From the IMG/VR virus record IMGVR_UViG_3300042731_009409, positions 44,356-108,355 of that record: 64,000 bases of DNA. One strand, 5' to 3'. Origin of the DNA: a virus. The notes beneath the pieces were generated by a model that was not told where the DNA came from, made no database searches, and was given only the letters and a program-made list of their open reading frames with translations. The translations under genes were made by a program, and so were the position numbers. This document shows positions 1-64,000 of the stretch, one piece after another. Positions within the stretch are counted from its first letter, which is position 1, and every line of letters begins with the position of its first letter.

Positions 1-2171
1 CCAAGAATCATCGCTTTAACAAGGCCTGAACCGGTTCTGTTTGCCACTGCTTGAGCAAACACACCTACACTACCATTTGTGTTTGGCGCGGCCGCTTTAG
101 CAGTCGTGCTTGTATATAGACCGTCTCCTATTGATGTAGTTGCTGTAACATTTACATCCCAAACTCCTTTAGTTGCAACCGTGATATATTCGGTGTCATC
201 ACCTCCAATCGCTATAACGCCTATAACATTTATATCATTTGCGGTTGTTGTATCATCACAACTTTCGGCTGTGCTTTGATGCAAAATAACAACATCACCA
301 GCAACTAATGTTCCACCGCTATTATTTACCAATTTTATAGTTTGCTCGGACAGCCAAATATTGCCGTCATACCAACATGGCAAATTCCAATCCGTGTTAA
401 AACAGGTATCGCCTATTTTAGGATTTAAAACTGAAATCATTTCGGCTGTTGATTTTGGTCCATATGTATAAGGCAGAAGTCCTTTATGGTAAACTATTTC
501 AGATTTTTGATTATTTGAGTCGGAAAAATCAAGTTTTAGTTCTCCATGTTCTACAAATCTCGTATAAAGATCTGTATCTACTAAATCAACCTGTATAGAA
601 GGGCTATTTGTGTAAATTTTGCCTAGCGGAGTCATATCACTTCTGGGCCAATATTTTACAGCGGCAGAACTTGCTCCATAATATTGATCGGAAGTTCCCC
701 ACGCTTCTAAACACCACATCAAAGCGGAAAGTTCGCCAAAATTATATAGATCTTGTCCAATTGAATTGCTATTACTTATAACACCAACAGCAGCAAGATT
801 AATTCCCATTGAATAGCGGTAACTATTCGCTGCAACACCCCTGTTTGCCCAATCTGTTTTTGATTCATATCCATCTGGCGTTGATGCAGTATAAGCAAGA
901 TCGTTTATTGGGAATGATTCCAACAAATACCAATCGTTATAAGTCAAATTTGATGGATCGGAATCGGGATTCCAAGTTGCGTCATAATCACTTGATAAAA
1001 TATCGTCTATATCCCAAGCATTTACAAAACAAATATTGGCCGAACTAAGACCATGTACATGATCAACTTTTGCATTAAATGCGTCTCTACCATTTGTTGC
1101 AGCAGAACCATAATCCCAGCCAGCTTCATCCATGAAAATACCGCTGGTTCCAAGAGTATTCCAATCATCTGCTTTATCATCAAAATTTGCATCTGTTTGA
1201 TTTACTGAAACATAACCAAAAATTTTTACGCTTGGTTTTACAGTTTTTATTCTTTGTATAATTCTCCAGGTATTCGCTATATCTCCATGATCACCTACCA
1301 AATATTCGTCATCAGTATCCCAGTCATTATCCGTTCCACCAGACAAAGTTGCTGTTATTGTTGTAGAAGTATTTGCGGTAATAGTTCCACTACTGCCATC
1401 AGTAGTATTTATAATCACCTTGCCAACAAATTCGTTTGTCGTCCAACTTTTTGAACTATCTGTCAAAACGGATTGCCCATCTGAGCCAGTATGAGATCCT
1501 TGCGTTAATAATTCCTGCAAAGAATTCCCAAGAACGATCAAATCATATTTGCACATATCGAGTGCAACTTTCTTCCAATCCCAACCATTTTGCGCTGAAT
1601 TAAAACTTCCTGGCCACCCATAATAAATAAGTAATTTTTTAGGTCCTGTATACAATGATTGGTCAATTTGCAATTGATGCCAGCCAGTATTGCCATTATG
1701 CAAACCTTCCAAAATTGAAACACGATCATTAATGCAAACAAAAGTCGAAACATAAAGAGGATTTGCAGATGGATTAAGAATTTCACGTTCATTATGCAGC
1801 GCAAGCATAAAAGGCGGCGGACCTTTTTTGCCTGTTACAGAATCTGTCCAAATAGGTGAACCCTCCAACAATGTTTGAATTTCTGTACTTATTGCTGTTG
1901 GATTTAATACAGCAACATTTCTTACAATATCATCCTCAAGTTGATCTTGTTCTTGTTGAGCAATAATTGCGTCAACAGCATCTTTTTCGGCTTGAGACAT
2001 TTCTACTACAGTGTCTGAAACAACTTTCCAATACTTTTGGGCAACACCACTAACGCCTGATAAATTAGGATTTATCAGCCAGGTGCCCGATGGATATTCA
2101 GGCGTATTCACTGTTGTTAAGTATTCATATATACCGTTTGCATCTGCCGTTCTTTTTATTACATCTGCCAT
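1..2171 (-). CDS. Virion fibre/adhesin with glycoside-hydrolase-like barrel, 3' end outside window
   Basis: Open frame of at least 723 codons that starts at the ATG at 2171 and runs off the left edge. Residues ~45-70 carry KYWKVV then MSQAEKDAVDA, a motif common at the start of phage fibre genes. Residues ~180-420 look like a TIM-barrel sugar hydrolase: YYGWPGSFNS, then DLIVLG, then IFMDEAGWDYG, where the acidic pair could be catalytic, as in GH114/TM1410-like proteins. Near the window edge a Gly/Thr/Val-rich beta domain (around DVVILHQST and VATKGVWDV) resembles DUF2190-like fibre domains and the C-terminus of the gene at 4477-6171. Probably a tail or head fibre that binds or trims surface polysaccharide. 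The fold assignment comes from motifs only, so the hydrolase activity is inferred. Confidence 0.72.
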   Translation of the reverse strand, partial: MADVIKRTADANGIYEYLTTVNTPEYPSGTWLINPNLSGVSGVAQKYWKVVSDTVVEMSQAEKDAVDAIIAQQEQDQLEDDIVRNVAVLNPTAISTEIQTLLEGSPIWTDSVTGKKGPPPFMLALHNEREILNPSANPLYVSTFVCINDRVSILEGLHNGNTGWHQLQIDQSLYTGPKKLLIYYGWPGSFNSAQNGWDWKKVALDMCKYDLIVLGNSLQELLTQGSHTGSDGQSVLTDSSKSWTTNEFVGKVIINTTDGSSGTITANTSTTITATLSGGTDNDWDTDDEYLVGDHGDIANTWRIIQRIKTVKPSVKIFGYVSVNQTDANFDDKADDWNTLGTSGIFMDEAGWDYGSAATNGRDAFNAKVDHVHGLSSANICFVNAWDIDDILSSDYDATWNPDSDPSNLTYNDWYLLESFPINDLAYTASTPDGYESKTDWANRGVAANSYRYSMGINLAAVGVISNSNSIGQDLYNFGELSALMWCLEAWGTSDQYYGASSAAVKYWPRSDMTPLGKIYTNSPSIQVDLVDTDLYTRFVEHGELKLDFSDSNNQKSEIVYHKGLLPYTYGPKSTAEMISVLNPKIGDTCFNTDWNLPCWYDGNIWLSEQTIKLVNNSGGTLVAGDVVILHQSTAESCDDTTTANDINVIGVIAIGGDDTEYITVATKGVWDVNVTATTSIGDGLYTSTTAKAAAPNTNGSVGVFAQAVANRTGSGLVKAMIL

Positions 2172-2172
2172 A

Positions 2173-2874
2173 TTATCCCCTCCTGCGTGGCGCAAGAACG
2201 TTGAAAGTCCAATATGAACTTGCATATATTGAACTTCCTGTTACTAAATAATTTGTTCTATCTTTCATATTAGCGTCAGTTCCGGTAGTAGTTTGTGGCA
2301 CTCCTTCATTCAATGGTGCATCAAAAAGTTTGTCATAAACCCTATCGTGTCCTCTGGCATAATAGATTTGGCCAATTTCAGAATCGCTTAATTCTCGATT
2401 AAAAATTTGTAATCCAGAAAGCCTGCCAAAAAAACCTCTTGAATAACCAGACCTATTGCCAGCAATTAAATTTGTTCCACTGTCCGAAACGTTCGAACCA
2501 GAACCGGCCACGGACGTTTGAAGTGATACCGACTCTCCATTGATATATAATTTGCCAAATGTAGAAGTATATACAGCCGCAACATGCTGCCATTGATTTA
2601 ACGTAATAGAATAATCTACAGCCCTATAATTTGCATTTCCTGTTTCACGGTATCTATAAAAAGCCAACGTCTCATTACTTGCATTATCATCCACAAAAAA
2701 CATCCAACCTGTGGATACACCTTCTTTGCACAATATTCTTCCATAAGAAGATTGACCCCAACCTAATGGATAAATCCAAGCACTAACGGCAAGGGGATCT
2801 AAATCTTCAAGATGGGATGGAGCACCAAAATCTATTCCAGAAGTAGAAAAAGAGCTATCTAAACGAACACCCAT
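2173..2874 (-). CDS. LamG/concanavalin-like virion protein
   Basis: 233 residues with a laminin-G-type jelly-roll: SAWIYPLGWG, GWMFFVDD, a WQHVAAVY strand, KLYINGE, and the closing FGRLSGLQIFNRELSD followed by EIGQIYYARG. This pattern is typical of carbohydrate-binding LamG_3 domains in phage fibres. The ATG shares one base with the stop of the upstream 395-residue gene (TAATG), so the two are translationally coupled. It lies between two fibre-type genes and probably decorates the same adhesion structure. No catalytic residues are expected. The ligand is unknown. Confidence 0.75.
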   Translation of the reverse strand: MGVRLDSSFSTSGIDFGAPSHLEDLDPLAVSAWIYPLGWGQSSYGRILCKEGVSTGWMFFVDDNASNETLAFYRYRETGNANYRAVDYSITLNQWQHVAAVYTSTFGKLYINGESVSLQTSVAGSGSNVSDSGTNLIAGNRSGYSRGFFGRLSGLQIFNRELSDSEIGQIYYARGHDRVYDKLFDAPLNEGVPQTTTGTDANMKDRTNYLVTGSSIYASSYWTFNVLAPRRRG

Positions 2875-4061
2875 TAGCTAAACCTTATTCCTAACATCAA
2901 TAGCGTCCAATCGCCGCTCAATTCTGTTCCAGCTTGTGGGTTTACACGTGTCATTTCGAACTGCACTATTTCACCAGCACTAACAGACAAAGAAGAAATA
3001 GCAATTGTTTCTGAATCGTATTGCCATTGTTCGTTATCTGGAATGTCAATGTCATCCATTGTAAAACCAGCTGTCCAACTGTCAACCGTGTTTGGCAAAC
3101 CCCTATTATAAAGTTTTAATCCGACCGTTCTAGATCCGCCTGGAGCAGTTTCAGCCCTGGATACAATATCTATAATTATATTTGTAATTCCTGACGGCAA
3201 TCTGACAGTAAAGCCAATGCCCTCCTCGGTAGTATCGTCAAACCGCCTAACATAAAAAGCCGAGTTGTTAGAATCTACACCACCACCAGCGTGCACATTA
3301 ACTGTCCAATCCGAATTAATAGGGAACTCTAATTGATCAGCAAAGATTTGAAATTCTGGATAAGACGAACCGCCACCAGGAGGTTCTGACCAACTTCCAT
3401 CAGCCCTTAAATAGTTAGTTGTACCACCACCTAATTTAGGCAATAAACCATGTGCTGATGTAGTAGCGTTTAAATCTGTGTTGTCATCAGGAGCGCTTAA
3501 ATCATCTAATTTTATAGCATCTCCACCACCACTCTCATGTGAAGTATTGTGTGAAGTAGGCGTCCTTGAATCGCTCAAACGGCTATCATTTCCTTCGCAA
3601 GCCGTATTCGCAGACGAACCATAAACTTGTTGAGAACCAGTTAATTTACTGCTACCATCTAAACCTGCATAACCGCTAGCAGCATTTTTGTTAGCCGTCA
3701 TTTCGGCTCCTGCTGCCGCTACATTAGTAGCATCTGTTACGTCAGCATTTGCCTCAATATTATCTAACTTGCTACCATCTGTCGACAAATCTCTTCCGTC
3801 TACAGTTCCAGAAGTCGCAATATTTCCGGAATCATCAACGGTAACAGAACTGTTTTGTAAAACTTTTCCGGTCGTACCGTCGAATCTTGCTACGGCGTTA
3901 TCAGTTGAACTTGCATCACCAACAACATTACCTTTTATTTCCGTTTCGGTTCCGCCATCATCTTTTATATACAAACTGCCATCGGTTTTAACATAAAGTT
4001 TTTGATAACCAGTTGCTGGTATATCATGGCTGTCAGTTTCCTTTAGTGTTATTTCTGACAT
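2874..4061 (-). CDS. Tail fibre-like structural protein
   Basis: 395 residues. The N-terminus (LYVKTDGSLYIKDDGGTETEI) and the stretch with ARFDGTTGKVLQNS and VDGRDLSTDGSKLD are the repetitive shaft sequences seen in many phage fibres. Residues ~110-235 are low-complexity Ala/Ser/Gly/Thr. The C-terminal ~155 residues form a separate beta-rich domain starting near YPEFQIFADQLEF. Its location among LamG and hydrolase-like genes supports a virion fibre or appendage role. Which appendage is unknown. Confidence 0.7.
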   Translation of the reverse strand: MSEITLKETDSHDIPATGYQKLYVKTDGSLYIKDDGGTETEIKGNVVGDASSTDNAVARFDGTTGKVLQNSSVTVDDSGNIATSGTVDGRDLSTDGSKLDNIEANADVTDATNVAAAGAEMTANKNAASGYAGLDGSSKLTGSQQVYGSSANTACEGNDSRLSDSRTPTSHNTSHESGGGDAIKLDDLSAPDDNTDLNATTSAHGLLPKLGGGTTNYLRADGSWSEPPGGGSSYPEFQIFADQLEFPINSDWTVNVHAGGGVDSNNSAFYVRRFDDTTEEGIGFTVRLPSGITNIIIDIVSRAETAPGGSRTVGLKLYNRGLPNTVDSWTAGFTMDDIDIPDNEQWQYDSETIAISSLSVSAGEIVQFEMTRVNPQAGTELSGDWTLLMLGIRFS

Positions 4062-4063
4062 TA

Positions 4064-4471
4064 TTACTCCAATACAACAAGCTCACCATCTAATATTAAA
4101 TTACCTTCGATTGTAATATTGTGATGTACAATATATTGATAATGCTCCAAAACAGAAACTGTTGTGCCAACTGGAATAAACTTTCTAACGCCAACTGCAA
4201 CGTTAGCCATTAAATCTGTCAGAGTATGACCAGGATATTGATTACTTGCGTTATCATTATCGAACAAACAGAGATTATTACCGTTTCTATAAATGCCAAC
4301 ATTTTCATCTCTGTTCGATTCGTCTTGTAAAAAAATACCTGCTGTTTCTATAGCATCTTCTTGTGGCTCAATTGGCGTAGGAGCACCAAACGGATTAATA
4401 TCATTATCATCACCTCCAAGAGCTGTTGATTCTACTTTTGTAACTTGTACTCTATCTACGCCAATAGCCAT
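4064..4471 (-). CDS. Small virion-associated protein
   Basis: 135 residues and not assigned to a named family. The middle contains IYRNGNNLCLFDN and the C-terminus VHHNITIEGNLILDGELVVLE, a short beta-helix-like end often found at the tip of phage fibre proteins. It sits 5 bases downstream of the 564-residue fibre gene and 2 bases upstream of the next fibre gene, in the same operon and orientation. The structural assignment rests on context and the fibre-like C-terminus. Confidence 0.55.
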   Translation of the reverse strand: MAIGVDRVQVTKVESTALGGDDNDINPFGAPTPIEPQEDAIETAGIFLQDESNRDENVGIYRNGNNLCLFDNDNASNQYPGHTLTDLMANVAVGVRKFIPVGTTVSVLEHYQYIVHHNITIEGNLILDGELVVLE

Positions 4472-4476
4472 TTTAT

Positions 4477-6171
4477 TTATGCAGCTTTCTTACCAATATA
4501 TTGAGGAGCAACATCAAGATCGGTGGCATTTTTTGCCGTCCCTACAAAAATAACGTGATTTCCTGCTGAGACATTTCCAATCCCACTTACCAAACCGCCA
4601 GAATCGCCGACATAATATCTATCACCAACTGTTGCGCCAGAAATAACACCAACCGCAACACCAAGTTTTACAACCGTACCAGTACCAGATGCGGAGATTC
4701 CACCAGACTCTTCAACAACTCCGATTATATCAATCCTGCCAGTTACACTTGCTTGGCATTCTCGGATTTCATCATTGGTGGTTCCCCATTCAACAGCATC
4801 GCCCTGCGCCAAAGTTTCTTCAGCAGTTAATTCATCTTCCAAACGATCTGCACTTCCAATCGCGTGAGTGTGCAAAGTAGTTGCACCACCACCAGTCAAC
4901 TCGTTTAAATTTGCAGCAGTTACATTTGTAGTCGTTGAAACTCCGTTAACAGTAAATTGCAAAGGAACGCCAAGAACATTTAGAGACGTTGCTTTAGAAA
5001 TAGTAGTCCCATCAACCAAAGCTTCTAAATCGCCAGACCCATCAAATTGCAAACCTGGATCGGATGCTGCTAAATCAATACCGATGCCACTAGAAGTAAT
5101 TTCAATTCCTGCACTGGTATTTGCTTTTGCCTGCAAATCTCCACTTGAAAACTCCAAGCCCGGATCGGTCGCAAGAGAAATAGCAGCGATTCCGCTTGTG
5201 ACAACAAGACCATAATCAGAATCAAAAGTGACTTTACCTTTTGTTCCACCACCACTTGCCGATGTAGCATCAGGAATCGAACTTGCACCCGTCATTGCCT
5301 GCCAGGTATCAGCATCATCATCCCAGATATAAGCTTGATCGAGATTTTCGATTGTATGAATTTCGCCCGGAATCAAAGAACTTTGCGTTCTATTAAATCC
5401 AAAATTGGTGCTCCCGGGAACGGACGAAGGCAGAGTGGATAATGTCTTTTTGGTATATTGAGTTTCGCCGCCAAAATCTACAATTTGACAATCTGCTTGA
5501 GTTCCCCAAGTTCCGTAAATTGAAGATGCAGAACCATCATTGTCATCCTCGATTATTACGACAACGCCATCAGTGTCAATTGCATCTAAATCTGTGGAAA
5601 AATAAGCTCCCCAAATCGCAGAACCATCACCTTGAATTGCTGCAGCAAGGTTTGTCATGCTGTCGGCTACAGTTGCACCAATCGTATACTGCACATCGCC
5701 GCCTGTGCCCGCTCCATATGTTCTTGTAGTAGTTCCATCCGTAACAACAATCGTGTCACCAGAAGAAGGGTTTGAAGCCATCGTGAGAGCCACAGAAGCT
5801 AATACGCCTTCGGTATCATCTAGCTGATTCTCGTGCAACACAAGCTCCTTTACCTGACCACCAGTAATTACAGCAGTATCTAATTGCCCTTTGTTAACGG
5901 CATCTGTTGCAACAGTACCATCGGCTAAGCCAGTGATTTTGTTGGTACCCATTGCCAGGTTAGATGTAAGGGTCAAGCCGGCAAGACTCGCTCCACTTTG
6001 CCCATAAGACAAAGCATCGCCAGATGCACTTGCACTTGCAAGCCCAGTCACCTTGTTTGTACCCATTGTAATATTGCCAGACATTGCCAAACCGCCAAGA
6101 GCAATATCATCTGATGTTGCCATTTCCTCAGCGCCATAGTCACCTAAAAATAGAGGTTTTCGTGTTGCCAT
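4477..6171 (-). CDS. Long fibre protein with C-terminal DUF2190-like beta domain
   Basis: 564 residues. Residues 20-100 hold two imperfect repeats of the type NxTMGTNKVTGLA / NLAMGTNKITGLADGT, a common fibre-shaft motif that often precedes trimeric regions. Residues ~300-400 are again repetitive (LATDPGLEFSSGDLQAKA, then DPGLQFDGSGDLEALV). The last ~100 residues (EWGTTNDEIRECQ, VVKLGVAVGVISG, DRYYVGDSGG) form a beta domain like that near the left window edge. Probably a trimeric virion fibre. The attachment point cannot be read from sequence. Confidence 0.72.
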   Translation of the reverse strand: MATRKPLFLGDYGAEEMATSDDIALGGLAMSGNITMGTNKVTGLASASASGDALSYGQSGASLAGLTLTSNLAMGTNKITGLADGTVATDAVNKGQLDTAVITGGQVKELVLHENQLDDTEGVLASVALTMASNPSSGDTIVVTDGTTTRTYGAGTGGDVQYTIGATVADSMTNLAAAIQGDGSAIWGAYFSTDLDAIDTDGVVVIIEDDNDGSASSIYGTWGTQADCQIVDFGGETQYTKKTLSTLPSSVPGSTNFGFNRTQSSLIPGEIHTIENLDQAYIWDDDADTWQAMTGASSIPDATSASGGGTKGKVTFDSDYGLVVTSGIAAISLATDPGLEFSSGDLQAKANTSAGIEITSSGIGIDLAASDPGLQFDGSGDLEALVDGTTISKATSLNVLGVPLQFTVNGVSTTTNVTAANLNELTGGGATTLHTHAIGSADRLEDELTAEETLAQGDAVEWGTTNDEIRECQASVTGRIDIIGVVEESGGISASGTGTVVKLGVAVGVISGATVGDRYYVGDSGGLVSGIGNVSAGNHVIFVGTAKNATDLDVAPQYIGKKAA

Positions 6172-6197
6172 TTTTTAAATCCTTTCCTCGTTATGTA

Positions 6198-6602
6198 TCA
6201 CGTACTATTTTTCTTATTTTTTTTACGTTCTACTTTTTCTTTTATGTTGTCTTCAATAAAAGTAATGATTCCCGTATCAGAATCATATGTGACTTTTGAA
6301 AAATCTATTTTATATAAATCACCTAATTTGTTCCAAAATCGTTTATTATCATCTCTTAATTTTGAAGATTCGTCGTTAAGATGAGCTATCTCTCTTCTCA
6401 AAGCATCTATTCTTAATTTTGCCTCGTTTTCAACCTTTTGCGCTTCAAATGTTCGAGCCCTTATAGCTTCTACAATTGCCGATTGTTTATAGTTCATCAA
6501 TTCTGCTTCTAGCAAATGTTCTTTTGACAAACAGGGCTTATCAACTCCTTCGATAGTAATAAAAGGTTCTATTTTTTCTTTCTGTTTCTTTTTCTTTGGC
6601 AT
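6198..6602 (-). CDS. Coiled-coil protein in virion operon
   Basis: 134 residues, unrecognised. The N-terminus is lysine-rich (MPKKKKQKEK). Residues ~30-95 predict a continuous alpha-helical coiled coil (EAIRARTFEAQKVENEAKLR onward). The C-terminus is basic (KVERKKNKKNST). It follows the 198-residue gene by one base, so it is co-transcribed with the head/fibre genes. Could be a minor structural or assembly protein. No enzymatic motif is visible. Confidence 0.5.
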   Translation of the reverse strand: MPKKKKQKEKIEPFITIEGVDKPCLSKEHLLEAELMNYKQSAIVEAIRARTFEAQKVENEAKLRIDALRREIAHLNDESSKLRDDNKRFWNKLGDLYKIDFSKVTYDSDTGIITFIEDNIKEKVERKKNKKNST

Positions 6603-6603
6603 T

Positions 6604-7200
6604 TTAATTTGTCCTTTTTATCATTTCCAATGATCCGGTTATCCAAAATATGTTATTAGCCATTGGTTTTCCAAGTTTTTGCGCCATAACATATCCGCCC
6701 GAATTTGCAATCGGTGGCATATATTGCAATCCAGAATCGCCTAGCCAAGCAAGTGGTTTTGTATAATCTAGACTTGTAAAAGATTCGCACGGTCCCATTA
6801 TTTGCATAACGCCGACTGTAGGTGTTGATTTTGAAATCAGCACACCTATTGCTGGCATTTTATCTATATCCCTTGGATCGGCCTTGTGCACTCTCCATTT
6901 TCCGTTTACTCTATCGCCACGTGTGCACATCCAATCCCCAACAGAATCAGACGCAAGGCACGCAACATCTTGTTTATAGACCAACCAACGGACATCACCT
7001 ATAAGACTTATCGGGTCATCAAACCAATTGCCCGGATCGTTACCGTGGATTATCCTTTTTATCTGAGACAATAAAGCTTCAAAAAATTGAGATAAATTTT
7101 CCGAAACAGTTTCAGAATTTGCAATTTCAGAAGCAGTTTTTTGATCGTCAAAACTGTCTGGTTTTGCTATCTGGGATAATCTTTGTAAACTTTTAACCAT
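6604..7200 (-). CDS. Probable minor structural protein
   Basis: 198 residues. The first ~60 are helical. Residues ~70-195 look like a compact beta domain with regularly spaced Gly/Val/Trp (GDVRWLVYKQDV, KMPAIGVLIS, PLAWLGDSGLQYM, ENSGG-like turn, YVMAQKLGKPM). This resembles the small beta domain used repeatedly on phage fibres and capsid decorations. Its start overlaps the preceding zinc-type gene by 8 bases. Structural role inferred from position and fold impression. Confidence 0.5.
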   Translation of the reverse strand: MVKSLQRLSQIAKPDSFDDQKTASEIANSETVSENLSQFFEALLSQIKRIIHGNDPGNWFDDPISLIGDVRWLVYKQDVACLASDSVGDWMCTRGDRVNGKWRVHKADPRDIDKMPAIGVLISKSTPTVGVMQIMGPCESFTSLDYTKPLAWLGDSGLQYMPPIANSGGYVMAQKLGKPMANNIFWITGSLEMIKRTN

Positions 7201-7618
7201 TTTTGTTAAATCTTAAATTTCCATATTTACTTACAGAATAAACTGATGAATTCTGCGATTTATGAACTGTCAAAACTGTTTTTATACCATCATTGAGTAT
7301 TACTATTCTTTCACCTCCATTTGTTTTTTCATTTTCTTCTATAATTTCTGGAAAAAATGATTCTCTTCTGAAGCCTTTCGGTTTTAATAAAACGTTTGTA
7401 AAAGTGTTGTTACATCTTTTGTCTATAATATTGTTTCCACAGCCCTTACAAACAACAAGCCCGCTTCCACAAAATTCACATCTCAATCTTTTATTACAAT
7501 TTTTTAAAATTGAGATAGAAGTTATTTCATTTTGATTTAAAAACTCATTCATTTCTTCCTCATTTTCTTTTAAATCAAAAATTTTAGTGGAACCAGACTT
7601 GGTTTGTATTTTTATCAA
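7193..7618 (-). CDS. Zinc-binding-motif protein, unknown role
   Basis: 141 residues. A central cysteine cluster (RCEFCGSG, then VCKGCGNN, then RCNN) forms two CxxC knuckles plus one extra Cys, consistent with a small zinc ribbon. The rest has no recognisable motif. It overlaps its upstream neighbour by four bases (ATGA) and its downstream neighbour by eight, so it belongs to the capsid operon. Could be a head-tail joining or assembly factor. No function assigned. Confidence 0.5.
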   Translation of the reverse strand: MIKIQTKSGSTKIFDLKENEEEMNEFLNQNEITSISILKNCNKRLRCEFCGSGLVVCKGCGNNIIDKRCNNTFTNVLLKPKGFRRESFFPEIIEENEKTNGGERIVILNDGIKTVLTVHKSQNSSVYSVSKYGNLRFNKNG

Positions 7619-7944
7619 TCTTTGTTCTCTTCTGATTTTTCTTTATCTTTTTTTTTGGTCTTTTTGTAAAGCGATGTCTCGATAATATTTGGAATAATAT
7701 TTGGAACAGGTTTGTTTATTTTTTTATTGCTCTTTTTTTTCTCAAGTAACAAAAACATAAACTCATATCCATTCTTACAAATAAAATCCCATTCTTGAAG
7801 AGTAAGCGTTTTTACAGAGTTTGGGATAAAATGTATAGACCCTTTTTTGCTTCTGCATTTTTGTTCTACACCAAAAAAATCGATTTGGAACGGAGCGTTA
7901 AAACATACTTTGACAGTTATATTTTTATTCATCTTCCTCATCAT
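7615..7944 (-). CDS. Hypothetical protein in capsid operon
   Basis: 109 residues; translation may begin at the internal Met at 7935. The N-terminal half contains EQKCRSKKGSIHFIPNSVKT and LTLQEWDFI, a short beta segment similar in style to small connector proteins. The C-terminal ~40 residues are lysine-rich and probably disordered. It overlaps both neighbours. A head-completion or joining role would fit its place right after the capsid genes, but this is inference. Confidence 0.45.
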   Translation of the reverse strand: MMRKMNKNITVKVCFNAPFQIDFFGVEQKCRSKKGSIHFIPNSVKTLTLQEWDFICKNGYEFMFLLLEKKKSNKKINKPVPNIIPNIIETSLYKKTKKKDKEKSEENKD

Positions 7945-8299
7945 CTTCTTCTTGAGCCAAAAGAATAGATTCTATTATTGCTTTTTTCTTTTCATTTCCT
8001 ATCAGGGGTATATTAAATTTAGAAGCAATTGTTTGTAAAACAGATTTCTTCATCTCTTTAAGACTATCTTTTGTGTAAATTTCATCTTCTTCTTTTTGTT
8101 CTTGTTTTTCTTCTTGTTTTTTTTCGATTTGAGAGCCACTTCCACTCAAATAAGTAACGCTGAAACCATATTCATTTTTATAATATTCAATTTCAGAATT
8201 ACTAGTTAATGTTTGTGGTTGTCCTCTAAGAAATTTCCTTCCTCTCCTTGTATGGGTTGATGGACCTTTACTTGTTAAAACAATTCTTGCTATTGGCAT
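7925..8299 (-). CDS. Connector-like protein with C-terminal HeH/SAP-type motif
   Basis: 124 residues. The N-terminus (ARIVLTSKGPSTHTRRGRKF) is a basic beta segment. The middle (~60-85) is Glu/Lys/Gln-rich linker. The C-terminal helix-extension-helix (KEMKKSVLQTIASKFNIPL then KKKAIIESILLAQ) resembles SAP/Rho-N or HeH motifs that often end phage head-tail joining proteins. It is the first gene after the major capsid protein. The very acidic end (EEDDEEDE) is notable. Confidence 0.5.
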   Translation of the reverse strand: MPIARIVLTSKGPSTHTRRGRKFLRGQPQTLTSNSEIEYYKNEYGFSVTYLSGSGSQIEKKQEEKQEQKEEDEIYTKDSLKEMKKSVLQTIASKFNIPLIGNEKKKAIIESILLAQEEDDEEDE

Positions 8300-8338
8300 T
8301 TATAAACTCCTTTTGTTAAAATGGTGGCCAAAATTAAA

Positions 8339-9532
8339 TTAGACCCCTTCGCCGATATTTTTAACTTTTACTATAGCAGTAGGCTCTTCAATCTGACACG
8401 AAATTTTTGCGGTAATAGCAAATTGATCAACAGATTTGTAGATATCTCGATCTTTTTCGATCCGTATATCTCTTCCAATACCTATGATAAAATTGCTCAT
8501 ATGAGTGAGTAAAAGTTGGGGAGAAGCCAAATAAGTAACTTTTACCGTGTCGCCGTCACCAATACTTCCACCAGCATCTCTAGCAATCGTTCCGGCAGTA
8601 GCATCAAGGGTATAATCAGTGCCGGAAATATACGGAGTCGAAGGTGTATCAGACAAAGTGTTTGGAAGAACGATAACACTTGTAATGTTTTTATATTTTA
8701 GAGTTACTGCAGTTGTACCGCTAAGAACAACATGTTCGACCACTTTAGAATTAAAATCCCACAAAGGAACTTCTACAAGTTTAATACCGAAGGGTTGCAT
8801 TACCATACCTCTGCCCGCTTCATCACCCGCCATAGTCGCCCTTGTGGTCAATCTTTCTGCATATGTTTGTGCAAGGTCAGGGCTCATAAACCAACGTAGA
8901 TTTTTTTTATTTCTTCGAAATTTCGTAGGCATCGCTTTGATTGCGTCCGAAAAAACAGAAAATCCAATGTTGGTACCTTCAGCATCGACAACATTTCCAC
9001 TGTCAGCCAAAAGCTGCCAACCATCCTGCAAGGCAAGATAACTGTCTTTTACATATTGGGTCGAAGAGCCATTGTCAATAATATCGCCCTCAAGAACAGC
9101 TGGTCCGTTTTGATCGCCAATAATATAAAGTTCCTCCATATCGTTGGCCAGTTGGGTGGCAAACATTCTAATAGCGTGATCTTCAAAGTTATCACCTTCG
9201 ATATTCAACTCTTTAAAGTTATCACTAATCTCGGCAGGGACCATAATTTCGGCAGGGGTCAAAGTGATTTTAGATGTAGTGATACCCCTTCTGATTCCCG
9301 GATCCCTTGCTTCATTCTTTGGTACAGCAACTCTCGTTCCAATCCCAACCTTGTCGATATTCATGTTTTCATTGCGAAATCTTACAATCCTTACGTTGTT
9401 TTTAAGGCTCGTTTCGTCGATAACATAATCAATAAATCGATCGCTTTGGGCATCATTAAGTTTCCCGCTTGACGCAAGAGCGTCCGCAGCAGTAATAGTT
9501 TTTCTGACAAGCTCTTCATTCGTGATAGTCAT
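8339..9532 (-). CDS. Major capsid protein (HK97 fold)
   Basis: 397 residues, the only gene of suitable size directly after protease and scaffold genes. The N-arm region reads FIDYVIDETSLKNNVRIVRF, followed by a P-loop/E-loop-like stretch (KITLTPAEIMVPAEISDNFKE) and a helical segment with DMEELYIIGD, all typical of HK97-fold capsids. Residues ~268-335 look like an inserted Ig-like beta domain (TLKYKNITSVIVL, YISGTDYTLDATAGTI, DTVKVTYLAS). The A-domain resumes at LLLTHMSNFIIGIGRDIRIE. A Shine-Dalgarno AAGGAG precedes the ATG. Forms the procapsid lattice with scaffold and is expected to be matured by the XkdF-type protease. Confidence 0.88.
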   Translation of the reverse strand: MTITNEELVRKTITAADALASSGKLNDAQSDRFIDYVIDETSLKNNVRIVRFRNENMNIDKVGIGTRVAVPKNEARDPGIRRGITTSKITLTPAEIMVPAEISDNFKELNIEGDNFEDHAIRMFATQLANDMEELYIIGDQNGPAVLEGDIIDNGSSTQYVKDSYLALQDGWQLLADSGNVVDAEGTNIGFSVFSDAIKAMPTKFRRNKKNLRWFMSPDLAQTYAERLTTRATMAGDEAGRGMVMQPFGIKLVEVPLWDFNSKVVEHVVLSGTTAVTLKYKNITSVIVLPNTLSDTPSTPYISGTDYTLDATAGTIARDAGGSIGDGDTVKVTYLASPQLLLTHMSNFIIGIGRDIRIEKDRDIYKSVDQFAITAKISCQIEEPTAIVKVKNIGEGV

Positions 9533-9561
9533 TATTTTTTTCTCCTTTATATAACACTCTC

Positions 9562-10341
9562 TTAGAGCGATTGGTTAAATATTCCACCCCAAAGATTATC
9601 TGATTTCTTCACTTCTTTTTGTTCGGACTTGTCTAGTGTTTTACTGGGTTGTCCTATTTTTTCAAACTGTTCGACTTTGTTTTTCAACACATTTACAGTT
9701 TCGGCAAGTTTTGAAAAATTTTGCCCAATGTCTTCTACACTTTTCATAATCTGTTTGATTCCAGAATCGCCAAATTGAGAATTTGCTGGGAGATTGTTTT
9801 TGGGAGATTGACCAACACCGATTTGTTTAATTTCGTCCATAAGTTTTGTAAGAAGTTCAGAAGCTTCTTCTAACTTTTTAATTCTGCTAGGTGTAAAAGT
9901 TTTTGCCTTTGTAAGTTCAGTTGTAAGCTCATCAATAAGGCTTTGTTCATCCTTTTTTACATTTTGCTCTTTCAACTTTTCTACAACCATTTTTACAACT
10001 TCATCATTGGCTTGACTTTTTTCATCTTCCTTTTTTACAACTTGTTCTTCAAGTTTAATAGCTTCGATTTTACTTTCAATATCACCAATCTTTTTGATAA
10101 TATCACTTATATTCCCACTATCAAATTCACTTTCTTCTTCTTTCTTGACTTCTTCAATCTCTTGTTTTTTTTCGGCCATTATTTTTTTCTCCAATTCGCT
10201 GTTATTTTCGACTCTTTTAATTACGGCAAACTCTTCTTGATTTGCTGGCAAATCAACGATCGAAATTTCGTTCACTTCTAGATCGGTATATTCATGTTTC
10301 ACGCCAATACTAGAAGACTTTTTTACATCAGACAAGTTCAT
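9562..10341 (-). CDS. Capsid scaffolding protein
   Basis: 259 residues, highly charged and helical with long Glu/Lys coiled-coil stretches (~55-150 and ~185-235), as expected for a scaffold. The first ~40 residues carry VNEISIVDLPANQEEFAVIK, the sequence usually found at the end of XkdF proteases. The protease and scaffold reading frames overlap by 14 bases here, so this junction may reflect a split fusion. Acts inside the procapsid and is lost or cleaved on maturation. The identification combines position between protease and capsid genes with composition. Confidence 0.75.
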   Translation of the reverse strand: MNLSDVKKSSSIGVKHEYTDLEVNEISIVDLPANQEEFAVIKRVENNSELEKKIMAEKKQEIEEVKKEEESEFDSGNISDIIKKIGDIESKIEAIKLEEQVVKKEDEKSQANDEVVKMVVEKLKEQNVKKDEQSLIDELTTELTKAKTFTPSRIKKLEEASELLTKLMDEIKQIGVGQSPKNNLPANSQFGDSGIKQIMKSVEDIGQNFSKLAETVNVLKNKVEQFEKIGQPSKTLDKSEQKEVKKSDNLWGGIFNQSL

Positions 10342-10834
10342 TCTCCTTTTCTAATCTTTTTATTTTTGCTTTACCGCCGATTGAAAACCCGGTAAGTTCT
10401 CCTTTTTTTACTTTGTCCCACAAACTATCACTATTGACCTTGGCGACTATATACCATGTGCCTTTTGTAATAGTTTTATCGCCGAACGAAAAATCAACTG
10501 GTGCAATTGCAGATTCGCACAGTTCTATAGGCTGTTTAAAATCCAAATGTTGCAAACCCATAGTATTTTTTTTATTGTAGCTTGATAAAAATTTATGTGC
10601 AGCATTTCTTATAACAACATCACTTATCGTTGTTTTTTGTGCGTCAAAAACATTAGGTCTAAGTACTACACCAGTAACTTTTCTTTCTTCTCCGGAAACC
10701 TTTATTGTTTCAACATATGCTAAAACCTTTTGTTCAGTAATTTCTCCATTGCTCGAAGATTCATTATTTTTTGACAAAATTGTTTTGCTATTGTTTTTTA
10801 ATTTTTCGTATTGTTGAGCTGACATACGTTTCAT
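10328..10834 (-). CDS. Prohead maturation protease, XkdF type
   Basis: About 168 residues from the ATG at 10834. I chose this start over upstream in-frame options because CAGGAG lies seven bases ahead of it. The core matches the phage serine protease XkdF family (Peptidase_S78_2): VTGVVLRPNVFDAQ, then GLQHLD holding the likely catalytic His, then WYIVAKVNSDSLWDKVKKG and ELTGFSIGGKAK holding the likely catalytic Ser. It heads the protease-scaffold-capsid transcript, behind a candidate promoter and an inverted repeat. Cleaves scaffold and capsid N-termini during maturation. Confidence 0.85.
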   Translation of the reverse strand: MKRMSAQQYEKLKNNSKTILSKNNESSSNGEITEQKVLAYVETIKVSGEERKVTGVVLRPNVFDAQKTTISDVVIRNAAHKFLSSYNKKNTMGLQHLDFKQPIELCESAIAPVDFSFGDKTITKGTWYIVAKVNSDSLWDKVKKGELTGFSIGGKAKIKRLEKENELV

Positions 10835-10851
10835 TTCATAAACTCCTGTAT

Positions 10852-10873
10852 AAATACTATACAAATAGTATTT
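10852..10873. promoter_or_regulatory. Inverted repeat downstream of capsid promoter
   Basis: AAATACTA, six bases, TAGTATTT: an 8-bp perfect dyad between the candidate promoter and the protease Shine-Dalgarno. It could be an operator or a 5' leader hairpin. Confidence 0.4.
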
Positions 10874-10882
10874 AATAGTAAA

Positions 10883-10912
10883 ATTATAAACAAAAATTAC
10901 TTTTTGCTGCAA
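10883..10912 (-). promoter_or_regulatory. Candidate sigma70 promoter for protease-scaffold-capsid
   Basis: Reading the minus strand: TTGCAG, 18 bases, TATAAT, about 50 bases ahead of the protease start. This lies between the gp7-like gene and the protease, one of the few real gaps in the head operon. Confidence 0.5.
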
Positions 10913-10953
10913 TTTCCTACAAAGCGATTTTAGTGTTATATGTTTGTTTTTAT

Positions 10954-12027
10954 TTAGCTTTTTGACTTTTTGTTGAGTAATGGCATAGACAAAGGCTGTA
11001 GATTTTCAAACGTACTAGATTCAGTAGATATATCTACAGTGCACCGACATTTAAAATGGTATGGAGGCAAAGACAAACCGGCCTTTGCCAGTTTTTCCGA
11101 ATCCCTAAGACCATCACTTCCACTTATAAAGCCACCCTTTGATGATATTTTTTTTATCTCGGACAAAGAAGGCCATGGGTGTACTTCTTTTATTTTTTTT
11201 GGATCTTTGAGCGACAATTCTTTGACAATTTGTTCAACCCCGTTTTCTGTTCGGAATACTTTTCCATCGAAATGAGCGCACCTAGAACATGTTCTTTTAT
11301 CACCAGGGTTGCTTATTTCATACGATGTTATTCCAATTTCCGAAAAAGATCTCATTTGGCCGTGAATCCTGGCAACGGTGTAAGAATTTGCGGCCAAACC
11401 TGAAAAATAACTTTCTGGGGTTCCAACAAAACCAGTTGGTAAGATTATAGTTTCAAATATTTTTTCCAAGTTTTCTCTTAATAATTTTGAAGCTTCATCT
11501 GGACCTAATCCCGACTCGACCATAGTTTCTCTGACTGTTCTGGCGATTTCATCTGACATTTTTTCGTTATATACTTCGCCAACCCAAAATGTCTGATGTT
11601 GTATTATTGACTCTACCGTTTTTTCATCAACCAAGTCAAACTCTGGCAAAACAACTTTTGCTTTTTTTATATTTTGCTTTGGCAAGCCATATCTAAGAGG
11701 CTCCTTTGTTTGTTCAGTTGCTTTTTTATAACCAGCAATTCTTGCAAGTTTATAAACATTGGAAAGCTCTAAGGAAAAAACCTTTGAAACGTCGTGTTTC
11801 CAGCTATTCATATTTTTGTTTATCTTTTTTATTATTGTAGAAACACTTTTAATATTTTTTATTATTGTATAATTTTTTTTAACCCTGTCGCTCCATGTTT
11901 TTAAAAAAAAACTTCTAATTCTTTTTTCAGATCTTCCTATTTGAGTTATTTCCGAAACGTTTGCTGTTTTTGATATAATTCTATCAACTATAGACAACCT
12001 TATATAATCCAATTCAGTATCAATCAT
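10954..12027 (-). CDS. SPP1 gp7-like minor head protein
   Basis: About 357 residues if translation starts at the ATG at 12027 (overlapping the portal stop by 8 bases); longer starts up to 12081 exist. The C-terminal third has the head-morphogenesis signature: ANSYTVARIHGQMRSF, EIGITSYEISNPGDKRTCSRC, HFDGKVF, and the closing PPYHFKCRCTVD. This is the Mu-F/SPP1-gp7 pattern, with a CSRC...CRC cysteine set. It lies directly after portal, the family's usual place. Likely one or a few copies bound to the portal, helping DNA exit or procapsid assembly. Confidence 0.85.
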   Translation of the reverse strand: MIDTELDYIRLSIVDRIISKTANVSEITQIGRSEKRIRSFFLKTWSDRVKKNYTIIKNIKSVSTIIKKINKNMNSWKHDVSKVFSLELSNVYKLARIAGYKKATEQTKEPLRYGLPKQNIKKAKVVLPEFDLVDEKTVESIIQHQTFWVGEVYNEKMSDEIARTVRETMVESGLGPDEASKLLRENLEKIFETIILPTGFVGTPESYFSGLAANSYTVARIHGQMRSFSEIGITSYEISNPGDKRTCSRCAHFDGKVFRTENGVEQIVKELSLKDPKKIKEVHPWPSLSEIKKISSKGGFISGSDGLRDSEKLAKAGLSLPPYHFKCRCTVDISTESSTFENLQPLSMPLLNKKSKS

Positions 12028-13732
12028 CTTCGCATTCATAATCATGTTCTTCAGATAAATTTTCTGTCCACTTTTTCTCAATCAAACTTTGTACTTCTAA
12101 TAGATGTTCTATTAAAGGATCCCGTTCTTTCAGGTTCTTTGCAAGTTGTACAAGCATATTAGATTCTTCTAAATTTTTAATAGCAGTAACTTGTTGTCCT
12201 GGTTCGGTTGGATCGGCTTTATTTTTTACAGCCTCGGCCATTGTCAAACTAAAAGGTACATGTGGATCAAATTCTTCTTTAAACTCTGGCAGATCTCTTC
12301 CCAAAATTTCTTCCAACATTTTTCTCGCAATATAAGGCGTCATGCCGCCAGTTTTTTCTGAAGTAGCCAGCATTTTAACAAGTTGTTCGTTATCTGTTGT
12401 GTTAGGTGAATTCGATGTATACTTGTGATAAATAGCTCCAAGCTCAGGCATTATTTTTTTATTCATCAGAGAATCAAATTCGCTTCTTTCTGGAGCAAAA
12501 ACTTGTTCGTCAGTTATTCTTCTTGATATATCGGCAGTACTTTTGTTATAGTCATCTGTACTTCCGATAAAAATAGGTGGCATTCTAAAACATTTTCTTA
12601 CATTTTCCTTATTGTTCTTCGAATACTCTTGAAACAAAGCATCGGTGTGTTGTTCTCTTGTCAACGGTTTTAAATCTAATTTTATCTGATTCCCTTCTTC
12701 CCCCTCTTCTTCCCCTTCTGCTTCCACAATCAATATTTTGCTATAATTGTTTGAACCTTGTACTTGAGACTCCAAAAAACTTTCTATTCTCTGTATAGTC
12801 CCTTCAGTAACTTGACCATTTGAACACAACAGAGCCATAGACGGAATATTGTTGTTCTGAAACGTTGTATAATTTATTTCTTCTGCCGCTCGATCGCCAA
12901 ACATGGACAAAAGCGAACCTATATATCTTGGTAAACCATAAGAACTTCTGGCTGAATAAAGTGATAAACAAATTATTTCGTTGGCCATGTTTTCGGGTTT
13001 TGTATTTGGATCGAATTCGCCTGTTTTATTATTTAAAATTCTTTCATCGCCAAATTCTTTAAACCATACTATTCTGTCTGACGGAACTATTTCTAGATTG
13101 TGTCTATGATTCAGTCTAGATTGGACATAGGTTCTAAACCTTGTCCAATATTTCATTGTTTTGATTTTTACAGATCCGTTTTCTTGCAGTTCGTAAATTT
13201 TTCTTTTTGCAAGTACTTGTTCATCTTCTTTTTTGCCGAGTCTAACTTGATAAGACGGCATATGGACAAACCTTTGCAAGCTTCCGGTTTGACTCCTTAT
13301 TACCTCAAAATAAGCCATGCCGGTTGTCTCAAGATCTTTTCGCAGTTTTCTTCGAAACGAAATAAAAGATTCTTCAGTACAATTCTCGAAAAAATTTTGT
13401 AGTCTTATATTCTCCTTTTTGATTTCGTTTCTGATTTCATCTGGAATTTCTATTCTCGGATCGCTTTTTGTTCTTGGGACAAACCTGTGCCCAAAACCAT
13501 CTATGTTTACCTCCATAGCTTCTATTGATGGGCCAAGCTCGGTACATCGCTCCAACATCAAGGTCAAAGAGAATGGGTCAAATGGCGCTTCTATAACCTT
13601 GCCAGATTCGCCAAGAGTAACAAGAGGATCGTCATTGGCTTTTGTTGATTTTGATTGGGTGTTGAATTGTTTTCTAACTTCAACCACTCTGGCTTTTACA
13701 TTTTTTAAAACTTTCTTATTTGTATCATTCAT
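12020..13732 (-). CDS. Portal protein
   Basis: 570 residues. The N-terminal region PFSLTLMLERCTELGPSIEAM followed by EVNIDGFGHRF matches PBSX/SPP1-type portals. MKYWTRF and SDRIVWFKEFGD belong to the wing, ICLSLYSARSSYGLPRY is the conserved central segment, and FRMPPIFIG near residue 385 is a strong portal signature. It sits between large terminase and the gp7-like gene, the canonical order. Forms the dodecameric DNA-entry channel and terminase docking site. Confidence 0.9.
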   Translation of the reverse strand: MNDTNKKVLKNVKARVVEVRKQFNTQSKSTKANDDPLVTLGESGKVIEAPFDPFSLTLMLERCTELGPSIEAMEVNIDGFGHRFVPRTKSDPRIEIPDEIRNEIKKENIRLQNFFENCTEESFISFRRKLRKDLETTGMAYFEVIRSQTGSLQRFVHMPSYQVRLGKKEDEQVLAKRKIYELQENGSVKIKTMKYWTRFRTYVQSRLNHRHNLEIVPSDRIVWFKEFGDERILNNKTGEFDPNTKPENMANEIICLSLYSARSSYGLPRYIGSLLSMFGDRAAEEINYTTFQNNNIPSMALLCSNGQVTEGTIQRIESFLESQVQGSNNYSKILIVEAEGEEEGEEGNQIKLDLKPLTREQHTDALFQEYSKNNKENVRKCFRMPPIFIGSTDDYNKSTADISRRITDEQVFAPERSEFDSLMNKKIMPELGAIYHKYTSNSPNTTDNEQLVKMLATSEKTGGMTPYIARKMLEEILGRDLPEFKEEFDPHVPFSLTMAEAVKNKADPTEPGQQVTAIKNLEESNMLVQLAKNLKERDPLIEHLLEVQSLIEKKWTENLSEEHDYECEDD

Positions 13733-13736
13733 TTTT

Positions 13737-15236
13737 TTATCCTAATAAACCAGGTTCGTAATTCCTTCTCTTTCTTCTTTTTGCTTTAGATGCGCTAAAA
13801 GCCAAATCCATCGCGTCAAAAAAATCTTTAGACCCAGGGCCATCAGGGAATAAAACTAAATGCTCTATTATTTGGTGTGATTTTGGTATATCCAAAACAA
13901 ATACCCGTTTATCATCAAATTCAGCAGATCTTTTCCATGCTCTAGACACTTTATCTTTGTTTTGTTTTTTTGGTTTTAATCTCATGTCCGGATATTTATC
14001 TTTTAAGTTTTGATATTGTGCTTCTTGATATGCATTTGTCTCTATGTGTGCTTTTATAGGATCGTATCTTTTGTAATAGTCTCTTATTTTTCTTGTTTGA
14101 TCGCTAAATCTTATTTGGCCTTCATAAAAATCAACTATATAATAGTATTCTTCTTTTTTCCCAATGACCACTATAACAAAATTATCATTTTGCTCTTTTT
14201 CGCCAATGGCTAGATCAACACCCATATAATAAGATAAGTCTTTAGGAAGGTCTTCTCTTTTTATCAATTGACAATCGTCATACTTAAAAATCTTGCCCTT
14301 CATAGCTTCGGCATCACATAAATATTGGGCGTTAAACCTTATTATACCAAGCTCCTTGCGTTGTTTTTCGAACCATTCTGGTGGATGTTTTTCCGGCCAT
14401 ACGGTTTTACCCTCTTTGTTTATCCCCATTATTCTTTGATAGTGATCTTTTAATTCATTTTCGATTAAATGACCATACAAGTCGTTGTAATGAAACCTGG
14501 TCCCTTGTCTATGGTGTTCGCCCCTATGTGGCACGTTAGGATCTGGAGGCTCTAAAGTTGGTAAAATTGCAGAATAATAAAAGTCCTTTGTTTTTTCCCT
14601 CATATATTCAGTCAGAGAATTATTCTGATCGACCAAGTCATCAGAAAATATTATGTCATAGTGTTTTGAGACAATCGTTCCATCCACACCTATGCATGTT
14701 ATTGTAGACTCTTTTGTTATTTTTGTTCTTTGCGCAATTTCTATTTCGCGGTTGTCCCATTTTCTATTTTTGTCATAGTATGGGCCAAATATTTCTATAA
14801 GTTTTTCGTTCTTTTCGAAATGTGCTTTTATTTCTTTCAAAAACGACTCTGCATTTCCAGTCGTTTTTGAAGCAATTAAAATTCTAAGGTTCGGATCTTT
14901 TAGTAGAAGGTGTACTGATTTACAAATTGTACATATGCTTGTTTTTCCGGAACCCCTATAAACCAGTTGAAGATTGTCAGGATGCAAAAATTGAAATTGC
15001 ATCATCGAAAGATGAAAAGGTTTTATTATATAATCCAATATTTCTGACGCTAAAAGATCTATTCTATTGTTTTCTAATATTTGTTTTTTTAACCATTGGT
15101 TATATAAAGTTTTCGAAAATCCATAATATTCTAACAGCTCTGAACGCTCTGCATTTTTTATTTTATCTCTATCGATAAACGGAATTTTACGGGCCTTCGA
15201 GTTACTTCTCAAGAATTGGACTTCTGGATTTTTCAT
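13737..15236 (-). CDS. terL: Terminase large subunit
   Basis: 499 residues. ATPase: YRGSGKTS at 93-100 (Walker A), HYDIIFSDD ending near 200 (Walker B with acidic catalytic pair), and a C-motif-like ILIASKTTGNAE at 119-130. Nuclease: YYMGVDLAIGEKE with the first metal-binding Asp at 341, AHIETNAYQEAQYQ near 400, and DFFDAMDLAFS near 475. The length is normal for the family. Pumps DNA into procapsids through the portal encoded next door. The small subunit lies ~1.6 kb upstream, separated by endolysin and two small virion genes. Confidence 0.92.
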   Translation of the reverse strand: MKNPEVQFLRSNSKARKIPFIDRDKIKNAERSELLEYYGFSKTLYNQWLKKQILENNRIDLLASEILDYIIKPFHLSMMQFQFLHPDNLQLVYRGSGKTSICTICKSVHLLLKDPNLRILIASKTTGNAESFLKEIKAHFEKNEKLIEIFGPYYDKNRKWDNREIEIAQRTKITKESTITCIGVDGTIVSKHYDIIFSDDLVDQNNSLTEYMREKTKDFYYSAILPTLEPPDPNVPHRGEHHRQGTRFHYNDLYGHLIENELKDHYQRIMGINKEGKTVWPEKHPPEWFEKQRKELGIIRFNAQYLCDAEAMKGKIFKYDDCQLIKREDLPKDLSYYMGVDLAIGEKEQNDNFVIVVIGKKEEYYYIVDFYEGQIRFSDQTRKIRDYYKRYDPIKAHIETNAYQEAQYQNLKDKYPDMRLKPKKQNKDKVSRAWKRSAEFDDKRVFVLDIPKSHQIIEHLVLFPDGPGSKDFFDAMDLAFSASKAKRRKRRNYEPGLLG

Positions 15237-15239
15237 GTT

Positions 15240-15608
15240 TTACTCGGGGTGAGACGGATCGGCACCAGATACCAAAATATCAACTGTACCAGCTGTCAAC
15301 GCTGTAATTGCAACAAACATGGTCCGACGCAAACAGTCTACGCTAAATTCAAACGGTGTATTTACTCCAATACCAGCTTTTTCCAGCGCAGTATGTTCGC
15401 TTATAAAAGAGTCAGCAGTTTCGGACCACCACATAACTTCTACTGTCGGATTTGCCCCCCCTGACGGAATGACTTGTATGTTTGCCTTATTATGATACGA
15501 TGTATTTATACCACGATCATAATTGTCAAAAGAAGAATCTACAGTTGTAATTCCGTCACGGTGCAAAACGTAGTTTGGAGAATATTTAATAAATTGAGGC
15601 ATTGGCAA
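15240..15608 (-). CDS. Small virion-like protein (possible head decoration)
   Basis: 122 residues, beta-rich (NKANIQVIPSGG, TVEVMWWSETADS, FVAITALTAGTVDILVSG), with no signal peptide or enzyme motif. It lies three bases upstream of large terminase and three bases downstream of another small beta protein. Position and composition suggest a capsid or tail decoration. No family was recognised. Confidence 0.5.
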   Translation of the reverse strand: MPMPQFIKYSPNYVLHRDGITTVDSSFDNYDRGINTSYHNKANIQVIPSGGANPTVEVMWWSETADSFISEHTALEKAGIGVNTPFEFSVDCLRRTMFVAITALTAGTVDILVSGADPSHPE

Positions 15609-15611
15609 TCC

Positions 15612-15911
15612 TTATTCGGACGCATGCCAATAAAATAACTCGCCGTCAACGTTTAGATCGGTATCTGCGCCAAGAGTAAAACCGTTACTCAACGGAGTAA
15701 TTCCACCGCTTGTGACAAACGATGTGGTTCCGGCCGTAACGGTTTTCATAGCTGAAGCATCTGGCATTGGGGCAAACCAGACGGCAAAACAAACACCGCC
15801 TCTGTTCACAATTTCAACTCTTTTGGGTCGAAATCCAACTGTTCGCACATTGATAGCTGCACCAGTACCGGTAAAAGCACCACTCATATTTCTATTAACA
15901 CCACTGCTCAT
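15612..15911 (-). CDS. Small beta-rich virion-like protein
   Basis: 99 residues. NVRTVGFRPKRVEIVNRGGV and a C-terminal LGADTDLNVDGELFYWHA fit a small beta-sandwich that appears as head-fibre or decoration proteins next to terminase in several phages. The ribosome site is strong (AGGAGGTG). The 143-base gap upstream leaves room for its own promoter, although none stands out. Structural role inferred. Confidence 0.5.
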   Translation of the reverse strand: MSSGVNRNMSGAFTGTGAAINVRTVGFRPKRVEIVNRGGVCFAVWFAPMPDASAMKTVTAGTTSFVTSGGITPLSNGFTLGADTDLNVDGELFYWHASE

Positions 15912-16027
15912 TTTACACCTCCTAGTGTATTATGTCCTTGACAGCCCTTGGCATCTGAGCGACAACGCGGGCCTGTGGCTTTATGCCACTGGGACGATAT
16001 TTTTGATATTAATAGATAACAGAATGG

Positions 16028-16047
16028 TTTGTCTAATATTAGACAAA
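16028..16047. promoter_or_regulatory. 20-bp perfect palindrome
   Basis: TTTGTCTAATATTAGACAAA reads identically on both strands with no loop. It lies in the gap between endolysin stop and the small virion gene. The lack of a loop and of an adjacent T-run argues for a dimeric-protein operator rather than a terminator. Confidence 0.45.
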
Positions 16048-16054
16048 AATAGGA

Positions 16055-16852
16055 TCAGAGTTGAAAATTAGAGTTGAAAATATTCCAATATTTTTCAACT
16101 CTTTCTTCGAATTCATAAAAATCCATACCGGCAGGATCCCATTTTCTTTTGGAGCAATGTCGATGAGCTATTAAACCATAATGTTCTCTTGGCCTAAAAA
16201 TTGTATCCCAAGGTATTTCCCCTTCACGGTTTTTCGGGAACTTTGGAGGTTCTTTAAACGTCCATGGAACCACTCCTGTAAGGTGTTTATCGTGTTTCAA
16301 TGCCACCCAACAACCAGCATATAAACGAGCAACAGCATCGATCGTAGCATCTGTCATTTTAAAAATTTTCCTTTTAACGCTAAACACTGGTTGTTCAACA
16401 ATTTCATGCGGAACATTTCCATTTTTATCATTTCTTGCTTGATTATAATAATCCGGCTTTTGCCACGCTGATGGATAATGACAAATTTCTATCCCTACAG
16501 ATGTAGAATTCATTTTCCCCGCGTGCAAACAAACCCAATCAGCATCGACAAATTGATATATAGTTGGCACGCCAAAAGGTTCATCGTATGCAAAATGAAC
16601 TGACAATTTTCTAATATCCCATAACACATGATACATTACTCCAGGGTTCAATCTATCTTGTCCGGCATGATGCACAAGCAGTTGTCTAACATCTCTATTT
16701 CTTTTTTTTATTCTAAGAGGTCTTTTATATCCGTCATAACCATCGATTTCAAACCATTTTTTTACCCTTACGCCTATATCATACTGTCTTCTTGCATACA
16801 CAAAAGTGTTTTTCTCATCAAAACTTCCCGTAAGGCTATACTTATTCATCAC
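16055..16852 (-). CDS. Endolysin, N-acetylmuramoyl-L-alanine amidase (Amidase_2 type)
   Basis: 265 residues. LLVHHAGQ gives the first zinc His (61/62). TIYQFVDADWVCLHAGKMN and SVGIEICHYP (near 120) are the PGRP/T7-lysozyme core strands. LIAHRHCSKRKWDPAGMDF gives the second zinc His (230 or 232) and the conserved Asp-Pro near 239. A ~60-residue insertion sits between the core and the final helix. No signal peptide or membrane segment, so export would need a holin, which I could not identify nearby. Overlaps the small terminase gene by 11 bases. Cleaves the amide bond between MurNAc and the peptide stem at lysis. Confidence 0.87.
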   Translation of the reverse strand: MMNKYSLTGSFDEKNTFVYARRQYDIGVRVKKWFEIDGYDGYKRPLRIKKRNRDVRQLLVHHAGQDRLNPGVMYHVLWDIRKLSVHFAYDEPFGVPTIYQFVDADWVCLHAGKMNSTSVGIEICHYPSAWQKPDYYNQARNDKNGNVPHEIVEQPVFSVKRKIFKMTDATIDAVARLYAGCWVALKHDKHLTGVVPWTFKEPPKFPKNREGEIPWDTIFRPREHYGLIAHRHCSKRKWDPAGMDFYEFEERVEKYWNIFNSNFQL

Positions 16853-17474
16853 TTTTCTTTCTTTTTTTCTTTTTCTTCTTCTTTTTGGGTTTTATATATT
16901 CAGGTTCGGTTATTATTTCTGCATCTACAACTTCTGGCAAGGCTTTTGCTTCTCCATAATGCAAATTACCAATTTGTAAATTTACTATATTATCGTCTGT
17001 TGTACTGGTTGTTATCTTTGCAAATTTTCTAGACTGTTTTATAATTGCTTTTCTAAGTTCGCTTGATGATAGTTCAGTAACAATCGAATATTCGCTTTTT
17101 TGCGTTATGGTCTTTTTGATAACACCTAGCTCTTGTCCATTTTTCAAAATTTTATCAAGTATTTCTGATCTTGCACGAATGGCAGACACCACCCCGCCAT
17201 AATTGCGCGAATTACCATCAAATCCCTTTATTAATTTGCTCAATTCAACAACGTTGTCCAGTTGATTAAGATAATATTCAAAATATATATGTTCTATTGG
17301 CTTGTTTTTTATCTCAGACGATTTTTCTTCTACCACCTCTTTTTTGAGAGACAAAAGTTCATCATTATCAAGCCCCATTATTTCACTAATTTCACTTAAA
17401 TTTCTGCCTTCAGACGCAAGTTCATAAAACAAGCCTATTTTTTCCAACCGTTTTGTTATTTTATTCTTCTTCAT
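16842..17474 (-). CDS. terS: Probable terminase small subunit
   Basis: About 210 residues from the ATG at 17474, which overlaps the upstream stop by 14 bases. An N-terminal helix-turn-helix-like segment (LSEISEIMGLDNDELLSLKK) is followed by a helical core with GGVVSAIRARSEILDKILK and NGQELGVIKK, the arrangement seen in several phage small terminases. The C-terminus is a run of lysines (residues ~195-208), possibly for DNA or large-subunit contact. Expected to recognise the packaging site. Named from helical signature and position at the head of the module. Confidence 0.65.
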   Translation of the reverse strand: MKKNKITKRLEKIGLFYELASEGRNLSEISEIMGLDNDELLSLKKEVVEEKSSEIKNKPIEHIYFEYYLNQLDNVVELSKLIKGFDGNSRNYGGVVSAIRARSEILDKILKNGQELGVIKKTITQKSEYSIVTELSSSELRKAIIKQSRKFAKITTSTTDDNIVNLQIGNLHYGEAKALPEVVDAEIITEPEYIKPKKKKKKKKRKKSDE

Positions 17475-17715
17475 CGTTTGCAATAGACCGCTCGGTTTTC
17501 CAACCAACCAATTCTACAAATTTCGTTTCATTTTTAAAAATTTTATCAAGATCGCTATCTCTAATATAAACAAGATTTTTAACTCCGTTAAAATCTGTTT
17601 TTATAAGAATGCCGTCCTCAGGATAAAAACTGTTGGCGTAAGAATTAGATGCCAATTGTCTAATTCCGTTATCGCCCCCTTTTACACATTTCCCCGATAC
17701 AATAATTTTATTCAT
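17461..17715 (-). CDS. Hypothetical protein
   Basis: 84 residues, unrecognised. Contains DGILIKTDFNGVKNLVYIRD, a small beta segment, and ends EEE. Overlaps the small terminase start by 14 bases and the upstream gene by 8, so it is translationally coupled to both. No membrane segment or metal motif. Confidence 0.5.
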   Translation of the reverse strand: MNKIIVSGKCVKGGDNGIRQLASNSYANSFYPEDGILIKTDFNGVKNLVYIRDSDLDKIFKNETKFVELVGWKTERSIANDEEE

Positions 17716-17890
17716 TACATGCCTCTACGGTCTTTATTTTCATATGACTTTCTGGATGGTTTTTTCTAATTTTTTCATACACTTCATTTTTTGAATTAGC
17801 ACAAAGTATATGACTTCCGCCGCCACATTCGAGTGCAAAAATTATTTTATACAAAGAGATTTTGGATTTCTTCGAGGTATTTATTTTCAT
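17708..17890 (-). CDS. Hypothetical small protein
   Basis: About 60 residues from the ATG at 17890. The longer in-frame GTG start at 17908 would place the clear AAAGGAGG ribosome site inside the gene, so I prefer the shorter form. The sequence (LYKIIFALECGGGSHILCA, then VYEKIRKNHPESH) has no known motif. First gene of the group leading into terminase. Confidence 0.5.
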   Translation of the reverse strand: MKINTSKKSKISLYKIIFALECGGGSHILCANSKNEVYEKIRKNHPESHMKIKTVEACNE

Positions 17891-17946
17891 TTCAAAACCT
17901 CCTTTCACATTTCCACATTAATTGTTTGTTAAATAAAAGTAAAGTA

Positions 17947-18306
17947 TTAAACTTTTTCAGACAGTATTTTTTTAACTATGTCTATTTTTGTATCATATTC
18001 ATATATACAAGCCGAATAATCAAACCAATCTTTTTCATTGTCCAAAACAATAATTTTTCGTTTTGTGCAAATAGTTTTTTTAAAAAACAAAAAATCATAT
18101 GATTTTAACAACAAAAATCTTTTACAGTCAGAAATTGCAGAAACCAACTTCTGCAATTCAATCAAATCGTTTATTTCTTCGGAGCTATACCTAGAGACAA
18201 CAACGGAATGTTTTGTATTGACATGCCTTGTCTTTATATCATTTTTAGACACATATATCCATTTTTGATTTTTTTTGAAGTATTTTCCAAAAATATATTT
18301 TTTCAA
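17947..18306 (-). CDS. Hypothetical protein
   Basis: 119 residues, basic, unrecognised. Overlaps the metallopeptidase gene by four bases (ATGA) and should be co-translated with it. Mixed alpha/beta with KSYDFLFFKKTICTKRK in the middle. Could be a partner or regulator of the peptidase, but only the coupling suggests it. Confidence 0.5.
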   Translation of the reverse strand: MKKYIFGKYFKKNQKWIYVSKNDIKTRHVNTKHSVVVSRYSSEEINDLIELQKLVSAISDCKRFLLLKSYDFLFFKKTICTKRKIIVLDNEKDWFDYSACIYEYDTKIDIVKKILSEKV

Positions 18307-18893
18307 TTTTCTAAAATTTTCTTAACGGCTCGATATGGATAGTCATTTCTATCGTGCAAATATATATCGTCAGCAACGGAAAATGGCCACATGTAATAAT
18401 AAACTGGCCCTGAGAATTTTTTATCAATCGATTTTAATACAACATTATTGTTCCCCCTTAATGCTTTTATCATATAGGTCATAGAGTAGCCTCTAAATTC
18501 AAAATAAGTTCTAAACGGGGCAGGAATCGGCAGCAAAAATAACAAAAATAACAAAAACCATAAATTGTAAAATGCAAAAAATGCAAAAAGCGATAATATT
18601 TGTGGAAACAAATAACCTAGTTCAAATAAAATCGGTAATTTTTTACTGTCATAAACGTGAACATATTCGTGAGACAATATCCGGAAGGTTCTATCACAAT
18701 CTTTCTCAAAAAAATCTTTATTTGGAAAATATACTTTTCCAAATAAAGTTGTTGTATTTCTTGTCATATAATCTTTAGCAAAAAACAATATTTTAGATAT
18801 TGCTTTGTTCATTTTAGATTCGTTCTTGAATCTGATCTCGAATTTCGGATTAACTTTTTTTATTTCTCTTATCAATTCGTCTATTTTCTTCAT
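18303..18893 (-). CDS. Membrane-anchored zinc metallopeptidase
   Basis: 196 residues. ILSHEYVHVYD near residue 75 is an HExxH zinc motif (HEYVH). It is followed by a hydrophobic hairpin of two likely membrane segments (FPQILSLFAFFAFYNLWFL, then FLLFLLPIPAPF), after which YFEFRGYSM supplies a Glu that fits the third zinc ligand of gluzincin-type peptidases. The order motif, membrane hairpin, Glu-x-x-G is unusual and suggests the active site faces the membrane. Substrate unknown; candidates are host membrane proteins or lysis control. ATGA-coupled to the downstream gene. Confidence 0.65.
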   Translation of the reverse strand: MKKIDELIREIKKVNPKFEIRFKNESKMNKAISKILFFAKDYMTRNTTTLFGKVYFPNKDFFEKDCDRTFRILSHEYVHVYDSKKLPILFELGYLFPQILSLFAFFAFYNLWFLLFLLFLLPIPAPFRTYFEFRGYSMTYMIKALRGNNNVVLKSIDKKFSGPVYYYMWPFSVADDIYLHDRNDYPYRAVKKILEN

Positions 18894-18912
18894 CGTTATT
18901 CAACTTCTTTCA

Positions 18913-19323
18913 TCAACTTTTGCTCAAAAAAATCTTTAAATCGTCAATTACACCCTGGAGATCCGCAACAATCTCTTCTCGTTCTTCTTGTCCAGAATGC
19001 TCACTCCACAAACGCATGAGATCATATACACCTTCATATTCGAAAGCTGTCCTGACCACTGCCACAATAAATGAGGTGGGCAATCCGCTTTTCTTCATCT
19101 GACAGCCTATTTCACATAGTTCCGCTTGTCTGTCTGGGTTGAGAATTGCTTGAGAACTCATAACAACATCCCTTGTATTATATTCATCGCATACAAAATA
19201 ATCATATACGTTACATTTAAAATATACACACTTTTTATTTCTGTAGTTTTTACAGTTACTGCAAGTTTCTTTGCCAAAAGTAATCCTATATCTTCTTTTG
19301 GCTCTTTCAATTATATCTTTCAT
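18913..19323 (-). CDS. Cysteine-rich hypothetical protein
   Basis: About 136 residues from the ATG at 19323. The N-terminal third has TCSNCKNYRNKKCVYFKC, a four-cysteine cluster of zinc-knuckle type. The C-terminal ~80 residues are helical (LMRLWSEHSGQEEREEI, then DLQGVIDDLKIFLS). Follows a leader containing a terminator-like hairpin, so its expression may be attenuated. Confidence 0.5.
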   Translation of the reverse strand: MKDIIERAKRRYRITFGKETCSNCKNYRNKKCVYFKCNVYDYFVCDEYNTRDVVMSSQAILNPDRQAELCEIGCQMKKSGLPTSFIVAVVRTAFEYEGVYDLMRLWSEHSGQEEREEIVADLQGVIDDLKIFLSKS

Positions 19324-19356
19324 AAAAACCCTTTTTTGCTTTAGCAATTATAAAAA

Positions 19357-19378
19357 TCGGCTTTTAAGGAAAAGCCGA
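19357..19378 (-). terminator. Intrinsic terminator or attenuator
   Basis: Minus-strand stem TCGGCTTTT / AAAAGCCGA (9 bp) with a 4-base loop, followed by TTTTTATA. It lies ahead of the cysteine-rich gene at 18913-19323, so it could limit transcription into that gene. Confidence 0.65.
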
Positions 19379-19417
19379 AAACCAAGTGTGCATATAAAAT
19401 ATTTCTAATGACAACCT

Positions 19418-19456
19418 TTAAAGGTGTTGTCTTTTAAAACAACTAAAGCCAACCAT
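19418..19456 (-). CDS. Possible 12-codon leader peptide
   Basis: ATG at 19456 behind a near-perfect Shine-Dalgarno (GGAGGTGAT, 19461-19469), encoding MVGFSCFKRQHL then stop. It lies between two terminators and upstream of the second. The RNA around its stop can form alternative stems (GACAAC with GTTGTC), a layout typical of attenuation leaders. Its translation is inferred only from the ribosome site. Confidence 0.3.
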   Translation of the reverse strand: MVGFSCFKRQHL

Positions 19457-19500
19457 AAATATCACCTCCAATCAAAATACTTTTAAAATTTTTAAAAAAC

Positions 19501-19536
19501 ACTTCTGTTTAGAATAATATTATTCTAAACAGAAGT
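19501..19536 (-). terminator. Strong intrinsic terminator (36-bp palindrome)
   Basis: A perfect 36-bp palindrome (half ACTTCTGTTTAGAATAAT) followed on the minus strand by GTTTTTT, starting five bases after the stop of the 188-residue gene. Ends the minus transcript covering 19.5-24.5 kb. Confidence 0.75.
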
Positions 19537-19541
19537 CAACG

Positions 19542-20108
19542 TCAATAATTTCTAACTTCCCAAATCAGCGTATTTATTTTAAACAAACCTACAGGTATAT
19601 TAAAACAAGTAAACTCAATTACAGGACAATTAGTGTTTGCTTCACCGCAATACAAATCTATTAAGTCAAAGATCATGTCATATGACCGTGGGTCACAATA
19701 TCTTTTTAATCTCTGTTTGGCAAGCAAATTGGTCTCAAAAGATATGTCTCCAGTTGCCATTGCCAAACCCAAAGGCATTTTTAAATAAGTGTAATGGAGA
19801 TATAGTTTATCCGCATAAACAATTTCTCCTTGCAAGGTTCTATTCTTATCTAGTGGGCCTTCAAAAAAAATATAATCCTCTACTAAATAGCCATATTTTT
19901 TTATTATGTTTTTTAAATTATGTTTTTTTTCATAATAAATTCTTTTCTTTTGCGGGATTTTGTTTCCATCTAATTTTGTATTCCGAGCCGAAACATATCC
20001 GTCATAACTATCTTCAAGCAATTCATTTATGTTTTTCCAAGCTTTTAGAGTATTGCCGGTTCTGTACAATTCAGTTTGTTTATAATAATCAGATTTGGTT
20101 TTTATCAT
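19542..20108 (-). CDS. Hypothetical protein
   Basis: 188 residues, unrecognised. Aromatic and charged with no transmembrane segment. Contains YLVEDYIFFEGPLDKNR, PLGLAMATGDISFETN and two Cys pairs near the end (CGEANTNC). Last gene of its operon, immediately before a strong terminator; its start overlaps the DUF4406 gene by 20 bases. Confidence 0.5.
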   Translation of the reverse strand: MIKTKSDYYKQTELYRTGNTLKAWKNINELLEDSYDGYVSARNTKLDGNKIPQKKRIYYEKKHNLKNIIKKYGYLVEDYIFFEGPLDKNRTLQGEIVYADKLYLHYTYLKMPLGLAMATGDISFETNLLAKQRLKRYCDPRSYDMIFDLIDLYCGEANTNCPVIEFTCFNIPVGLFKINTLIWEVRNY

Positions 20109-20439
20109 TATCGATTTTCTTCAAAAGCTGCTCAAGATCTGTGTCGTATGGAATATTATGATAACAACAACAGCCCACCTCTGCCATTGTGCCATTGCTA
20201 TCTTTCCAGCCTGGTAGCAACAGCATGCCGTCGCACCTTTTCAGCAATTTTAATAATCCTTGTAACACTTTTCCTTCATGCAATTCACCGTAAAAATTTT
20301 TTCCCAAAAGATGTGGTGTAACGGGCACATTTCCACTCTTCCATATTTCGAGAGTTTTCTCTTCGGACCTTCTTACGTTTTTTTGTATCAACCAGTTTGT
20401 ATTAGCTCTAAACGGCCCCGCAATATAAATTATTTTCAT
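20089..20439 (-). CDS. DUF4406 family, nucleoside deoxyribosyltransferase-like
   Basis: 116 residues. Opens with IIYIAGPFRA, has PVTPHLLGKNF, CDGMLLLPGWKDSNGTMAE, and ends in a helical segment. This is the DUF4406 pattern, a compact Rossmann-like relative of nucleoside 2-deoxyribosyltransferases and TIR/NADase-like folds often carried by phages. The GTMAE Glu aligns with the nucleophile position. A nucleotide-salvage or nucleotide-signal-degrading role is possible. The reaction is unproven. Confidence 0.75.
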   Translation of the reverse strand: MKIIYIAGPFRANTNWLIQKNVRRSEEKTLEIWKSGNVPVTPHLLGKNFYGELHEGKVLQGLLKLLKRCDGMLLLPGWKDSNGTMAEVGCCCYHNIPYDTDLEQLLKKIDNDKNQI

Positions 20440-20453
20440 TTTTTAATAGTATC

Positions 20454-20696
20454 CTAATTTTCACACTCTATCTTAGATTTTTCCATATTATAAACCATGT
20501 CGGAAAATTTTTTTTCATTTTTTAAAATTAATTTTTTATTTTTTTTATCAATTTTTGCGAGATGCCTCGTTTTAAAAAAAATAAAATTTTTGAAATCAAC
20601 TTTTTCTTCACAACGTAGAGTTATATAAACATGGTAGTCTGTTTCGGTTTTGTATAACATATACCTTTTATTGCCGATATTATTAAAAGCCAACAT
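20454..20696 (-). CDS. Hypothetical small basic protein
   Basis: 80 residues. MLYKTETDYHVYITLRCEE then a lysine-rich second half. No motif recognised. One base from the upstream gene and 14 bases before DUF4406, so part of the same operon. Confidence 0.45.
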   Translation of the reverse strand: MLAFNNIGNKRYMLYKTETDYHVYITLRCEEKVDFKNFIFFKTRHLAKIDKKNKKLILKNEKKFSDMVYNMEKSKIECEN

Positions 20697-20915
20697 TTAT
20701 TTATTCCTCTGCTTTCTTCTATTCCTTTTGTTTCTATTTCGCTCCGTTTTTGTCTGAGCGAATGGGTTTGGTGATTTGTCAAATTCCTTTCTAAACCTTT
20801 TCATTTCGTCGTTGTATTTTTTTTGGAGCCTTACGGTTGACATCTTTAAGGTAACGTTCATGCCGCGTTCATTTAAAAAATTTACCATTTGTTGACGTTT
20901 TTCTTTTACAGACAT
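20697..20915 (-). CDS. Hypothetical very basic protein
   Basis: 72 residues with a C-terminal tail of Arg/Lys/Asn (TERNRNKRNRRKQRNK). The helical N-terminal half contains MSVKEKRQQMVNFLNERG. Likely to bind nucleic acid by charge alone. No family recognised. Confidence 0.5.
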   Translation of the reverse strand: MSVKEKRQQMVNFLNERGMNVTLKMSTVRLQKKYNDEMKRFRKEFDKSPNPFAQTKTERNRNKRNRRKQRNK

Positions 20916-20937
20916 TTTTTGTCCCTTTGTTCAGAAA

Positions 20938-21021
20938 TTAACAAAAACAGAAACAAAGTCCAACTATCGTTACCAGTTCTAGTGACGCCAAAAAGATTGT
21001 TGTTTTTACTATGTTGTACAT
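20938..21021 (-). CDS. 27-residue single-pass membrane peptide
   Basis: ATG at 21021 preceded by GGGGGAAACA. The product is MYNIVKTTIFLAS followed by a hydrophobic stretch ending GLCFCFC and TAA. Its size and hydrophobicity suit a small membrane peptide. Supported by the ribosome site and by filling an otherwise empty gap. Function unknown. Confidence 0.4.
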   Translation of the reverse strand: MYNIVKTTIFLASLELVTIVGLCFCFC

Positions 21022-21106
21022 TGTTTCCCCCGTTTCGACATTGTTTTTCAATGTCCTTCTAATATTATGATAGCTCAAACAACAAGGTCGTCAACAAAAA
21101 AAATCA

Positions 21107-21298
21107 TTATTCAAATTTTTCAATCTCTTTTTCCAAACACTGATATTCTCTTATTTTTTCTATAATATTTTTGTTTATACCCCGCTCTTCCCAACGTTCT
21201 ATAAAAGTTTCTAACTTTTCATGTTTGAACGGAATTTGTTTGCAAGCAAAATATCCGGCCAATTCCAACATTTTCCTTTTTATATCATTCTCGTTCAT
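21107..21298 (-). CDS. Hypothetical helical protein
   Basis: About 63 residues from the ATG at 21298, chosen because it overlaps the upstream stop by 14 bases; an earlier in-frame start at 21346 is weaker. Contains KMLELAGYFACKQIPFKHE and a Glu/Lys helix at the end. Unrecognised. Confidence 0.45.
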   Translation of the reverse strand: MNENDIKRKMLELAGYFACKQIPFKHEKLETFIERWEERGINKNIIEKIREYQCLEKEIEKFE

Positions 21299-21518
21299 TC
21301 TCGTTTTGTTCCGCCAAATTTTCAAATAAATGATAAACGGGCACAATTTCTTCTAACATTTTATTTAGACAAAATTTACAACATACTGCAGATTTTAAAA
21401 ATTTCCATCCAAATTTCATAACAATGTGAGTGCCATATTCCTCATTGTCCGAATATATTCTTTCAACACAACCACAATAATCGCATTTGTAAACAAATTC
21501 AAAGTTCTCGGAATCCAT
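21285..21518 (-). CDS. Small zinc-finger-like protein
   Basis: About 77 residues from the ATG at 21518 (21533 is an alternative). YKCDYCGCVERIY and a second set AVCCKFCLNKM give two CxxC pairs ~35 residues apart, the spacing of a zinc ribbon or treble clef. Overlaps both neighbours. DNA, RNA or protein binding cannot be distinguished. Confidence 0.5.
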   Translation of the reverse strand: MDSENFEFVYKCDYCGCVERIYSDNEEYGTHIVMKFGWKFLKSAVCCKFCLNKMLEEIVPVYHLFENLAEQNENERE

Positions 21519-21777
21519 AATATTTATCAACACCATTTGACATATTTTTTGTGGCCAGCCAGACAACGGTTTTTTCCTTGGCCAACACGAAACACGCAAA
21601 TTTTTCACCGATGGTTTTTTTTAAAATCGGAAAAAACCGACAGTTAAAGATAACATAATCTTCGCCATACGTCCATACTGTATTATATGACACAATATTT
21701 TTGTATTGTAAAAAATCTTTATGTTTAAAGTTCAAACTGTTGCACAATGCCTTCAAAGATGGCCTAAAAGGTATCAT
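21499..21777 (-). CDS. Hypothetical protein
   Basis: 92 residues, unrecognised. Contains VWTYGEDYVIFNCRFFP and KFACFVLAKEKTVVWLATK, suggesting a small alpha/beta fold. Starts three bases after the stop of the 163-residue gene. Confidence 0.45.
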   Translation of the reverse strand: MIPFRPSLKALCNSLNFKHKDFLQYKNIVSYNTVWTYGEDYVIFNCRFFPILKKTIGEKFACFVLAKEKTVVWLATKNMSNGVDKYYGFREL

Positions 21778-21779
21778 TT

Positions 21780-22271
21780 TTAAACTGCCTCGTCGTGTTC
21801 GTATGAAACGAACAGGTCTTTTCCTATTTTATGATAGGAAAAAATTACCGATTCTTGAACTATTTTAAAATTCGACAAACCTTTTTTTTCAAAAGGATGT
21901 ACCCAAACATCTATTTTTTGTTTATCTGGCAAAGAATCATATATTTTTGTTATTTTTTTTAATCGTCTAGCCATAGTTTTCCTATTTGCTGTATACGGTT
22001 CTAACAGAGATTTTAAAAAGGCTCTTTTACACCTTCCATACACTTCGTAATATATTTCTAAATCACCGTCACAATCAATCCGAGTATTATTTGCGACAAG
22101 AAAAAATTCGTCAAACCTTTCTGCGTTTTTCTTGTCGCGAACTGGAACTAGATCACGTATACTTAAAGAATAAGATTCATTTTGAAAAACACCAAGAGAT
22201 TCCATGTATTCTTTGGCTTTTTCGCTTCCCGATCTCCATCCAGACAATTCTTTTGCTTCTTTGTAGTTCAT
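21780..22271 (-). CDS. Hypothetical protein
   Basis: 163 residues, unrecognised. The N-terminus (YKEAKELSGWRSGSEKAKEYM) is helical. The middle is FFLVANNTRIDCDGDLEIYY. The C-terminal third holds WVHPFEKKGLSNFKIVQ. ATGA-coupled to the lipoprotein gene upstream, though nothing in it suggests membrane association. Confidence 0.45.
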   Translation of the reverse strand: MNYKEAKELSGWRSGSEKAKEYMESLGVFQNESYSLSIRDLVPVRDKKNAERFDEFFLVANNTRIDCDGDLEIYYEVYGRCKRAFLKSLLEPYTANRKTMARRLKKITKIYDSLPDKQKIDVWVHPFEKKGLSNFKIVQESVIFSYHKIGKDLFVSYEHDEAV

Positions 22272-22792
22272 TTTGCTTTCCTTTGTTTTATTGTTATTGC
22301 ATGGTTTTCAAGCAAATATTCTACCTCTGTGTCACCACAAACCCACTTGTCATTATCATTTTTGCAATTTTTTAAATAGCGATTTATTAATGGATTAAAA
22401 TCAGCTAAAAATTGTGTATCAAACCAACCCATTACACAATACAGACCATACTCGTCAAAAATCAATTGTATCTGGGGATAAGAAGAAACTATATCAATTA
22501 AAAACAGATCGTCAACAGCTATGACTATCACCCTATTTTTGCCTTGTTTTATTGTTTCATGATATATTTTTGCATCGGTCAAAACTTTTTTCACTTGTTC
22601 TCTGGTCATTCCCCATTCGAAAGGTCCAATTCCTTTATCATGGACATGCCAAATTTTCATTTGTTTTTTTCTTGCTTCAAAATAACCATATTCGTTCGAC
22701 AAATAAGAAAAATCAAATTTTTCAAAATAATTTTTCTTTGCACATGCCATTGTTAAAACCAACAACATAAACAATAATACAATTTTTTTCAT
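22268..22792 (-). CDS. Lipoprotein
   Basis: About 174 residues from the ATG at 22792, where MKKIVLLFMLLVLTMAC gives a positively charged start, hydrophobic core and lipobox ending in Cys. The mature part contains GIGPFEWGMTREQVKKVL and NRVIVIAVDDLFLIDIV, resembling small secreted alpha/beta proteins. Predicted to be exported and lipid-anchored, so it may alter the host surface (for example superinfection exclusion). That role is inferred from localisation only. Confidence 0.6.
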   Translation of the reverse strand: MKKIVLLFMLLVLTMACAKKNYFEKFDFSYLSNEYGYFEARKKQMKIWHVHDKGIGPFEWGMTREQVKKVLTDAKIYHETIKQGKNRVIVIAVDDLFLIDIVSSYPQIQLIFDEYGLYCVMGWFDTQFLADFNPLINRYLKNCKNDNDKWVCGDTEVEYLLENHAITIKQRKAK

Positions 22793-22812
22793 TTTATTAC
22801 CCTTTCCTTTAT

Positions 22813-23274
22813 TTACAACCAATTGAAACAAGAATCATGTTTTTCACGATCTTTTGTAAGACCTACCTCTCTAAGATCTGTTCCTGTCAGATCTGCTCCT
22901 GTAAAGTTTACCTCTCTAAGATCTGCCCCTGTCAGGTTTGCCAATCTAAGATCTACATTTTCTAAATTTGATTTGTATAGGTTTGACCGTCTAAGATCTG
23001 CCCATCTAAGATCAGACCGTCTAAAATCTGCCCCCCTAAGATCTGCCCATCTAAGATCCACCCACCTAAGATCCGCCCACCTAAGTTCTGCCCCTCTAAG
23101 TTCTGCTCCTCTGAGATCTGCTCCTCTAAGATCTGCCCAACTAAGATCTGCCCCTCTAAGATCTGCCCCTCTAAGATCCGCTCCGCTCAAATCCGCTCCG
23201 CTCAAAGTGGCTTCGCACAAATCAGCACATTGCAAATCTCTTCTCCCACGTTTTATTTCGTCTATTAAGCTCAT
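22813..23274 (-). CDS. Pentapeptide-repeat protein (short)
   Basis: About 153 residues from the ATG at 23274, which overlaps the upstream stop as ATGA. From residue ~18 nearly the whole protein is A(D/N)LRGADLRWAD-type pentapeptides (~22 repeats), the signature of a right-handed quadrilateral beta-helix. The family includes gyrase-binding DNA mimics, but most members have no known target. A short non-repeat C-terminal cap (KDREKHDSCFNWL) follows. Second of a tandem pair. Confidence 0.8.
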   Translation of the reverse strand: MSLIDEIKRGRRDLQCADLCEATLSGADLSGADLRGADLRGADLSWADLRGADLRGAELRGAELRWADLRWVDLRWADLRGADFRRSDLRWADLRRSNLYKSNLENVDLRLANLTGADLREVNFTGADLTGTDLREVGLTKDREKHDSCFNWL

Positions 23275-24080
23275 TCTACCCCCCCCCAAACTAAGAATTC
23301 GGTGACTCGGTACTTCGATCCCGCTTTGTGGAGATTATGAGCCTCGAAAAGCACGGAGATCACCTCTGAGCGGTATCGAGCTTCGCGCTTCGCTTCTTGA
23401 AATGTAGGAAAAACATAAAGCCCGGGATGACATTCGGTGTCGCAAGTCGAAAACACTGGCGCTTTGTACAACTCGCCTACTTCGTATATCGTCGATCCAA
23501 TATACTTTGATTCCCGAGTCCTATACCCGATCTTCCAACTGGCGTCGTGGTCTACGAAATTGTCAGCCAAGCCGTTTGGGGGATTTGTCGGATCTAAGCA
23601 TGTTTGGGACAAATCGGCTCCGCTCAAATAGGCTTCTCTCAAACAGGCTTCTCTAAGATCGGCTCCGCTCAAACAGGCTTCTCTAAGATCGGCTCCGCTC
23701 AAATAGGCTTCTCTCAAACAGGCTTCTCTAAGATCGGCTTCTCTAAGATCGGCTCCGCTCAAATAGGCTCCGAGCAAATCGGCTCCGCTCAAATAGGCTC
23801 CGAGCAAATCGGCTCCGCTCAAATCGGCTCCGAGCAAATCGGCTCCGCTCAAATCGGCTCCGAGCAAATCGGCTCCGCTCAAATCGGCCCTTCGCAAATC
23901 GGCTCCGCTCAAATCGGCTCCGCTCAAATCGGCTCCTCTAAGATCTGCCCAACTAAGAACTGCTCCTCTAAGAACTGCTCCTCTAAGATCCAACCACCTA
24001 AGATCCAACCACCTAAGATCTGCCCAAGAAAAATCTCTTTCTCCATTTTTATATTTTTTTAGAAGTTCTTCGCGCATCAT
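23271..24080 (-). CDS. Pentapeptide-repeat protein with C-terminal globular domain
   Basis: 269 residues. Residues ~17-165 are pentapeptide repeats dominated by LSGADLLGADLSGADLREA units, highly regular at the DNA level (15-base period). Residues ~170-269 form a distinct domain (KYIGSTIYEVGELYKAPVF, HPGLYVFPTFQEAKREARY) like the domain (DUF5758-type) that follows pentapeptide repeats in other phage proteins. ATGA overlaps join it to the glycosylase gene upstream and the second repeat gene downstream. Target unknown. Confidence 0.8.
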   Translation of the reverse strand: MMREELLKKYKNGERDFSWADLRWLDLRWLDLRGAVLRGAVLSWADLRGADLSGADLSGADLRRADLSGADLLGADLSGADLLGADLSGADLLGAYLSGADLLGAYLSGADLREADLREACLREAYLSGADLREACLSGADLREACLREAYLSGADLSQTCLDPTNPPNGLADNFVDHDASWKIGYRTRESKYIGSTIYEVGELYKAPVFSTCDTECHPGLYVFPTFQEAKREARYRSEVISVLFEAHNLHKAGSKYRVTEFLVWGGVE

Positions 24081-24517
24081 TTTGTTTTATTTTCCTTTGC
24101 CTTGTCATGTTTGTGTTTTGTTGGCCAAAAATATTCTAAATTATCAGTTTCTTTCCAGCCAAATTTTTTATAATATTCAAAATCTTTTCGCAAAAGATTT
24201 GACCGATGCGAAGCATGGAATTTTTCAACACCAAACCACCAAGGTCTTTTTGGGTTTTTTTCGAAACTCCAAAGCGGCATTGTGTTGTTATATCCTCTCC
24301 TGACCCATTCAATTATCATACGATTGCCATATTCGATCAAAGATTGTTCGTAGTCTCGCCACATGAGTACAGCTGGATGATTTCTCCAACGACTTTTTGC
24401 TGGATACATCAACGCATTATATATCTGCCTTGCTTCAACCCTTTGCTTTCCAAGACGCCTATAATCCAAAATTCTAGCCGTCTCTACAAAAGACCGAACA
24501 GGCAAAAACGTTTGCAT
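24077..24517 (-). CDS. Pyrimidine dimer DNA glycosylase family protein
   Basis: 146 residues. MQTFLPVRSFVETARILDYRRLGKQ is the hallmark of the Pyr_excise family related to T4 endonuclease V. WRNHPAVLMWRDYEQSLIEYG follows, with the central Glu expected to assist catalysis. Endonuclease V uses an N-terminal Thr; here the start reads Met-Gln-Thr, so classical Thr2 chemistry is uncertain. The end (HKHDKAKENKTK) is basic. Probably repairs or nicks damaged DNA. Confidence 0.75.
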   Translation of the reverse strand: MQTFLPVRSFVETARILDYRRLGKQRVEARQIYNALMYPAKSRWRNHPAVLMWRDYEQSLIEYGNRMIIEWVRRGYNNTMPLWSFEKNPKRPWWFGVEKFHASHRSNLLRKDFEYYKKFGWKETDNLEYFWPTKHKHDKAKENKTK

Positions 24518-24518
24518 T

Positions 24519-24665
24519 TTAAATCGCTTTCAAGGCAAAATTTATCAGTATCAACAAAATTGTAAAAAATAAAGGAGATAACAAGATGCCTAACAAAACA
24601 GAAACCAAAATCATTAAGGTTTTTTCCCTGTCTGTAAGATAATAATATCTGTCGTCCCTATTCAT
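24519..24665 (-). CDS. Small membrane protein
   Basis: 48 residues. MNRDDRYYYLTDREKTLM then a long hydrophobic helix (ILVSVLLGILLSPLFFTI and on) and a Lys near the end. The ATG overlaps the upstream stop (ATGAATAG). One transmembrane segment, N-terminus probably cytoplasmic. Holin, antiholin or host-membrane effector are all possible. No evidence separates them. Confidence 0.5.
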   Translation of the reverse strand: MNRDDRYYYLTDREKTLMILVSVLLGILLSPLFFTILLILINFALKAI

Positions 24666-24831
24666 AAATAACTACTGTGGGTTTCCCGTCAACGGGAATT
24701 TTTGCCCATAGATCTTCCGAATCATCTAAGATTGCCGAATCTATCCAAGTTTTTGATCTGCGCATTCTGTTAAGGATTTTTTTTTCTTCTTCAAGCTCGA
24801 CCGAATCAAATTGTCTAGTTTTATCTGGCAT
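24658..24831 (-). CDS. Hypothetical 57-residue protein
   Basis: Behind a clear AGGAGG ribosome site. Acidic helical N-terminus (FDSVELEEEKKILNRMRRSK) and beta-like end (LWAKIPVDGKPTVVIYE). Coupled to the membrane protein by an 8-base overlap. Not recognised. Confidence 0.5.
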   Translation of the reverse strand: MPDKTRQFDSVELEEEKKILNRMRRSKTWIDSAILDDSEDLWAKIPVDGKPTVVIYE

Positions 24832-24919
24832 TTGTTACCTCCTATATTTATTATTTAATATGTTTTGTTGGTTGTCAATAAAATAAATTTTTATTTTATT
24901 TTTACAATGCGATTGGAAT

Positions 24920-25272
24920 TCAATTTGCAAGCAAAACAACATAAATTTCATCGTAAAAAGCCACAATATTTTCCAAAATAGCTTTTGACAGTTTTAGAGT
25001 TGTTATGTCATTACCATTCTCAATATCAAGAGCGAGTGCTTCTATTGTTTTGTTAATCGGCATATAAACTAGTTCAGCATTATAAATATCATTAACAAGA
25101 GTATTTGTTTCAACTAGAACTTTGCAATTTTTTTTCTATTTTCTGTTTGTAATTTTAATAAATTCGGAATTGGCTCAACCTTTTCCAAGTCAATCGAAAC
25201 AAGGGTGTCCAAATACAGATTTTTTCCAGTTCTAAAAACCCTGCCAACATAAAAATTTGCCGAATAACCCAT
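24920..25272 (-). CDS. Gene read in two frames: candidate -1 frameshift or broken gene
   Basis: From the ATG at 25272 the first frame gives 52 residues (GYSANFYVGRVFRTGKNLYL onward) and stops at 25114. A second frame continues without a start codon (VLVETNTLVNDIYNAE, then IEALALDIENG) to TGA at 24920. The switch point is a run of eight A (25128-25135) that contains A-AAA-AAA in the reading phase of a classical -1 slip, giving a 117-residue product. Either programmed frameshifting, a real indel, or a homopolymer sequencing error. Product unrecognised. Confidence 0.45.
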
Positions 25273-25306
25273 TTTTTTCCTTTCTATAAAAAAATTGTCT
25301 AGTTTT
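25271..25306. repeat. 36-bp leader repeat, copy 1
   Basis: Nearly identical to 25605-25641. Minus-strand reading: AAAACTAGACAA, a T-run, ATAGAAAGG, an A-run, then the start ATG. Gives two adjacent genes the same 5' leader and ribosome site. Confidence 0.6.
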
Positions 25307-25321
25307 CAAATTCGGTAGGTT

Positions 25322-25606
25322 TTAAAAACGGATCGTCGAATCCTTAAACAAAAACCCTTGGCATACCGAAAAATGTACAGCTTTTCCACTCGGATTTTTT
25401 CCAATCATGTCAAATTTTGCAGCATCTGAATTGCTACAACCCTGCAAAGCAACAAATAAATAATGATGTTGCAAAACATTAACTTCCGAAAACCCCGCTT
25501 TCACAGACGCTTCAATGGCAGATTCTGGCGCATTACACGAACCCCTTACTGTCAAAAGAATTAAAAGCAAAACCATAACAATCGAATAAAACAGTTTTGA
25601 ATACAT
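25322..25606 (-). CDS. Small exported protein
   Basis: 94 residues with an N-terminal signal (KLFYSIVMVLLLILLTV) and probable cleavage near RGSCNA. The mature ~65 residues (AIEASVKAGFSEVNVLQ, LFVALQGCSNSDAAKFD, GKAVHFSVCQG) match a small periplasmic-type protein seen in many tailed phages, with two conserved Cys that may pair. Acts outside the cytoplasm. Function unknown. Shares its leader with the frameshifted gene downstream. Confidence 0.65.
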   Translation of the reverse strand: MYSKLFYSIVMVLLLILLTVRGSCNAPESAIEASVKAGFSEVNVLQHHYLFVALQGCSNSDAAKFDMIGKNPSGKAVHFSVCQGFLFKDSTIRF

Positions 25607-25641
25607 TTTTTTCCTTTCTATAAAAAAAATTGTCTAGTTTT
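25605..25641. repeat. 36-bp leader repeat, copy 2
   Basis: Partner of 25271-25306, differing by one A/T in the homopolymer run. Located across the start of the exported-protein gene. Confidence 0.6.
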
Positions 25642-25697
25642 TATAAAACAAAAAATATTTTTATTCAACAGATATTTATTGGTTTAAAAAGAAATGA

Positions 25698-26672
25698 TTA
25701 GTAGCATTCTGGGAGCAAATTAACAACGGTCAGAACCGCGTTGATTCGTTCGGCCAAACCGGTTTCTGGTGCTTTATCAGCATCCAACAAACGCAATTGT
25801 AAATTTTCTTGCATTGCAGCCTTTTCAATATTTGCTACATATTTCATACCTTTTAAAAACGCAATTTGATCGGCCTGAACTTGGATCGGACCATTGTTGA
25901 TAATATGATCGGCCATTGGAAACCAATCATTTTTACCACACACATCGATCGTGGGAAGCATCAGGTTGACACACAGATGGTCTCCACACTTAACCAGCGC
26001 ATAATATTGGTTTGTCTCTTCATTTCCGCTGTGACAACAACGACACCACATCATATACTCCCCCGGAGGAATGTCCAATTCGAAATGATTAACAATTTGG
26101 CCAGTGCCAGGCCAAATATTGATTCTCTTTGCGCCAACATAATTGCGCCAGTGAACACGCCACCCTGAACCATCGGTAAAACAAAACGCAAGGTCGCAAT
26201 TATTTGACGCCCCAAAGGAAATTGTACAATCAGGGCCACAGTCAATTGATTCAATCATGATTTGCCCATCAACAATCGATACAATCGCCATATCTGATAT
26301 TGCCGCTTTGATTTGGCAGGCAATTTGTTGCGGCGTGACAGCGGGCGCTGTAAATGTTACACTTTTGGTAACGGAATATGCAATTCCCTTGCCATAAGTT
26401 GCACTTGCTGTATTCTCATCGGTTTTAAAACCATCAAAAACCAATTCCAATGTTTTAGTTGCTTGATCCGTCAAACTGCTATAATCAGTAATATCCCTTG
26501 CGATTGCAGGTTTTGCGTATTTTGATTTCAATTGCCCGATAACTTCCGGATAAAAGTCAACCAGCCACTCACCCGAACCATTGCAGCGCTGAATAGCAAA
26601 GTCAATCATCCATGCTTCAAGCAATTTACCCGTTCTTCCCTTGATCCACGTGTTTAATGTACCAGTAGTCAT
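25698..26672 (-). CDS. Unrecognised 324-residue Cys-rich protein with its own promoter
   Basis: Not assigned to any family. Beta-rich, with a cluster MMWCRCCHSGNE near residue 210 and further Cys at ALVKCGDHLC. The C-terminal ~60 residues are helical. No signal peptide. It is flanked by small exported or hypothetical genes yet has a near-consensus promoter and a strong ribosome site. Base composition is richer in G+C than its neighbours, like the virion genes. Could be a late-expressed virion or moron protein. Confidence 0.5.
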   Translation of the reverse strand: MTTGTLNTWIKGRTGKLLEAWMIDFAIQRCNGSGEWLVDFYPEVIGQLKSKYAKPAIARDITDYSSLTDQATKTLELVFDGFKTDENTASATYGKGIAYSVTKSVTFTAPAVTPQQIACQIKAAISDMAIVSIVDGQIMIESIDCGPDCTISFGASNNCDLAFCFTDGSGWRVHWRNYVGAKRINIWPGTGQIVNHFELDIPPGEYMMWCRCCHSGNEETNQYYALVKCGDHLCVNLMLPTIDVCGKNDWFPMADHIINNGPIQVQADQIAFLKGMKYVANIEKAAMQENLQLRLLDADKAPETGLAERINAVLTVVNLLPECY

Positions 26673-26720
26673 TTTTCTTCTCCTTTTTTTGGTAAAAATT
26701 TATTGTATGCATACGAGCGC

Positions 26721-26749
26721 AGTATAACAAAAGGACAAGAAAAATTCAA
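26721..26749 (-). promoter_or_regulatory. Near-consensus sigma70 promoter
   Basis: Minus strand: TTGAAT, 17 bases, TATACT. The start of the 324-residue gene lies ~50 bases downstream of the -10. Confidence 0.7.
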
Positions 26750-26790
26750 CATTTGTTTTTAATCAAATTTAGATATAATCGCAAATAAAC

Positions 26791-27065
26791 CTAATGATCA
26801 AATTCCTTATAACCAGCTATTTGTATATTTATTTTTTCAAACAAAACCGGCTTAAGGGGATCTTTTTCTGATATATAATGCAAAATGCCTTCCTTAATTT
26901 CAATTTCTTTCAGTTCACTATCTGTAAACTCTATATAACCAGAGATTTCCCCTTCTCCGATTGGAAATGATTCTCCAGAAAGGTTTTTATTATATTCTAG
27001 TTCTCTTTACAACAAAATTCTTTTGTCATTTCCTTTTCCTTAAATTCTATTCCCATCTTCCTCAT
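26791..27065 (-). pseudogene. Frameshifted small gene
   Basis: ATG at 27065 overlaps the upstream stop (ATGA) and encodes 22 residues before TAG at 26997 (MRKMGIEFKEKEMTKEF at its start). A -1 shift near 27006 opens a frame that runs to TAG at 26791 (LEYNKNLSGESFPIGEGEIS, SGYIEFTDSELKEIEIKEG, KINIQIAGYKEFDH) but has no start of its own. No slippery heptamer is present, so a mutation or sequencing error is more likely than programmed shifting. Intact product would be ~91 residues. Confidence 0.45.
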
Positions 27066-27262
27066 TTCCTCTTTGCTATCAATTTTTTCCACTCTTCAAT
27101 ACACAAATCACGTGCCATTTCCATTTTGATTATGTCTTGTCGTTCGGTTGGCCACATGTAAAAACAATTTTCTTCAGTAAAATACTCCTCGATTTCTTCT
27201 TCCGATTCGAAATCTTCTACTTTCTTTTTTCCTAACCATTCGCCCAAAATAATAACCTTCAT
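27062..27262 (-). CDS. Hypothetical small protein
   Basis: 66 residues. MKVIILGEWLGKKKVEDF then an acidic helix and a Lys-rich end. Contains FYMWPTERQD. No match recognised. Sits behind a degenerate copy of the repeated promoter leader found upstream of many genes here (CATATTTATAATATGAG). Confidence 0.45.
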   Translation of the reverse strand: MKVIILGEWLGKKKVEDFESEEEIEEYFTEENCFYMWPTERQDIIKMEMARDLCIEEWKKLIAKRK

Positions 27263-27356
27263 TTTTTCTTATCCTTCTGGAATAATGTTTCCCGCTCATA
27301 TTATAAATATGACATAGTACTTTTATTTTTCTTTATGAAATATCAAAAACAATTCT

Positions 27357-27758
27357 TTAAAACCCCCAATTCCAAGTTTTAGTAATTGGATTATAAACCA
27401 TACCTTTATTGTCATCTTCCTTTTCTATTCTACAATTAAGTATCTTGTCTTTTGCTTCCGCAAAAGTTAATATATTATTTGTTCCTGAGTAAAAATATTT
27501 AAACATTTTAAGTAATCCTTGTTTTGTTGTCCTGGTGTAATAGTGACTTAAATAATTGTCTTTCAGGAGCAAAACATTATACGTACCAAATCTTGGGGCA
27601 TATTTAGTCGGTTTACCCACACCTTTCGCCCAAACAAAGTCGGTATTTTCTTCCAACCACTGGAGAATTTCTTTAAGTTCTTCTACCGTTCTATATTCGA
27701 TTAATATTATCTCTTTTAGTTGGTTTATTTCACTTTTTCTGTGTATATCAGTTCTCAT
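27357..27758 (-). CDS. Phage paralogue family member (WLEENTDF type)
   Basis: About 133 residues from the ATG at 27758. Contains LKEILQWLEENTDFVWAKG, YNVLLLKDNYLSHYY, ILTFAEAKDKIL and ends GMVYNPITKTWNWGF. The 34652-35014 gene has the same layout and end, and genes at 35271 and 40814 carry a weaker version, so it is a local gene family. The first ten residues (MRTDIHRKSE) and the 3' flank are instead shared with the unrelated gene at 33023-33868. Function unknown. Confidence 0.6.
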   Translation of the reverse strand: MRTDIHRKSEINQLKEIILIEYRTVEELKEILQWLEENTDFVWAKGVGKPTKYAPRFGTYNVLLLKDNYLSHYYTRTTKQGLLKMFKYFYSGTNNILTFAEAKDKILNCRIEKEDDNKGMVYNPITKTWNWGF

Positions 27759-27797
27759 TCTTTTCCCCTTTGTTTGTATTTCCCGACTCATATTATG

Positions 27798-27825
27798 AAT
27801 ATGACATAGCGTTTGGCTGGTGCAA
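27798..27825 (-). promoter_or_regulatory. Class A repeated promoter
   Basis: Minus strand: TTGCAC, 16 bases, CATATT. The spacer CAGCCAAACGCTATGT is nearly the same as in other class A copies. Upstream of the 27357-27758 gene. Confidence 0.6.
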
Positions 27826-27828
27826 GTA

Positions 27829-28356
27829 TTATTTTGATTTTATTAATATGTCGTTCTCATCTCTCACCCAAGCTTTTCCAAATGGTTGATTTTTATAATG
27901 CGAGCCAATCCCCTGTAACAGTTTTAACCGAAGCACTTCCTCCGCTTCCATACCGAGATGTTTAGCAATTTGTTTTTCTTTCCAACCTAGTGTTAACAAT
28001 TTTTCTACCATATCCCCCATTAAATCTATTTGATGTTTTCCTCTAGCCCGATTATGTCTTATCGTTGACGCCATGCGATCTTTTATATTTTTATTTATAA
28101 CAACAATAGGAATTTTCTCGCATTTAAATTCTCTAGTCAAAACTATAAAACGATGGAATCCATCTACAACTATATATTTATTTATTTCCGAATCAAAATA
28201 AGTAACTATAGGTTGCGTAACACCATCCTCAGAAATAGAGTGTTTCAGTAAAGATAATTCCTTGCTTGCAACTTTGTTAGGGTTATAATCATTTGAAATA
28301 ACTCTGTTTGATTCTACCATTTTAACTTTCAAAACCGGGAATTTTATTTTTTTCAT
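27829..28356 (-). CDS. ibrB: ParB/sulfiredoxin-fold protein, IbrB-like
   Basis: About 175 residues from the ATG at 28356, which overlaps the IbrA-like stop as ATGA. The ParB-type domain reads LLKHSISEDGVTQPIV, YIVVDGFHRFIVLTREF (the GFHR loop), and TIRHNRARGKHQI. A helix-turn-helix-like end follows (KQIAKHLGMEAEEVLRLK). IbrB partners always sit beside a PAPS-reductase-fold IbrA, as here. In E. coli they were described as regulators of immunoglobulin-binding proteins. Their biochemistry in phages is not settled. Confidence 0.8.
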   Translation of the reverse strand: MKKIKFPVLKVKMVESNRVISNDYNPNKVASKELSLLKHSISEDGVTQPIVTYFDSEINKYIVVDGFHRFIVLTREFKCEKIPIVVINKNIKDRMASTIRHNRARGKHQIDLMGDMVEKLLTLGWKEKQIAKHLGMEAEEVLRLKLLQGIGSHYKNQPFGKAWVRDENDILIKSK

Positions 28357-29444
28357 AATATTTTCATCCATTTTTCTTTTATATTTTCTGTTTTTTCTTT
28401 TGTTTTAGAAGTATTGACGGAAATATTGTTTTCCCAATCATTTATCAACAACTGTCTGACTTGTTGTCTATGGACATTTATATCATTAGGTTGTTTATCA
28501 AATCTATTTTTAAATCTTTTCTTCCTATGCTCGGCCATTTCTTCTAATAAAAAATTTCTATATTCCAACCATGATTTAAATTTTTTCGGCAATTTTTTTG
28601 CAGAATACATTTGGTGTTCTTTCGAATATATCCCTGCTGTATGGGCACCTTTTATTCTTTTTGTTAATTTATCATAATTCTCTGGTTCGAATTCTTGAAG
28701 TGTAGCCAGGCTTTTATATGATTTTTCGTGCAACAAAAAACTCACTCTAAAATCATTTATACTTACATTTTTCACCCATAAATAATCATATATTCTATTA
28801 TATTCTATATTATATTTCCCCATATATGTCCAAATATCTTCAAAAGACCAATCATAAACTGGATAGAATCTGATTGATTTTCCTTTTCCTTTTGACGACC
28901 AATTAATATTTTTTATTGCCGGATTTCTAGTTACAGCACCAAATCTATTCAAACTTTCTTCTGTTCTCAATCCGACAAGAAATGCAGTTTTTTTATCTTG
29001 GATTCCTTCAAACCAATCCATAAAATCATAAAATCTTTCTGGTGCATTTGGTTCGCTGTGTATTGCTATAGAATCTTTTTCTCTCAACCAATTTTCGTTT
29101 TTTCCCCAAGCATAAAACCATTCGCTTTCGTAAGATGTTGCATTTGTCATTTTTATTGGTACCTGATACCAGTAAGGTTCTACATTTTTTTTATTCATTA
29201 TTTGTTTTACAACCTTTATGCTAGAATCATATTCTGCTTCTTGATCCAAAAAAAATACCTTAATAATTCTGTCAGATTCTAAAGCAATTTTATACGCTAT
29301 TTCAAATACAACATGACTATCTTTTCCGCCCGAAATTGATACTATTATGTTTTCATATTTATTGAAAATCCATCTTATTCTTTTTTTTGCCGCTTCTAAA
29401 ACGTTACAATTTATATATAATTTTCTACCATCTTTATTTTTCAT
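28353..29444 (-). CDS. ibrA: PAPS-reductase/ATP-pyrophosphatase fold protein, IbrA-like (DUF3440)
   Basis: 363 residues. The PP-loop SISGGKDSHVVFEI (near residue 38) binds ATP. KVFFLDQEAEYDSS and MDWFEGIQDKKTAFLVGLRTEES follow as in PAPS reductases. RFYPVYDWSFEDIWTYMGKY and the YDYLWVKNVSINDFRVSFL to KSYKSLATLQEFEPENYDKL region match the DUF3440 C-terminal part of IbrA. The redox Cys of true PAPS reductases is not evident, so adenylation or thiolation chemistry is more likely than sulfate reduction. Overlaps the helicase-domain gene by 11 bases. Confidence 0.85.
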   Translation of the reverse strand: MKNKDGRKLYINCNVLEAAKKRIRWIFNKYENIIVSISGGKDSHVVFEIAYKIALESDRIIKVFFLDQEAEYDSSIKVVKQIMNKKNVEPYWYQVPIKMTNATSYESEWFYAWGKNENWLREKDSIAIHSEPNAPERFYDFMDWFEGIQDKKTAFLVGLRTEESLNRFGAVTRNPAIKNINWSSKGKGKSIRFYPVYDWSFEDIWTYMGKYNIEYNRIYDYLWVKNVSINDFRVSFLLHEKSYKSLATLQEFEPENYDKLTKRIKGAHTAGIYSKEHQMYSAKKLPKKFKSWLEYRNFLLEEMAEHRKKRFKNRFDKQPNDINVHRQQVRQLLINDWENNISVNTSKTKEKTENIKEKWMKIL

Positions 29445-30459
29445 ATTTCCACAACTCCTTTGTATAAGAATCTATTTGATTTAATTCATTGTTTATTAAA
29501 TTGAACAAATATTTGTCTACATTTGAATCGCCCAATATGTGAAAAACATTTTTACCTTCTGTCAACGTCATAGTGTCTAGAAAATAATAACTATTGGTTA
29601 TTGGGCTTTCCATATATATAACATTTTGTATACCTGACAGATCAACATTGCCCAATTGATAAGAAATGGCTTTTGTATTCCTTATTTTATTTTTTTTTAT
29701 TAATTTGTTTATGTTATTAGCATAATTTGATAGATTTGTATAAACAATCGTATTTTTCTTTAAATTCAACATCAACTCTAATAAAAACTCAAGTCTACTT
29801 TGATCTGCATGTGCTAAATCTGCCAATTTTGTAATTATTCTTCTATAAGACAAATCGGATTCAAAAAGACGTTTCTTTAATTTGGCATATTTTTTTTTCT
29901 CGTCATCGGTAGTATTAAATTTTTTTATTATTCTTTTAGTTGAAAAAAATTCATAATCTATTTCTACATAATCTTTCGTCTTATACGCCAGCAAATCAGA
30001 ATCGTGACAATGTTTTATTTTTCCGTTCCAATATTCTTCATAATTTTCTCTAAAAGCGTACCAATGAGGATAACCTAATATTTGCCTCCCTATATAGCAA
30101 AATGTAGTATATATATATTCTTTTGATATTGTAAACGGAACTATATCTGTTATATAAGCATTTTCTTCACCACACCTCATACTCAATCTCTGCAAATTTT
30201 GAAACTTTGGACTAGTTATTTTTGGATACCTGGTGGGGTTCTCCAACATTATTTTTACACCATCACCAACCAAAGAATTTATATGCAACCAAACATCTTT
30301 ATCATTTATAGATTCGTATGTGGTTTTATAAATTCCATCCAAATTAAAATTTTTTCTATCTAAATTTTTTGGATAGATGTATATTCCATTATTTTTTTCT
30401 AAAATCTTTTTTATAAAATCTTCTCTTCTTTTTTTAGATTTTGAAATAAAAATTTTCAT
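29434..30459 (-). CDS. Helicase-C-domain-only protein linked to SNF2 helicase
   Basis: 341 residues. The C-terminal ~110 residues resemble the second RecA-like domain of SF2 helicases: KNTIVYTNLSNYANNINKL (motif IV), LGNVDLSGIQNVIYMESP (motif V region), and a motif VI-like GDSNVDKYLFNLINNELNQID end. No Walker A, and arginine-finger residues are not obvious, so it is probably inactive alone. The N-terminal ~200 residues are unknown (VWLHINSLVGDGVKIML). ATGA-coupled to the SNF2 gene; likely a partner subunit. Confidence 0.6.
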   Translation of the reverse strand: MKIFISKSKKRREDFIKKILEKNNGIYIYPKNLDRKNFNLDGIYKTTYESINDKDVWLHINSLVGDGVKIMLENPTRYPKITSPKFQNLQRLSMRCGEENAYITDIVPFTISKEYIYTTFCYIGRQILGYPHWYAFRENYEEYWNGKIKHCHDSDLLAYKTKDYVEIDYEFFSTKRIIKKFNTTDDEKKKYAKLKKRLFESDLSYRRIITKLADLAHADQSRLEFLLELMLNLKKNTIVYTNLSNYANNINKLIKKNKIRNTKAISYQLGNVDLSGIQNVIYMESPITNSYYFLDTMTLTEGKNVFHILGDSNVDKYLFNLINNELNQIDSYTKELWKYEK

Positions 30460-31835
30460 AATTCTTCAACTATTTTTTTTATATCATCAAAATTTTTACA
30501 TTTTTCTAAAACTTTTCTAAATGTTTCAGAAGTATCTCTTTTTTTAGATATATTTGAACTTATTTTGTCTTCGATACCACAATCAGCCCAAATACTAATG
30601 TAAAACACTTCGTTTTTTTGTCCTATTCTATGAATTCTATTTTCAGCTTGTATTCTATCTGAATATTTAAATTTATTATCATAAAATATACAATAAGAAG
30701 CATTTGTTAAATTCAAACCATAACCTCCAACACCATATGTTGCAACCAATATTCTGCCATTTTTTTTCCATTTTTCTATAACCGTATTTCTTGTTATATG
30801 GTCTATATTTCCGTTTATCAAAAAACAATTTTCAAGATTATTATAAATATATTCTGAACATTTTAAATATTTGGTAAAAATTATAATTTTATCAGTTTTT
30901 TTTATTTCTTTTGTTATTGTTTTTAGCATACGAAATCTATTGTCAAAACAAACGGTTTCACCATCTTCATTTATATATATCCCTGAAACAATTTTTTGTA
31001 AAGTAGAAAAAAGTTTAAATATATAAAAAGAATACATATATTCTTCACATGAACACATTTTGTCCAAAGCCAATTCTTTTTCTATTTCATAAGTCTTCCT
31101 TTGTAACTCTTCTAAATCAAAAATCTTATTTATATAATTTTTGTCTGGCAAATTCACATATTCTTCTTTGGTAGCCTGGAAAATAAATGGTTTTATTTTG
31201 TTAGTCAATGTGTCTATATTAAAACTTCTAACAATCAAACCGGGATATTTATCGGAATACTCCAAATGATTATTTGCAAAACTATAAAAAGATCTATAAC
31301 CAAGTATTTTATGACTTAAAAACTTCATTTGTGAAAACAAATCTACTATTCCTTGAGACAATGGAGTTCCTGTCAATATAAAGCGATACCTTGATATAGA
31401 TGATAATTCAGTTATCCTTTTCGTTCTTTTGCTGTTGTGTGTTTTTATATACAAAGATTCATCAACAATTACAAATGTCTTTTCTGTAACCAAATTCGAA
31501 ATAGAAAAATATACATTATTACTACTGCTAATTGATTCTATTCCAACACCATACCAATCATATTGCCTATTCGGTTTTTTCGAATAATCGAACAAATACA
31601 GATCAGGTTCGATTAAGTGTTTATTCAATTCGCTTTCAAAAGTTTTCAACAAAGAAACGGGACAAAACCAAATTACTTTATCAATATTTTTTTGCCTTTG
31701 TTCTATAAGCAAAAACGCAGTAAATGTTTTGCCCAGACCCATATCCATAAACAAACCACCTACTTTATTTTTTTTCAAATATTTTAACGCTTTTATTTGA
31801 TGTTCAAGGGGTTTAGTTTTCAAACAAACTTTCAT
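30456..31835 (-). CDS. SNF2-family helicase/ATPase
   Basis: 459 residues, compact for the family. Walker A FMDMGLGKTFTAF near residue 32, Walker B FVIVDESLYIK (DESL instead of DEAH), motif III RFILTGTPLSQG, motif IV KIIIFTKYLKCSEYIYN, motif V ILVATYGVGGYGLNLT, and motif VI SDRIQAENRIHRIGQK. All core motifs are intact. Phage SNF2 proteins of this size usually act in DNA metabolism or counter-defence. Together with its neighbours it forms a tightly coupled block. Confidence 0.9.
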   Translation of the reverse strand: MKVCLKTKPLEHQIKALKYLKKNKVGGLFMDMGLGKTFTAFLLIEQRQKNIDKVIWFCPVSLLKTFESELNKHLIEPDLYLFDYSKKPNRQYDWYGVGIESISSSNNVYFSISNLVTEKTFVIVDESLYIKTHNSKRTKRITELSSISRYRFILTGTPLSQGIVDLFSQMKFLSHKILGYRSFYSFANNHLEYSDKYPGLIVRSFNIDTLTNKIKPFIFQATKEEYVNLPDKNYINKIFDLEELQRKTYEIEKELALDKMCSCEEYMYSFYIFKLFSTLQKIVSGIYINEDGETVCFDNRFRMLKTITKEIKKTDKIIIFTKYLKCSEYIYNNLENCFLINGNIDHITRNTVIEKWKKNGRILVATYGVGGYGLNLTNASYCIFYDNKFKYSDRIQAENRIHRIGQKNEVFYISIWADCGIEDKISSNISKKRDTSETFRKVLEKCKNFDDIKKIVEEL

Positions 31836-32439
31836 TTTTTATATCAGTATTTATTTCTACATTTCCCTTTTTTAAAATAGAGTCGATTTCTTTAATACGT
31901 TGTACCAACCTTTCTCTTTCCTTTTTTAATGCTTCGGGATTGATGCTATTAGGTTCTATTATATCTATGCTTGCCCAACATTTTTCTTCGCGCTTTATTT
32001 TTTTTGCTATGCCAAGCGGAATATCTCTCAGCTCTATTGTAGAATTTTCATCGAGCGATACATACCAGTTTTTTAGTGAACCTGCCGAATCCACATTGCC
32101 ATTTTTCAAAATAGCTTTCCCGGACATTTTAGCACCAGAATCTCTTCCATAAGCTCGCGCAATTTCTACCGGTCCACAAAATAATGCTTTTCTATATCCC
32201 GACTCTATTTTTGTGTTGTTTTTTAGTATTATACAACAATTTTCTTCTTTACCGGTTCCGTCTACACCAAAACAATCTAAAAGAACGTCCTTTATATCAG
32301 ATTCGTCTCTTTCATCAAAAACCCAGCACTTGTCGATCGAATTCCATTTGCCATTTAGGTTTTTGGCAGTTGATATAAAATTTTTATTGTATGGCGTATA
32401 CGTAAATAACTTACCATCTTTTTTTTTCAATTTTACCAT
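31813..32439 (-). CDS. SNF2-associated small-domain protein
   Basis: 208 residues. Residues 10-50 (LFTYTPYNKNFISTAKNLNGKW then KCWVFDERDE) match a short HARP-like domain often found fused to or next to SNF2 helicases. The middle (~80-150) is beta-rich with ELRDIPLGIAKKIKREEK. The C-terminus is a Glu/Lys coiled coil. Overlaps the SNF2 start by 23 bases. Probably a DNA-binding or targeting subunit for the helicase. Confidence 0.55.
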   Translation of the reverse strand: MVKLKKKDGKLFTYTPYNKNFISTAKNLNGKWNSIDKCWVFDERDESDIKDVLLDCFGVDGTGKEENCCIILKNNTKIESGYRKALFCGPVEIARAYGRDSGAKMSGKAILKNGNVDSAGSLKNWYVSLDENSTIELRDIPLGIAKKIKREEKCWASIDIIEPNSINPEALKKERERLVQRIKEIDSILKKGNVEINTDIKNESLFEN

Positions 32440-32456
32440 TGTTTTATATTTTATGA

Positions 32457-32918
32457 TCAGTTAGCTTCACAATCACCAAAACAGTATGTTTCACACTTTT
32501 CACAATACCCAAAGCTGTTGGACAGCTCTGTTTCTTTGCAATCTGACTTTTTGTGTGCAACAATCTCATTCCAATCAATAAACACGGAAAATGTACCGCC
32601 ACCACACCACATACAATTAACAACCGCAACTGATATGGCTTTGGCAACAGAAACTTCTTTTTTGTCTAGCGTTGAACCAATTTTTTTGACAAAACCGTAA
32701 TTATTATCGTTACGAATAGCAATGTTTCCAAATTTTTTTTGTAAGTTCTGGAAACATTCATCTAATGATATACCATACAAATCGGTACTAGGTACCGATT
32801 TGTCATTGTCGACCGTACCATCATCTTTCAAAACAAGTTCATTCCAAAAATAGCCAGCAGCATTTCTAGGACAGCCATCATAATCATCCGGGATAAGGTT
32901 TATTGTTTCGCGTTTCAT
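32457..32918 (-). CDS. Cys-containing hypothetical protein
   Basis: About 153 residues from the ATG at 32918, behind AAAGGGAGA. The C-terminal third has CMWCGGGTFSVFIDW and FGYCEKCETYCFGDCEAN, giving two Cys pairs that could bind zinc. Ahead of it is IPDDYDGCPRNAAGYFWNEL. Transcribed from a class A promoter. Unrecognised. Confidence 0.5.
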   Translation of the reverse strand: MKRETINLIPDDYDGCPRNAAGYFWNELVLKDDGTVDNDKSVPSTDLYGISLDECFQNLQKKFGNIAIRNDNNYGFVKKIGSTLDKKEVSVAKAISVAVVNCMWCGGGTFSVFIDWNEIVAHKKSDCKETELSNSFGYCEKCETYCFGDCEAN

Positions 32919-32960
32919 TTTACTTTCTCCCTTTGTTTGTGTTTTGCTGTTCATAATATT

Positions 32961-32988
32961 ATTATGACACGGTATTTGGTTGGTGCAA
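32961..32988 (-). promoter_or_regulatory. Class A repeated promoter
   Basis: Minus strand: TTGCAC, 16 bases (CAACCAAATACCGTGT), CATAAT, followed by the shared leader with an AAAGGGAGA ribosome site. Confidence 0.65.
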
Positions 32989-33022
32989 GTATTTTTCTTT
33001 ATGAAATATCAAGAGCAATTCT

Positions 33023-33868
33023 TTATTCCGAAATTATTTTTGCGCCAGCTGGACGTTTAAAAAAAGCAAAGTGCTCGTCCCTTGTCCTACTCAGAGTAGC
33101 TTTCAAGCGCACCACTTTGCCTTTCAAACCTTGGCCCAGAAGATTCCCTGGGACAGTCCCATTGGCCAGCCAAACCCCTTCCTCGGTCTCCACTTTGATC
33201 GTCATTCTGGTGTTTAATCCAAAGTTGGTGTGTGACGTCTTTGTACATAACACAACACCTTCGAATTCAACCCTGCCTTGTGGAGCCTTAACGTGTTTTT
33301 CTTCTGCCTTGTTTTTGCTTTCGTTAAACAGCTTGAAAACAAGATCAATCTGTTTTGCAGATATATTACAATAGCGGTCAAATCTGCTTTTTATATCCTG
33401 TACAATATAATGGTCACACTCAAAAGCTTCTTTCAAACCCTGGTGCTTCGACAAAATTTCTTCTTTTTCAATATTTTTTCTGATCTTCTCAATTTCATAA
33501 GCTTTCAAGCCCTTGAGCTTTTTATATTTCGAATTAGCAATTTCTGAAACCATTCCATATTTACCGGCACAGATATGTCCAACGTGGATATGTTCACCAG
33601 TTTCGATATGTTTCCAGATCTCGCCATAGATATAACGTGTTCCACAAACCGTACACTTTCCCGTGCTGCCATGTAATGCAAAATTTACTTTTGCTATATT
33701 GCGCAGAGCAACAATACAACACGTTCCATCTTCTGAGTGTTTTTTTTCACAATTTATATTTTGAGAAGGAACTTCCCAACCATCAAATGTAGTGGCCAAA
33801 GAATAAGATAAAATATATTCATAATTTTCTGGTTTTATTTCACTTTTTCTGTGTATATCAGTTCTCAT
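33023..33868 (-). CDS. Zinc-ribbon/OB-like phage protein of unknown function
   Basis: 281 residues. TGKCTVCGTRYIYGEIW followed by HVGHICAGKYG is a conserved zinc-type motif in a widespread phage protein family. The C-terminal ~90 residues (FEGVVLCTKTSHTNFG, MTIKVETEEGVW, GKVVRLKATLSR) look like an OB-type beta barrel that would suit nucleic acid binding. The first ten residues and the leader are shared with the 27357-27758 gene. Class B promoter with LexA-like box upstream. Confidence 0.65.
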   Translation of the reverse strand: MRTDIHRKSEIKPENYEYILSYSLATTFDGWEVPSQNINCEKKHSEDGTCCIVALRNIAKVNFALHGSTGKCTVCGTRYIYGEIWKHIETGEHIHVGHICAGKYGMVSEIANSKYKKLKGLKAYEIEKIRKNIEKEEILSKHQGLKEAFECDHYIVQDIKSRFDRYCNISAKQIDLVFKLFNESKNKAEEKHVKAPQGRVEFEGVVLCTKTSHTNFGLNTRMTIKVETEEGVWLANGTVPGNLLGQGLKGKVVRLKATLSRTRDEHFAFFKRPAGAKIISE

Positions 33869-33905
33869 TCTTTTTCCCTTTGTTTGTTGTGTCGTTCATA
33901 TTATA

Positions 33906-33934
33906 AATATAGTTGATAAAATACTTCCATGCAA
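33906..33934 (-). promoter_or_regulatory. Class B repeated promoter
   Basis: Minus strand: TTGCAT, 17 bases, TATATT. A GAAC-N4-GTTC box (33937-33948) abuts the -35. Confidence 0.65.
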
Positions 33935-33936
33935 CT

Positions 33937-33948
33937 GAACATTTGTTC
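33937..33948. promoter_or_regulatory. LexA-like operator, copy 1
   Basis: GAACATTTGTTC, a perfect GAAC-N4-GTTC dyad two bases upstream of the class B -35. The same 12 bases recur at 38179 and 39686. Confidence 0.55.
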
Positions 33949-34343
33949 TAAAAAAGTATATTTCTCACATAATCATCAATATAGGTTTCGGCACTAATTC
34001 TGGAACGAATAACATCAAACAGGTATTCAGTTCTAAGATATTGTCCCCTCCTTATATATTCTTCGATCGAATTGTCAAAAAACAAGTGTGTAAATTTTAA
34101 TCCCAAAAACTCTCTTGGATAAGGACCAAGAATGATAAAATTCAGATTTTGAATAAAACCACAAAAGTTTTTATATTCAAAATTAATACCCTTATCAGAG
34201 CACATATTTTGTAATCGCTTTGTCAAATATATAGTTGTATTTTTTGTATTACAAACCAACACAACCGGACCTTTCTCTGATTTGAGCGCAAGATCAATTA
34301 TTTTGTTCAGGATAATACTTGTTTTTCCTTTATTTGCATCCAT
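33948..34343 (-). CDS. Possible degenerate P-loop protein
   Basis: About 131 residues from the ATG at 34343, overlapping the upstream stop by 14 bases. Begins MDANKGKTSIILNKIIDLAL, which looks like the tail end of a Walker A (GKTS) without the preceding Gly-rich half, then GPVVLVCNTKNTTIYLTKRL and LKFTHLFFDNSIEE in the position of Walker B. It reads like a terminase or helicase ATPase that lost part of its P-loop. ATP binding is doubtful. Confidence 0.45.
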   Translation of the reverse strand: MDANKGKTSIILNKIIDLALKSEKGPVVLVCNTKNTTIYLTKRLQNMCSDKGINFEYKNFCGFIQNLNFIILGPYPREFLGLKFTHLFFDNSIEEYIRRGQYLRTEYLFDVIRSRISAETYIDDYVRNILF

Positions 34344-34650
34344 TTTCACATTCCGTAGTAAACAATGAGGTATATGCTCTACCTCCACATTTAGGACAGA
34401 TACTGTTATATTCAGATTCAAATGGAGGCATTTTCGTTTCCGGAAGAGATAAATAAATATATATAAAGAGTGTATCTAAAAAACTAGTTGTTAAAATAAA
34501 ATTTATTTTTAGAGTATTATTTGTAAATTCGACAAGACCATTATTTAAGATATTTGTCACTTCGAGATAAGAACCTTTTGGTATTTTTGTTTTAGAGGAA
34601 AGTTCAAATTCCTTTAACACTTCAAACCTGTATCCTTTTTTATATTCCAT
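34330..34650 (-). CDS. Hypothetical protein with C-terminal zinc motif
   Basis: About 106 residues from the ATG at 34650. YRFEVLKEFELSSKTKIPKG is followed by a beta-rich core and a C-terminal CPKCGG...CENGC. The two Cys pairs near the end suggest a small zinc ribbon. Starts three bases after the preceding gene's stop. Unrecognised. Confidence 0.45.
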   Translation of the reverse strand: MEYKKGYRFEVLKEFELSSKTKIPKGSYLEVTNILNNGLVEFTNNTLKINFILTTSFLDTLFIYIYLSLPETKMPPFESEYNSICPKCGGRAYTSLFTTECENGCK

Positions 34651-34651
34651 T

Positions 34652-35014
34652 TTAAAACCCCCAGTTCCATTTACCTGATACTGGGTTATAGACCATACCT
34701 CTATTATGGTCTTCTTTTTCTTTTTCAACACCAAGAATTTTGTCTTTTGCTTCTTCAAAGGTTAATATTTCACGGATCCCCGAACAAGTTTTCAAAAAAC
34801 CTAGTGCTTCTTTTTTTTTGTCGAAGCGGGCATAACCCAAAGTATCGTCGCTTATCAATATCAGGATATTATAGTTCTTGATAAAATTGGGGATATATGC
34901 AGTTGGTTTATCCATGCTATAGTGCCAAATGAAATCAGTATTTTCTTCTAACCACTGGAGTATTTCGTTTACTTCTTCTTTTGTTTTATATTCGATGGCA
35001 AATTTTTTTGACAT
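34652..35014 (-). CDS. Phage paralogue family member (WLEENTDF type)
   Basis: 120 residues, clearly related to the gene at 27357-27758: EILQWLEENTDFIWHYSMDK, YIPNFIKNYNILILI, ILTFEEAKDKILG, and the same end GMVYNPVSGKWNWGF. Ribosome site AAGGAGAAG. Overlaps the 101-residue zinc-type gene by 46 bases. No function known; the Trp/Gly-rich end is the most conserved part. Confidence 0.6.
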   Translation of the reverse strand: MSKKFAIEYKTKEEVNEILQWLEENTDFIWHYSMDKPTAYIPNFIKNYNILILISDDTLGYARFDKKKEALGFLKTCSGIREILTFEEAKDKILGVEKEKEDHNRGMVYNPVSGKWNWGF

Positions 35015-35274
35015 TTCTCTTCTCCTTCTTCTGTTTTATATTGAAGATAAAACATCTCTTTTGGTATACTTTTACCACAAAACGGGCAAAATCTAAATGG
35101 AAAGTTTAGTTTCCACTGAGGATTGCCTTCATTCCACCCTCTATATTTCTCGAAAGAGATACCTTTGCTGGAAATTTGTACACACGTATCACATTCGTAT
35201 ATAGCGGACATATTCCAAGAACGGATGTTTTTGTCAAATTCGCTCATTTTTTTACAGCAATATTTTCGTTTCAT
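34969..35274 (-). CDS. Zinc-ribbon-like protein
   Basis: 101 residues. YECDTCVQIS and FRFCPFCGKS form two CxxC knuckles ~35 residues apart, typical of a zinc ribbon; RKYCCKK precedes them. Resembles the small phage and host Lar-type restriction-alleviation proteins in the order of Cys pairs plus a Trp (YRGWNEG) between them. That assignment is tentative. Overlaps the next gene by 46 bases. Confidence 0.5.
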   Translation of the reverse strand: MKRKYCCKKMSEFDKNIRSWNMSAIYECDTCVQISSKGISFEKYRGWNEGNPQWKLNFPFRFCPFCGKSIPKEMFYLQYKTEEGEEKCQKNLPSNIKQKKK

Positions 35275-35537
35275 TTTTTCAGGAACTGTTTTGGTATATT
35301 TTCTTCTAGATCTTCGAAATTAACAACAGTTGGATAAACTGTTGTCGCACCAATCACAAAATCAAAATGTGGTTTGTGTGTGTATAATATCAGAACGCCT
35401 TGGTTGTCCAACCTGTCTATTTCCGGAAACCGGGATAATGGCGAGCCATCAATAACCCACCTATATATCGTATTTTCTTCTAGCCATTTCGAAGCCTTTT
35501 TTGTAAAATTTATGTATATTCTATTGTTTTCTTTCAT
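35271..35537 (-). CDS. Distant member of the WLEENT family
   Basis: About 88 residues from the ATG at 35537, which has AAGGAG eight bases ahead; an upstream ATG at 35564 would bury that site. FTKKASKWLEENTIYRWVIDG and NQGVLILYTHKPHFD follow the layout of the two longer paralogues but the conserved end is missing. ATGA-coupled to the zinc-ribbon gene. A weak TATAAT with TTGGAG 16 bases upstream lies in the 140-base leader. Confidence 0.5.
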   Translation of the reverse strand: MKENNRIYINFTKKASKWLEENTIYRWVIDGSPLSRFPEIDRLDNQGVLILYTHKPHFDFVIGATTVYPTVVNFEDLEENIPKQFLKK

Positions 35538-35680
35538 TATTTTTTTCTCCTTGGTTATTTGCATAATTTAGTGGGGTAGTATTTTGGCTATTTTCAAAAA
35601 AATTATTTGCATTATATGATGGGGTGCTATGCCTCCAATAAAAGCCACCCGGCCCAGAACCGATCGTGAGTGGGGGCCTA

Positions 35681-35878
35681 TCAACCTATTGTCCCATTTC
35701 TATTCCACAATAATACATCATTATATAATGACAGTACTTCAGATAGCGTATCTACTCTGGTTTGGAGCTCTATTATGCTTAAGTACTTTTCATCACAAAA
35801 ATCTATATTCCGGATGTATTCTAGATCTCTTGTGGTTGTTCTAATTAATCTTTCTAGTACTTTTTCAAAGGCTACCAT
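35681..35878 (-). CDS. Hypothetical helical protein
   Basis: 65 residues, almost entirely helical with heptad-like leucines (LERLIRTTTRDLEYIRNI, LQTRVDTLSEVLSLYNDVLL). Could form a coiled-coil dimer. Follows the small membrane protein by five bases. Unrecognised. Confidence 0.45.
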   Translation of the reverse strand: MVAFEKVLERLIRTTTRDLEYIRNIDFCDEKYLSIIELQTRVDTLSEVLSLYNDVLLWNRNGTIG

Positions 35879-35883
35879 TTTAT

Positions 35884-36042
35884 TTATTTTCCTTGGGGTG
35901 GTTCCGTATGGGTATTGTGTTTCTCCTCTGCTTGTTCAGCTATTATTTTGAGCAAAATACTTAAAATACAAATACACACAAATACGCCCATAACAGCGAT
36001 TATACCCAACATGATCATTAATATAATAGCAAATATATCCAT
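35884..36042 (-). CDS. 52-residue membrane protein
   Basis: One long hydrophobic helix (FAIILMIMLGIIAVMGVFVC and on) followed by a charged cytoplasmic tail (AEQAEEKHNTHTEPPQGK). ATG at 36042 nine bases after the previous stop. Small single-pass inner-membrane protein; holin-like size but no pairing with the endolysin, which is 20 kb away. Confidence 0.5.
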   Translation of the reverse strand: MDIFAIILMIMLGIIAVMGVFVCICILSILLKIIAEQAEEKHNTHTEPPQGK

Positions 36043-36050
36043 TTTATTTA

Positions 36051-36275
36051 TCAATCCCAACAATCGTCATAATCATCGTCGTCATCATACTCATCTTCGA
36101 TATAGTCGTCATTATCAACGTCATCCTCATCATCAACACAAACAATCTCTGTTTTCACGCTTTGGATAAATTGTTTTTTACTTTTTGTTTTTTCTTCCCG
36201 GAAGAAATAATTCTCGGTATTCTTGTTTGTGGGTTTGGCCGAATATTTCTCGATTATTTTATCTAGATAGTCCAC
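36051..36275 (-). CDS. Hypothetical protein with acidic tail
   Basis: 74 residues. Helical basic start (YLDKIIEKYSAKPTNKN) and a C-terminal ~30 residues dominated by Asp/Glu (CVDDEDDVDNDDYIED and on), ending CWD. The acidic tail may mimic DNA or bind basic host proteins. No family recognised. Confidence 0.5.
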   Translation of the reverse strand: MDYLDKIIEKYSAKPTNKNTENYFFREEKTKSKKQFIQSVKTEIVCVDDEDDVDNDDYIEDEYDDDDDYDDCWD

Positions 36276-36364
36276 TTTCTTTTTTTTCCTCTTTGTTTCT
36301 CACGGTATTTCTCCGCGTACCACTATGGAGCGGATGGAGAAGACATCGATCCCAGTCTAGCTTC

Positions 36365-36751
36365 TTACCCCTTCCCATGCCTCTGTCTCCCGCTAAGGTC
36401 AAAGACGTCCCCGACACGCATATTCCCGACAGGACAACTCTCACCAGTCTCGGACAGGTACTCTGCCAACTGTTCGGCCGGGACCGCCTCAAGCCTCGTC
36501 CCTGGGTAATGCTGATACAGCCACGCGCTGAACATTCGACCAAGCTCACCACAGGGGAAACTCCGCTGTATCCTCACCTGTTGCTGAATACCACGGATGA
36601 TAGAGGCGATGTCAGCCACCATCGCCTGGTCGAACCAGTTGAGCTGCTGCCCCCTCGATGCCCGCTCCAACGCGTCTAGCTGGTCGTCAAAGTCCTCTGG
36701 AACAGGGTCGAGCCCCTCTTTGCCTGCCTTTACCTCAATAATAATCTTCAT
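36365..36751 (-). CDS. G+C-rich hypothetical gene, probably recently acquired
   Basis: 128 residues. The stretch 36,300-36,740 is clearly richer in G and C than everything around it, with Arg, Gly and Ala codons unlike the neighbours. DFDDQLDALERASRGQQLNW and PGTRLEAVPAEQLAEYLS are helical. Not recognised. It uses a class A promoter identical to those of AT-rich genes, so it has been placed behind a resident leader. Confidence 0.55.
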   Translation of the reverse strand: MKIIIEVKAGKEGLDPVPEDFDDQLDALERASRGQQLNWFDQAMVADIASIIRGIQQQVRIQRSFPCGELGRMFSAWLYQHYPGTRLEAVPAEQLAEYLSETGESCPVGNMRVGDVFDLSGRQRHGKG

Positions 36752-36795
36752 TTATAACCTACTTACTTTCCTTTATTTATTTCTCTGCTCACATT

Positions 36796-36823
36796 ATTAT
36801 GACACGGCGTTTGGCTGGCGCAA
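36796..36823 (-). promoter_or_regulatory. Class A repeated promoter
   Basis: Minus strand: TTGCGC, 16 bases (CAGCCAAACGCCGTGT), CATAAT. Upstream of the G+C-rich gene. Confidence 0.65.
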
Positions 36824-36840
36824 GTATTTTATCTAAATAG

Positions 36841-36885
36841 TCTATTACCTTTTCATCCAATCTTCGTATTCTGCTTCTGTGAATT
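36841..36885 (-). pseudogene. 3' remnant of a Cys-x-x repeat gene
   Basis: Encodes FTEAEYEDWMKR and stop, the same as the end of the 37474-37872 gene. The identity continues through the class A promoter to ~36,779, making a ~105-bp near-perfect direct repeat with 37,409-37,515. The rest of the gene is absent; a different 58-residue gene lies upstream. Confidence 0.7.
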
Positions 36886-36906
36886 TTTACCTCTTTATTT
36901 CTTGCG

Positions 36907-37083
36907 CTAAGCGCAAGCGCATTTAAACCCATGACGCTTCAAAGCAGTTTCGGCCGCTTTGATTGATTCAAATAGCATTTTGTCGCCAGTAATTTGGTTA
37001 ATCACCCAGGTTTGTTTTTTGGTTTGGCCGAGCATATTGGAAACTTCCTTTTGCATTATTGTGTAGATCCCTTTTTCAAACAT
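36907..37083 (-). CDS. Hypothetical 58-residue protein
   Basis: ATG at 37083 behind AAGGAGAGG. FEKGIYTIMQKEVSNMLGQ is followed by QTWVINQITGDKMLFESIKA and an end with two Cys (FKCACA). The stop overlaps a 7-bp stem (CTTGCGC/GCGCAAG). Lies directly upstream of the Cys-gene remnant. Unrecognised. Confidence 0.5.
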   Translation of the reverse strand: MFEKGIYTIMQKEVSNMLGQTKKQTWVINQITGDKMLFESIKAAETALKRHGFKCACA

Positions 37084-37114
37084 TTTTCCTCTCCTTGTTT
37101 CTCACGGTATTTCT

Positions 37115-37137
37115 CCGTGTCTCATTTCTGGTACACG
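37115..37137. repeat. 24-bp dispersed element (copy 1, reverse)
   Basis: CCGTGTCTCATTTCTGGTAC then ACG. Same element as 11 other intergenic copies; see consensus in the findings. Confidence 0.7.
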
Positions 37138-37150
37138 TAAGGCTATAAGG

Positions 37151-37387
37151 CTAAGCAACGCTCATTTTACTAAAAGTACAAACAAAGGCTTTCCAGGTCA
37201 GCTTGAAATACTCAAGCTTTAAATACCCGATTACTTCGCGAATATCTTGGGTTTCTTTGCTGTCGCTGGAAAGCATTAAACGAGTAAATTGACCGTTTAG
37301 AGCACAAGTGATCATGTTTTTGGCCATTTCGCTGTCATCCCATTGTTTACGCCATGCAATTGCTTCGTTTATATTTGTTATTTGCAT
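37151..37387 (-). CDS. Hypothetical protein
   Basis: 78 residues, helical. NINEAIAWRKQWDDSEMAKN followed by VIGYLKLEYFKLTWKAFVC. No motif recognised. Transcribed from a class A promoter 50 bases upstream, with the shared AAAGGAAAGT ribosome leader. Confidence 0.5.
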   Translation of the reverse strand: MQITNINEAIAWRKQWDDSEMAKNMITCALNGQFTRLMLSSDSKETQDIREVIGYLKLEYFKLTWKAFVCTFSKMSVA

Positions 37388-37434
37388 TTTACTTTCCTTT
37401 GTTTGTTTCTCTGCTCACATTATTATTATGACAT

Positions 37435-37462
37435 AGTATTTGGCTGGCGCAAGTATTTTATC
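37435..37462 (-). promoter_or_regulatory. Class A repeated promoter
   Basis: Minus strand: TTGCGC, 16 bases, CATAAT. Part of the 105-bp repeat shared with 36,779-36,883. Confidence 0.65.
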
Positions 37463-37473
37463 TAAATAGTCTA

Positions 37474-37872
37474 TTACCTTTTCATCCAATCTTCGTATTC
37501 TGCTTCTGTGAATTGGATGTTTTTTATCATGTATCTTGAATCTTGAATATTTGAACAGTTTGAGCATTTTGAGCAATCTGAGCAGTCTGAGCAGTCAGAA
37601 CAATCTGAACAACCTGAGCATTCTGAACAACCATAACAATCTGAACAATTTGAGCAGTCTGAGCAGTCTGAGCAACCATAACAATCTGAACAATTTGAGC
37701 AGTCTGAGCAGTCTGAGCAACCATAACAATCTGAACAATTTGAGCAGTCTGAGCAGTCTGAGCAATTTGAGCAGTCTGAGCATCCAAAACAATCTGAACA
37801 ACGTATACAGTCTTTGTTCGTTTTTTTCAAAAAACCTGTTCTTCCCAATTTTAATATTTCTTCTTTTTTCAT
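37474..37872 (-). CDS. Cys-x-x repeat protein, member 1
   Basis: 132 residues. The start EEILKLGRTGFLKKTNKDC and end IQFTEAEYEDWMKR are conserved in all four family members here. Between them ~85 residues are repeats of Cys every third position (CSDCSNCSDCYGCSDC), built from a 45-base DNA unit repeated about three times exactly. Around 30 Cys could bind metal clusters or line the inside of a solenoid like pentapeptide repeats. Family not named. Class A promoter. Confidence 0.65.
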   Translation of the reverse strand: MKKEEILKLGRTGFLKKTNKDCIRCSDCFGCSDCSNCSDCSDCSNCSDCYGCSDCSDCSNCSDCYGCSDCSDCSNCSDCYGCSECSGCSDCSDCSDCSDCSKCSNCSNIQDSRYMIKNIQFTEAEYEDWMKR

Positions 37873-37908
37873 TTTACTTTCCTTTGTTTGTTTGTTGCTC
37901 ACAATATT

Positions 37909-37936
37909 ATTATGACACGGTGTTTAGTTGGTGCAA
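37909..37936 (-). promoter_or_regulatory. Class A repeated promoter
   Basis: Minus strand: TTGCAC, 16 bases (CAACTAAACACCGTGT), CATAAT. Drives Cys-x-x repeat member 1. Confidence 0.65.
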
Positions 37937-37939
37937 CTT

Positions 37940-38104
37940 TTATTTGAAAATTTCTGAATTTATGGCCATATCCATAAAAGCGTTCCCGGCGTCAATAAGT
38001 GTTTTCGAACAGTGGTCACAAAATAGTTCGTTATCCTCGGACAACCAGCCATTTTCGCTCAAATCTACTTCTTTGCCACAGATTTCACATTTCAAAGTTT
38101 CCAT
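37940..38104 (-). CDS. 54-residue zinc-knuckle protein
   Basis: METLKCEICGKEVDLSENGW then ELFCDHCSKTLIDAG: two CxxC knuckles 20 residues apart, a minimal zinc-binding module. The C-terminus is a short hydrophobic helix. Class B promoter with LexA-like box. Several such tiny zinc proteins occur in this region; host-factor binding is plausible. Confidence 0.6.
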   Translation of the reverse strand: METLKCEICGKEVDLSENGWLSEDNELFCDHCSKTLIDAGNAFMDMAINSEIFK

Positions 38105-38148
38105 TTTATTTTCCTTTGTTTGTTTGTTTGTTTGTTGCTCACAATATA

Positions 38149-38176
38149 AATATAGCTGGTAAAATACTTCCCGCAA
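38149..38176 (-). promoter_or_regulatory. Class B repeated promoter
   Basis: Minus strand: TTGCGG, 16 bases, TATATT, with the operator at 38179-38190 just upstream. Confidence 0.65.
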
Positions 38177-38178
38177 CT

Positions 38179-38190
38179 GAACATTTGTTC
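38179..38190. promoter_or_regulatory. LexA-like operator, copy 2
   Basis: GAACATTTGTTC, identical to copies at 33937 and 39686. Confidence 0.55.
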
Positions 38191-38208
38191 TAAAAAAGTA
38201 CTTTAAAT

Positions 38209-38244
38209 GCATAATCCTTGCTCTTTGATTTGCAAGGATTATGC
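38209..38244. other. Perfect 13-bp hairpin
   Basis: Arms GCATAATCCTTGC and GCAAGGATTATGC with a 10-base loop. No T-run directly follows on either strand. Confidence 0.65.
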
Positions 38245-38245
38245 C

Positions 38246-38268
38246 CGGTAGGCGCGAAGCGCCTACCG
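38246..38268. other. Perfect 10-bp hairpin with GAA loop
   Basis: Arms CGGTAGGCGC and GCGCCTACCG around GAA, one base from the previous hairpin. The GCGAAGC tip is an unusually stable DNA mini-hairpin. May act with its neighbour as a terminator pair or a single-strand signal. Confidence 0.6.
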
Positions 38269-38299
38269 TATATTCTGTGTTCTTCAAATATGTATTTCT

Positions 38300-38323
38300 C
38301 CGTGGCTCATTTCTGGTACACGG
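38300..38323. repeat. 24-bp dispersed element (copy 2, reverse)
   Basis: CCGTGGCTCATTTCTGGTAC then ACGG, just after the stop of the small helical gene. Confidence 0.7.
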
Positions 38324-38328
38324 GTATT

Positions 38329-38493
38329 TTAGTTTGTTTTAGATTTTTCTGATTTCTGAAATTCTTCCCATTCCTTTAATTCTTTCCGGGCAGATATAAG
38401 CATTTCTTCAATCTTTTCCGGAGTGGTATTTGATTCTAGATACAGATCAATAATCTTGGTTATTCTTTTTCCGTATTCCTCTATATTCAACAT
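38329..38493 (-). CDS. Hypothetical helical protein
   Basis: About 54 residues from the ATG at 38493 (site AAGGAAG). LNIEEYGKRITKIIDLYLES and EKIEEMLISARKELKEWEEF form two amphipathic helices. A copy of the 24-bp element lies in its leader and another after its stop. Unrecognised. Confidence 0.5.
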   Translation of the reverse strand: MLNIEEYGKRITKIIDLYLESNTTPEKIEEMLISARKELKEWEEFQKSEKSKTN

Positions 38494-38506
38494 TTTGCTT
38501 CCTTTC

Positions 38507-38530
38507 CCGTGTACCATAAATGAGCCACGG
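38507..38530. repeat. 24-bp dispersed element (copy 3, forward)
   Basis: CCGTGTACCATAAATGAGCC then ACGG, in the leader of the gene at 38329-38493. Confidence 0.7.
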
Positions 38531-38587
38531 AGTAGTTTGTGGGGTTGGCTTTATATTATCCGAATACTTATTTATTCGGATATTTCC

Positions 38588-38609
38588 CCGTGTCTCATTT
38601 TTGGTACAC
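38588..38609. repeat. 24-bp dispersed element (copy 4, reverse)
   Basis: CCGTGTCTCATTTTTGGTAC then AC. Confidence 0.7.
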
Positions 38610-38681
38610 AGCAACTCCATTTATTATTGTGGCATACAAAAGTACTTGTGCAAACATAAAAGTACTTTTTCAAATATTTTC

Positions 38682-38705
38682 CCGTGTACCATTTTTGGGC
38701 CACGG
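38682..38705. repeat. 24-bp dispersed element (copy 5, forward)
   Basis: CCGTGTACCATTTTTGGGCC then ACGG. Confidence 0.7.
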
Positions 38706-38780
38706 AGATATTCTGGGATAAGTATCCTATTGTCCTATTTGCCTATTTTGGTTTACTTTTAAAAAGGTGAGCCGCCACAA

Positions 38781-38920
38781 GCTCATTTCACCAGAATAAA
38801 CTATTCTCACTCGCTCATTTCACCAGAATAAACTATTCTCACCAACAAGAATCACCATATTCTCACTAACCTGTTTCACCTATCCTCACTAACTTATATC
38901 CTCTACTATCATATTCTTAC
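38781..38920. repeat. Iteron-like tandem repeats
   Basis: GCTCATTTCACC followed by AGAATAAACTATTCTCAC at 38781-38810, exactly repeated at 38813-38842. Degenerate TATTCTCAC, TATCCTCAC and TATTCTTAC follow at 38858, 38881 and 38912. Each full unit has an internal dyad AGAATA-AAC-TATTCT. Confidence 0.65.
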
Positions 38921-39147
38921 CAGTTCATTTTATTATATTCTCTCTCTTCTTGTATATATATTGGGAGGTAAAGAAGTGTTTTTCCTATATATATCCTTTA
39001 TATTGTTCTTATCTCTCTTTATATCCTCTCTCTCTTATATAGGAGAACTTTATTTTTATATTGTGGGGGATTTGGAATATGGTATGTTTTTGAAAGAATA
39101 GATGATTTGAAAGTACTTAATATATCTTCCTTCTCTATATATACTCT

Positions 39148-39169
39148 CGTGTCTCATTTCTGGTACACG
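39148..39169. repeat. 24-bp dispersed element (copy 6, reverse)
   Basis: CGTGTCTCATTTCTGGTACA then CG, inside the AT-rich gene-free tract. Confidence 0.7.
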
Positions 39170-39320
39170 ATGGTTTATTCTTTATATTCTTTTATGGGGG
39201 AAATATTTATATTTTTTATTTTATTTTGTGTTTATTTTGTGTTTATTTTGGAAAAGAATGTAACTAGTTGAAATCATTGAAGAAAATTGTATTTAAGCAA
39301 AATATGTTAAAAATATGGCT

Positions 39321-39345
39321 CCGTGTACCAGAAATGAGACACGAG
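39321..39345. repeat. 24-bp dispersed element (copy 7, forward)
   Basis: CCGTGTACCAGAAATGAGAC then ACGAG. Confidence 0.7.
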
Positions 39346-39390
39346 AGCGTATTTTCAACCGTCTACATTTATGTTTCATCAGCAAGTATT

Positions 39391-39615
39391 TTACCTACTC
39401 ATCCAGTCTTCGTATTCTTCTTGCGTGAATTGGATGTTGTTTATCTTGTATTTTGAATTTTGAATATTTAAGCAATCAAAACACTTATAACAATCTGAGC
39501 AGTCGGAGTTTTCGCAGTCCAAACAATATAAGCAATACGTGCAATTCTTGTTTGGACCGTTCCATTGTCTTAAATATCCTGTTCTTCCTAGTTTTAGTAA
39601 TTCGGTTTTTTCCAT
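39391..39615 (-). CDS. Cys-x-x repeat protein, member 2 (shortest)
   Basis: 74 residues. Family start TELLKLGRTGYLRQWN and end IQFTQEEYEDWMSR enclose only ~25 repeat residues (CTYCLYCLDC, then CSDCYKCFDC). The conserved caps with a variable number of Cys-x-x units show length change by repeat gain or loss. Class B promoter with LexA-like box. Confidence 0.65.
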   Translation of the reverse strand: MEKTELLKLGRTGYLRQWNGPNKNCTYCLYCLDCENSDCSDCYKCFDCLNIQNSKYKINNIQFTQEEYEDWMSR

Positions 39616-39655
39616 TATTGTTTCTTTCTTTTTTTGTTGTGTCGTTCACATTATA

Positions 39656-39683
39656 AATATAGTACTTCAAATACTTTCGACAA
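39656..39683 (-). promoter_or_regulatory. Class B repeated promoter
   Basis: Minus strand: TTGTCG, 16 bases, TATATT, with the operator two bases upstream. Confidence 0.65.
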
Positions 39684-39685
39684 CT

Positions 39686-39697
39686 GAACATTTGTTC
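39686..39697. promoter_or_regulatory. LexA-like operator, copy 3
   Basis: GAACATTTGTTC, identical to copies at 33937 and 38179. Confidence 0.55.
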
Positions 39698-39703
39698 TAT
39701 TTT

Positions 39704-40066
39704 TCAGACAAGCCTTAAAAAAGGGGGATCTTTCTGCGTTTTTTCTGCAGAAGCTTGAGGAATGGAATTTTCAATCGTTCCTGCCAACGAATTGAGGTTG
39801 ATACAATCATAATTGATGTCGATGTAAGTAAATGGAACATCATAGTTTCCACATGCACATGGTTCTGCACGCAAACCGCGTCGATTTTTTCCTGCAAAAG
39901 GCACGATTACTTCTAGTAGACTGTCACAATCCATGCATTTTGCCTTAAATGGTGCAAGATCATATTCCTTGCACCATTTTTCTAGATCGACATTATAGAT
40001 CACCATATGATGAAAACCCAGATCAATATGCTTTCTTTTCCATTTTTGAGTTCTGTTCTTTTTCAT
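39704..40066 (-). CDS. Zinc-ribbon-like protein
   Basis: 120 residues. AKCMDCDSLLEVIVPFAG and AEPCACGNYD give two Cys pairs ~25 residues apart around a beta hairpin. The N-terminus is strongly basic (KKNRTQKWKRKHIDLG). Nucleic-acid binding is plausible. Last gene before the LexA-like box of the next transcript. Confidence 0.5.
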   Translation of the reverse strand: MKKNRTQKWKRKHIDLGFHHMVIYNVDLEKWCKEYDLAPFKAKCMDCDSLLEVIVPFAGKNRRGLRAEPCACGNYDVPFTYIDINYDCINLNSLAGTIENSIPQASAEKTQKDPPFLRLV

Positions 40067-40103
40067 TTTCTTTGCTCAAATATAATCATTTGGTATTATC
40101 TTT

Positions 40104-40316
40104 CTATTTGTATGGATATATCATTTCGCTTAAATTTTTGTCTTTCTTTCGTTGGACATAAAATTTACCACCATTTTCAGTTATTTCAGAAAAATACTTT
40201 TCCAACCCAATTGCATGCCGAATAACCGATGATACAGTTATTTCATTATCCTCGGCTATTTTCTCCAAAATTTTCCAAACCTTTTCTGGCAGAGTAGCTT
40301 CTATTCTCTTTTTCAT
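40104..40316 (-). CDS. Ribbon-helix-helix-type DNA-binding protein, copy 1
   Basis: 70 residues. KKRIEATLPEKVWKILEKIA is the beta strand plus first helix and NEITVSSVIRHAIGLEKYF the second helix of a CopG/MetJ-like fold; a C-terminal extension ends LSEMIYPYK. Nearly identical to the gene at 42577-42789, differing only at the ends. Probably a dimeric repressor, possibly of the repeated promoters. It directly follows a Cys-x-x repeat gene. Confidence 0.65.
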   Translation of the reverse strand: MKKRIEATLPEKVWKILEKIAEDNEITVSSVIRHAIGLEKYFSEITENGGKFYVQRKKDKNLSEMIYPYK

Positions 40317-40318
40317 TT

Positions 40319-40645
40319 TTACCTACTCATCCAGTCTTTATATTCTGTTTCTGTGAATTGGATATTTTTTATCATGAATTTTGAATTTTTAATATTTGAA
40401 CAACCAAAACAATTTGAGCATTTAGAACAATTTAAACAACCAGAACAACCAGAACAACCAGAACAACCAATACAATCTAAACAATCTTGGCATTTAGAAC
40501 AATCTAAACAATCTTGGCATTTAGAACAATCTAAACAATCTTGGCATTCTGAGCAATCAAAACAATCTATGCAACGGTGGCAGTCCTTATTTGTTCTTTT
40601 CAAAAATCCAGTTTTTCCTAATTTTAACAATTCGGTTTTTTCCAT
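40319..40645 (-). CDS. Cys-x-x repeat protein, member 3
   Basis: 108 residues. Start TELLKLGKTGFLKRTNKDC and end IQFTETEYKDWMSR. The repeat tract is ~65 residues (CQDCLDCSKC repeated, then CIGCSGCSGC). Its repeat units differ in sequence from member 1, so copies have evolved separately while keeping Cys every third residue. The start overlaps the neighbouring gene's stop by 22 bases. Confidence 0.65.
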   Translation of the reverse strand: MEKTELLKLGKTGFLKRTNKDCHRCIDCFDCSECQDCLDCSKCQDCLDCSKCQDCLDCIGCSGCSGCSGCLNCSKCSNCFGCSNIKNSKFMIKNIQFTETEYKDWMSR

Positions 40646-40830
40646 TGCTTTTCCACTTTCGTTTCTATCTTTCCATAATATTCTGGAAACTCACTGATAT
40701 GTCTCAATCTGGCTTGATAAATGGTTTCATCATCCTTTTTATAACCTTCCGGAAGAGATGGAATTAAATATACTTCTCCTTCGTCGATATTTTCATTTAC
40801 AACAAATTCAAAGTTAAATGTCTTGTTCAT
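40624..40830 (-). CDS. Hypothetical protein
   Basis: 68 residues. NFEFVVNENIDEGEVYLIPS followed by TIYQARLRHISEFPEYYGK. Acidic start, basic end. No motif recognised. Overlaps both neighbours slightly, in line with a real gene in a compact operon. Confidence 0.45.
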   Translation of the reverse strand: MNKTFNFEFVVNENIDEGEVYLIPSLPEGYKKDDETIYQARLRHISEFPEYYGKIETKVEKQWKKPNC

Positions 40831-41089
40831 GTATCCCGTATCTTTCTTTTATTTTGTTCTTTTGTCCATCAAGGGGCAAATTTATTTCTTTCGGCTTGCC
40901 CCACAGTAATTTCCCGCAATTCCATCTGTCAATCCCAATTGACAATGATACTGGTGTTTCTGGTGGAATAAACTCGGTTGGCATTAAACCATTAAACCAC
41001 TTTATGCACGTGTTTGATTCAATCCATTTCAGAGTTTTTACTAATTTTTCGCGATTTCTACAAAATATTCTAATTTTTTCCATTTTCAT
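40814..41089 (-). CDS. Distant member of the WLEENT family
   Basis: About 91 residues from the ATG at 41089 (41083 also possible). REKLVKTLKWIESNTCIKWF and MPTEFIPPETPVSLSIG follow the same order as the 27357 and 34652 genes (helix, WIESNT, Pro-rich strand). No conserved end. Unknown function. Confidence 0.5.
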   Translation of the reverse strand: MKMEKIRIFCRNREKLVKTLKWIESNTCIKWFNGLMPTEFIPPETPVSLSIGIDRWNCGKLLWGKPKEINLPLDGQKNKIKERYGIHEQDI

Positions 41090-41097
41090 AATATTTA

Positions 41098-41490
41098 TCA
41101 ACCCATTTTTTTATATATTTCTCGTATTCTTTGGACATATTCCTCAAACCCAGGCATTTTTACGCCGTCTTCATCCTGCATTTTTAAAAAAATGCCCCAA
41201 GCTCTTCTACTAACATAATGTGCTTTCATTGCTTCGCGTTTATTTTTGAATGGGCCTAAAGTATGACTTCCACAAATATTGCAGATATATGAAAGGCTTA
41301 TAATGTCCTTTGGTTTGTTTGAATGATCACCACAATCCTGACAGACATAAAAATGCAAGTCTTCCTCATTTTCTGGCCCTAAAATAAAATCGAATTCATT
41401 AAACAATTTGTAGTCTTCTTTATTTTTTGACATTTTTGGTTTTCTTAGTTTATTTTCCGACTGCCCAACCTCTTTTTTCATACGTTCCAT
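41098..41490 (-). CDS. Zinc-ribbon-like protein
   Basis: 130 residues; translation may begin at 41433 instead. YVCQDCGDHSNK and YICNICGSHTLG are two CxxC knuckles ~20 residues apart, a typical ribbon. The rest is charged (KREAMKAHYVSRRAWGIFLK). Neither start has a good ribosome site. Binding partner unknown. Confidence 0.5.
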   Translation of the reverse strand: MERMKKEVGQSENKLRKPKMSKNKEDYKLFNEFDFILGPENEEDLHFYVCQDCGDHSNKPKDIISLSYICNICGSHTLGPFKNKREAMKAHYVSRRAWGIFLKMQDEDGVKMPGFEEYVQRIREIYKKMG

Positions 41491-41644
41491 GTTTATAATG
41501 TACTTTTATGACAATTGGATATATTTGTTCACCTTCTTTTCTTTCGTCAAATACTTTAGAGTACTCTGCATCATCATAAATTTTTCTGCAAGTTAGTTTT
41601 TTATCTTTTTCATATTCTGGTGTGATTTCTATTCTCTTTTTCAT
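41450..41644 (-). CDS. Hypothetical protein, possible chimera with RHH gene start
   Basis: 64 residues. The first residues and leader (MKKRIE, with identical upstream bases through the end of a Cys-x-x repeat gene) match those of the ribbon-helix-helix gene at 40104, but the rest (YEKDKKLTCRKIYDDAEYSK) is unrelated. Suggests replacement of the body of the gene by recombination just after the start codon. Function unknown. Confidence 0.45.
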   Translation of the reverse strand: MKKRIEITPEYEKDKKLTCRKIYDDAEYSKVFDERKEGEQIYPIVIKVHYKHGTYEKRGWAVGK

Positions 41645-41646
41645 TT

Positions 41647-42117
41647 TTACCTACCCATCCAGTTTTCGTATTCTTCTTGCGTAAATTGGATATTATCTAT
41701 CATATACTTTGAATTTTGAATATCAGAACAACCAGCGCAATCAGAACAGCGTGAACACTCTGAACAACTTAAACATTTTTTACAGCCCGAACACTCTAAA
41801 CAACCTAAACACTCTGAACAGTTTGAACAGTCTAAACAGTCTAAACAGTCTAAACAACGTGAGCAGTCTAAACAGTATAAACAGTATAAACAATGTGAGC
41901 AACGCGAACAGTCCGAACAACGTGAACAGTCCGAACAACCAGAGCAAGACGAACAACCAGAACAACCAGAGCAAGACGAACAACTATAACAATGCGAGCA
42001 ATCAGAGCATTCTGAACAATCTAAACAATACAAGCATTTGGAACAATTCTTATTTGAATTGTTCCATTGTCTTAAATATCCTGTTCTTCCTAGTTTTAGT
42101 AATTCGGTTTTTTCCAT
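41647..42117 (-). CDS. Cys-x-x repeat protein, member 4 (longest)
   Basis: About 156 residues from the ATG at 42117. Start TELLKLGRTGYLRQWNNSNK and end IQFTQEEYENWMGR. About 110 residues of Cys-x-x (CSGCSGCSSCSGCSDCSRC, then CLDCLDCLDC), ~38 Cys. The upstream stop shares a base with the ATG (TAATG). Same leader region as member 2. See findings for the family. Confidence 0.65.
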   Translation of the reverse strand: MEKTELLKLGRTGYLRQWNNSNKNCSKCLYCLDCSECSDCSHCYSCSSCSGCSGCSSCSGCSDCSRCSDCSRCSHCLYCLYCLDCSRCLDCLDCLDCSNCSECLGCLECSGCKKCLSCSECSRCSDCAGCSDIQNSKYMIDNIQFTQEEYENWMGR

Positions 42118-42332
42118 TATTGTTTCTTTCTTTTTTTGTACCGGTATCGGATATGAAAAGCCGATGAACAACCCATCACATCACAATTATGCGTTTCATC
42201 GATTGGGTCGCCTAATACTATAATTTCTGTGTCCGTTTCATAACATTCTCTTAGTATACCCTCCGGGAAATTCGACAAGGGGACATGGACAATAATTTTA
42301 TCGTCCCTAAGAATATGTAAAGATGTATTCAT
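42117..42332 (-). CDS. Hypothetical protein
   Basis: About 71 residues from the ATG at 42332 (site AAGGA eight bases ahead; 42338 is an alternative). LHILRDDKIIVHVPLSNFPE and ETDTEIIVLGDPIDETHNCD. Small beta-rich fold, basic end (RYKKRKKQ). Overlaps the Cys-x-x gene start by one base. Unrecognised. Confidence 0.45.
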   Translation of the reverse strand: MNTSLHILRDDKIIVHVPLSNFPEGILRECYETDTEIIVLGDPIDETHNCDVMGCSSAFHIRYRYKKRKKQ

Positions 42333-42345
42333 TGCCATTTCCTTA

Positions 42346-42564
42346 CTAAAACAAAATATCCAGACGTTTATTTTCGAATTCAATTATTTTTTCAACATCT
42401 CCGGTCATCTCGATATAATCTGCAATTTCATTGTATTTTTTAAAATTGCAAGATCTCAAATATTTACAAAACTCAGTTATACAAGCGTTAAATTTGTTTT
42501 TATCAAATTTAAGATATCTTGTTTTCCTCACAAAATTATCTATAGTTTCAATATGTTTAATCAT
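42346..42564 (-). CDS. Hypothetical helical protein
   Basis: 72 residues, all helical. IKHIETIDNFVRKTRYLKFD and YNEIADYIEMTGDVEKIIEF. Two Cys in FNACITEFCKYLRSCNF. No family recognised. Confidence 0.45.
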   Translation of the reverse strand: MIKHIETIDNFVRKTRYLKFDKNKFNACITEFCKYLRSCNFKKYNEIADYIEMTGDVEKIIEFENKRLDILF

Positions 42565-42576
42565 TTATCATTTCCT

Positions 42577-42789
42577 TTATCTATATGGATATATCATTTC
42601 GCTTAAATTTTTGTCTTTCTTTCGTTGGACATAAAATTTACCACCATTTTCAGTTATTTCAGAAAAATACTTTTCCAACCCAATTGCATGCCGAATAACC
42701 GATGATACAGTTATTTCATTATCCTCGGCTATTTTCTCCAAAATTTTCCAAACCTTTTCTGGCAGAGTGAATTCTATTCTCTTTTCCAT
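42577..42789 (-). CDS. Ribbon-helix-helix-type DNA-binding protein, copy 2
   Basis: 70 residues, a near-identical duplicate of the gene at 40104-40316 (changes only in the first ~7 residues and the last). The DNA identity covers almost the full gene, so duplication is recent or is maintained by recombination. Same predicted dimeric DNA-binding fold. Confidence 0.65.
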   Translation of the reverse strand: MEKRIEFTLPEKVWKILEKIAEDNEITVSSVIRHAIGLEKYFSEITENGGKFYVQRKKDKNLSEMIYPYR

Positions 42790-42790
42790 T

Positions 42791-43198
42791 TTACACTACC
42801 GTTCCGGTTGTAATCACCAGATCAAATGAGCCTTTCGGAAGACCTTTTGATACATCAATTTTATTTTTGTTCCACTTTGAAAACCATTCAGTTAATTTTT
42901 TAAATTTTGTTTTAGAGACTGTTTCATCTTCCTCCCACCATTCTTGATAATCCTTTATTTCATCGCAAGATCTTGTTGCGGCTTGCACCAAATACAGATC
43001 TAAAGGCAAATCATCTGTATTAATAATATATTTTTGATTTACGTTTAAAAGACTCAATTCTTCCTTGGTTGGGTCTTTAATTTTAATGTATTCTTGGTTT
43101 ACGCGTTTCAAAACCCTCAATTCCTCTTCGGTTGGTTTCTCAATTTTAAAATATGATGCCACTTCGGGCATTTCGTTCCAAATCAGTAATACATTCAT
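42791..43198 (-). CDS. Hypothetical protein with internal repeat
   Basis: 135 residues. Two related segments, KPTEEELRVLKRVNQEYIK and DPTKEELSLLNVNQKYI, indicate an internal duplication in residues ~20-55. The C-terminal part has DYQEWWEEDETVSK and KLTEWFSKWNKNK. ATGA-coupled upstream. Unrecognised. Confidence 0.45.
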   Translation of the reverse strand: MNVLLIWNEMPEVASYFKIEKPTEEELRVLKRVNQEYIKIKDPTKEELSLLNVNQKYIINTDDLPLDLYLVQAATRSCDEIKDYQEWWEEDETVSKTKFKKLTEWFSKWNKNKIDVSKGLPKGSFDLVITTGTVV

Positions 43199-43632
43199 TT
43201 CTTACACTCCTTTTTTTGTTTCAAATAATCATACGCTTCTGCAAAGCTCTCGGCTCTAAACCTCTCCTGTTTGGCTAAACATTTGCTGCATATGGTTATA
43301 TGTGGGTCTCCATCTTTGCGCGGCCAGGATGCCCCACAATGTCTGCAACAAGTATCTTGTCTTAAAACTACGAGATAACCATCTTTCTCACATTTGTGTA
43401 AAATGTCGCACAAAGAGTCGGAAATCTCTTCGACCGACTTTCCGGTTGCATCAAACCATTCGAATTTTTCCAACCAATCCAAAAATATCGCTTTGATCGT
43501 GTCCCAACTTGCCAATTTTGCACGCTTTTTGTCTTCTGCCAAACAAAGTGGACATTCATCTATATTATCTGTCCACGATATATTTATTGATTTTGGATGA
43601 TTCAGACATTTAGTATAATATTTTTTATTCAT
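43195..43632 (-). CDS. Cys-rich zinc-type protein
   Basis: About 145 residues from the ATG at 43632, which shares a base with the upstream stop (TAATG). Three Cys pairs (ECPLCLAED, DTCCRHCGASWP, ICSKCLAKQ) and one helical block (WDTIKAIFLDWLEKFEWF). The last two pairs form a zinc ribbon. Could bind nucleic acid. Unrecognised. Confidence 0.5.
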   Translation of the reverse strand: MNKKYYTKCLNHPKSINISWTDNIDECPLCLAEDKKRAKLASWDTIKAIFLDWLEKFEWFDATGKSVEEISDSLCDILHKCEKDGYLVVLRQDTCCRHCGASWPRKDGDPHITICSKCLAKQERFRAESFAEAYDYLKQKKECKK

Positions 43633-43907
43633 TATTTTTGGCCTTTTGACAAAAAATATAATATCCAGCATGAAACACCAAAACTCGAAGAATTGTCGCA
43701 TACCATTGCGCATTCTTCGGGGTGAACCCAATCACCATCACTATAATCGTGTGGACACGTGCCAGTATGATCGGCAACAAATTGACAAGCTCTTTTTAAG
43801 GCCTGTTCAAATTCGTTTTCTTCTGAATCTGAACATTCGCAACCAAAACATTTATCGAATTTTACCCTACAAATCGGGCAAATTTGGTTTTTTAGTTTGT
43901 CTTCCAT
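43632..43907 (-). CDS. Cys-rich hypothetical protein
   Basis: About 91 residues from the ATG at 43907 (site GGAAAGGA). QICPICRVKFDKCFGCECSD at the start and further Cys near the end. CxxC pairs suggest zinc binding. HDYSDGDWVHPEECAMVC has two possible acid/His ligands. First gene of the minus transcript that diverges from the plus-strand genes at 44062. Confidence 0.5.
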   Translation of the reverse strand: MEDKLKNQICPICRVKFDKCFGCECSDSEENEFEQALKRACQFVADHTGTCPHDYSDGDWVHPEECAMVCDNSSSFGVSCWILYFLSKGQK

Positions 43908-43986
43908 GTTTTTTTCCTTTCCATTCCATTCCATTCTAAGGTCCCTTAATATTCAGTTTATTGTTTTTTTTTGATTTGAGCAAATC

Positions 43987-44014
43987 ATTTTTTTTGCTTG
44001 CAAGCAAAAAAAAT
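43987..44014. promoter_or_regulatory. 28-bp perfect palindrome in divergent intergenic region
   Basis: A, T8, GCTTGCAAGC, A8, T. It lies between divergently transcribed genes and overlaps the -35 of the plus-strand class A promoter. It could be a shared operator, or a bidirectional terminator. Confidence 0.5.
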
Positions 44015-44025
44015 TATGGCACAAT
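43998..44025 (+). promoter_or_regulatory. Class A repeated promoter, plus strand
   Basis: TTGCAA, 16 bases, CACAAT, followed by AATATTGC as in minus-strand copies. The only class A copy facing right. Upstream of the 44062 gene. Confidence 0.55.
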
Positions 44026-44061
44026 AATATTGCAGATGGGCAAACACAAAAGGAAAATAAA

Positions 44062-44271
44062 ATGCAAAAAGAAGAGCCAAAATCAAAAAAAAGAAAAGTC
44101 AAAATTGAAAAATATACTAAAAACGTCGGCTGGAGAACAAACTCTCTGGTAGGCAATTCGGTTTTGTTTGGTTTCGAAAAAGTAAAAAAAGGAATTGTTT
44201 ACAAAACTGTAGAACGAAAACCATTAGAAGAAGAAGGAGAAAAAAATGTTTTTACAAAAGTTGGCCTATAA
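44062..44271 (+). CDS. Hypothetical basic protein
   Basis: 69 residues. Lysine-rich start (KEEPKSKKRKVKIEKYTK), then VGWRTNSLVGNSVLFGFEKV. AAAAGGAA precedes the ATG. Overlaps the next gene by 26 bases. First of a short plus-strand trio. Unrecognised. Confidence 0.45.
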   Translation: MQKEEPKSKKRKVKIEKYTKNVGWRTNSLVGNSVLFGFEKVKKGIVYKTVERKPLEEEGEKNVFTKVGL

Positions 44272-44440
44272 AACACAAACGGGCGAAATCGACATAAAAA
44301 AATTTGAATTTTTATGTGATATAGAAGGTTTGCCACACAAACCACAAAGATGTGTGGCCGTGGCCACCGAAAAGGATAAAAAAGGAAATATAATTAAGAC
44401 TTATATTTCTACACTAAAAATTAATTTCGGAAGAAGTTAA
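44246..44440 (+). CDS. Hypothetical protein
   Basis: 64 residues. FLCDIEGLPHKPQRCVAVAT, then a basic beta hairpin ending NFGRS. Site AGAAGAAGGAG ten bases upstream. Second of the trio at 44.1-44.7 kb. No family recognised. Confidence 0.45.
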   Translation: MFLQKLAYKTQTGEIDIKKFEFLCDIEGLPHKPQRCVAVATEKDKKGNIIKTYISTLKINFGRS

Positions 44441-44442
44441 CA

Positions 44443-44703
44443 ATGGAAATAGATTTTAACAAACTTTCAGAACAACTGACGGCTGCGATCATAAAAGAAT
44501 CTGAAAAATATACCGGCTTACATGAAAAAATAGTAAATGAAGTTGTAAATGAAGCAATCATGCAACAACGCGGTATTTTTTCCGAACTGTGTGAAAAAAT
44601 ATTGACAACATACACAAGCGAGTGTAGAAAAGTTTTTAAACAAACTGTTAGCGATATTGTGTTGGAATATGCCACTAAAGATCAGGCCGGCCCATCGGCT
44701 TGA
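44443..44703 (+). CDS. Hypothetical helical protein
   Basis: 86 residues, helical. FNKLSEQLTAAIIKESEKYT and IFSELCEKILTTYTSECRKV. Its 3' end overlaps the convergent minus gene by 22 bases, so the two transcripts run into each other. Function unknown. Confidence 0.45.
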   Translation: MEIDFNKLSEQLTAAIIKESEKYTGLHEKIVNEVVNEAIMQQRGIFSELCEKILTTYTSECRKVFKQTVSDIVLEYATKDQAGPSA

Positions 44704-44939
44704 AAAACCAATCTAACCGTATTCAAATCACCTATAAAATAGATACACCCTACATACGGCCCCACAGCCCCATCCTGAAGGATTTTGTAAATATCCGTAC
44801 CAACCCCTACATAATACCGTTTTCGGCCACCAGACCGACAATATTCCAGTTCAACAATGGAATTTTTCGGCAAGTTAAGGATTTGCCGTTTGGATAAGAC
44901 TTTTTTTACAGGTATTTTGCAAATTTCCTCAAAATTCAT
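44682..44939 (-). CDS. Hypothetical protein
   Basis: About 85 residues from the ATG at 44939, which overlaps the upstream stop as ATGA. LSKRQILNLPKNSIVELEYC then KRYYVGVGTDIYKILQDG. Beta-rich. Converges with the plus gene at 44443-44703. Unrecognised. Confidence 0.45.
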   Translation of the reverse strand: MNFEEICKIPVKKVLSKRQILNLPKNSIVELEYCRSGGRKRYYVGVGTDIYKILQDGAVGPYVGCIYFIGDLNTVRLVFQADGPA

Positions 44940-45172
44940 TTTTTGCAACCTCCAACACATTGGCAATTTTTACAACTGTCTTCTTTTTCGTCCAAAAACT
45001 TTTTGAGATCCGGAGATTGCTGAAAATCAAACAATTCACACGCATTTTTCAATTTGTTTACAAATCTACACTTCTTTTTTGCATTAAATGGAATGTCTGA
45101 CTTTTCATTCCGACAACTGCTGAATAAATAACTATAATATCGACAATCACAACACGTTTTTTCACCAATCAT
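44936..45172 (-). CDS. Cys-rich small protein
   Basis: About 78 residues from the ATG at 45172. GEKTCCDCRYYSYLFSSC, then KNACELFDF, then CKNCQCVGGC: nine Cys in 78 residues, typical of small metal-binding proteins. ATGA-coupled to the next gene. A candidate promoter lies at 45226-45254. Confidence 0.5.
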   Translation of the reverse strand: MIGEKTCCDCRYYSYLFSSCRNEKSDIPFNAKKKCRFVNKLKNACELFDFQQSPDLKKFLDEKEDSCKNCQCVGGCKK

Positions 45173-45225
45173 TTTAAAACCCTTTCTAAGGGAAAGTTTA
45201 AACTGTTTTGAAATCCTATGCAAAT

Positions 45226-45254
45226 ATTATTGACATATTAAAAAAAACAAACAA
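45226..45254 (-). promoter_or_regulatory. Class A-like promoter
   Basis: Minus strand: TTGTTT, 17 bases, AATAAT, followed by ATTTGC as in class A copies. Spacer one base longer than the others. Confidence 0.45.
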
Positions 45255-45281
45255 ACTTATATATTGACGAAAGGAAGCAAA

Positions 45282-45620
45282 ATGAAAAACAAAATCTCAA
45301 AAATTTTACAAAAAAACTTCGAAAAAAACATTTCGATTCCAGCAATCGATTCTGGAAATGGTTCGAGCGGATCTTTTTTAATGGAACCCGACATTTATAT
45401 GAATATCGATTTAGTCGATCCAAGAGATTGTGAAAGGGTCGAAATGGACAAAAAACTATTTGTCAAGGTGTTTGAAGATTTATTGATTTCCGGCGAAATG
45501 TCAAAGGATTGGGAACAATGGCAGATTTTAAAAGGGAGTGGAGATAACCCTTACACCATTACATTTTGGGTTAAAGAAATTTTCAAAAACGTTGTTGTGC
45601 ATTATGTACAAAAAATTTAG
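45282..45620 (+). CDS. Hypothetical protein
   Basis: About 112 residues from the ATG at 45282 (site AAAGGAAG). NISIPAIDSGNGSSGSFLME and KDWEQWQILKGSGDNPYTIT. The end (IFKNVVVHYVQKI) is strikingly like residues ~45-60 of the DnaC-like loader at 49015 (IFENIVVRYVQKI), at the DNA level too. Ends four bases inside the convergent exported-protein gene. Confidence 0.45.
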   Translation: MKNKISKILQKNFEKNISIPAIDSGNGSSGSFLMEPDIYMNIDLVDPRDCERVEMDKKLFVKVFEDLLISGEMSKDWEQWQILKGSGDNPYTITFWVKEIFKNVVVHYVQKI

Positions 45621-45844
45621 GAGTCTGTATCTTCGTCGCAATCCGGGACGCCATCGCCCCTTCCGTGTTCGTTTGTGTCTCCATAATCAGTAGCATCCCA
45701 ATCGTCAGTATCGGCTATTCCGTCGCCGTCCATATCTCCGTTGTCCTCACACTGTTCGGCTTTGGCATTTCCAGCGCAGATTGTAATTATAAACGCAACT
45801 GCAAACAAAATTATCGAAATTAGTACAACTTTAAAATTTTTCAT
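45617..45844 (-). CDS. Exported Asp-rich protein, thrombospondin-type-3-like
   Basis: 75 residues. A signal peptide (KVVLISIILFAVAFIITICA, likely cut near AKA-EQ) precedes ~45 residues of Asp/Gly repeats (DNGDMDGDGIADTDDWD, then GDGVPDCDEDTD), the calcium-binding pattern of thrombospondin type 3 or dockerin loops. Two Cys may pair. Acts outside the cytoplasm, probably calcium dependent. Class A-type promoter at 45883. Role unknown. Confidence 0.6.
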   Translation of the reverse strand: MKNFKVVLISIILFAVAFIITICAGNAKAEQCEDNGDMDGDGIADTDDWDATDYGDTNEHGRGDGVPDCDEDTDS

Positions 45845-45882
45845 TTTTTTTCCTTTGTTTGTGTTTTTCTGTTCATAATATT

Positions 45883-45910
45883 ATTGTGACATTATTTTTT
45901 TTGTTTTCAA
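45883..45910 (-). promoter_or_regulatory. Class A repeated promoter
   Basis: Minus strand: TTGAAA, 16 bases, CACAAT, then AATATTATGAACAG as in the copy at 32961. Confidence 0.6.
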
Positions 45911-45938
45911 ACAAAAAACTTGTCTTTTCTAAAAAAAC

Positions 45939-45967
45939 TTGTCTTTTCTAAAAAAATGCAATATATT
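45939..45967 (+). promoter_or_regulatory. Promoter directly abutting the UvsW-like start
   Basis: TTGTCT, 17 bases, TATATT. The TTGTCTTTTCTAAAAAAA unit is tandemly repeated (first copy at 45920). The expected RNA start would fall only a few bases before the ATG at 45977, so the message may be almost leaderless. Confidence 0.5.
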
Positions 45968-45976
45968 TGCATAGTT

Positions 45977-47416
45977 ATGAAAAAAATAAAAATAGAAATA
46001 GAAAATTGTTATACAAAAATTTTTGGTATAAACAGAGAAACAGTGCGAAAATTATCGGATATAACATCGTACATTTTAAAAGGTTCGTGGTTTTCAAAAT
46101 CGTATCAAAAGGGGAATTGGAGCGGAAAGGAAAAATTGCTCGAAATGGTAAAAACCGGCGGTTACAGGTTTCCAACCGGCCTTTTATACGATGTTACAAA
46201 ATATTTAGAAAAACAAAAAATCCAATATAAAATAATAGACAAGAGGCGAAAACCAAAACACAAAGATTTTGTTCTTTATTCATGGAATCAAAAAATAAAG
46301 CTCAGAAATTATCAAAATAAAGCTTTCGAAAAAATATCAAAAAAAGATTTGTATTTCGGCAATGGAATTTTAAAAATGCCAATCCGATCTGGAAAAACAA
46401 AAACAATTGCCTGGATAATAGGGTTTTTGTCTGTAAGGACATTGTTTATCGTACCATCAAAATCCTTATTGTACCAAACCCAAAAAAGTCTAGAAGAATC
46501 TCTATTGTGCAAGGTTGGTTTGATCGGTGATGGAAAGTGGGAAGAACAAAATATAACAGTTGCCACAGCCCAGACTTTATCTAAATCCAGAATGTCCAAT
46601 GATCCGAAGTGGAAAAAACTCATAAAGCGATATTTTTGTATAATTTTTGATGAAGCACACCATTTGACAGCACCAACGTGGCATAAAACAATGATGGAGT
46701 TTGACGCTCCATATAAACTCGGTTTAAGTGCCACTGCATTCCCGGAAATGGATGGAAGCCAGTGGGATAAAGGATCGATATGGCTCAAGGCGTGTTGTGG
46801 CAGAATCCGTGTAAGTGTCGATACAAGTGATTTGATTGAACAAGGGTATCTGACAAAACCAATCGTAAAACTTTATAAGATAGACAAGCCTGATTTAAGC
46901 GGCAAAGGTTGGTCTCAAAGCCTGAGAAACAAGGCAATTTACGAAAATAAAATACGAAACAAAAAAATAACGGAAGTAGCAAAAAAATATACAAAAAAAG
47001 GAAAACTCGTCCTAGTTGTAACAAATCGACTCAACCAAGTTAAAATATTGTCTGAAATGTTTGATAAAGCTGGAATAAATCACGAAACAATGACAAGCGC
47101 AGACTCGACTGAGTCGAGAGAAAACAAAGTTTCGGATTTCGTAAATCACAAAACAGACGCATTGATTGGTACGATTTTATCTGAAGGCGTTGATATACCT
47201 GAAATTGATGTTGTGATAAATGCAGAAGGCGGAACCGATATAAAATCAACTGTCCAAAAGATGAGAAATTTAACAGTTTGCGATGGAAAAAAGAATGCAA
47301 TTTTTGTTGACTTTATTGATTTGACCAACAAATATTTCGCAAACCATTCAAAATCACGCCTATCCGTATATAAATCTGAAAGAGCGTTTAGGGTAAAACT
47401 CGTGGCCCAAAAATGA
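45977..47416 (+). CDS. uvsW: SF2 helicase, UvsW-like
   Basis: About 479 residues from the ATG at 45977. A ~110-residue N-terminal domain precedes KLRNYQNKAFEKI (Q motif), MPIRSGKTKT near 133 (Walker A), CIIFDEAHHLTAP near 224 (DEAH), LGLSATAF (motif III), LVLVVTNRLNQVKIL (IV), ALIGTILSEGVDIPE (V) and VQKMRN (VI region). Size and order match T4 UvsW and other phage recombination helicases that unwind D-loops and R-loops. Its stop codon lies inside a copy of the 24-bp element. Confidence 0.85.
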   Translation: MKKIKIEIENCYTKIFGINRETVRKLSDITSYILKGSWFSKSYQKGNWSGKEKLLEMVKTGGYRFPTGLLYDVTKYLEKQKIQYKIIDKRRKPKHKDFVLYSWNQKIKLRNYQNKAFEKISKKDLYFGNGILKMPIRSGKTKTIAWIIGFLSVRTLFIVPSKSLLYQTQKSLEESLLCKVGLIGDGKWEEQNITVATAQTLSKSRMSNDPKWKKLIKRYFCIIFDEAHHLTAPTWHKTMMEFDAPYKLGLSATAFPEMDGSQWDKGSIWLKACCGRIRVSVDTSDLIEQGYLTKPIVKLYKIDKPDLSGKGWSQSLRNKAIYENKIRNKKITEVAKKYTKKGKLVLVVTNRLNQVKILSEMFDKAGINHETMTSADSTESRENKVSDFVNHKTDALIGTILSEGVDIPEIDVVINAEGGTDIKSTVQKMRNLTVCDGKKNAIFVDFIDLTNKYFANHSKSRLSVYKSERAFRVKLVAQK

Positions 47417-47424
47417 TACACGAG
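47399..47424. repeat. 24-bp dispersed element (copy 8, divergent)
   Basis: CTCGTGGCCCAAAAATGATA then CACGAG. Overlaps and supplies the UvsW-like stop codon. Confidence 0.6.
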
Positions 47425-47430
47425 ACTTCT

Positions 47431-47454
47431 CCGTGTACCAAAAATGAGCCACAC
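47431..47454. repeat. 24-bp dispersed element (copy 9, forward)
   Basis: CCGTGTACCAAAAATGAGCC then ACAC, touching the next copy. Confidence 0.7.
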
Positions 47455-47476
47455 GTGTACCAAAAATGAGCCACGG
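47454..47476. repeat. 24-bp dispersed element (copy 10, forward)
   Basis: CGTGTACCAAAAATGAGCCA then CGG, in tandem with copy 9. Confidence 0.7.
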
Positions 47477-47485
47477 GAGAAAATG

Positions 47486-47509
47486 CCGTGTACCAGAAAT
47501 GAGCCACGG
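47486..47509. repeat. 24-bp dispersed element (copy 11, forward)
   Basis: CCGTGTACCAGAAATGAGCC then ACGG, ~90 bases ahead of the winged-helix gene. Confidence 0.7.
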
Positions 47510-47598
47510 GGAAATTTAAGCTTGTATAAGAATCTAAAAACATGTTAAAACCCTTATATTGGCTATGCATTTTTTTAATTTACAAAACAAAATAAAAA

Positions 47599-47898
47599 AT
47601 GATTAAAAAAGTAGGGATAAAGACAAAAACAGTTAGTTTGCCGGAAGCTTATAGCGAATTATCGCCGAATGTTTTTGCTGCTTTTGTGGTACTTTCTACA
47701 ATTCAAAAAAAGACGTACAAAAGAAACAAAATTCCTAAACTTTTGGGCAAAACAAGATCAAGTTGTTCCAGATTTCTGGAACAGTTGGTTGCATTAAAAT
47801 ACATTAAAATAAAAAATAAAGGAATTGGAAAACCATCAGTAATTTATTTTCTAAAACGCTTAGAGGTAGAAAAAGACTCAAGGTTTGTGATCTCATGA
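47599..47898 (+). CDS. Winged-helix transcription regulator
   Basis: 99 residues. VFAAFVVLSTIQKKTYKRN, IPKLLGKTRSSCSRFLEQLV and LKYIKIKNKGIGKPSVIYFL read as helix, recognition helix, and wing of a MarR/ArsR-like winged helix. It lies inside the densest cluster of 24-bp elements and is followed by a strong terminator, so it is a monocistronic regulator. It may bind the elements. That is inference from position. Confidence 0.6.
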   Translation: MIKKVGIKTKTVSLPEAYSELSPNVFAAFVVLSTIQKKTYKRNKIPKLLGKTRSSCSRFLEQLVALKYIKIKNKGIGKPSVIYFLKRLEVEKDSRFVIS

Positions 47899-47921
47899 AG
47901 TATTTTAAAAGACCGAAGGTC

Positions 47922-47958
47922 AAGAATGATTATTCTTTTTTAAAGAATAATCATTCTT
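47922..47958 (+). terminator. Terminator after winged-helix gene
   Basis: Perfect 16-bp stem AAGAATGATTATTCTT / AAGAATAATCATTCTT with loop TTTTA, then TTC-rich sequence, 24 bases after the regulator's stop. Confidence 0.65.
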
Positions 47959-48041
47959 TTCTATATTCTGGGAGCAGTATTTCTTTTTTAAAAAACAGAA
48001 AAACAAAAAAATTTAAAAAAATGCACAGGAAGTGGATTTCT

Positions 48042-48065
48042 CCGTGTACCAAAAATGAGCCACGG
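48042..48065. repeat. 24-bp dispersed element (copy 12, forward)
   Basis: CCGTGTACCAAAAATGAGCC then ACGG, at the head of the structured region before the replication genes. Confidence 0.7.
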
Positions 48066-48149
48066 GGTTTTTCTTTCTTTCTTTTTTTCTTTCTTTCTTT
48101 AATAGCTTGTTATATAGCTTATTATATAACTTATTATATAACAGGTGAC

Positions 48150-48203
48150 AAACTTTATATATATATGACTCAGCTAAAGCTTCGTCATATATATATAAAG
48201 TTT
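48150..48203. other. Long hairpin, 20-bp perfect stem
   Basis: Arms AAACTTTATATATATATGAC and GTCATATATATATAAAGTTT with a 14-base loop that itself contains AGCT-AAA-GCT. No T-run follows. Candidate structured RNA or origin element. Confidence 0.6.
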
Positions 48204-48347
48204 CACTTCGTGATATTTTATATTATACACTTATTTATCTTATCTGCTCTATACAAACTAATATACTTAGACATATGTTCTATGTTATATGTCAATTACG
48301 ATTTGAATCTAATCTAAATCGTATGACTAGAAAAGGATTTCGGAAAG

Positions 48348-49037
48348 ATGCTCGTTGAAGAGATAAAAAAGATGAAAAATGGTGAAAGGATGAACCCAAA
48401 GAAAATTTTGAAGAGGGTTAAAGCAGAAAAGAAGAAAATTGATTGGGGAAAGTTCCCGGAACCTGGAATATTTTTGACCAGAAATGAAAAAATGAATAAA
48501 GATCTTTCCCGGAAAGGAAAGGTAAAAAAAATTGCTCTTGATAAGCTTGGGAAAAAATTTGGCGAATGCTATGTGCTTTACAGGAATGCTGCTGAAATAG
48601 AATTGGGAAGAAAAAAGGTTTTTATCATAACCGTCAAAAATGAAAAATATTGTGTTGGTGGTGGGAGCTTTTGTTTTGCCAATATGTTTAACCCATTTTT
48701 GTTGTTTCGATATTGGCACGAAATGAAAGATCATTTTTTTGATTTCACGTTTCCACCACTTTCTTTTATTGCAAGTTCTTATGCTCTGGAAACTGCGTAC
48801 AACAATGTTTCTCAAATAGAGTTTGGCAATTCTTATTCCAGCATTTGTTGTGGTCTGTCTAAAATAAAAACAATTTTGAAAAAAAACAATTTTGACATCC
48901 CGGATGATGACAGGTTTGTTTTGCAGATAAAACAAACGGCAGAATTTATTAAAAGCGGTAGAAAAATGTTTGTGACAGAAAATATTAAAAGAATGGTTGA
49001 TTGTTTGGTGGAATATGAGAACAGAAAAAGAAGTTGA
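48348..49037 (+). CDS. Unknown protein, first gene of replication operon
   Basis: 229 residues, unrecognised. Basic helical start (EEIKKMKNGERMNPKKILKR), beta-rich middle (GECYVLYRNAAEIELGRKKV, CVGGGSFCFANMF), and a helical C-terminus (LQIKQTAEFIKSGRKMFV). Three Cys in the middle. The DnaC-like loader overlaps its end by 23 bases. An origin- or primosome-related role is suggested only by position. Confidence 0.5.
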   Translation: MLVEEIKKMKNGERMNPKKILKRVKAEKKKIDWGKFPEPGIFLTRNEKMNKDLSRKGKVKKIALDKLGKKFGECYVLYRNAAEIELGRKKVFIITVKNEKYCVGGGSFCFANMFNPFLLFRYWHEMKDHFFDFTFPPLSFIASSYALETAYNNVSQIEFGNSYSSICCGLSKIKTILKKNNFDIPDDDRFVLQIKQTAEFIKSGRKMFVTENIKRMVDCLVEYENRKRS

Positions 49038-49692
49038 AAAATTTTTTGAATCTGTAAACAGCAGAAATCTAAATAGCGAAAAAAAATATTTTTATAAACA
49101 AGCGTATGAGGGCTGTTTGCCTTTTGGTTTTTTTAATGTTTTGCACAAAAAAATAACACACAATAAAGAAATTTTTGAAAACATTGTTGTGCGCTATGTG
49201 CAAAAAATAGATGTTGTTCTAAAAAATGGTTACGGTTTAATTTTTACTGGCGATAACGGAACCGGGAAAACACATTTTGTTTCTTACATTTTGTCATCAG
49301 CGATTAAAAAAAGAAGGACCGTTTATTACACAACTCTTCCAGAGCTTGAAAATAATTTAAAGCGAGGGTTTTCAGAATGGGACATAAATAAAAGATTGGA
49401 TTATTTTTTAAGTTCTGATTTTCTAGCAATAGACGAAGTCGGCAAAGAGCTTGTTGGAAAAAGAAGAGCCGACAATTATATAAATTGTCAGTTTGAGAGA
49501 ATACTAAAGAAACGCTTTGACGACAATATGCCAACCATACTCGTATCCAACCTAAGTGCGTCAGACATGTGTAAAACATATGGTTCGTCAGTCGAATCAA
49601 TTTTGAACGGGAAATACAGATTTGTCCAGTTTGAGACTGGCGACTACCGCGCAAAATTGTCAAAGCGCATGGGTGACGAGATGGGTTACTAG
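49015..49692 (+). CDS. dnaC: DnaC/IstB-like helicase loader
   Basis: About 225 residues from the ATG at 49015 (site GGTGGA). An N-terminal helical region precedes the AAA+ core: LIFTGDNGTGKTHFVSYIL near 78 (Walker A), FLAIDEVGKE (Walker B, DE), MPTILVSNLSASDM (sensor 1) and GKYRFVQFETGDYR (arginine finger region). Matches DnaC-type loaders, which place DnaB on ssDNA. The DnaB-type helicase is the next gene but one gap away. Confidence 0.8.
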   Translation: MRTEKEVEKFFESVNSRNLNSEKKYFYKQAYEGCLPFGFFNVLHKKITHNKEIFENIVVRYVQKIDVVLKNGYGLIFTGDNGTGKTHFVSYILSSAIKKRRTVYYTTLPELENNLKRGFSEWDINKRLDYFLSSDFLAIDEVGKELVGKRRADNYINCQFERILKKRFDDNMPTILVSNLSASDMCKTYGSSVESILNGKYRFVQFETGDYRAKLSKRMGDEMGY

Positions 49693-49702
49693 GCTTCTTT
49701 GT

Positions 49703-49731
49703 TTGTTGATTTGGGTATATCGGTATATACT
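49703..49731 (+). promoter_or_regulatory. Promoter for DnaB-primase genes
   Basis: TTGTTG, 17 bases, TATACT, ~90 bases upstream of the DnaB-like ATG. Its -10 overlaps a dyad. Confidence 0.55.
49715..49730. promoter_or_regulatory. Dyad overlapping the -10, possible operator
   Basis: GTATATCGGTATATAC: 6-bp arms with a 4-base centre, covering most of the TATACT hexamer. Confidence 0.45.
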
Positions 49732-49822
49732 GTTACAAAAGTCGGTCTCGGAGGCGTTTAGGGCCGGTAGAAAAAAAATGGGTTACGAATATATAAGGAC
49801 ATACATTTACTAATATAACATC

Positions 49823-51169
49823 ATGGACTTTGATTTAGAATTTGAAACCGATATTTTATCGAATTGCCTTGTTGATAAAAAGTATCTCAAAGAGGCATTT
49901 TCTGTGCTTAGTGCACATCACTTTGGTACGGACGAACTTTCTTGGTGTTGGGATGTAATATCAGACGTCTGGAGAAAAAATAAGGAGCTTGCAAGAGGAA
50001 AAGTTTTTGTATATCGTGCGAAAAAACTAAGAGATGAAAACAGACTCGAATATCTCAAGGTTGTCTCTAAACTTTTTAAAAACAAACCAAAAGCTCCAAA
50101 AACAGCTTTCGATGAATTGAAAAAATTTGTCCTGACAGTAGAGGCACAAAAAACTTTAGAGAATGCTTTAGATAAAATTGAGAAAAACGATATCGAAGGC
50201 GCATACAAAGAATTTAGTCTCGCTGGCAGAAAAAAAGAAAATGTAGAAACGTACAAGTCGTCAAAATGGATTGAAGAATTTGAAGAAAGACAAACTCAGA
50301 GAAAAAAAGAGAAAGAAAATCCAGAACTAGTAACCAGGATACCCACTGGAATAAATAAGATTGATAAGATTTTAAATGGTGGTATACAAAAAGGCGAACT
50401 TGGTTTGGTAATGGCAACAACGTCGCAAGGAAAGTCAAGCTTGCTAACTAATTTTGCTTACATTGCCGTTGCAAATAAATATAAAGTTGTTTATTTTACT
50501 TTCGAAATGTCAATAAAACAGATTGCAATGAGGCAAGATGCGCGTTGGCTAAAAATTGATTATGACAAATTTAAAACTTATAACTTCACGAAAGAAGAAA
50601 AAAATTATATAAAAAGAAGATTAAAAAAAGCAAGAAAAAAATATTTAAACAGTTTGAGAATAGCTTATTATCCTATGGGTAAGCCGTCGATAGAATCACT
50701 TTATAAAGTTTTGGATGACTATTATGAAGAAGACAAGTTTGTCCCAGATCTTGTGATTATTGATTCGCCAGATCATATGAGATCTGTAAAAAATCAAAAA
50801 GAGATCAGGATTGAACAAAAATTAGTTTATCAGGATTGTAAAGCGTTGGCAGACGATTATGCGGTTTGGGTATCGACACATGCAGGTAGAGAGTGGAAGA
50901 AAAAAATTGCAACATCAGAAGCGGCTGGTGAATCCTACGACAAGTCTAGAATTGCTGACATTGTTTTAACCCTTAATACGCCAGATAAAAATTCAAGGAC
51001 TACAAAATTGCCATTTGATGACGAATTTGATGATGATGAAGAATCTATTTTGGAACCTGGTCACAGATTTATAGAATTTTATTTGGCAAAATATCGTGAT
51101 GGAGAAGCCAGAATATCAATTCCGATAGATTCTAATTTTAAGCAATATGTTTTCACAGAAATATTATAA
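49823..51169 (+). CDS. dnaB: Replicative DnaB-type helicase
   Basis: 448 residues. A DnaB N-terminal helical domain (DILSNCLVDKKYLKEAF onward) precedes the RecA core: RIPTGINKIDKILNGGIQKG, VMATTSQGKSSLLTN near 197 (Walker A with Ala in place of the first Gly), VVYFTFEMSIKQIAMR (motif H1a), PDLVIIDSPDHM (H2) and ADDYAVWVSTHAGREW. The Walker A variant and an unusual acidic stretch before the end (DDEFDDDEES) are notable. Unwinds the phage replication fork. Confidence 0.88.
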   Translation: MDFDLEFETDILSNCLVDKKYLKEAFSVLSAHHFGTDELSWCWDVISDVWRKNKELARGKVFVYRAKKLRDENRLEYLKVVSKLFKNKPKAPKTAFDELKKFVLTVEAQKTLENALDKIEKNDIEGAYKEFSLAGRKKENVETYKSSKWIEEFEERQTQRKKEKENPELVTRIPTGINKIDKILNGGIQKGELGLVMATTSQGKSSLLTNFAYIAVANKYKVVYFTFEMSIKQIAMRQDARWLKIDYDKFKTYNFTKEEKNYIKRRLKKARKKYLNSLRIAYYPMGKPSIESLYKVLDDYYEEDKFVPDLVIIDSPDHMRSVKNQKEIRIEQKLVYQDCKALADDYAVWVSTHAGREWKKKIATSEAAGESYDKSRIADIVLTLNTPDKNSRTTKLPFDDEFDDDEESILEPGHRFIEFYLAKYRDGEARISIPIDSNFKQYVFTEIL

Positions 51170-52152
51170 TGGATTTTGACATAGAAGAATATTGTTTGTC
51201 GAATCTCGATAGAGCAAAAAAAGGAAAAACAAATCAGATTAGTGCCGTCTGTCCTTGGTGTGAAAAATATGGATCATTTTACGTAAGCGTAAAAAGTGGC
51301 GATTATATTTGTTTTAAATGCGAATCAAAAGGAAAAATGTTAGTCGGCCTAGTTGCAAAAATTGAAAATATTTCTTGGTACCAAGCTAAAGCATTTTTGC
51401 TTAAAAAATTATTAAAAAGAAAAAGAAAATATACTATACCATCACTTGAACAGCGGATAAGAAACTTAAGGGAATTAGAAAACGAAAACGAAGAAATAGA
51501 AAAAATATATCCCTTGCCAAAAGAATTTATACCGATCTATCAAAATGGAAAATGGAAATATCCAAAATATCTTAAAGATAGAAAAATAAAAAAAGAAACG
51601 GCAAAAAAATGGGGGCTTGGATTTTGTAATAGAGGTAGATACAAAAACAGAATAATAATACCCCTTATATGCGACAATGGGGTTTCATTTACTTCCAGAT
51701 CTGTAAAACCGGAAATACAACCAAAATATCTAAATCCAGTTTGCGATTTTCAGAAAGACATTTTAGGTGGTTGGAATCTATTTGACAAGAACTCGGATTT
51801 TGTCCTTGTTGAAGGTCCTTTTGACGCGATCAAAATGCATCAGCATGGTTTTAATGTTTTGTTCCTTGGTGGAAAAACATTAAGCCAAAAGCAAAAAGAA
51901 CTATTTTATACAATTTCCAGAAATGTTTCTGTAACTATAATGTTGGATCCGGAAGAGATAAGCGCTCCGTTGGATGTTGCGAAAGAACTTTTTTTTATAT
52001 TTGAGGGAAAGGTATATATAGCCGAATTGAAAAATGGTATAGATCCTGGTAGTTCTACTTTGCAACAAGCTTTTAAGGCTTACGATAATTCGGTAAGGTA
52101 CAAAGGTAACGAAAAGTTATCAATTTTTCGTAAAAGAATCGAAAAAATATAG
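51169..52152 (+). CDS. dnaG: DnaG-type primase
   Basis: 327 residues; the ATG shares a base with the helicase stop. The N-terminal zinc ribbon is VCPWCEKYGS and YICFKCESKG (residues ~28-53). The TOPRIM domain is FVLVEGPFDAIKMHQHGF near 211 with the catalytic Glu, then VTIMLDPEEI (the DxD site here reads D-P-E). The linker includes IRNLRELENENEEIEKI. Makes primers for the DnaE polymerase. The Asp pair of the TOPRIM metal site being D-P-E is atypical. Confidence 0.85.
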   Translation: MDFDIEEYCLSNLDRAKKGKTNQISAVCPWCEKYGSFYVSVKSGDYICFKCESKGKMLVGLVAKIENISWYQAKAFLLKKLLKRKRKYTIPSLEQRIRNLRELENENEEIEKIYPLPKEFIPIYQNGKWKYPKYLKDRKIKKETAKKWGLGFCNRGRYKNRIIIPLICDNGVSFTSRSVKPEIQPKYLNPVCDFQKDILGGWNLFDKNSDFVLVEGPFDAIKMHQHGFNVLFLGGKTLSQKQKELFYTISRNVSVTIMLDPEEISAPLDVAKELFFIFEGKVYIAELKNGIDPGSSTLQQAFKAYDNSVRYKGNEKLSIFRKRIEKI

Positions 52153-52171
52153 TTATGTGTGTTGTTTTTTA

Positions 52172-52200
52172 TTGACTTTTAATTTGTAATTTTGTAGAAA
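52172..52200 (+). promoter_or_regulatory. Candidate promoter for polymerase operon
   Basis: TTGACT, 17 bases, TAGAAA, right before the gene at 52204. The -10 is poor. Confidence 0.35.
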
Positions 52201-52203
52201 ATT

Positions 52204-52872
52204 ATGATGATTGAAAAACTTCCAGGATGTTTTGGAACATATGACGAATTCGAAGATGAATGTTACGAATGTTCAGTAAACCAAGAGTGTTCTAATTTTT
52301 TGTCTTATAAAAATGACGATAAATACAAATACCTAAAAGAATCTGGTGATCAATTTATTACAAAATGTCCTTATGATGTTTTTATTGATTTTTGTTCGAA
52401 ATTGTATAAAAAAAAGGTCATAAAAAAAATAAAAAGTGGAAAAAAAAGAAGATATAATGCGATAGCGAAAAGGACTGTCGACATAATCAAAGAATTTTTT
52501 TCAGATGTGAATTCACAATTAAAAGAAAAAATATATGATACAAACAGAATCTTGTATGATAAACAATTGTATTTTATACATGACAAGAAAAAAAGAAAAT
52601 TTTTGGTAAATTGCAAAAATGTTTTTAAAAAAGATACACCAATATTAAAATTAAAATACAGAATTATGACAAATACATTTGATGTCTCAATTTTTTGTGG
52701 TTTGGATTTATTGTATGACAAAATAGCGAAAAAAGATCTCAAGGTATTAAAATTTGTTGGAACTGATAACAAAAAGTACTCTTCAACATCAAAAAATTTG
52801 AATGTTAGAAAATTGGCAATATTTAAAAAAGTTTTTATAAAAATATTAAAATTATACTGTTTCGAGAAATGA
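52204..52872 (+). CDS. Unknown protein with N-terminal Cys cluster
   Basis: 222 residues. LPGCFGTYDEFEDECYECSV then NQECSNF gives four Cys in the first 30 residues, as in small zinc or Fe-S sites. The rest is basic and helical (KKVIKKIKSGKKRRYNAIAK). Overlaps the FAD-type gene by four bases (ATGA). Unrecognised; the basic core suggests nucleic acid contact. Confidence 0.45.
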   Translation: MMIEKLPGCFGTYDEFEDECYECSVNQECSNFLSYKNDDKYKYLKESGDQFITKCPYDVFIDFCSKLYKKKVIKKIKSGKKRRYNAIAKRTVDIIKEFFSDVNSQLKEKIYDTNRILYDKQLYFIHDKKKRKFLVNCKNVFKKDTPILKLKYRIMTNTFDVSIFCGLDLLYDKIAKKDLKVLKFVGTDNKKYSSTSKNLNVRKLAIFKKVFIKILKLYCFEK

Positions 52873-53852
52873 AAAATTTAATAGTTGTTGGTTCAAATTA
52901 TATTGGTTTAAGTGCTGCTTATCTATTAAAAGATAGGTTTAATGTTAAAGTTATAGATGTTTATTCAAAAGATGATATTGTAAAATTAGGAAATAAGTTT
53001 TTTTCGTGTAAAAAAAATGTTGTTAATTTTTTTGAAAAACTTAATATACCTTATAATATAGATTATTTAAGCAGAGGGGTTTTGATCAGAGGCGAAGTTT
53101 ACGATATATTTAATTATTTCAAAGATATGGATATTAATAGTTATAAAAGAATAAAAGTTGATTATTTTAAAAAAACAAGGTGTTTTAATTGTAGGACCGA
53201 ACAAGTTCACATTAATGAAAATATAAAATCAGAAGTTTTTGATTGGGGTAAGAGAACAACTGATAAAAAATTTATTTTTTTTGATGGACGTACATTTGTA
53301 GAAGTTTTGAAAAAAAACTTGTCTGATATTGAGTTTATAAAATCAAATGTAAAATCTGTTGGTGTTAAAACTTTGGAATTAAATGACTTAAAAATTGACT
53401 ACGACATTATTGTTTTTACAATCCCTATTTGGGATATAAAAAAATTTTTGTGGTTAAATATACCAAAATGTAATTCTATTAAAAGAAATTTAATAAAAGT
53501 GTTTTCTAGAAAAAATTTATATTTAGAATATGATTATGTTCTTACTCCATATACCCCAAATAATGCAATATTTTCAACGTCTTTGTACGAAGGTGATTAT
53601 ATTGTAGAAGCGAATGGAGACATAAACAAAAGATTACCTGATATTGTTGGCGATCTGTATTTTTTGTTTGGTGATTATTGGTACATAAAAGATCATGATA
53701 CATTAAATGGACCGTTTGTATATCCCTATACAAACAGAAATACAAAAGATACAAATAAAATCAAATTTATAGGAAAATATTCAGAATTTAATTCTAATGT
53801 TATTTTTTCAGATAATTTAAAAAAAATAGTGAGGTTGAATGATTTTAGTTGA
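52869..53852 (+). CDS. FAD/NAD(P)-fold oxidoreductase-like protein
   Basis: 327 residues. NLIVVGSNYIGLSAAYLLKD is a Rossmann dinucleotide-binding start (G-x-N-x-x-G, with Asn where Gly is usual), followed by VKVID as the acidic end of strand 2. DYDIIVFTIPIWDIKKFL and the C-terminal KIKFIGKYSEFNSNVIFSDN resemble the FAD-binding end of UDP-galactopyranose-mutase and amine-oxidase-like flavoproteins. Its place between primase and polymerase suggests a link to DNA or nucleotide chemistry. The substrate is unknown. Confidence 0.6.
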   Translation: MKNLIVVGSNYIGLSAAYLLKDRFNVKVIDVYSKDDIVKLGNKFFSCKKNVVNFFEKLNIPYNIDYLSRGVLIRGEVYDIFNYFKDMDINSYKRIKVDYFKKTRCFNCRTEQVHINENIKSEVFDWGKRTTDKKFIFFDGRTFVEVLKKNLSDIEFIKSNVKSVGVKTLELNDLKIDYDIIVFTIPIWDIKKFLWLNIPKCNSIKRNLIKVFSRKNLYLEYDYVLTPYTPNNAIFSTSLYEGDYIVEANGDINKRLPDIVGDLYFLFGDYWYIKDHDTLNGPFVYPYTNRNTKDTNKIKFIGKYSEFNSNVIFSDNLKKIVRLNDFS

Positions 53853-54177
53853 ATTGTATCCCGAAATACAAGATTCTTTTCCAAATATTAACAGTGTGGT
53901 TACTGTTTCGTTTTTGAAAAATTGTTTTGATTTGGGAATTAAGAAAAAAAAACATTTTAAAGAAAATGAAAAAAAATTGAAAGAAACATATGGTAAAGAT
54001 ATAAATTATATACTCATTTTTAATAAGCCCCAAAAAAAAACAAGAGAATGTAGAAGGTTAATGAATTATTATAATTGGTCTTTTAGCTCCCTAACTGTAA
54101 AAAAAATGAAAATAGATTTTGATCTTTTTGAAGTTGACGAAATAATAAACAAAATAAAAAATATAACAGAATGTTAA
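53839..54177 (+). CDS. Hypothetical protein
   Basis: 112 residues. LVELYPEIQDSFPNINSVVT, DINYILIFNKPQKKTRECRR, ending DEIINKIKNITEC. Overlaps the flavoprotein gene by 14 bases and the polymerase by 7, so all three are translationally coupled. No family recognised. Confidence 0.45.
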   Translation: MILVELYPEIQDSFPNINSVVTVSFLKNCFDLGIKKKKHFKENEKKLKETYGKDINYILIFNKPQKKTRECRRLMNYYNWSFSSLTVKKMKIDFDLFEVDEIINKIKNITEC

Positions 54178-57100
54178 AAACTGAAGACTTTGTGCATCTA
54201 CATGTACATTCAGACATGTCTGAGTTGGATGGTTGTTGTACAATAGAAAATTATGTTAAAAGAGCAAAAAAAAGGGGTAATCCTGCCATTGCTATAACCG
54301 ATCATGGCACCATGAGAGGTTACTACAGACAACATATTGCCTGTAAAGAAAATGATATAAAGCCGATTTATGGTATTGAAATGTATTTGTCTAACGACAT
54401 GTATCGTAAAGGCTTGACCGAAGAAGAAAAAAGTTTTTTTTACGACAAATATAATAAGACAGAAGCAAAAATAAAAATAAAAGAATATGAAGAAAAAGAA
54501 GGGATAAGGGATCGTTGGCATCTTACTTTGTGGGCAAAAAATGAACAGGGGTTGGAAAATCTGTTTTATTTGTCCTCTATAGCTTATATTGATGGTTTTT
54601 ACTACAAACCTAGAATAGATATCGAAAAATTAATAGAGCACGGCGATGGCATTATGGTTGGATCCGGCTGTTTGGCAAGTATTGTCAACGACAATCATCT
54701 ATCCGGCAAAAGAAAAAAATCTATTGAGATTGTAGATAAACTTTATGAAAAATTCGGTGCAGATTTTTGGTTTGAACTTCAGCCACATGATATCGATGCT
54801 CAAAGAAAAGCGAATTTATTTTGCTCTAAAATTAGGAAAAGATATAAAAACATAGGCTTGCTTGCCACTCAGGATTCGCATTATTTGGATAAAAAAGATA
54901 GTGTACATCATGATGTTATGCTTTGTGTTGGGACACATGCTTATCTGGATCAAGAAAATAGATTCCGGTTTAGTGGAAATGAATTTCATTTTCGAAGTCG
55001 AAAATCCATGAAGAATGCATTCGAAAAAAATCATGATTTTTTGACCAAAGGACAAATAAAAGAAGCATTGGACAATACTGTCCTTTTTGCTGAAAAAACA
55101 AACGTAGAAATAGAAATTGATTATCTAAAAACAATTTTGCCTGATTTGGGTATTGATGATGAATCGGAATATTTCAAAAGTTTATGTTTTAAGGGTTGGA
55201 AATGGAGAGATATTCGTAAGAAGGCAAAATTTGTTTCAAAAATTAAAAACAGAAAATATAGTGATGTTTTACAACAATATAAAAAACAATTAGCTTATGA
55301 AATAAACATAATAAATGAGAAAAAGTTTATACCTTATTTTTTAGTTGTTCACGATATTTGTAATTGGGCAAGAAAACAGAACATAATGATCGGTCCGGGA
55401 AGGGGCAGTGCAAGCGGAAGTATAGTTACATTTTTATTGGGGATTACATCTGTAGATCCGATTGAACATGATCTTCTTTTCGAAAGGTTTATGAATCCAG
55501 AAAGGATAGATGCACCGGATATTGATATTGATTTTCAAGACTCGAAAAGACAAGAAATTATTACATATTTAAAAGAAAAGTATGGCAAAGAAAAGGTTGC
55601 TCAAATAGCGAATGTTACAACGCTCAAGGGTAAACAGTGTCTAAGGGATGTGAGCCGCGTTCTGAGGGTTCCAATCGCTGATGTCAATGCTGTATCAAAC
55701 ACAATAATAGAACGGCTTGGAAAGCATCCTAGACTAAACAAAACACTTATTGACTCTTTTAAAGAATTTGATTCTTTAAAAAATTTCAACTCAAAATATC
55801 CTGGCGTTTTATATCATGGCAGAAAATTGGAAGGTCTTGCAAAATCTCTTGGGATACATGCTGCAGGCGTCGTCATTACACCAGAGCCAGTTTGGAAATA
55901 TACACCAATAGAACACCGGAAGTATAAAGACAACTACGTGCCTGTTACAGCTTTAGATAAAGATGGGGTTGCAGCAATTGGGCTTGTCAAAATTGATATT
56001 CTAGGCCTTAAAACTTTAACTGTTTTAATGGATACAACTGAAAGTATTAAAAATAGATTTGGTAAAACAATAGATCTTGAAAGAATAAATTTGTATGACA
56101 AAAAGGTCCTCGGAAAATTTTCAGAAAGAGATTTTTCTGGTGTTTTTCAATTTGATACGCCTTCGGCTTATAAAATATGTGAAGGTATAGACTTTGAAGG
56201 TTTTGGTGACATACCAGCTCTAAATGCATTAAATAGACCGGGGGCAACGCAGAGCGGATTGACAAAACAATGGATAAATAAAAAAAAGAATCCTGAAAAG
56301 AGAAAAAAATATGAGTTACATAAACTTGTGTCAGAGATTGCTTATGATACGCTCGGCGTAATATGTTATCAGGAACATGTAACAAAAATTTTAAAACAAC
56401 TTGCGTCTTTTGATAGTGGTAAGGCCGAGACTATACGTAAAGCAATAGCCAAATCAAAAGGAAAAGAACAAATAGAAAAATTTAGGAATGATTTTGTTGT
56501 TGGTTGTAATAAAAACGGAATAGACAAGCAAGTTGCGAACACCATAATGAGCGCTATTGTAAATTTTGGGAAGTATGCATTTAATAAAGCCCACGCAACA
56601 GCTTATGGAATCATAGCGTATTGGGCAATGTGGTTAAAAACATATTATCCGCTTGATTTTTATTGTTCTTTGCTGAAAAACGAAGACAAAATTGAGAAGA
56701 TCCAAAAAATTGCTAATGATGTAAAAAGAAACGGCATAAAAATATTACCTCCGGATGTTTCAGTTAGTGGTAAACATTTTTCCATCGATCCGGATAAAGA
56801 AAACACAATACGCGGATCTTTGTTGGACATTAAAGGCTTGGGTGAAAAGGCTGTTGAAGAAATAATAAGCAAACAGCCTTATAGTGATTTTTGTGATTTT
56901 GTACAAAGGATTGAAAGAAGAAAATGCAACAAAGCAAAAGTTGAAGTGTTGATCAAGGCCGGTGCTTTTAGTAAATTTTTGCCCAACACAAAATGGTCAA
57001 TTGAAAATATCGAATTATTACTATCCAGCGATAACAAAAAACTTAAAAATTTAATATCAGAACAAACAGAAAAAGAAGATTATGATACAGAAGAAAAGAA

Positions 57101-57926
57101 CCTGATCTCTTCTTCAGTTAACCCTTTTAGTTTTGGTGAACACCCGATAGTTAGTTATCATAATTTTATTGAAAATAATATAAAGGTAGAAATATCTGAA
57201 ATAAGCGATAATTTTTATAAGATGTACAATAATAAAAATCCTTATATCGTTGGAATAATTGCCAGTACAAAGTATGCAAGGATTGGCGATTATCATACTG
57301 GCGAATTACCGAACAGAATCGAACGTAAAGAAAAATTTTGGGGTGCGCGTTATGGAAATGTCAATATTGAAGGAAGAAATGGAGAACAAATACGCGTAAA
57401 GTTTGACAGAGATGTTTTTGAAAAGTACCAACATGTTTTAGATAAAGGTGTTGGTACGCCAATTTTATTACATATTTGTTCGATCAACAAGCAATACAAA
57501 ACGTCAAAAGCAGATCTTGCTATAGATGTAGAAGAATTAAGAAAAAAGATAAAAAACAGAGATAAATTGAGCATATACGATAAAATTGTGATTGGAAAAC
57601 ATCCGGCAATTTTTTATAGATGGAAAAATAAAAAAATTAGAAAAGAGATGACCAGTGGTGATTTATTCCACAAAAATAAAACAAATAATTTTTGTGGGAT
57701 TATTACACATGTCATGATAAGATATGACAAAAATCATAGAAAAATGGCTTTTGTTGGCGTGTTGGGCGTAAAAAGGTATGTAGAAGTTGTGTTTTTTGCA
57801 GATATGTATGACAAAGAAAGAAAAAAGTTAAAAGAGGAAAGTTTGGTTAGGATAAAGATAAGGAAACAGAGAAAGGATGGGGCTTTGTCATTTATTTATG
57901 ATGGGAGATTAAAAGAATTAAAATGA
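54171..57926 (+). CDS. dnaE: DNA polymerase III alpha subunit (DnaE type)
   Basis: 1251 residues. The N-terminal PHP domain starts DFVHLHVHSDMSELDG with IAITDHGTMRGYYRQ. The palm includes GPGRGSASGS near 408 and PDIDIDFQDSKRQEIITYL near 448 (catalytic Asp pair). Fingers, a helix-hairpin-helix (RKAIAKSKGKEQ, FNKAHATAYGIIAYWAMWLK) and a C-terminal OB-like region (GIITHVMIRYDKN onward) follow. A full-length C-family polymerase, replacing the host enzyme at the phage fork. Confidence 0.95.
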   Translation: MLKTEDFVHLHVHSDMSELDGCCTIENYVKRAKKRGNPAIAITDHGTMRGYYRQHIACKENDIKPIYGIEMYLSNDMYRKGLTEEEKSFFYDKYNKTEAKIKIKEYEEKEGIRDRWHLTLWAKNEQGLENLFYLSSIAYIDGFYYKPRIDIEKLIEHGDGIMVGSGCLASIVNDNHLSGKRKKSIEIVDKLYEKFGADFWFELQPHDIDAQRKANLFCSKIRKRYKNIGLLATQDSHYLDKKDSVHHDVMLCVGTHAYLDQENRFRFSGNEFHFRSRKSMKNAFEKNHDFLTKGQIKEALDNTVLFAEKTNVEIEIDYLKTILPDLGIDDESEYFKSLCFKGWKWRDIRKKAKFVSKIKNRKYSDVLQQYKKQLAYEINIINEKKFIPYFLVVHDICNWARKQNIMIGPGRGSASGSIVTFLLGITSVDPIEHDLLFERFMNPERIDAPDIDIDFQDSKRQEIITYLKEKYGKEKVAQIANVTTLKGKQCLRDVSRVLRVPIADVNAVSNTIIERLGKHPRLNKTLIDSFKEFDSLKNFNSKYPGVLYHGRKLEGLAKSLGIHAAGVVITPEPVWKYTPIEHRKYKDNYVPVTALDKDGVAAIGLVKIDILGLKTLTVLMDTTESIKNRFGKTIDLERINLYDKKVLGKFSERDFSGVFQFDTPSAYKICEGIDFEGFGDIPALNALNRPGATQSGLTKQWINKKKNPEKRKKYELHKLVSEIAYDTLGVICYQEHVTKILKQLASFDSGKAETIRKAIAKSKGKEQIEKFRNDFVVGCNKNGIDKQVANTIMSAIVNFGKYAFNKAHATAYGIIAYWAMWLKTYYPLDFYCSLLKNEDKIEKIQKIANDVKRNGIKILPPDVSVSGKHFSIDPDKENTIRGSLLDIKGLGEKAVEEIISKQPYSDFCDFVQRIERRKCNKAKVEVLIKAGAFSKFLPNTKWSIENIELLLSSDNKKLKNLISEQTEKEDYDTEEKNLISSSVNPFSFGEHPIVSYHNFIENNIKVEISEISDNFYKMYNNKNPYIVGIIASTKYARIGDYHTGELPNRIERKEKFWGARYGNVNIEGRNGEQIRVKFDRDVFEKYQHVLDKGVGTPILLHICSINKQYKTSKADLAIDVEELRKKIKNRDKLSIYDKIVIGKHPAIFYRWKNKKIRKEMTSGDLFHKNKTNNFCGIITHVMIRYDKNHRKMAFVGVLGVKRYVEVVFFADMYDKERKKLKEESLVRIKIRKQRKDGALSFIYDGRLKELK

Positions 57927-58240
57927 AAAAAAATGTAACTAGCATGAGAGATCTTGCAAAAAGAAGTGGTTTGTATTATATAAAATGTCCAAAATGTAAA
58001 AAAAGATTGTATGCTATACCTGCAATAAGAAATTTTTTTAAATTAATTTTGGATGATGCAATAGAAGGGAAGAGTGTTAGAATAATTGGCTTTGGTAGAT
58101 TCCGTATATCTCAATGGGAAGCGCCAAAAATGATAAAAACTATGAGGATAGTGAATAGATTATTTTTTAGACCGTCGAACAAAACTAAAAAATATATTGC
58201 TGAAAAAATAAAGGAGAAAAACAATGCCGAGAGGAAGTAG
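57923..58240 (+). CDS. HU/IHF-like DNA-bending protein with zinc knuckle
   Basis: 105 residues. ILDDAIEGKSVRIIGFGRFR, VNRLFFRPSNKTKKYI and the surrounding order match the HU arm and body. Ahead of that, IKCPKCKKRLY is a CxxC insertion absent from ordinary HU. An N-terminal basic helix (SMRDLAKRSGLYY) replaces the usual start. ATGA-coupled to the polymerase. Probably binds and bends phage DNA. Confidence 0.6.
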   Translation: MKKNVTSMRDLAKRSGLYYIKCPKCKKRLYAIPAIRNFFKLILDDAIEGKSVRIIGFGRFRISQWEAPKMIKTMRIVNRLFFRPSNKTKKYIAEKIKEKNNAERK

Positions 58241-58562
58241 TCCGAAATGTCCATCTTGCGGACGTGCTATGTACAAAGTTTTAGAAAAAGGCGCAAAAGC
58301 ATCGCTAAAAATGCCTTTTAAATTTTGTCGTAATGAAAAGTGTAAGCTGTTTGGTGTAGATCAAACAAGCGAAGAATTTGAGAAGGAAGGACCAAAACAA
58401 GAAAGTGATGATAATATCGTTGTAGAAGAAGAACAAAAACAAAAACAAAATGGCTCAGAATCTATAAGTATTGACGATGAACAGATGGAAAATACATTTG
58501 TTAGTTTGAAACAAGCTCTTTTGGATTGTCGATATGATGATCGTTTTGTGGATGAGCTATGA
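58224..58562 (+). CDS. Zinc-ribbon protein with acidic tail
   Basis: 112 residues. PKCPSCGRAMYKV and KFCRNEKCKLF form a zinc ribbon (CxxC, CxxxxC). The second half is Glu/Gln/Asp rich (EEEQKQKQNGSESISIDD). Site AAAGGAG ahead of the ATG. Could be a topoisomerase-type ribbon without the enzyme, or an adaptor. ATGA-coupled to the next gene. Confidence 0.5.
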   Translation: MPRGSSPKCPSCGRAMYKVLEKGAKASLKMPFKFCRNEKCKLFGVDQTSEEFEKEGPKQESDDNIVVEEEQKQKQNGSESISIDDEQMENTFVSLKQALLDCRYDDRFVDEL

Positions 58563-58998
58563 AAGAACTTGATAAGATAAAGTTGGTTGTCGACGGGAAA
58601 AAGGCGACTGTACCATTTAATCTGCTGAAGATAAATGATGTTGATGACTCAATGCGTAAAATAGGCTATGAAACAGCGTATTGGGGCAGACTGTTAGCAA
58701 AAGCAGAAAGAGAACATTCGCTTTGCGAGATACAATATCGGAATTGGAGAGCCAAAGAAACTGAAAAATTAATTAGTGAGAATAATAAACTTGCAGAGTG
58801 GAAAGTTAAAACAATTGTAGAATCTGGAGAATTATTTGTGAAGTTTAAAGAAGCGATTGTCAATGCGAAATTTAATGTAAATGTTTTAGAGAGATTTTTT
58901 CAAGCATTAAACAATAACGCTTTTATTCTCCCGTCAAAAGGGAAAAGAGAATACGAAAACAGTAAGAATTATGATATTGCTACAAAAGGAGAAAAGTA

Positions 58999-58999
<1 letters not shown>
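58559..58999 (+). CDS. Small helical protein of phage recombination loci
   Basis: 146 residues, helical. MRKIGYETAYWGRLLAKAER, CEIQYRNWRAKETEKLI and VNVLERFFQALNNNAFIL follow the layout of a protein seen next to SSB and RecA genes in many phages, with no settled function. The ATG shares a base with the ssDNA-binding protein's stop region on the far side. Likely a mediator or fork-associated factor. Confidence 0.55.
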
Positions 59000-60237
<1,238 letters not shown>

Positions 60238-60246
60238 ATAAAAGAT

Positions 60247-61305
60247 ATGGCCAAATCAAAAATAGATATTAAGAAAATTAAAAACATAAAAAATAAAGAT
60301 AACGGTTATGAGACACTTTTAAAAGATATTTTAGTATCTATGGATAATGCACAATTGCTAGGTGGCGATGATTTGGTCAGAAAAGTGCGTGGAGTATTAA
60401 GTACACAATCGCCCGGGTTGGATGTTGCTATAGGCAGAGGCGGGATACCACTTGGAAGACTATCTATTATAGCTGGCGCTGATGGAACCGGGAAAACGAC
60501 ACTTGCGCTGCATGTCGCAGCCGAGTGTCAAAAAATGGGCGGAATAGTTATTTATATAGATCTGGAATACAAGCTAGACCCAGATTATGCCCGGGCGATT
60601 GGTATTGATACCGAACACTTTATTATTTCTTATCCACCTTATTTAGAGGCAGTTTTTGAAAAGGGTGAGAAATTAATAGAGATAGCAAAAAGGTATAGAG
60701 AAGAAACAAAAGCAAGAGTGCCCATATTAATCATATTAGACAGTATGAATTCGGCAATTACGAAGGAACAAACTGAAGCAAATTATGAAGACAAGCACTA
60801 TTCGCCCCAAGCAAGAGTATTTTCCAATTGTCTCCCAAAATTCATGAGAAAAATTTCTGAAGAAGATGTTGCACTTCTTTTTATTGCTCAATATAGAAAA
60901 AAAATAGGCGTTATTTTTGGTGATGATTTTTCAATGATCGGGGGTTTTGCACCAAAACATAATGCTAGCCTAATTATGATGATTAATAGGGTAGGGTTTG
61001 ACAAAGACAAAAATGATAAGGTTGGCAATAGAGTAAAGATAGAGTGTGTTAAAAATCAGATAGCGCCGCCTTTTAAAAAAACAGAATGTCTTATAGAATA
61101 TGGAAAAGGCTTCAATAGAGAATATTCACTGCTTTGGCATGCAGAAAATTGTGGGATAATTGAGAAAAAATCTAATTATTATATTTTTGAAAGTGAAAAA
61201 ATTGGTTATGGAACCAAAAAAACTATTAAAGTATTAAAGAGTAATAAAGAACTTTATAAAAAAATATTAAAAAAATTAAATAAAAAAGAGCTTGTAGGAA
61301 ATTAG
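60247..61305 (+). CDS. recA: RecA/UvsX recombinase
   Basis: 352 residues. SPGLDVAIGRGGIPLGRLSI, then IAGADGTGKTTLALHVAAEC near 77 (Walker A), GIVIYIDLEYKLD, VPILIILDSMNSAIT (Walker B) and ALLFIAQYRKKIG (L1/L2 region). VRKVRGVLSTQSP precedes the core. Closer to phage UvsX/SbcD-associated recombinases than to host RecA by the shortened C-terminus. Catalyses strand exchange for repair and recombination-dependent replication. Confidence 0.85.
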   Translation: MAKSKIDIKKIKNIKNKDNGYETLLKDILVSMDNAQLLGGDDLVRKVRGVLSTQSPGLDVAIGRGGIPLGRLSIIAGADGTGKTTLALHVAAECQKMGGIVIYIDLEYKLDPDYARAIGIDTEHFIISYPPYLEAVFEKGEKLIEIAKRYREETKARVPILIILDSMNSAITKEQTEANYEDKHYSPQARVFSNCLPKFMRKISEEDVALLFIAQYRKKIGVIFGDDFSMIGGFAPKHNASLIMMINRVGFDKDKNDKVGNRVKIECVKNQIAPPFKKTECLIEYGKGFNREYSLLWHAENCGIIEKKSNYYIFESEKIGYGTKKTIKVLKSNKELYKKILKKLNKKELVGN

Positions 61306-61307
61306 AA

Positions 61308-62354
61308 ATGAATTTTGTTTTTACAGCAGATATACATATGAGCAACAGCCTGCCATTTTCGAAAGTTTTAGAAAACGGATATACAGACAGAATATTAGAA
61401 CAAAGAAAAGTGTGGGAAGAGTTATATAAAATAATCAAAAATAAAAAGGCCAAGGCTTTGTTTATACTTGGCGATTTGTTTGACAGATCTAAAGTCGATC
61501 CAATAACACTTAAAGAAACTGTCAAACAAATCGTCAAATCTTCTGTAAAAACTTTTATATTGCCAGGAAACCATGATGCATCGGGTGATAAATTTATTGT
61601 TGAAGCTTTTGGTGAAATTGGCAACAAAAGAATAAAATTAATTGGCAATGGTGATAAACCAATAAAATATGGCAATATATATTTTCATTCGGTATCATAC
61701 AGATCTATTGAAGATACAGAGAAAGCTATAAAAAAAATAAGGCTTAAAAAAAGTGGCAAAAACATATTGCTGTTACATACGTCAATAGTTGGTGCTGAAT
61801 ATTGCGGCTGTGCTTGTGGCGATGGTGTAAAACAAAAATTTTTAAAAAGATTTGATTTTGTTCTTTCTGGACATTTTCACAATACTCATAAATTTTCAGA
61901 TAATGGTTTGTATGTAGGCACTCCGTTCAGAACAAGTTATGGCGAAAAAGATTTTTCAACCGGCGTATGGAATATAGATTTTGATAAAGACAAATTCGAA
62001 TATGTTGAAATAGATTGCCCAAACTTTTACACATTTGATCTTGATAAAATTGATGATTCGAAATTAAAAAAGAACGATTTTGTCAGAATAAATGTAAAAT
62101 GTAAAACATACGAGTTTGCATCAAAAGAAAACGAAGTTAAAAATTTAATTAGCAAATATATAGAAAATGGTATTAGAGCTGAATATAAACACATTCCAAC
62201 AACTGAAACAGATAATAGACTTGGTATAGATTTGTCTAAAAAGTTAAATTATAGTAGTATAATAAAAAAATATGTTGAACTTAACAATACGGGCATCAAT
62301 AGCAAATTGTTAATAAATTATGGTAAAAAAATAATCAAAGAGGCGAAAAAATGA
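61308..62354 (+). CDS. sbcD: SbcD/Mre11 (gp47-like) nuclease subunit
   Basis: 348 residues. Metallophosphatase motifs: VFTADIHMS, FILGDLFDRSKVD, FILPGNHDASGDKF, LLLHTSIVGAE and FVLSGHFHNTHKF, all five with metal-binding Asp, His and Asn. A CGCACGDG stretch near residue 165 adds Cys not typical of the family. The C-terminal capping domain is short. Starts two bases after RecA stop. Works with the SbcC-like ATPase next door to process DNA ends. Confidence 0.9.
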   Translation: MNFVFTADIHMSNSLPFSKVLENGYTDRILEQRKVWEELYKIIKNKKAKALFILGDLFDRSKVDPITLKETVKQIVKSSVKTFILPGNHDASGDKFIVEAFGEIGNKRIKLIGNGDKPIKYGNIYFHSVSYRSIEDTEKAIKKIRLKKSGKNILLLHTSIVGAEYCGCACGDGVKQKFLKRFDFVLSGHFHNTHKFSDNGLYVGTPFRTSYGEKDFSTGVWNIDFDKDKFEYVEIDCPNFYTFDLDKIDDSKLKKNDFVRINVKCKTYEFASKENEVKNLISKYIENGIRAEYKHIPTTETDNRLGIDLSKKLNYSSIIKKYVELNNTGINSKLLINYGKKIIKEAKK

Positions 62355-64000
62355 AACTTTTGAGCCTAAAAGCAGAAAATTTTTGTTGCTTTGAAAAAAT
62401 AGAATGTGATTTATTATTGAACGGTCTTGTTTGGGTTACTGGGAACAATAAAGATAGTAAATCTGCATCAAACAATGGTTGTGGCAAAACAACATTGTTT
62501 AAATCGATTATATGGTGTTTATATGGCTCTGTATTGGTCGGAAATTCTGGTGATGGTATTATCCGCGAAGGGTGCAAAGAAGCCAGTGTGGAACTTTGTA
62601 TAAAGTCTGGTGGTACAGAATATAAGATTTGGCGGAAGAGAAAAAAGGGCCAACCATTTTTAAAATTGTTTGTTGGTGATAAAGATTTGAATTTATCAAA
62701 AACAGAAATTCAAAATTATATTGAAAAACTTGTAGGTCTTGATTATGAATCTTTTAAAAACACAATTTCTTATGGTCAGGGCGATAGTTTTAGATTTGCA
62801 AATTTAAGCACCAGAGATAGTGTTAGAAAATCAATATTGCATAGCATTTTGAATTTAGATATTTTTGAAAAATGTTATAAAATAGTAAATTCGAAGCGAC
62901 AAGAAAAGATCAGAGAATTGTATATTGCTGAACAAAGGGTTGAAAAATTTGATGAATTGATAAGGGAAACAGATCTTTCTACATTAAAAACAGAAATGAT
63001 AAGTTTTGAATCTGATAGAGAAAAACAAATAAGAAAATTAAATACATCGTTAAAAACATATAATGATGATAAAAACAACTTAAAAAAAGATAAAGAAGAA
63101 GATATAAAGATTTCTATAAGAAAAGCAAAAGAATCTATCGAAAGAATAAAAAAAACATTGGAAGATTATGATATTGATGAGATTAACAATAATATAAAAA
63201 ATAAAAAAAGAAATTTAAGAAAAATAAGAACTATAGTTGACGATCTTGAAAAGCAGAAAATAGTATTTGAGACAAGCAAAAAACAACTTTCTGCGAGGTT
63301 GGAAGAATTGGGGAGCAACGAATGTCCGCTTTGTGGCACCGACTCAAATAGTGACTCGGTGGTCAACACAAAAGAAAAGTTGGGATTTGAAATAAATTCA
63401 TATGAGATAGAGATTGATAAATTTGAAAAGTTAATTGAAAAATCCGTTTCTGGAAAAATCGACATTGAACATGAAATTTCTAACTTGTTAGAAAAAATAA
63501 GCAATATAGACGATCTAAAATACAGACTCAATGATCTTGAAAAAGATATGAAACATAATAAAGAATATCTAAAATATGAAAAGACACGTTTTGATAATGA
63601 AAAAAAACATGCTGAATATAGAATACAAGATACAAAAGAAAAAATAGATGATATAAAAAATCAGAAAAACCCATATTTAAATATTGTGAAAAAAGCATTG
63701 AAAGACGTTAAGCGTTATAGAGTTGAGAAAAGAAGTGCGAACAAATCTCGTAAAGGTCTTGAAAAAAATATCGAAATGCTTGAATTTTGGAAAGAAGGTT
63801 TTTCTAATAGGGGCCTAAGATCTATGATACTTGATGGTGTTATGGGTATATTGACAGATAGGACAAATCACTATCTAAGTATATTGGCCGATGGCGATAT
63901 AACGGCTGAATTTGCAACCAAAAGAGAACTTAAAACAAACCGCGAATTAAAAGACGAAATATCTATAAGTTGGAATATTGAAGGTGGTGCAAATCACCAA
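62351..64000 (+). CDS. sbcC: SbcC/Rad50 (gp46-like) ATPase subunit, truncated by window end
   Basis: At least 550 residues; the 3' end is outside the window. ENFCCFEKIECDLLL opens the ABC-type head. Walker A reads SASNNGCGKTTLFKSII near 40. NTISYGQGDSFRFANLSTRD is the Q-loop region. A long coiled coil runs ~200-480, with the zinc hook NECPLCGTDS near 325 (CxxC). The second half (FSNRGLRSMILDGVMGILTD) returns to the head; Walker B lies beyond the edge. The ATG overlaps the SbcD stop as ATGA. Confidence 0.88.
   Translation, partial: MKLLSLKAENFCCFEKIECDLLLNGLVWVTGNNKDSKSASNNGCGKTTLFKSIIWCLYGSVLVGNSGDGIIREGCKEASVELCIKSGGTEYKIWRKRKKGQPFLKLFVGDKDLNLSKTEIQNYIEKLVGLDYESFKNTISYGQGDSFRFANLSTRDSVRKSILHSILNLDIFEKCYKIVNSKRQEKIRELYIAEQRVEKFDELIRETDLSTLKTEMISFESDREKQIRKLNTSLKTYNDDKNNLKKDKEEDIKISIRKAKESIERIKKTLEDYDIDEINNNIKNKKRNLRKIRTIVDDLEKQKIVFETSKKQLSARLEELGSNECPLCGTDSNSDSVVNTKEKLGFEINSYEIEIDKFEKLIEKSVSGKIDIEHEISNLLEKISNIDDLKYRLNDLEKDMKHNKEYLKYEKTRFDNEKKHAEYRIQDTKEKIDDIKNQKNPYLNIVKKALKDVKRYRVEKRSANKSRKGLEKNIEMLEFWKEGFSNRGLRSMILDGVMGILTDRTNHYLSILADGDITAEFATKRELKTNRELKDEISISWNIEGGANHQ

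What the first reader, a model, noticed from the sequence alone, without database searches (positions are those of the whole stretch)
27829..32439. Five-gene IbrB-IbrA-helicase block as a possible undescribed system
ParB-fold IbrB, PAPS-reductase-fold IbrA, a helicase-C-only protein, a complete SNF2 ATPase and a small HARP-like protein are joined by overlaps (4, 11, 4 and 23 bases), a strong sign of joint function. IbrA/IbrB resemble DndC/DndB-type DNA sulfur chemistry, and SNF2 pairs are common in defence and counter-defence. A DNA- or nucleotide-modifying antidefence or competitor-exclusion system is a reasonable hypothesis.
Basis: partly seen in the sequence, partly recalled or inferred. 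Interest (0 to 1): 0.8.

Follow-up and report, generated by a model that had tools for sequence, protein, structure and literature searches.

The report
Phage SNF2–IbrA–IbrB operon with dead motor
Five neighbouring phage genes form a recurrent but apparently undescribed operon in which a DNA-tracking motor, a burnt-out copy of that motor and two enzymes of unknown chemistry (IbrA and IbrB) travel together, most likely to modify DNA in the contest between phage and host.

Summary
The five-gene block is real. In order of transcription (minus strand) it is HARP-like – SNF2 – 341 aa – IbrA – IbrB. The gene overlaps alone prove little, because 30 of 56 same-strand neighbour pairs in this phage overlap. 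Comparative genomics does carry the case. IbrB accompanies IbrA in 157 of 160 related loci. SNF2 lies beside them in 34. In the reverse search, anchored on SNF2, 78 of 80 viral loci carry IbrA within 4 kb and the other two are contig ends. The 341-aa protein is not 'helicase-C only': it is a full-length SNF2 fold that has lost every ATPase motif. True orthologues sit directly before IbrA in three other viruses, and related dead-SNF2 proteins occupy that slot in about 40. The sulfur-chemistry idea is not supported: IbrA keeps an invariant ATP-pyrophosphatase loop but has no conserved cysteine, and no desulfurase was found in the virus record. Partner genes in related operons (DNA amino-methyltransferases, GNAT acetyltransferases, ectoine synthase) point to group-transfer chemistry on DNA. 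Best explanation: a translocase-driven DNA-modification module (about 0.4). Chemistry and phenotype are unproven. No paper in the held library describes this operon.

The parts
31813..32439 (-). First gene of the block: 208-aa 'HARP-like' small protein (N-terminal 'PYNKNF..AKNLNGKW....WVF' motif); probable DNA-binding adaptor for the SNF2 motor
   Evidence: ORF; no Pfam family, phrog_18108 1.7e-28; homologues in Fusobacterium, Dolichospermum and Salisaeta phages. A different Zn-ribbon/HARP-like family fills this slot in most relatives; homology to it not shown (hhalign 3.5%), only a weak shared PHROG
30456..31835 (-). Complete SNF2 ATPase (459 aa): motif I GLGKT, II DESLYIK, III LTGTP, V VGGYGLNL, VI QAENRIHRIGQ intact; dsDNA translocase
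   Evidence: PF00176 1.7e-25, PF00271 1.8e-14; 40-46% identical to IbrA-linked SNF2s, whereas the best of 50,697 phage records is about 30% identical
29434..30459 (-). pSNF2: 341-aa catalytically dead SNF2 paralogue (whole two-lobe fold, no Walker A, no DEAD box, no motif VI); proposed scaffold between motor and IbrA
   Evidence: Orthologues L019 (32%, 1e-48), L234 (43%, 2e-86), L251 (41%, 2e-89), all directly 5' of IbrA; SNF2 homology (phmmer 1e-08; hhalign 86%); AF2 models pLDDT 82 and 71; Foldseek and VIA Z 25.8 to SNF2 ATPases over residues 1-341
28353..29444 (-). IbrA: PP-loop/PAPS-reductase-fold ATP pyrophosphatase (SISGGKDS at residues 36-43) with DUF3440
   Evidence: PF01507 and PF11922, phrog_2302 2e-93; invariant S38, G40, K41, D42, S43, D67, E69, R160, E163 in 39 divergent IbrAs; no conserved Cys
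27829..28371 (-). IbrB: ParB/sulfiredoxin-fold NTP-binding protein (DGFHR and TIRHNRARGKH motifs conserved)
   Evidence: PF02195 2.6e-08, phrog_2159 1.1e-59; alignment A3; next to IbrA in 157 of 160 loci

Best explanation
The block encodes one ATP-driven, DNA-tracking modification machine, and the phage most likely uses it to mark its own DNA (or alter competing or host DNA) in the restriction arms race. SHOWN: the genes form a recurrent operon; the SNF2 belongs to a clade dedicated to IbrA operons; the 341-aa protein is an SNF2 fold without ATPase motifs, placed directly before IbrA; IbrA keeps the complete ATP-pyrophosphatase loop and has no sulfur-relay cysteine. INFERRED: the active SNF2 translocates on double-stranded DNA; the dead SNF2 copy docks IbrA to the moving complex, so that the pair forms an active/inactive motor dimer; IbrA adenylates a group on DNA (a base carbonyl or a phosphate) so that a nucleophile can displace AMP; IbrB, a ParB-fold NTP switch, loads or gates the complex on DNA; the HARP-like protein helps it recognise DNA. 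In related operons the added group is further methylated, acetylated (GNAT) or perhaps cyclised (EctC).
For: Reciprocal linkage: IbrA-anchored search, 160 loci, IbrB 157, SNF2 34; SNF2-anchored search, 80 loci, IbrA within 4 kb in 78, the other two being contig ends. The order accessory-SNF2-(pSNF2)-IbrA-(GNAT)-IbrB is largely constant. DNA amino-methyltransferases (PF01555, DPPY/DPPW) neighbour IbrAB in 14 loci, including 10 of 13 with a pSNF2-like gene. GNAT in 42 of 160; ectoine synthase in 8 of 160, in some fused to IbrB. IbrA has an invariant SGGKDS loop, and its closest solved relatives include the adenylyl-transferring CysD and FAD synthase. Established precedent: SNF2 ATPases coupled to DNA methylases in phages such as P1 DarB (PMC5512222).
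Against: No chemistry or phenotype is demonstrated. The window phage itself has no N6/N4-methyltransferase (PF01555), GNAT, TGT or thymidylate-synthase hit in its 108-kb record, so any modification must be complete with IbrA/IbrB alone or use host enzymes. IbrAB's only experimental label is 'co-activator' of prophage eib genes (Sandt et al. 2002, cited in PMC10434257). Most cellular IbrAB pairs lack an SNF2 neighbour.
Confidence: 0.4

Rival explanations
1. Transcription co-activation: IbrA/IbrB with a RapA-like SNF2 remodel RNA polymerase or repressors on phage promoters, as the E. coli name 'co-activator of prophage gene expression' suggests.
For: IbrAB of E. coli ECOR-9 activate prophage eib genes (Sandt et al. 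2002, cited in PMC10434257). SNF2-fold RapA acts on RNA polymerase and is among the Foldseek matches of pSNF2 (rank 48).
Against: A regulator needs neither an invariant ATP-pyrophosphatase site nor methyltransferase, GNAT and ectoine-synthase partners. The operon sits in different phage regions: after the lysis genes, or between terminase and portal.
Confidence: 0.18
2. Exclusion or defence: the phage-borne module attacks DNA of competing phages, with SNF2 translocation and IbrB as NTP-gated nicking enzyme, IbrA supplying self-marking.
For: SNF2s of Zorya, Dpd, DISARM and BREX are the nearest PADLOC models. ParB-fold nucleases are known in conflict systems (PMC5512222). The module is a compositionally distinct cassette and occurs in chromosomes, plasmids and viruses.
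Against: No dedicated nuclease gene is conserved in the operon. No PADLOC system matches the set.
Confidence: 0.2
3. DNA repair or replication helper: SNF2 with a HARP-like partner acts as a fork-remodelling enzyme (SMARCAL1-like) and IbrAB process damaged ends.
For: A HARP-like protein lies upstream of, or fused to, the SNF2 in most loci of the SNF2-anchored survey.
Against: The near-absolute linkage is to IbrA (78 of 80) rather than to replication genes. In this phage the block is on the strand opposite the replication genes. Pfam finds no HARP domain.
Confidence: 0.1
4. Dnd-like phosphorothioation of DNA.
For: IbrA has weak similarity to BrxP (1.5e-09) and DndC (2.5e-04); IbrB shares the ParB superfamily with DndB.
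Against: No conserved cysteine in 39 IbrAs and only one (C13) in the window copy. No desulfurase family in the record, with positive controls ringing. DndC needs a cysteine dyad (PMC10853773).
Confidence: 0.05

Closest known systems
IbrA/IbrB gene pair ('co-activators of prophage gene expression', E. coli ECOR-9; PHROG 2302/2159)
   Same: Same two families in the same adjacent arrangement; the window genes are members by sequence
   Different: Here they form the tail of an SNF2-pSNF2 operon; the E. coli pair is known only as a two-gene regulator
SNF2-IbrA-IbrB triples in Streptococcus phages CHPC1148/CHPC877, Lactobacillus AQ113, Flavobacterium FCL-2 and 2A, annotated only gene by gene
   Same: SNF2, IbrA and IbrB in one tightly packed operon, with a small protein upstream in most
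   Different: No dead SNF2 copy; Flavobacterium phages have the order SNF2-IbrB-IbrA
Dpd 7-deazaguanine DNA-modification/restriction system
   Same: Combines a ParB-like protein (DpdB), an SNF2-type helicase (DpdE) and a base-modifying enzyme
   Different: No TGT (DpdA) in this record; IbrA is a PP-loop protein, not a TGT
P1 DarB-type methylase + SWI2/SNF2 anti-restriction proteins
   Same: Phage SNF2 translocase coupled to a DNA-modifying enzyme
   Different: Single large virion protein with an adenine methylase, no IbrA/IbrB
Dnd/Ssp phosphorothioation and BREX type 4 (BrxP)
   Same: PAPS-reductase fold; in Dnd also a ParB-superfamily protein (DndB)
   Different: No conserved cysteines in IbrA and no desulfurase found in the record

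Membership tests
IbrA/IbrB pair | PAPS-reductase-fold protein with DUF3440 next to a short ParB-fold protein | tested here: met
   IbrB beside IbrA in 157/160 relatives
IbrA/IbrB pair | Activation of prophage genes | not testable with these tools
   Needs an expression assay
SNF2 ATPases (gene 30456-31835) | Motifs I, II, III, V, VI intact | tested here: met
   Sequence; alignment A9
SNF2 ATPases (gene 29434-30459) | Two-lobe SNF2 fold | tested here: met
   control model built without any active SNF2 in the alignment; Z 25.8, residues 1-341
SNF2 ATPases (gene 29434-30459) | ATPase motifs (Walker A, DExx, motif VI) | tested here: not met
   Absent in P0003 and in every standalone pSNF2 of the SNF2-anchored survey
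HARP domain (gene 31813-32439) | Pfam HARP match | tested here: not met
   No HARP match at E up to 1; resemblance is a short W/PYN motif only
Dnd phosphorothioation | Sulfur-relay cysteine dyad in the PAPS-reductase-like subunit | tested here: not met
   No conserved Cys column in 39 IbrAs; one Cys in P0002
Dnd phosphorothioation | Cysteine desulfurase DndA in the same element | tested here: not met
   PF00266 absent from the 108-kb record, 14/14 controls ring; a host enzyme could substitute and the record may be incomplete
Dnd phosphorothioation | DndE present | tested here: inconclusive
   PF08870 no match, but no control genome rang
PAPS reductase (CysH) | Catalytic ECGLH cysteine motif | tested here: not met
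   Absent from all 39 IbrAs
Dpd 7-deazaguanine system | TGT-type DpdA | tested here: not met
   PF01702 absent from the record; the record may be incomplete

The most novel reading that the evidence does not exclude
IbrAB operons are a large, undescribed family of translocase-driven DNA hypermodification systems with new chemistry: IbrA ligates a small amine-type group to DNA through an adenylated intermediate, which partner enzymes then methylate, acetylate (GNAT) or cyclise (ectoine synthase). A catalytically dead SNF2 is an alternative to the acetyltransferase as IbrA partner, since the two seldom occur together.
Probability: 0.2. Interest if true: 0.92.

Novelty: new variant of a known kind. 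Interest (0 to 1): 0.68.

Why it matters
IbrA and IbrB are widespread in phages, plasmids and chromosomes and are annotated as 'PAPS reductase' or 'partition protein', labels that this analysis makes unlikely to be right for IbrA. Showing that a dedicated SNF2 clade travels with IbrA, and that some lineages added a dead SNF2 subunit, turns two orphan genes into a multi-subunit system with testable partners and model phages already in culture (Streptococcus, Flavobacterium). If it modifies DNA, it would be a new phage self-marking chemistry.

Tried and rejected
Single-sequence viral scans with P0003, P0005 and P0002 found nothing: too divergent, so alignments were needed. P0003 has no match in 50,697 phage records; its two-sequence profile found only the L019 contig again, although L234 and L251, reached later through SNF2, are orthologues. 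Membership of the 220-260 aa pre-IbrA proteins of L020, L021 and L182 in the pSNF2 family was not shown (hhalign 0.3-3%), so they are counted by position only; likewise the ~290-aa proteins (L022-L034) are linked to P0003 mainly by iterative profiles and moderate hhalign (32%). Homology of P0005 to the HARP-like family of other loci: not shown. In the IbrA tree L021 fell outside the pSNF2 clade because its second IbrA paralogue had been picked. Family searches for methyltransferase, GNAT, TGT, thymidylate synthase and desulfurase in the virus record were negative. Literature searches for the operon found no description; the 2002 IbrAB paper is not held.
Full report
WHAT IS THERE. The window is 44356-108355 of a 108,355-bp virus record. 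On the minus strand five ORFs follow one another: 32439-31813 (208 aa), 31835-30456 (459 aa), 30459-29434 (341 aa), 29444-28353 (363 aa) and 28371-27829 (180 aa). Overlaps are 23, 4, 11 and 19 nt (4 nt if IbrB starts at 28356). Overlap is common in this phage, 30 of 56 adjacent same-strand pairs, so it is weak evidence alone. The block has 28% GC between flanks of 34-35%, with SNF2 and the 341-aa gene at 26%, which suggests an acquired cassette. It lies on the strand of the structural genes and faces away from the replication genes.

DOMAINS. IbrB is ParB_N; IbrA is PAPS_reduct plus DUF3440; the 459-aa protein is a full SNF2; the 341-aa protein has no hit in Pfam, PHROGs, NCBIfam or PADLOC; the 208-aa protein belongs to phrog_18108 of unknown function, with homologues in a few phages.

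THE 341-AA PROTEIN IS A DEAD SNF2. phmmer finds an orthologue in L019 (1e-48) and then SNF2 ATPases themselves (best 1e-08), those SNF2s being encoded beside IbrA. Profile comparison of P0003+L019 with SNF2 gives 86% probability. An AlphaFold2 model with a mixed alignment (pLDDT 82, pTM 0.77) matches SNF2 ATPases over residues 1-341 (Foldseek 6e-10; VIA Z 25.8). Because that alignment contained real SNF2s, a control model was made from pSNF2-type rows only; it is less confident (pLDDT 71, pTM 0.67) but its top matches are again SNF2 and related SF2 motors. Walker A, the DExx box and motif VI are all missing. Orthologues in L234 (43%, 2e-86) and L251 (41%, 2e-89) also sit directly before IbrA.

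NEIGHBOURHOOD SURVEY. IbrA-anchored: 80 viral and 80 genome loci. IbrB is present in 157; SNF2 in 34 (23 viral, 11 genome); a pSNF2-like gene immediately before IbrA in 13 viral loci (overlaps of about 4-40 nt in most; some starts are uncertain); Zn-ribbon/HARP-like protein in 18; DNA amino-methyltransferase in 14; GNAT in 42; ectoine synthase in 8 (Pfam support). Loci with an upstream accessory gene, SNF2, pSNF2-like gene, IbrA and IbrB all together: L019, L020, L023, L025, L026, L029, and more loosely L024. Annotated phages give the same triple gene by gene; mycobacterial, Arthrobacter, Faecalibacterium and Rhizobium phages have the IbrA-IbrB pair without SNF2.

RECIPROCAL TEST. A profile of the window-type SNF2 clade was used to scan viral contigs without reference to IbrA. 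Of 80 loci, 78 have IbrA within 4 kb (70 directly downstream) and the other two end at a contig edge; a HARP-like protein lies upstream of, or is fused to, the SNF2 in most. The profile was built from IbrA-linked SNF2s, so the statement is about this clade: other phage SNF2s (Acinetobacter SH-Ab 15497, Pelagibacter HTVC023P) have no annotated IbrA neighbour, and the window SNF2 is only about 30% identical to them but 40-46% identical to IbrA-linked SNF2s. A rough chance estimate for SNF2 directly upstream of IbrA in 160 loci is 0.06, against 34 seen (uses the 2.4% of phage records with an SNF2 hit).

GNAT VERSUS pSNF2. In the 78 SNF2-anchored loci with IbrA, GNAT adjoins IbrA in 27 of 48 loci without pSNF2 but in only 3 of 30 with it (Fisher p 4e-05). 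Related contigs are not independent, so this is a lead only.

PHYLOGENY. In a tree of 82 IbrAs the window pairs with L019 (99/90). IbrAs linked to pSNF2-like genes form one group of 12 rows (86/84), next to the Flavobacterium-phage SNF2-IbrB-IbrA type (94/80). SNF2-linked IbrAs occur on both sides of the tree, so the SNF2 link is old or was made more than once.

CHEMISTRY. IbrA's S-G-G-K-D-S loop and D67, E69, R160, E163 are (nearly) invariant. No column is mainly cysteine, and the window IbrA has a single cysteine; there is no CysH ECGLH motif. No desulfurase was found in the record. The closest solved structures by profile are ATP sulfurylase subunit CysD and FAD synthase, then PAPS reductases. 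This favours adenylation over sulfur transfer or PAPS reduction. Methyltransferases of the DPPY/DPPW type act on exocyclic amino groups of DNA (established knowledge), which points to DNA as target; GNAT and ectoine-synthase partners suggest further group transfer. All of this is inference.

MECHANISM. See Best explanation. Shown: operon, SNF2 dedication, dead SNF2, conserved ATP-pyrophosphatase site. Inferred: DNA as substrate, scaffold role of pSNF2, gating by IbrB, recognition by the HARP-like protein, and the biological use.

LITERATURE. BREX, Dnd, ParB-fold and polyvalent-protein surveys were searched for this combination (PMC12839542, PMC10853773, PMC12704722, PMC5512222) and none of the passages found describes it; searches for IbrA/IbrB with phage or defence gave only annotations. 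Preprints and subscription papers were not available, so novelty is 'not found', not 'proven new'.

Noticed in passing
L075, L078, L083, L131; fused to IbrB in L010 (Gaia), L059, L079, L093, L094: An ectoine synthase (EctC, PF06339, E down to 2e-44) lies next to IbrA or is fused to the N-terminus of IbrB in phages and a planctomycete contig; no ectoine pathway was noticed beside it.
   Followed up: partly
42 of 160 surveyed loci, e.g. L064:7296-7724, L099:7242-7652, L134:5583-5990: A small GNAT acetyltransferase commonly sits between IbrA and IbrB, or directly before IbrA in Bacteroidota.
   Followed up: partly
L182 (NZ_CP071309, haloarchaeal plasmid) 3943-8083: A haloarchaeal plasmid carries an IbrA 48% identical to the window copy, with IbrB, a 261-aa protein in the pSNF2 position, a DPPW methyltransferase and a second PAPS-reductase-fold protein.
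   Followed up: partly
L185 (Klebsiella pneumoniae IncFIB plasmid) 3977-5838: An IbrA-IbrB pair without SNF2 lies beside salmochelin genes iroB/iroC; IbrA hits occur in 590 plasmid records, mostly Klebsiella and E. coli.
   Followed up: no
window 23271-24080: A 269-aa pentapeptide-repeat-like protein (repeats of the type ADLSG), a fold known from DNA-mimic proteins, lies about 3.7 kb from the block.
   Followed up: no
window 41647-42171 and 39391-39615: Two related short proteins rich in Cys-Ser repeats, sharing the sequence MEKTELLKLGRTGYLRQWN near their starts.
   Followed up: no

What the first reader, a model, noticed from the sequence alone, without database searches (positions are those of the whole stretch)
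36841..42117. Family of Cys-x-x repeat proteins with variable repeat number
Four genes (37474, 39391, 40319, 41647) share conserved caps (ELLKLGRTG-L and NIQFT-EY-WM-R) around Cys every third residue for ~25 to ~110 residues (roughly 8 to 38 Cys). Period-3 Cys fits no common zinc finger. A solenoid with stacked Cys, or a polymetallic sponge, is possible. The repeat DNA (45-base unit in member 1) allows rapid length change. This could be an undescribed phage protein family and perhaps an undescribed metal- or redox-based system.
Basis: partly seen in the sequence, partly recalled or inferred. Interest (0 to 1): 0.85.

Follow-up and report, generated by a model that had tools for sequence, protein, structure and literature searches.

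The report
Phage cysteine-every-third-residue repeat proteins
This phage carries four sister genes for small proteins built around a row of up to 36 cysteines placed at every third residue; relatives are widespread in phages, and the way their end domains are shared with known rod-shaped repeat proteins suggests an undescribed kind of cysteine-lined protein rod rather than a metal sponge.

Summary
Four genes on the minus strand (132, 74, 108 and 156 aa) have conserved caps around 29, 8, 21 and 36 Cys at every third residue; shuffled windows give runs of at most 4. Linkage to neighbouring ORFs (TAATG) and mixed TGT/TGC Cys codons support translation.

The family is large: up to 198 relatives per IMG/VR scan, copies in bacterial genomes of several phyla, and cultured Campylobacter, Vibrio and Flavobacterium phages. 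In 186 arrays, 5182 of 5258 inter-Cys spacings are exactly 3 and only 4 leave the register. No Pfam or NCBIfam family fits.

The main clue is domain sharing. Three C-terminal domains found behind Cys arrays also sit behind pentapeptide repeats, YdcK/hexapeptide beta-solenoids or GGTI repeats. The Cys array is therefore most likely a beta-solenoid rod with a cysteine-lined core, used by phages as an interchangeable, length-variable scaffold. No neighbouring gene points to metal or redox chemistry.

Weak points: AlphaFold did not fold the array, no rung length is visible, and the window's own cap was seen only with Cys arrays. The target is unknown.

The parts
37474..37872 (-). Cys-x-x repeat protein, member 1 (132 aa, 29 Cys; array residues 22-106); N cap MKKEEILKLGRTGFLKK, C cap NIQDSRYMIKNIQFTEAEYEDWMKR
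37552..37797 (-). tandem-repeat DNA of the member 1 array (45-, 27- and 9-base periods)
39391..39615 (-). Cys-x-x repeat protein, member 2 (74 aa, 8 Cys, one break of register)
40319..40645 (-). Cys-x-x repeat protein, member 3 (108 aa, 21 Cys); start overlaps the upstream ORF 40624-40830; RHH-like ORF starts directly after its stop
40394..40569 (-). tandem-repeat DNA of the member 3 array (9-, 18-, 27- and 54-base periods)
41647..42117 (-). Cys-x-x repeat protein, member 4 (156 aa, 36 Cys); TAATG overlap with the upstream ORF 42117-42383
41744..41992 (-). tandem-repeat DNA of the member 4 array (9-, 18-, 27- and 36-base periods)
36793..36893 (-). relic fifth copy: last codons of a C cap (FTEAEYEDWMKR-stop) plus downstream flank of member 1 (46-base flank 91% identical to 37422-37467)
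   Evidence: sequence; families D3 and D7
40107..40316 (-). 70-aa ribbon-helix-helix-like ORF directly downstream of member 3 (linked gene; fold judged by eye only)
42580..42789 (-). 96%-identical second copy of the RHH-like ORF

Best explanation
The four proteins are paralogous accessory proteins of a tailed phage, made inside the host cell. Each is a rigid rod of variable length between a small helical N cap and a small C cap. The rod is a beta-solenoid whose wall turns at each Cys-x-x triplet: the Cys side chains point inwards and pack the narrow core, while the two x residues (mostly Ser plus Asp, Gly, Arg or Asn) form the surface. Rungs of about 12 residues (four triplets), as in the Tenebrio antifreeze beta-helix, are one plausible geometry. 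Gain and loss of 9-base units and unequal recombination between paralogues change rod length, while the caps stay fixed. In the wider family the same C-terminal domains carry Cys, pentapeptide, YdcK/hexapeptide or GGTI arrays, so the rod is an exchangeable scaffold that presents a surface and positions the C-terminal domain. The likely use is binding a host or phage macromolecule during infection (takeover or counter-defence). Shown: arrays, register, caps, paralogy, domain sharing in relatives, neighbourhoods. Inferred: the solenoid fold. Guess: the binding role and its target.
For: (1) Exchange of array type. The C-terminal domain D1 (WHTC-TTHCRAGW...) sits behind Cys arrays in 75 and behind pentapeptide arrays in 51 of 133 distinct proteins. 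D2 (GSR...CGCF-GTL-EF) sits behind Cys arrays and behind a hexapeptide solenoid in Chryseobacterium phage MA9V-1 (Pfam Hexapep 5e-8; domain BLASTP 2e-12). D3 (RSDGY...AGCR-F...GGTPLGDE) sits behind Cys, pentapeptide, YdcK (PF18836, 1.8e-38) and GGTI arrays, with at least 5 changes of type on a 19-row tree. Pentapeptide and YdcK arrays have solved beta-solenoid structures (YdcK 2f9c; pentapeptide proteins). (2) Register: 5182 of 5258 inter-Cys spacings are exactly 3 and only 4 leave the register; the 12 in-register replacements of Cys are Ser 7, Tyr 2, Leu 2, Gly 1, with no His or acidic residue. (3) Outward residues of Cys and pentapeptide arrays with D1 are alike (JS divergence 0.11, against 0.38 to background). 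(4) The structurally relevant PDB sequence match is the Tenebrio antifreeze beta-helix 1ezg, with Cys in a period-3-compatible register (E 3.7e-4 and 0.003, composition-biased). (5) Neighbours with a known family are mostly DNA polymerase, DnaN, RecA, exonuclease and HU genes. (6) Paralogue clusters recur: L094 5, L151 6, L102 4, G003 3.
Against: AlphaFold2 did not fold the array: pLDDT about 33-48 in the window protein and 41-47 in a relative; Foldseek found nothing useful. No rung length shows in residue autocorrelation or in array lengths, although a solenoid might be expected to favour one. On the D1 tree, Cys and pentapeptide arrays form one split (SH-aLRT 86), so that domain shows one exchange, not many. 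The window's own C cap was found only with Cys arrays, so its membership in the exchangeable set is by array similarity alone. No function has been tested for any member.
Confidence: 0.5

Rival explanations
1. Metallothionein-like sponge or polymetallic/Fe-S array: the CxxC motifs bind Zn, Cu or Fe-S clusters along the chain to buffer metal or carry electrons.
For: In members 1, 3 and 4 about a fifth of all residues are Cys, all in CxxC spacing, a density near that of metallothioneins (own knowledge). Cys is almost never replaced.
Against: Exact period-3 register with only 4 slips in 5258 spacings is stricter than a metal sponge needs. Exchange with pentapeptide and YdcK arrays, which lack the Cys register, behind the same domains suggests the function does not require metal. 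No metal or Fe-S gene among 112 neighbours.
Confidence: 0.15
2. Thiol/redox buffer or redox-switched rod: Cys pairs form disulfides when the host suffers oxidative stress, stiffening or inactivating the protein.
For: Stacked Cys would be close enough to pair; the Tenebrio antifreeze protein 1ezg, which matches weakly, uses core disulfides (own knowledge).
Against: No redox partner among neighbours; no export signal was seen in the caps by eye; exchange with arrays that lack the Cys register.
Confidence: 0.1
3. Precursor of a modified peptide, with Cys-x-x as the modification register, comparable to His-Xaa-Ser repeat proteins.
For: Weak compositional match of one relative to HxsA4 (24.5 bits, cut-off 55); both have period-3 repeats.
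Against: Below the curated cut-off; no radical SAM, HxsB/C/D or similar enzyme among 112 neighbours; many members carry a folded C-terminal domain (high pLDDT outside the array).
Confidence: 0.04
4. Three-residue-per-turn helix (polyproline II or 3-10) with a stripe of Cys on one face, bundling through that face.
For: Array lengths change by single triplets with no preferred multiple, as a three-residue turn would allow.
Against: The main partner array types in the same protein slot (pentapeptide, YdcK, hexapeptide) are beta-solenoids.
Confidence: 0.12
5. DNA mimic acting on gyrase or a nucleic-acid defence protein, like MfpA or Qnr.
For: Shared domain with pentapeptide proteins, the repeat class of MfpA and Qnr (PDB relatives); member 1 array is acidic (16 acidic, 2 basic); relatives lie among replication genes.
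Against: Net charge over the family is only -0.04 per residue and the array of member 4 is mixed (13 acidic, 7 basic).
Confidence: 0.09

Closest known systems
PHROG 15341 and PHROG 31265 (phage protein families of unknown function)
   Same: Window members match 15341 (E 5.5e-17 and 1.4e-17 for members 1 and 4); Cys-array relatives with domain D1 match both 15341 and 31265; 31265 also matches the pentapeptide versions.
   Different: No function or structure is assigned; the window's caps are not covered by the matched stretches.
Pentapeptide repeat proteins (Pfam PF00805; MfpA, Qnr)
   Same: Same slot before domains D1 and D3; similar outward residues.
   Different: Repeat is three residues with Cys, not A(D/N)LXX; no PF00805 match to any Cys-array protein tested.
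YdcK / hexapeptide beta-solenoid proteins (PF18836, PF00132; PDB 2f9c, 2pig)
   Same: Same slot before domains D2 and D3 in other phages.
   Different: Different repeat; no match to the Cys arrays.
Insect Cys-rich antifreeze protein (PF02420, IPR016133; PDB 1ezg)
   Same: Cys in a period-3-compatible register; weak sequence match; a Vibrio phage relative (AUR97317.1) is annotated 'insect antifreeze protein'.
   Different: Lacks the 12-residue TCTxSxxCxxAx unit; PF02420 does not match over its cut-off.
Unnamed proteins of cultured phages: Campylobacter phage CP220 CPT_0032, CP21_165 and CP21_166, Flavobacterium phage FL-1
   Same: Cys-x-x arrays with their own conserved N caps, deposited as hypothetical proteins.
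   Different: Different caps from the window; no study of function found in the paper library.
His-Xaa-Ser repeat protein HxsA4 (NF038313)
   Same: Period-3 repeat, compositional match.
   Different: Score below cut-off, other residues, no maturation genes.

Membership tests
Pentapeptide repeat proteins (PF00805) | tandem A(D/N)LXX repeats | tested here: not met
   No Pfam match in the four window proteins or in relatives.
Pentapeptide repeat proteins (PF00805) | shared C-terminal domain (architecture, not repeat) | tested here: inconclusive
   Met for family members with D1 and D3; the window's own C cap was not found on pentapeptide proteins.
Pentapeptide repeat proteins (PF00805) | right-handed quadrilateral beta-helix fold | tested here: inconclusive
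   AlphaFold2 array pLDDT 33-48.
YdcK beta-solenoid (PF18836) / hexapeptide repeat (PF00132) | YdcK or hexapeptide repeat sequence | tested here: not met
   No match in Cys-array proteins.
Insect antifreeze protein (PF02420) | 12-residue TCTxSxxCxxAx repeat over the family cut-off | tested here: not met
   No match in G000 and none over the cut-off in eight related records.
Metallothionein | match to a curated metallothionein family | tested here: not met
   No Pfam match; no metallothionein model among the NCBIfam matches.
Metallothionein | stoichiometric metal binding | not testable with these tools
   Needs purified protein and ICP-MS.
His-Xaa-Ser repeat RiPP precursor (HxsA4) | score over the curated cut-off (55 bits) | tested here: not met
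   Best 24.5 bits in one relative, none in the two window members tested.
His-Xaa-Ser repeat RiPP precursor (HxsA4) | adjacent radical SAM / maturation genes | tested here: not met
   None among 112 neighbouring ORFs of relatives.
Phage Cys-x-x array family (described here) | at least 5 Cys in exact period-3 register between caps | tested here: met
   Members 1, 3 and 4 fully; member 2 falls short, with one register break that leaves 8 Cys in two blocks of 4, and is included by its caps.

The most novel reading that the evidence does not exclude
The arrays form a new beta-solenoid class whose core is a continuous ladder of stacked cysteines, and at least some members use that ladder chemically, as a metal- or redox-active wire or switch whose length the phage tunes by repeat expansion.
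Probability: 0.1. Interest if true: 0.92.

Novelty: new variant of a known kind. Interest (0 to 1): 0.66.

Why it matters
It would add a new repeat class to the beta-solenoid proteins, with a very short repeat unit (three residues) and a cysteine-lined core in proteins made in the reducing cytoplasm. It also shows that phages keep one C-terminal domain and exchange the solenoid in front of it (Cys, pentapeptide, YdcK, GGTI), which makes a testable set for asking what these common phage proteins of unknown function do. Cultured phages carry members, so experiments are possible now.

Tried and rejected
Pfam, NCBIfam and PHROGs on the window proteins: no named family. tblastn of the array against phages finds nothing, probably because BLAST masks low complexity; caps and C-terminal domains were used instead. 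AlphaFold2 on the window family and on a relative: array not folded; Foldseek of both models: nothing. Search for a rung length in residue autocorrelation and array-length multiples: none. Search for repeated exchange on the D1 tree: a single split instead. Search for the window's C cap on other repeat types: only Cys arrays found; many other pattern hits were unrelated proteins. Match to LIM protein 9e5c: the alignment shows composition only, rejected. HxsA4 match: below cut-off. A short DNA pattern for the array was mis-specified (8-base period) and is not used. Antisense CNH-type runs in L008 are the reverse complement of the Cys array.
Full report
1. The observation. The window is part of a 108,355-base IMG/VR virus record of a tailed phage: TerL, portal, DnaB, primase, DNA polymerase and UvsX genes are present. 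Four minus-strand ORFs encode Cys-x-x arrays of 29, 8, 21 and 36 Cys between conserved caps. Members 1, 3 and 4 have Cys at every phase position (86 of 86); their Cys codons are 55 TGT and 31 TGC and never TGA or TGG, as expected for a frame under protein-level selection. Member 4 starts in a TAATG overlap with the previous ORF and member 3 starts inside the previous ORF; both are followed within a few bases by the next ORF. Shuffled windows give no Cys run longer than 4.

2. Recent turnover. The N caps of members 2 and 4 are 94% identical in DNA (68 of 72) while their arrays differ from 8 to 36 Cys. Array DNA is tandemly repeated with periods that are multiples of 9 bases. A relic of a fifth 3' end lies at 36793-36893, and the 70-aa ORF downstream of member 3 is duplicated at 96% protein identity. 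This fits unequal recombination in a cluster of paralogues. Other phages carry similar clusters with different array lengths: L094 five, L151 six, L102 four, G003 three.

3. The family. Bacterial genome contigs hold Cys-array versions in Alphaproteobacteria, Bacteroidota, Acidobacteria, Patescibacteria and others, probably prophages (not tested). Cultured phages carry them too: Campylobacter phages CP220 and CP21, Vibrio phage 1.238.A (annotated 'insect antifreeze protein') and Flavobacterium phage FL-1. Over 186 distinct arrays the spacing between Cys is 3 in 5182 of 5258 cases; spacings 1 and 2 (61 cases) fit extra Cys at x positions, 6 and 9 (11 cases) fit replaced Cys, and only 4 cases leave the register. 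Position C+1 is mostly Ser; C+2 is Asp, Gly, Arg or Asn.

4. What the array replaces. Three C-terminal domains are shared with other repeat classes. D1 (WHTC-TTHCRAGW): 75 Cys, 51 pentapeptide, 7 other or short. On a tree of D1 the two types form a single split with support 86, so one exchange is enough. D2 (GSR...CGCF): Cys arrays in several phages; a hexapeptide solenoid in Chryseobacterium phage MA9V-1. D3 (AGCR...GGTPLGDE): one Cys array, plus pentapeptide, YdcK and GGTI arrays, with 5 changes of type on 19 rows where 3 is the least possible; branch support on that small tree is limited. Pentapeptide and YdcK arrays are beta-solenoids by solved structures. An array type that takes the place of known solenoids before three different domains is most simply a solenoid itself. 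This is inference, not a structure.

5. Structure attempts. AlphaFold2 models left the array unfolded (pLDDT about 33-48), while the caps and the D1 region were modelled with more confidence. Foldseek gave nothing. By sequence, the structurally relevant PDB match is the Tenebrio antifreeze beta-helix 1ezg (E 3.7e-4 with relative P0007, 0.003 with member 4, strongly composition-biased); its Cys lie in a period-3-compatible register. The lists also hold zinc-finger-like chains at higher E-values. Autocorrelation shows no rung length.

6. Function. Pfam matches among 112 neighbouring ORFs of the family genes include DNA polymerase, DnaN, 5'-3' exonuclease, RecA, HU, HNH and PD-(D/E)XK proteins, each in one or two cases, and no radical SAM, metal or redox enzyme; most neighbours match nothing. 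The outward residues of Cys and pentapeptide arrays that share D1 are alike (JS divergence 0.11 against 0.38 to background) and nearly neutral, which speaks against a general DNA-mimic role, although member 1 is acidic. The best-supported reading is an intracellular, length-variable binding rod used during infection. The target is unknown.

7. Limits. The window's own C cap (YMI-NIQ-T-EEY--WM) was found only with Cys arrays in several searches, so its link to the exchangeable set rests on the array and on PHROG 15341. Library searches of papers found no description; most subscription papers and bioRxiv preprints are not held, so prior description cannot be excluded.

Noticed in passing
37116-37137, 38301-38322, 38508-38529, 38589-38610, 39148-39169, 39322-39343, 47432-47453, 47454-47475, 47487-47508, 48043-48064: 22-base element CGTGTACC-[AG]AAATGAG-CAC[AG], 10 copies against 0 expected, on both sides of the divergence of gene direction near 44 kb; possibly a regulatory signal.
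   Followed up: partly
40105-40335 and 42578-42808: Duplicated 70-aa RHH-like gene, 94% DNA and 96% protein identity, one copy directly downstream of member 3.
   Followed up: partly
22813-24080: Two adjacent pentapeptide repeat proteins in the same phage (Pfam E 3e-47 and 3e-44); no shared caps with the Cys arrays were seen by eye.
   Followed up: partly
28353-29444: Phosphoadenosine phosphosulfate reductase-like gene (PHROG 2302, E 2e-93); sulfur assimilation or a DNA-modification relative.
   Followed up: no
59780-60060: Long Asp/Glu-rich tandem repeat inside ORF 58999-60237.
   Followed up: no
38781-38893: Short tandem repeats (32 and 23 bases) in a gene-poor stretch between members 1 and 2.
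   Followed up: no
L209, minus strand: Array whose first part reads as VIVII repeats and then as YNC repeats in one frame: a frameshift within the array, natural or a sequencing error.
   Followed up: no
L218:1495-1722 (Campylobacter phage CJLB-12) and L087:3482-4200 (Flavobacterium phage FL-1): Array interrupted by a stop codon in CJLB-12, and D1 domain interrupted by an apparent frameshift in FL-1; decay or sequencing error.
   Followed up: no
L201:5617-6234: D1 domain behind an Ala/Trp-rich repeat (AAWAADW), a further repeat type, long branch on the tree.
   Followed up: no
L309, L310: D3 domain behind GGTIxGGTI repeats; the L310 protein matches no Pfam family; another apparently undescribed solenoid-like repeat.
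   Followed up: partly
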